8,276 nt of DNA from an uncultured Spongiibacteraceae bacterium (GTDB lineage: Bacteria; Pseudomonadota; Gammaproteobacteria; Pseudomonadales; Dasaniaceae), in assembly GCA_937969395.1 (NCBI GenBank), contig CALBVI010000351.1, positions 1 to 8,276 on the forward strand, given 5' to 3'. The position numbers and the translations under genes are program-made. The notes under the pieces were generated by a model. That model made no database searches, was not told the DNA's origin, and saw only the letters and a list, made by a program, of their open reading frames with translations. This document shows, piece by piece, positions 1-8,276 of the stretch. Numbering within the stretch: the stretch's first letter is position 1; each line of letters begins with the position of its first letter.

Positions 1-2092
1 CCAAAACAATGCCCAATCTACTGTAGAAGAAGTGATCGTCACTGCTGAATTTCGTGATAGTGAATTGATGAAGGCTGTTGGCAGTATTTCGGTCATTGAT
101 GAGACTGTTTTTCAACAGCGTGCTGCTCAGCACTTAGAAACCGTATTAAGTACAGCTCCCAATATTGATGTCGGCGGTGGTGGCTCTCGCGTTCGTTTTA
201 TTCAGATACGTGGCGTCGGTGATTTGGAGCAGTTCTCTGATCCTAAATACTATCCTTCAGTCGGTTTAATGTTGGATGATTTAGAGTTAGGTGATGCCGC
301 GAATGCCGGTATGTTGTTTGATATTGCGCAATTAGAAGTATTGCGTGGGCCGCAGGGTACTCGTCTAGGTGCAAGCGCCCATGCGGGAATGATTCAATTA
401 CGAGCTAATGAGCCTACCGATGAATTTGAAGGCCAAGTTAGCGCTGGATTAGGCAACGTTGATAGCTACAATGCCGGTTTAGTATTAAGTGGCCCTTTAA
501 GTAAGGAGCTTAAAGCACGTTTAGCGGTACAGACTAACCAAAGTGATGGTCATATCGAAAACGCCTTTCTTGGCCGTGACGATACCAATAACCTCGATGA
601 AGTGACAGCTAGGCTTAAATTGCAGTGGACGCCTTCCGAGAATGCACAATACGATCTGAGTCTGTTTTCATTTGATAGTGATAATGGCGCAGATACTTGG
701 TCATTAGATAATGATCGAGTGACGCACTCAGATCAGCCGGGTAGTGATGAGCAAGAAACCCTGGCAGTAACGTTAAAAGGCCAGTGGCAGTTGCAAGAGG
801 ATCAATCTTTATTGGCGATTGTGAGTCATACCGATAGCGATTTATCATTTAGTTATGATGCTGATTGGATCTCGGATGATTTTTGTGTCACTTATTTATG
901 TTCTTTTGGTAATGATACTGCACGTGAACTCTTTGAGCGTGATCGCGAAAAAACAACCGCTGACTTACGTTGGTTGAGTGGGCCAGATGCATTAACAGCG
1001 GGTCAAGCTCGTTATGTGCTGGGCGCCTACTTTAACGATAGTAGCGAAACGCTAAATTATAGTTACCCTAGTGTTTGGTATGGTGATTACGCTTCAGAAA
1101 GTGATTATGAAACTCGTCGCCAAGCTTTGTATGGTGAGTATGAATATGCCGCCACTAATCAATTGACGCTGTCTGTTGGTGTGCGTTCTGAGCGTTTTGA
1201 AGATGATTATTTAGATAGTAATGGTTTTGAATCAAATGATGATGCCAGTTATTTATTCAGTTCAGAATTTAGTGTCAAGTATCAGCTGGATGAGCAAACG
1301 TTAATTTATCTAACGCTTGCACGAAGTAATAAACCCGGTGGCGTCAATGTTTCTGCCAGTGCTCAGCAGGCTTATATGTCACCAGATTTTCAAACGTTTA
1401 CTGAAAATAAATTAAAATTTGGTGAAGAGCTTTTACGCAATAAAGAATTGGGTATTAAAACTCGACAGTTTGATCAGCGTTTAGCGATCCGTGCGGCTGT
1501 ATTTCATACTTCACGTGAGAATGCGCAGTTAGAAAACTGGATGTGGGATGACGCTGCTGGATTGTGGATTGGCTATTTGGATAGCACCAGCGATGCCAGT
1601 AGTTATGGTGTTGAGTTGGAAACCAGTTTTGAGGTCAATCAAACGCTACAAGTTTTTGCATCATTGGGTTGGTTAGAAACCAAAGTTGATAGCGTCGAAG
1701 TTTTCGATTTAGATTTGTGGGCGTTCGACACTAAATACGACCGTGATCAAGCAAAGGCGCCAAATTATCAATACAGTGTTGGCGCTAATATTATGTTGAC
1801 TGAACAGTTGTCAGGCACAATTTCAGTTGATGGTCGTGATGATAGTTACTTTGGTTATTATCATGATGGCGAGCTAGAAGGTTATAGCCTAGTGAATGCC
1901 AGCATTAATTATCAGTTAGATAATATTAGTATCACTGTGTGGGGACGTAATTTAGCGGATGAGGACTATACTGTGCATGGTTTGTATTTTGGTGCTGACC
2001 CGCGGGATAATTTTGGTGCTTGGGCTAATACAACGTATCTACAGTATGGTGAGCCAAGAACTTATGGTGTTAATGCTAGTTATTCATTTTAA
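1..2092 (+). CDS. TonB-dependent outer-membrane receptor, 5' end cut off by window edge; candidate thiamine receptor
   Basis: Active-transport receptor of the outer membrane, driven by TonB-ExbB-ExbD. The frame is open from base 2 to the TAA at 2090-2092 (696 visible residues). A GTG at 32 lies inside the TonB box and is not the real start: the codons before it read QNNAQSTVEE, which looks like the mature N-terminus just after signal-peptide cleavage. Only the signal peptide and start appear to be missing. The TonB box EEVIVTA is at 26-46. The plug domain follows, with its conserved LRGPQGTRLGAS-type motif near 340-375 and the IQLRANEPT strand near 390-418. The rest is a beta-barrel of alternating strands ending in the RNLADEDY motif (about 1945-1970) and a C-terminal aromatic strand, SYSF, expected for Bam recognition. 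Two cysteines (884-886 and 899-901) sit in a probable extracellular loop. The protein alone does not show its substrate. Thiamine is inferred from the downstream transporter, binding protein and kinase. Family assignment is near certain; substrate is moderate. Confidence 0.95.
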   Translation, partial: QNNAQSTVEEVIVTAEFRDSELMKAVGSISVIDETVFQQRAAQHLETVLSTAPNIDVGGGGSRVRFIQIRGVGDLEQFSDPKYYPSVGLMLDDLELGDAANAGMLFDIAQLEVLRGPQGTRLGASAHAGMIQLRANEPTDEFEGQVSAGLGNVDSYNAGLVLSGPLSKELKARLAVQTNQSDGHIENAFLGRDDTNNLDEVTARLKLQWTPSENAQYDLSLFSFDSDNGADTWSLDNDRVTHSDQPGSDEQETLAVTLKGQWQLQEDQSLLAIVSHTDSDLSFSYDADWISDDFCVTYLCSFGNDTARELFERDREKTTADLRWLSGPDALTAGQARYVLGAYFNDSSETLNYSYPSVWYGDYASESDYETRRQALYGEYEYAATNQLTLSVGVRSERFEDDYLDSNGFESNDDASYLFSSEFSVKYQLDEQTLIYLTLARSNKPGGVNVSASAQQAYMSPDFQTFTENKLKFGEELLRNKELGIKTRQFDQRLAIRAAVFHTSRENAQLENWMWDDAAGLWIGYLDSTSDASSYGVELETSFEVNQTLQVFASLGWLETKVDSVEVFDLDLWAFDTKYDRDQAKAPNYQYSVGANIMLTEQLSGTISVDGRDDSYFGYYHDGELEGYSLVNASINYQLDNISITVWGRNLADEDYTVHGLYFGADPRDNFGAWANTTYLQYGEPRTYGVNASYSF

Positions 2093-2150
2093 TCAGAAAC
2101 TGCGTGTTGATCATAGGTGACATCATTGCTGGGATTATAAGTCAGTAAAT

Positions 2151-2186
2151 AAAGAGGTTTGGGCGTATACGTTCAAACCTCTTTTT
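2151..2186 (+). terminator. Strong intrinsic terminator after the receptor gene
   Basis: An 11-bp perfect stem (AAAGAGGTTTG at 2151-2161 pairs with CAAACCTCTTT at 2174-2184) is extended inward by two G-T pairs and two C-G/G-C pairs to a TATA loop. It ends in a T run (2182-2186), part of which belongs to the stem. It lies 58 bases after the receptor stop codon. The A-rich left flank (AAATAAA) would give a T-rich tail on the other strand, so it might act in both directions. It separates the receptor transcript from the gene block that follows, at least partly. Confidence 0.88.
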
Positions 2187-2243
2187 ATAATATTAGTCCT
2201 AATGTTAGTGCTGAATGAATGTGGTACAAGGAATGACGAAGAA

Positions 2244-2249
2244 AAGGAG
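2244..2249 (+). promoter_or_regulatory. Ribosome binding site of the DUF885 lipoprotein gene
   Basis: AAGGAG followed by AGGG lies 11 bases before the ATG at 2261 and supports that start. It also confirms the lipoprotein signal sequence as the real N-terminus. Confidence 0.75.
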
Positions 2250-2260
2250 AGGGCATAAAT

Positions 2261-4111
2261 ATGATTCAATATGATTTAAAGCATCTATTAAAAAACGTAG
2301 CCAGTAAATGGCTATGTTTTTTTGCGATGGGGCTGCTTGTTCAATCTTGTACTGTTCAGAATACGCCAGTTCAAATATCAGAAAATGAAAAAGCGAAAAT
2401 ACTCTTTGACGTGATATTTGATGCCTCTGTTGCTCGTAGTCCAATGTGGGAAGGCTATCTTGGTATCTACGATAATAATGATCAGTGGGATAATATTTCC
2501 GAAGCGTATTCAGTTGAAAGTCTGGAGTTTACTAAGCAGCAGTTAAAAAAACTGAAAACTATCAATGTCGACAAACTCGATGCTGAGACACGTCTAAGTT
2601 ATTCCATATATGAAAAATCGCTGAATGATCAAATTAGCGATTTCAAATGGCGTCACCATAACTATCCCGTTAATCAAATGTTTGGTCTGCATTCACAGAT
2701 TCCGTCCTATTTAATTAATATTCATCAAGTAACAGCAGAGCAAGATCTCAATGCCTATATCAGTCGCTTAAATAAAATACCTCTGTTGTTTGACCAGCTG
2801 ATCGATGGTCTAGCTTTGCGTAAAGACAAAGGCATTATTGCGCCTAAGTTTGTATTTACTCATGTGATTCGCGATTCAGAAAATGTTATCTCTGGTTACC
2901 CTTTTGAAGAAGGTGCTGATAATACGTTGCTAGCTGACTTCAAAAAGAAACTAGCTGGATTAGAATTAGATGCAAAGAAAGAAAATGTTTTTATTGATGA
3001 TGCCGAGGCTGCATTAAAAAATGCCGTTGGTCCTGCGTATAAAAAACTTATACAGTACTTAGCTGCGCTTGAAGATGATGCGGATACTCGTGATGGTATT
3101 TGGAAGTTACCGCAAGGTGACGACTATTATCGTCGTGCGTTAGCAAGAACTACCACTACATCATTAACAGCAGATGAAATTCATAATATTGGTTTAACCG
3201 AAGTTGATCGCATTCATAATGAGATGCGAGCAATTATGCAGCAAGTTGATTTTGATGGCGATTTATCCGATTTCTTTGTTTTTATGCGAGACGATAAACA
3301 ATTTTACTATGAAGAAAGTGCAGAGGGTAAAGCTGCTTATCTCAACAAAGCTGTACAGCTGATTGAGGATATGAAAAATAATTTAGATAAATTGTTTTTG
3401 AGTAAGCCCGTAGCGGATATTACGGTTAAGGCAGTTGAGCCTTTTCGTGAGAAATCAGCAGGCAAGGCTTTTTATCAGCGGCCTGCGCCGGATGGCTCTC
3501 GTCCAGGTATTTATTATGCCAATCTTTATAAAATGTCAGATATGCCTAGCTATCAAATGGAGGCGCTTGCTTATCATGAAGGTATTCCCGGTCATCATAT
3601 GCAAATCAGTGTCGCGCAGGAAATAGAGAGCTTTCCAAAATTTAGAAAATATGGTGGATATACTGCTTATATCGAAGGCTGGGGTTTGTATTCTGAGTAC
3701 ATTCCCAAGGAAGTTGGTTTTTATAAGGATCCTTATTCAGATTTTGGTCGTCTGGCGATGGAGCTTTGGCGTGCATGCCGTCTAGTGGTTGATACCGGAC
3801 TGCATGAAAAGAAATGGACGCGACAGCAGGCGATTGACTATTTGGTCAAGAATACGCCGAATGCAGTCAATGATTCTACTAAAGCCATTGAGCGCTATAT
3901 TGTTATGCCATCTCAGGCCACCGCTTATAAAATTGGCATGTTGAAAATATTAGAGCTACGTTCTAAGGCCGAAAAAGCGTTAGGCGAACGTTATGATATT
4001 CGTGAATTTCATGACGTGGTTTTGAAAAATGGTCCGATGCCATTAGATGTCCTAGAGATGCTTGTTGATCAATGGATTGCCAAAAAGTTAACAGTTAAGA
4101 AAAATACTTAA
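2261..4111 (+). CDS. DUF885 family lipoprotein, predicted metallohydrolase
   Basis: A 616-residue DUF885 protein, about the usual family length. The N-terminus has basic residues, a hydrophobic run (about 18-27) and a lipobox LVQSC with Cys30 as the lipidation site. Thr at the next position fits outer-membrane sorting rather than inner-membrane retention. The C-terminal half carries the family signature: YYRRALARTTTT followed by a TADEIH..GL.EV segment, PGIYYANL, then HEGIPGHHMQ with His439, Glu440, His445 and His446, and EGWGLYSE with Glu472. These resemble the zinc ligands and catalytic Glu of gluzincin-type metallopeptidases, but the second His is six residues after the first, not four, so the exact ligands are inference. 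The substrate is unknown. It stands between the receptor (168 bases upstream, across a terminator) and the vitamin transporter (16 bases to its ATG). A periplasm-facing hydrolase here could release cargo before inner-membrane uptake, but nothing in the sequence proves that link. Confidence 0.9.
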   Translation: MIQYDLKHLLKNVASKWLCFFAMGLLVQSCTVQNTPVQISENEKAKILFDVIFDASVARSPMWEGYLGIYDNNDQWDNISEAYSVESLEFTKQQLKKLKTINVDKLDAETRLSYSIYEKSLNDQISDFKWRHHNYPVNQMFGLHSQIPSYLINIHQVTAEQDLNAYISRLNKIPLLFDQLIDGLALRKDKGIIAPKFVFTHVIRDSENVISGYPFEEGADNTLLADFKKKLAGLELDAKKENVFIDDAEAALKNAVGPAYKKLIQYLAALEDDADTRDGIWKLPQGDDYYRRALARTTTTSLTADEIHNIGLTEVDRIHNEMRAIMQQVDFDGDLSDFFVFMRDDKQFYYEESAEGKAAYLNKAVQLIEDMKNNLDKLFLSKPVADITVKAVEPFREKSAGKAFYQRPAPDGSRPGIYYANLYKMSDMPSYQMEALAYHEGIPGHHMQISVAQEIESFPKFRKYGGYTAYIEGWGLYSEYIPKEVGFYKDPYSDFGRLAMELWRACRLVVDTGLHEKKWTRQQAIDYLVKNTPNAVNDSTKAIERYIVMPSQATAYKIGMLKILELRSKAEKALGERYDIREFHDVVLKNGPMPLDVLEMLVDQWIAKKLTVKKNT

Positions 4112-4127
4112 AAGGTCTGTGTACTTA

Positions 4128-4718
4128 ATGTCTACTGCATTAACGATTGAAATTTTAGCAACAATTGCCAACTTGGCGTATTTGGTTTTTCTTATTCAAG
4201 AAAAAATCATTTGCTGGTCTTTTGGTATTGTCGGTTCTCTGTTGAGTATTTATTTATTTGTTGATGTGAAGCTATATTCGGAGGCTGTACTTTATAGCTA
4301 CTACGTTATTGTCGGTATTTGGGGATGGATTTATTGGCATAAAAAAGATGTCGATAATAGTAATTTGATTATTAGTTGGCAGCTGTCTGCGCATTTAGTG
4401 ACTATTTTAGTGGCTGTTAGTATCGGTTTAGTCGGCGGTTATATTTTCAATAATTATACTGACTCTGAGCGCAGTTATATTGATGCGTTGACAACAACGT
4501 TTAGTTTTATTGCTACTTACTTAGAAGTAAAAAAAGTGCGTGAATCTTGGTTTTACTGGATTGTTATCAATGCGGTCACTATTTGGCTATACCAAGATCG
4601 CTCATTAGATATTTATGCAGGATTGATAGGCATTTATACCGTTATGTCTGTATGGGGTCTGGTGCGTTGGTGGAAGGTCTATCAGCAACGATTAATCAAT
4701 GTCGAGTTAAAAGTCTAA
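4128..4718 (+). CDS. pnuC: PnuC/PnuT-family vitamin transporter, probably for thiamine (PnuT)
   Basis: Inner-membrane facilitator of the PnuC family (nicotinamide riboside in PnuC, thiamine in PnuT). The protein has 196 residues and seven hydrophobic segments at about 5-23, 30-45, 51-70, 88-107, 118-134, 141-156 and 161-182, matching the seven-helix, SWEET-like PnuC fold. Family marks include WSFGIVGS (30-37), YSEAVLYSYYVIVGIWGW (50-67), the acidic-aromatic ESWFYW patch (139-144) and the Trp-rich GLVRWW end (177-182). I chose ATG 4128 over the in-frame GTG 4119: AAAGGT at 4111-4116 lies 11 bases before the ATG but only 2 before the GTG. Family members move substrate by facilitated diffusion and depend on intracellular phosphorylation to trap it, which the kinase two genes downstream could do. 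An automated pipeline would probably name it a nicotinamide riboside transporter. The adjacent thiamine-binding protein argues for thiamine. No NadR-like gene is present. Confidence 0.9.
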   Translation: MSTALTIEILATIANLAYLVFLIQEKIICWSFGIVGSLLSIYLFVDVKLYSEAVLYSYYVIVGIWGWIYWHKKDVDNSNLIISWQLSAHLVTILVAVSIGLVGGYIFNNYTDSERSYIDALTTTFSFIATYLEVKKVRESWFYWIVINAVTIWLYQDRSLDIYAGLIGIYTVMSVWGLVRWWKVYQQRLINVELKV

Positions 4719-4771
4719 ACGAGTAAGTAGATTAGATAAGCAATTTTATATACGTTTTTATTATTTTCTTT

Positions 4772-4776
4772 AGGAG
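4772..4776 (+). promoter_or_regulatory. Ribosome binding site of the small thiamine-binding protein gene
   Basis: AGGAG lies six bases before ATG 4783, an ideal spacing. This is the best-placed Shine-Dalgarno sequence in the window, suggesting efficient translation of this small protein. The upstream gap 4719-4782 is AT-rich and shows no convincing promoter or hairpin. Confidence 0.8.
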
Positions 4777-4782
4777 TGAAAT

Positions 4783-5031
4783 ATGGAGCTGTCCGTTGAG
4801 GTGAGTTTGTACCCATTACAACAAGAGTATATTCCCGTTATCCAAGCGTTTATTGATCGAGTTAATAGCTATGATGGATTGACGGTTATTACTAACGACA
4901 TGAGTACACAGTTGTTTGGTGATTACGAATTGATTATGGATGTAATGCGCGATGAAATGCGTAAATCCTTCGAGAAGTATGGCCGCTCGATATTTGTTTG
5001 TAAATTCATTGACAGTAATCTGCACCAATAA
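4783..5031 (+). CDS. Single-domain thiamine-binding protein (YkoF/MTH1187 family)
   Basis: An 82-residue soluble protein with no signal peptide or membrane segment, so cytoplasmic. It matches the thiamine-binding YkoF/MTH1187/YqgV superfamily, a ferredoxin-like beta-alpha-beta fold. VEVSLYPL (5-12) forms the first strand, a helix follows (about 16-29), and TVITNDMSTQLFGDYELIMD (34-53) carries the family TN.MST..G.Y signature. A second helix (about 53-66) and a last strand, SIFVCKFI (69-76), complete the fold. B. subtilis YkoF contains two such domains and binds thiamine or its pyrimidine part (HMP); single-domain members oligomerise. Here it lies between a PnuC-type transporter (64-base gap) and a kinase (6-base gap), which supports a role in holding or passing thiamine. 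It is the strongest single clue to the substrate of the locus. A delivery role to the kinase is inference. Confidence 0.85.
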   Translation: MELSVEVSLYPLQQEYIPVIQAFIDRVNSYDGLTVITNDMSTQLFGDYELIMDVMRDEMRKSFEKYGRSIFVCKFIDSNLHQ

Positions 5032-5037
5032 ATTATT

Positions 5038-5934
5038 ATGCTATTGACCTCGGTAGAACAGGAGCGATTGCGACTAGCCTTAATTTTTTGTGATGAAAAA
5101 TTGAGCGGATCGGTCAGTGGTACTGCGAAAGTGGTTAAAAACTTTGGCAGTGGCCTCACTAATAAAAGCTATTTAGTGATAATTAATAATCAGCACTATG
5201 TACTTAGACTAAATGCGGTGAACAGCCTGGATTTAGGTATTTGTCGAGATAGGGAACGTCAAATTCATCAGGGTGCCTATGCTCAAGATTTGGCGCCTGA
5301 AATTGTTTTGTTTTCTGCAGAGCATGAGTTGCTGCTTACTCGATACATCGAAGGACAAAGTTTCTCGGCTGAAGACTTTTCTTGCCCCGAGCGTTTGTCA
5401 CTTATAGCTGGTTTTTTATCTAAAATCCACCAGCTTGAGGCTGTAGAGGACTCCTTGGATCTAATAAAGCATGTTGGTAATTATTTAAACCGCATAGTTG
5501 ATTTAGATTTGAAAGCCGCTTTATTGATTTACAAAGAAGCTATCGTTGAATTGCTAGCGGTTGATAGTCTGATGCCCAGAAGTATTTGTCACAATGATTT
5601 ATTGGCCGATAATTTTTTACTGCTTGAAAGTGGTAATTTGATAGCGTTGGATTGGGAATATGCCTCGGTTGGTAACCCATTATTTGATTTGGCCGTTATT
5701 ATTGAATCGCAAACTATTAATGATGCCGGTCAAATGATTTTATTGCAGGCAATGGTAGAAGGTCATGGTAAGAGTGTTGACGCCTTATCCGTAGAGTTAA
5801 AATCGCAAAGAATAATTTATCGCTATATAGAGCTTCTATGGTTTGCTGTTCAGTATGGGCATGCACCAGAAAGTATTATGTATGGGCTTATCAAACAAAA
5901 ACAAAATGAATTGGCAGCGTTTTTTTGTGAATAG
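5038..5934 (+). CDS. APH/choline kinase-fold small-molecule kinase, likely thiamine kinase (ThiK-like)
   Basis: A 298-residue cytoplasmic kinase of the aminoglycoside phosphotransferase / choline kinase fold. E. coli ThiK, at about 270 residues, is similar in size and type. The nucleotide loop is FGSGLTNKSYLV (36-47), the common G-LTN form. The next strand, YVLRLNA (54-60), has Arg57 near where classical kinases have lysine. The catalytic (Brenner) loop is HNDLLADNFL (185-194), with Asp187 as likely base and Asn192 as metal ligand. The metal-binding motif is DWEY (205-208), followed by GNPLFDLA. Its ATG follows the upstream stop codon by six bases and has no Shine-Dalgarno sequence, so translation is probably coupled. 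In this context it would convert thiamine to thiamine monophosphate and so trap it. ThiL elsewhere would be needed to reach thiamine pyrophosphate. Kinase fold is secure; thiamine specificity is inferred from neighbours, and choline or another alcohol cannot be excluded. Confidence 0.9.
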   Translation: MLLTSVEQERLRLALIFCDEKLSGSVSGTAKVVKNFGSGLTNKSYLVIINNQHYVLRLNAVNSLDLGICRDRERQIHQGAYAQDLAPEIVLFSAEHELLLTRYIEGQSFSAEDFSCPERLSLIAGFLSKIHQLEAVEDSLDLIKHVGNYLNRIVDLDLKAALLIYKEAIVELLAVDSLMPRSICHNDLLADNFLLLESGNLIALDWEYASVGNPLFDLAVIIESQTINDAGQMILLQAMVEGHGKSVDALSVELKSQRIIYRYIELLWFAVQYGHAPESIMYGLIKQKQNELAAFFCE

Positions 5935-5950
5935 CATTGTTGATTTAATA

Positions 5951-6886
5951 ATGCGTCATCAACGTAGTTTTCTGTTGGCGATGATTGCTTTGTTGTTTGT
6001 TCTTTTTTTTGCCGGCGGTCCTGGTTTATATTCTCTCCGTTCTATTAAATATGCCTGGAATTTTGGTCATATTATTTTCTTCTGTTTGTTAGTAGGTTTT
6101 TTACTTTCTGAATTTAAACTGTTAATAACACGGCCTTTGTTGCAGCAGTTAGCGTTGATATTATTGATGAGCGTTGTTGTTGGCGGTAGTGTTGAGCTTA
6201 TTCAGTCGGGCTTATCTCGAAACCCTGATTTAGGTGATATGTGGCGTAATGCCATTGGCGCTTTGCTGGGTTTTGTATTGTTCTCTAGGGCGAGAGTTAA
6301 ATGGTCTTTGATTAGTTATTCTTTATCTGTCGCTGTTGTTCTTATACTTATAGCTTTTCAGGTTAAGCCTTTATTGATATTTCTTGTTGATGAGGCTGCG
6401 GCCCGCAAAGAATTTCCATTGTTAAGTAGTTTTGAACATGATCGTGAGCTTTCTCGTTTTGATGGTAGTGCTGATTATTCGTTTTCTGAAGTGCGCTCGG
6501 TAGACGGTGTTCGATCTTTAAAGGTGATAACTGATTTAAAGCGCTTCTCGGGTATAAGTTTAAAAAACTTTCCTAGAGATTGGTCCGGTTATGGACAGCT
6601 TAAATTTGATATTTACTCAGTTGCAGAAGAAAATATTGAGCTAATAGTTCGTATTAATGATGTGACACATGGGTATCGGCGTCGGCAGCGCTATGACGAC
6701 CGTTTTAATCACATGTTCGTTTTGCAGTCCGGTTGGAATGAGGTGGATATCAATTTGTCTGAAGTAGAATCAGCGCCTGTAAAACGTAGTATGAACATGG
6801 CTGATATAGAACGAGTGGAGTTTTTTGTTACTAGCGAGCCCGCAGTTCGAACGTTTTATCTTGATCACCTACGATTGTTGCCATAA
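5951..6886 (+). CDS. VanZ-like membrane protein with C-terminal extracytoplasmic beta-rich domain
   Basis: A 311-residue protein of two parts. Residues 1-140 hold about five hydrophobic segments (about 6-22, 38-53, 63-80, 98-113, 118-137) and the VanZ signature: ELIQ (82-85), then RNPDLGDMWRNAIGALLG (90-107) with Asp93, Asp96 and Asn100. Residues about 155-311 are soluble, rich in predicted strands and aromatics (FPRDWSGYGQLKFDIY, GWNEVDINLS, YLDHLRLL). They resemble the jelly-roll carbohydrate-binding modules often appended to bacterial surface proteins, though I cannot name the family. I chose ATG 5951, 16 bases after the kinase stop, because it starts directly before the first membrane helix with a basic MRHQR lead. 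The frame is open further upstream (GTG 5927, ATG 5906, ATG 5843, the last two inside the kinase gene), and no candidate has a clear ribosome binding site. VanZ proteins have poorly known roles in envelope biology and glycopeptide resistance. A part in thiamine uptake is not supported. Confidence 0.8.
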   Translation: MRHQRSFLLAMIALLFVLFFAGGPGLYSLRSIKYAWNFGHIIFFCLLVGFLLSEFKLLITRPLLQQLALILLMSVVVGGSVELIQSGLSRNPDLGDMWRNAIGALLGFVLFSRARVKWSLISYSLSVAVVLILIAFQVKPLLIFLVDEAAARKEFPLLSSFEHDRELSRFDGSADYSFSEVRSVDGVRSLKVITDLKRFSGISLKNFPRDWSGYGQLKFDIYSVAEENIELIVRINDVTHGYRRRQRYDDRFNHMFVLQSGWNEVDINLSEVESAPVKRSMNMADIERVEFFVTSEPAVRTFYLDHLRLLP

Positions 6887-6933
6887 GTGAGCGGTTAGCA
6901 GTAAGTAGTTAAGTCTGAGCAATTGATTCGATG
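6887..6933. other. Short convergent intergenic gap without visible terminator
   Basis: This 47-base space separates the 3' ends of the VanZ-like gene and the TauE/SafE gene. I find no GC-rich hairpin followed by a T run on either strand. Either termination here is Rho-dependent, or transcripts read into each other and overlap as antisense RNA. Confidence 0.5.
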
Positions 6934-7716
6934 TTAATAGAAGCTTCTGGCAAGACCAATAACACTCAGTGTCATTAATACAATGCCTAGACGGCGATAG
7001 AATATTTTAGGATCCGCTTCGAGCATTCTTTTATGGAAGCGTAAGCCAATAATGTGGCCGATAGTGCAAACCGGTAATAACCAGAGTTGGTGGATTAATT
7101 GTAAATCAATACCTAAAGCGACAAAGGTAGTCATTTTTATAGTGACAAGTATAAACCAGAGAACAAATAAGGTGTCGCGCAATTGAAAGCGGTTAATATG
7201 GTTGGCAAGTACCGCGGTGATTAATGGCGCGCCTATAAGAGAGGTGCCGCTGATATAACCGCCAAGAATTAAAAAGCACCAATCTACGGTTTTATTTTTG
7301 CTGCTAAACGGTTTGTTGAGTATGTAGCTCAATGAATAAATAATAACAATAATAAAAATAATCGCGCTCAATAGTTCAGTGGGTAATGTAAACAAACCAA
7401 AAACACCAATTAACTTTGGGATGATCATAATCCCTAGTGTCTTCTTTAGGGTTTTCCAGTCGATATTACTTTTCTGATCTTGATTTGATTGAGCTTGATT
7501 AGATGATTTTCGATAATTCTGAATGACTGTTAATGCTGAGAAAAATAATAAGTGAATAGCAATAATAGGCAGCCATAGTAGCGGCTGGTTAACGATCATC
7601 AATAAAAAAGGCAAAGAAAAAACTGCACCGCCAAAACCCAGGCCGGAGCGAACAAAGCCGCCCCAGACAAAAATTAATGCAATGAGTATATATTGATAAA
7701 GAGCTAAATCAGCCAT
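6934..7716 (-). CDS. TauE/SafE family permease (predicted sulfite/organic anion exporter)
   Basis: A 260-residue inner-membrane protein of the TauE/SafE (former DUF81) family. It shows the internal duplication typical of the family: a glycine-rich motif GGFVRSGLGFGGA (19-31) in the first half and GGYISGTSLIGAP (152-164) in the second. There are about seven or eight hydrophobic segments and one polar, Gln/Asn/Lys-rich cytoplasmic loop at about 67-89. Members export sulfite, sulfoacetate or related anions, but most are uncharacterised, and no sulfur-metabolism gene stands nearby. The ATG at 7714-7716 follows the psd stop by 15 bases on the same strand, so the two are probably cotranscribed. The bases before the ATG read ATACCTCCAC and hold no Shine-Dalgarno sequence, so the start may depend on coupling to psd. 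Family assignment is strong; the transported compound is unknown. Confidence 0.88.
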   Translation of the reverse strand: MADLALYQYILIALIFVWGGFVRSGLGFGGAVFSLPFLLMIVNQPLLWLPIIAIHLLFFSALTVIQNYRKSSNQAQSNQDQKSNIDWKTLKKTLGIMIIPKLIGVFGLFTLPTELLSAIIFIIVIIYSLSYILNKPFSSKNKTVDWCFLILGGYISGTSLIGAPLITAVLANHINRFQLRDTLFVLWFILVTIKMTTFVALGIDLQLIHQLWLLPVCTIGHIIGLRFHKRMLEADPKIFYRRLGIVLMTLSVIGLARSFY

Positions 7717-7731
7717 GTGGAGGTATTCTGT

Positions 7732-8276
7732 TTATTGCTTATCTGTTGACTCTTTTGATGAGATCTCACCAAACAGTTCGCCCATTACGGTTGGGCTACC
7801 TGCTTTGAGCTGATCTTGCCATGTAACGGCACCGGCACCAAATAATACAATGGCGGTTGAGCCAAGTTTAAATCGACCCATTTCCTCACCTTTGTTGATT
7901 TTAATGGCCTTGCGCTTTTTGGTGTAATGTTGGATTCGAACTTCGCGTTTAATCGGTGCTACTTGTCCGCCCCAAACAGTTTCAATGCCTGCAACAATCA
8001 TCGCGCCAACTAATACAACTGCCATGGGACCTGCTTCTGTTTCAAAAACGCAGACAGCTCGTTCATTGCGTGAAAATAAGCGGGGCACATTTTCTGCAGT
8101 GGTGGTGTTAACAGAAAATAAATCGCCTGGTACATAAGCCATTGAGATTAATTTTCCTGTCATTGGCATGTGTACGCGATGATAATCTTTTGGTGACAAA
8201 TAAACCGTCGCGAACTGCCCGCCGCTAAAAAGTTCGCACGTTTCTTGGTCGCCGCCGACTAATTCTAATAAGCTGT
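7732..8276 (-). CDS. psd: Phosphatidylserine decarboxylase proenzyme, N-terminal part beyond window edge
   Basis: Makes phosphatidylethanolamine by decarboxylating phosphatidylserine at the inner membrane. The C-terminal 180 residues are visible. A TTG at 8197-8199 is an internal leucine, not the start: the frame continues upstream to the edge with [20 protein letters not shown], which aligns with E. coli Psd. Conserved blocks are [13 protein letters not shown] (catalytic histidines), [34 protein letters not shown] and [12 protein letters not shown]. The LGST site is where the proenzyme self-cleaves; its serine codon is at 7858-7860 and becomes the pyruvoyl group of the alpha chain. The tail after LGST is only about 40 residues and lacks the long acidic extension of the E. 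coli protein. This is a housekeeping gene and a good phylogenetic anchor. Confidence 0.97.

Follow-up and report, generated by a model that had tools for sequence, protein, structure and literature searches.

A predicted thiamine uptake-and-trap cluster with a PnuT-clade transporter, a YkoF-type protein and a ThiK-like kinase

Trapping of a substrate by a facilitator together with an enzyme is known for PnuC/NadR and PnuT/Tnr3, and the PnuC–NadR systems for nicotinamide riboside (NR) follow the same trap-by-phosphorylation logic. YkoF of Bacillus subtilis belongs to an ECF-type transport operon. In Bacteroides thetaiotaomicron the OMthi and pnuT–tnr3 loci (BT2390 and BT2396–BT2397) serve thiamine acquisition behind TPP riboswitches; loss of pnuT alone was without effect, and in a strain unable to make thiamine it left the vitamin needed at a roughly tenfold higher level (PMC5613172, in excerpt). 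TonB receptors of the Omr1 type are co-localized with PnuT (PMC2771747, in excerpt) and lie near a TPP/TDP riboswitch in SAR86 and Flavobacteriales clusters (PMC10881298, in excerpt).

The window analysed here is a stretch of 8276 bases that makes up an entire contig, the edge of which falls within the receptor gene (Table 1). Profile searches place four predicted families on one strand in the order receptor, PnuC-family transporter, YkoF-family protein and kinase; the original prediction had named these families and their order, and Pfam matches confirm both. It had also presented them as a complete candidate route. The four families in order remain, but the receptor is truncated and the series is interrupted by a DUF885 gene and a terminator-like hairpin, neither of which figured in that account. 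G+C content runs smoothly between 0.35 and 0.45 along the contig and does not jump at either end of DUF885, which, on G+C rather than reads, disfavours a chimeric contig. A promoter scan of the window gave 26 against a shuffle mean of 24.4, no better than the shuffles; a terminator scan gave 12 against 6.2 in shuffles, and the hairpin at 2151 is not among its listings.

Table 1. Features of the window, with coordinates, strand and supporting matches.
Feature	Position	Strand	Evidence and remarks
TonB-dependent outer-membrane receptor, predicted thiamine receptor	2..2092	+	PF00593 88.5 bits, PF07715 50.1 bits; 5' end cut by contig start
Intrinsic terminator-like hairpin with T-run	2151..2186	+	-20.5 kcal/mol, z -5.47
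DUF885 protein, 616 aa	2261..4111	+	PF05960 619.7 bits; 7 bases separate its end from the listed GTG start of the transporter
PnuC-family transporter, TPP-linked (PnuT) clade	4119..4718	+	PF04973 (NMN_transporter) 147.4 bits, cut-off 27.3; listed start GTG, ATG at 4128
Single-domain YkoF-family protein, predicted cytosolic thiamine binder	4783..5031	+	PF07615 26.1 bits, cut-off 21
APH-fold (APH/choline-kinase-like) kinase, predicted thiamine kinase (ThiK-like)	5038..5934	+	PF01636 70.0 bits
VanZ-like membrane protein	5936..6886	+	PF04892 26.0 bits, below Pfam cut-off 30.1

Our preferred reading, to which we assign a probability of about 84%, is that the window carries a predicted thiamine uptake-and-trap cluster of receptor, PnuT-clade facilitator and ThiK-like kinase, with ThiL acting afterwards. 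The TonB-dependent receptor would bring thiamine across the outer membrane, and through the PnuC-family transporter, of a riboswitch-linked clade, it would diffuse on into the cytosol, where the single-domain YkoF-type protein may buffer it or hand it to the kinase. The ThiK-like kinase would convert thiamine to thiamine monophosphate and, thus phosphorylated, it would be unable to leave the cell; ThiL, encoded elsewhere in the window genome, would then make TPP. We infer the substrate at every step, the product of the kinase and the buffering or hand-off by the YkoF-type protein.

The cassettes of relatives resemble the Bacteroidetes OMthi/pnuT–tnr3 loci, as excerpted, in uniting a TonB-type receptor, PnuT and a thiamine-phosphorylating enzyme with TPP riboswitches (PMC5613172). 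The enzyme differs, being Tnr3 in the excerpted Bacteroidetes loci and here an APH-fold ThiK-like kinase (predicted to yield the monophosphate, in a setting where thiL lies elsewhere and a pyrophosphokinase was not found); a YkoF-type protein is added here, and in the window the order is broken by DUF885 and the hairpin. The excerpts of PMC2771747 and PMC10881298 do not mention a YkoF–kinase pair with the Omr1-type receptors. A limited look at the literature found no description of a PnuT–YkoF–ThiK cluster, and an earlier one is possible.

No Rfam family was matched in the window and, since the window is the whole contig, the TPP riboswitch that the original prediction expected ahead of the receptor had to be sought in relatives. 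It is there: all ten clade-A relatives (defined below) carry one upstream of the receptor. A PnuC match was present in 115 genomes, the window's own included, and ten (G063, G135, G159, G170, G180, G195, G210, G218, G237 and G267) were left out of the loci as split, partial or weak matches; among 12 named loci, L061 (one locus with L037) and L065–L071 (distant matches, at 23–27%) were set aside. Riboswitch and upstream receptor occur together at 68 of the 110 related loci read (the status of L051 comes from a single search), 64 of them from genomes of the window's order and four from named gammaproteobacterial records. The kinase is found at 58 of these 68 loci, the YkoF-type protein at 53 and a NadR-like gene at none. 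The PnuC–NadR systems share the window's transporter family but lie outside its clade and have a NadR-like partner; none of the 20 NadR-adjacent loci has a TPP riboswitch, a cassette kinase or YkoF. With no riboswitch visible in the window and a hairpin after its receptor, TPP control of the window transporter is only a candidate.

When placed on a PnuC/PnuT tree, as had been proposed, the window transporter falls apart from the NadR-linked PnuCs. It belongs to an 11-row clade (clade A, support 100/100), in which a TPP riboswitch precedes a TonB receptor in each of the ten other rows. This clade is nested in one of 84 rows (100/97) that holds none of the 20 NadR-adjacent PnuCs, nor E. coli PnuC; the PnuT kind is assigned by the riboswitch or NadR linkage of the rows, among which there is no characterized PnuT. 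The stem of clade A is long (3.2 changes per column), and a long-branch effect could account in part for its join to the other TPP-linked rows. In a residue comparison that omitted eight unlabelled rows, the window and its clade share Glu55, His92, Thr125, Thr133, Tyr146 and Arg161 with the majority of the remaining TPP-linked rows, whereas few NadR-linked rows have them. Uptake of NR with a kinase other than NadR draws support from the NCBIfam model 'nicotinamide riboside transporter', which matches over its cut-off (83.3 versus 42.45), and from the sole solved relative found, the NR transporter 4qtn. We nevertheless reject NR transport on the tree, the gene context and the residues, and NadR exceeded its cut-off in none of 57 genomes, this cut-off being a strict one reached in only two of 14 controls; the best match to the NadR model in the window genome (31.9 bits) spans model positions 3–74 of 325. 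An NR system is thus extremely improbable. The assignment to the TPP-linked (thiamine, PnuT) kind rather than the NadR-linked kind, which the original prediction had favoured, holds by tree and gene context, and thiamine transport is predicted.

The kinase scores 99.5 bits against the ThiK equivalog TIGR02721, far under the curated cut-off of 299.45, and higher, though again short of the cut-off, against the GntI model (141.6 bits; cut-off 357). An hhalign comparison of the cassette kinases with E. coli ThiK (YcfN), which is likewise an APH-fold kinase, gave a probability of 99.1; the neighbours of E. coli thiK are lpoB and nagZ, and it is not part of a transport locus, whereas the window kinase is encoded within a predicted transport cluster. 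His185, Asp187 and Asp205, which we take to be the APH catalytic residues, are invariant in an alignment of the window kinase with 29 of the 70 cassette kinases found, to which it is 19–31% identical. No viral copies of the kinase were confirmed. The gene thiL, which it had been suggested to seek, is present in all 57 genomes (313 bits in the window genome, G000), and thiamine pyrophosphokinase (TPK, TIGR01378) was found in none of them, the window genome being only 64% complete and the same search being positive in seven of 14 controls; this combination fits a trap that makes the monophosphate. The nearest solved structures are choline kinases of the LicA type, as uptake of choline or another quaternary amine with a choline kinase would have it. 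This explanation is very unlikely, given the linkage of the 58 kinase-bearing loci to a TPP riboswitch, the YkoF partner and the failure to find TPK, the alternative enzyme, in the 57 genomes. Of the ThiK-type kinase originally proposed, the monophosphate-making activity fits these observations, while the strict ThiK identity is less well supported, in view of the model score and the nearest structures; we regard the enzyme as likely to be ThiK-like, with thiamine monophosphate as the predicted product.

Absence of thiC, which encodes the enzyme that makes HMP, the pyrimidine precursor, goes with the cassette. No thiC was found in 14 of 19 carriers and in four of 38 other genomes (Fisher p = 2.9e-6; p = 3e-4 with one genome per family), where carriers were listed by hand as having a TPP element, or the cassette kinase, or YkoF plus kinase beside the transporter, with G021, G039, G040 and G051 entered although no TPP element is visible and the split cassette of G049 entered as a non-carrier; with G049 as a carrier the figures become 15 of 20 and three of 37. 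The window genome, in which a check for thiC had been advised, has a thi biosynthesis operon that includes thiC, unlike most carriers. Five clade-A genomes in which no kinase is linked are all without thiC; in each of them a single strong kinase of the cassette type lies on a separate contig, in four cases beside a YkoF-type gene. G018, the clade-A genome found first, has neither thiC nor TPK, and at 76.6 bits its best match to the cassette kinase is not a clear one, which leaves trapping in G018 unexplained.

These data also bear on the idea that the cluster imports HMP rather than intact thiamine, with the YkoF-type protein and the kinase acting on HMP. HMP would rescue the carriers too, since most of them have no thiC, and the TPP riboswitch cannot discriminate HMP from thiamine. 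Against HMP import, the matches of the kinase are to ThiK models and APH rather than to the ThiD family, and HMP is phosphorylated by ThiD in the established pathway, which would make a further kinase superfluous. The title of one reference describes B. subtilis YkoF as thiamin/HMP-binding; on the other side, the roughly tenfold greater thiamine need of the B. thetaiotaomicron non-maker strain on loss of pnuT points to thiamine (PMC5613172, in excerpt). We judge HMP import quite unlikely and retain thiamine as the predicted substrate.

The YkoF-type protein has 82 residues in a single domain, with no signal peptide seen by eye, and its AlphaFold model has a pLDDT of 93.8. The family profile matches the B. 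subtilis YkoF structures 1s7h and 1s99, and the fold matches structures of the thiamine-binding family, namely 2ibo, 1vk8 and 1lxn, with MJ1052, TM0486 and MTH1187 among the names; 1s99 itself appears at rank 18 (E = 1.6e-3). B. subtilis YkoF, of the same family and fold, gives two matched stretches that correspond to two domains, a tandem layout that the window's protein does not share: its single domain is encoded next to genes for a PnuC-family transporter and a kinase. The YkoF-type protein might be a cytosolic hand-off factor from the PnuT facilitator to its partner kinase, the two forming a separable module, as suggested by the four of five clade-A genomes examined in which the pair stands together on a contig other than that of the transporter; we advance this tentatively and hold it to be doubtful. 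If correct, it would extend the 'diffuse in, phosphorylate, trap' scheme by a third component, a soluble one. On this reading the YkoF–kinase pair of the window would have become joined to a different transporter lineage, behind the DUF885 gene.

The receptor groups with TPP-riboswitch-linked receptors (63% to that of L063). The hairpin behind it was spotted on reading the receptor–DUF885 gap and then scored against 200 shuffles, none of which was as good; a scan found a terminator-like hairpin between the receptor and the next gene in two of 68 relatives' cassettes, with loci having fewer than 15 bases between genes scored as without one. Given so strong a hairpin, the window is probably transcribed as two units, namely the receptor and DUF885–transporter–YkoF–kinase, as far as can be judged from the bases themselves.

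The DUF885 protein, which we presume to be a metallopeptidase, has a lipobox-like LVQSC near its N-terminus, noted by eye, and its solved relatives are 3o0y and 3u24 ('lipoprotein') and 3iuk. Of 293 genomes, 67 have a homologue at E = 1e-100 or better, yet in the stretches of the 110 loci read just two, L083 and L084 of a single genus, have DUF885 close to the cassette, there on the divergent strand, and only in the window does it sit between receptor and transporter. We therefore reject it as a conserved part of the cassette, build no mechanism on it and treat the gene as a passenger pending contrary evidence. The VanZ-like gene follows the kinase in all three same-genus cassette loci (L039, L041 and L048), as in the window; a defence role for it or for DUF885 was considered, and PADLOC gave no match.

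The hairpin and the DUF885 gene, the latter in the receptor–transporter gap of no other cassette locus read, would suit an arrangement in which only transporter, YkoF-type protein and kinase are concerned with thiamine, the receptor and DUF885 being used for the uptake of peptides or something else. Such a division is unlikely: the window receptor groups with receptors that lie directly behind TPP riboswitches and adjoin clade-A transporters, and DUF885 was not found with those receptors. We therefore keep the receptor within the predicted thiamine cluster.

The 68 riboswitch-linked loci present a version of trapping that mostly employs an APH-fold kinase and a small protein of the thiamine-binding family, and in which the kinase should stop at the monophosphate. 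The standard model labels the transporter of this cassette as of the nicotinamide riboside type. Because the cassette tracks the absence of thiC, its presence in a genome of these bacteria may be usable as a marker of vitamin B1 auxotrophy, and the cassette allows a direct test of what a soluble vitamin-binding protein contributes to a passive facilitator.

The contig C351 is the window in all its 8276 bases, and its source genome is 64% complete. The original prediction, that a receptor, a PnuT transporter, a thiamine-binding protein and a ThiK-like kinase follow one another on one strand, is correct with respect to the four families and their order but overlooked a DUF885 gene (see table). 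In the cassette, as we term this predicted set, the third member is a YkoF-type protein. A VanZ-like gene follows the kinase, as in all three same-genus cassettes.

Features of the window
Feature	Position	Strand	Remark
TonB-dependent receptor	2-2092	+	5'-truncated
Hairpin with T-run	2151-2186
DUF885 protein	2261-4111	+
PnuC-family transporter	4119-4718	+
YkoF-family protein	4783-5031	+	single-domain
APH-fold kinase	5038-5934	+
VanZ-like protein	5936-6886	+	score below Pfam cut-off
TauE-family protein	downstream of VanZ-like gene	-
Phosphatidylserine decarboxylase	past TauE-family gene	-	truncated by contig end

DUF885 adjoins thiamine cassettes in two settings: inside the window cluster and, in the congeneric genomes G164 and G262 (L083 5924-6958 and L084 1-1066), divergently beside the TPP element, with two adjacent DUF885 genes per genome. 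This may reflect chance or a functional link.

PnuC-family transporters include a thiamine kind, PnuT, and a nicotinamide riboside (NR) kind that is linked to NadR. PnuT is said to be a facilitated-diffusion transporter. We read 110 PnuC loci, 106 from genomes of the window's order and four named; ten of 115 genomes were excluded for split, partial or weak matches. A TPP element and a same-strand receptor lie upstream of the transporter at 68 loci, of which 58 carry a kinase, 53 a YkoF-type protein and none a NadR-like gene. NadR-like neighbours occur at 20 loci, all lacking a TPP element, cassette kinase and YkoF. The other 22 have neither TPP nor NadR; a kinase or YkoF is present in 14, several of them truncated by contig ends, and eight are unlabelled. 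Counting only the 100 loci whose upstream stretch reaches 3 kb or more leaves this picture unchanged (66 with TPP and receptor, including a kinase in 57 and kinase plus YkoF in 52; 18 with NadR). The thiamine cassettes have a clear-cut NR-type counterpart in family f21, where a NadR-like gene lies just 3' of PnuC in nine of 12 loci read (L057, L135, L137, L140, L142, L143, L145, L146 and L147). In 59 of 60 YkoF-bearing loci the YkoF gene comes before the transporter; only in L064 (Pseudomaricurvus sp. HS19) does it lie downstream, which is the layout of the window.

An Rfam search of the window gave no match, and the single TPP riboswitch found in its genome is upstream of thiC. In relatives about 2.2-3.1 kb separate the transporter from a TPP element upstream, which lies on the 5' side of the receptor. 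The anticipated riboswitch is thus borne out in relatives, including all five named loci with the window-type transporter (72-86 bits; L060, from Pseudohalioglobus lutimaris, and L061-L064).

The transporter tree (112 rows, with E. coli PnuC included and characterised PnuT not among them) supports the choice of PnuT over an NR transporter. The window protein falls in an 11-row clade (clade A; 100/100) whose ten other members are all TPP-linked. Clade A joins a larger TPP/kinase/YkoF group in a clade of 84 rows (100/97), which leaves out every one of the 20 NadR-adjacent rows as well as E. coli PnuC and seven of the eight unlabelled rows. The stem of clade A is 3.2 long, so that this join could partly be a long-branch effect; end branches are long for E. 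coli PnuC, L056 and L150 among others, and not for the window (0.84). Clade A is only about 35% identical to the same-genus transporter type. Independently of the tree, Glu55, His92, Thr125, Thr133, Tyr146 and Arg161 (window numbering) are the majority residues in each of the two TPP-linked groups, of 11 and 72 rows, and occur in less than a quarter of the 21 NadR and E. coli rows. Positions 21, 124 and 154 also distinguish the groups, but here the window deviates or the group varies around its majority. TIGR01528, the NCBIfam model for nicotinamide riboside transporters, exceeds its curated cut-off in both proteins tested, those of the window and L062 (7232-7846), and public annotation therefore probably misnames TPP-linked PnuT proteins. 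In two clade A loci a 2OG-Fe(II) oxygenase gene lies on the opposite strand between receptor and transporter (L037 7188-7979, L060 7152-7952).

The window kinase scores 99.5 bits against TIGR02721 (ThiK; cut-off 299.45) and 141.6 bits against GntI, likewise below cut-off. Each of the 30 cassette kinases that were aligned, the window's plus 29 of 70 found, matches both models at E 1e-10 or better, and profile alignment of cassette kinases to E. coli ThiK gave a probability of 99.1. The structure closest to the kinase model (pLDDT 92.5) is that of the choline kinase LicA. Given these scores and this neighbour we do not class the kinase as ThiK; a ThiK-like activity is predicted from context. In its fold the small protein resembles SP2199, MJ1052, TM0486 and MTH1187, and YkoF itself ranks 18th among the fold matches. 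A profile of the family, built from the window protein plus 34 of 60 found, has B. subtilis YkoF as its first match.

The gene thiL is present in all 57 genomes examined, including that of the window (56 above cut-off), and NadR exceeds its strict cut-off in none. Thiamine pyrophosphokinase (TPK; TIGR01378) was detected in none of the 57 and in seven of 14 controls. With thiL found in all 57 and TPK detected in none, thiamine salvage likely needs a thiamine kinase and then ThiL. Among cassette carriers, which were listed by hand, 14 of 19 lack the HMP-making gene thiC, versus four of 38 non-carriers (Fisher 2.9e-6; 3e-4 at one genome per family, the sole correction for relatedness); so do five of five further clade A genomes. 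The window genome is an exception. On its contig C174 a TPP riboswitch precedes a thiC operon that also includes thiG, a thiD-thiE fusion and a gene for a thiO-like FAD oxidoreductase, so that this bacterium likely both synthesizes and scavenges thiamine.

Judging by the T-run hairpin behind it (-20.5 kcal/mol, z -5.47), the receptor is probably a separate transcript in the window genome. Our scan, which scored gaps under 15 bases as without, found a similar hairpin between receptor and next gene in two of 68 relatives' loci.

The window receptor groups with clade A receptors (63% identity to L063), and the transporter is likewise of clade A type. The YkoF-type protein shares 71% identity with those of same-genus cassettes, where the kinase (up to 36%) and the VanZ-like gene also have their nearest matches. 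In nine of ten other clade A loci kinase and YkoF are unlinked to the transporter. All five such genomes searched (G113, G184, G204, G242 and G261) have one strong cassette-type kinase (216-239 bits) on another contig, directly behind a YkoF-type gene in four; the stretches of roughly 3.8 kb read around these kinases contain no TPP element. From this pattern we infer two modules, one of YkoF and kinase and one of receptor and transporter, newly joined in the window. G018 (L037) has TPP element, receptor and transporter but lacks thiC, TPK and a clear cassette kinase, its best match reaching only 76.6 bits. In G049 (L056, L034) the cassette is seemingly split, with a YkoF-linked transporter on C3 and, in this order, a TPP element, receptor reading frame and kinase on C5.

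In B. thetaiotaomicron, OMthi and pnuT-tnr3 are described behind TPP riboswitches; single transporter mutants are reported to have no defect, and mutants lacking synthesis and one transporter to need about ten times more thiamine (PMC5613172). Receptors are noted as co-localised with PnuT (PMC2771747), and SAR86 and Flavobacteriales clusters as having omr1 with a TDP riboswitch nearby (PMC10881298). The partner of pnuT in B. thetaiotaomicron is tnr3, whereas the window has a ThiK-like kinase and a single-domain YkoF, a combination that a limited search of the literature did not find described. Given these precedents the uptake-and-trap scheme is already known, and the window combination is a variant of it. 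We consider it probable (0.84) that the cluster serves uptake and trapping of thiamine, HMP being a less likely substrate, with substrate, kinase product and YkoF role predicted.
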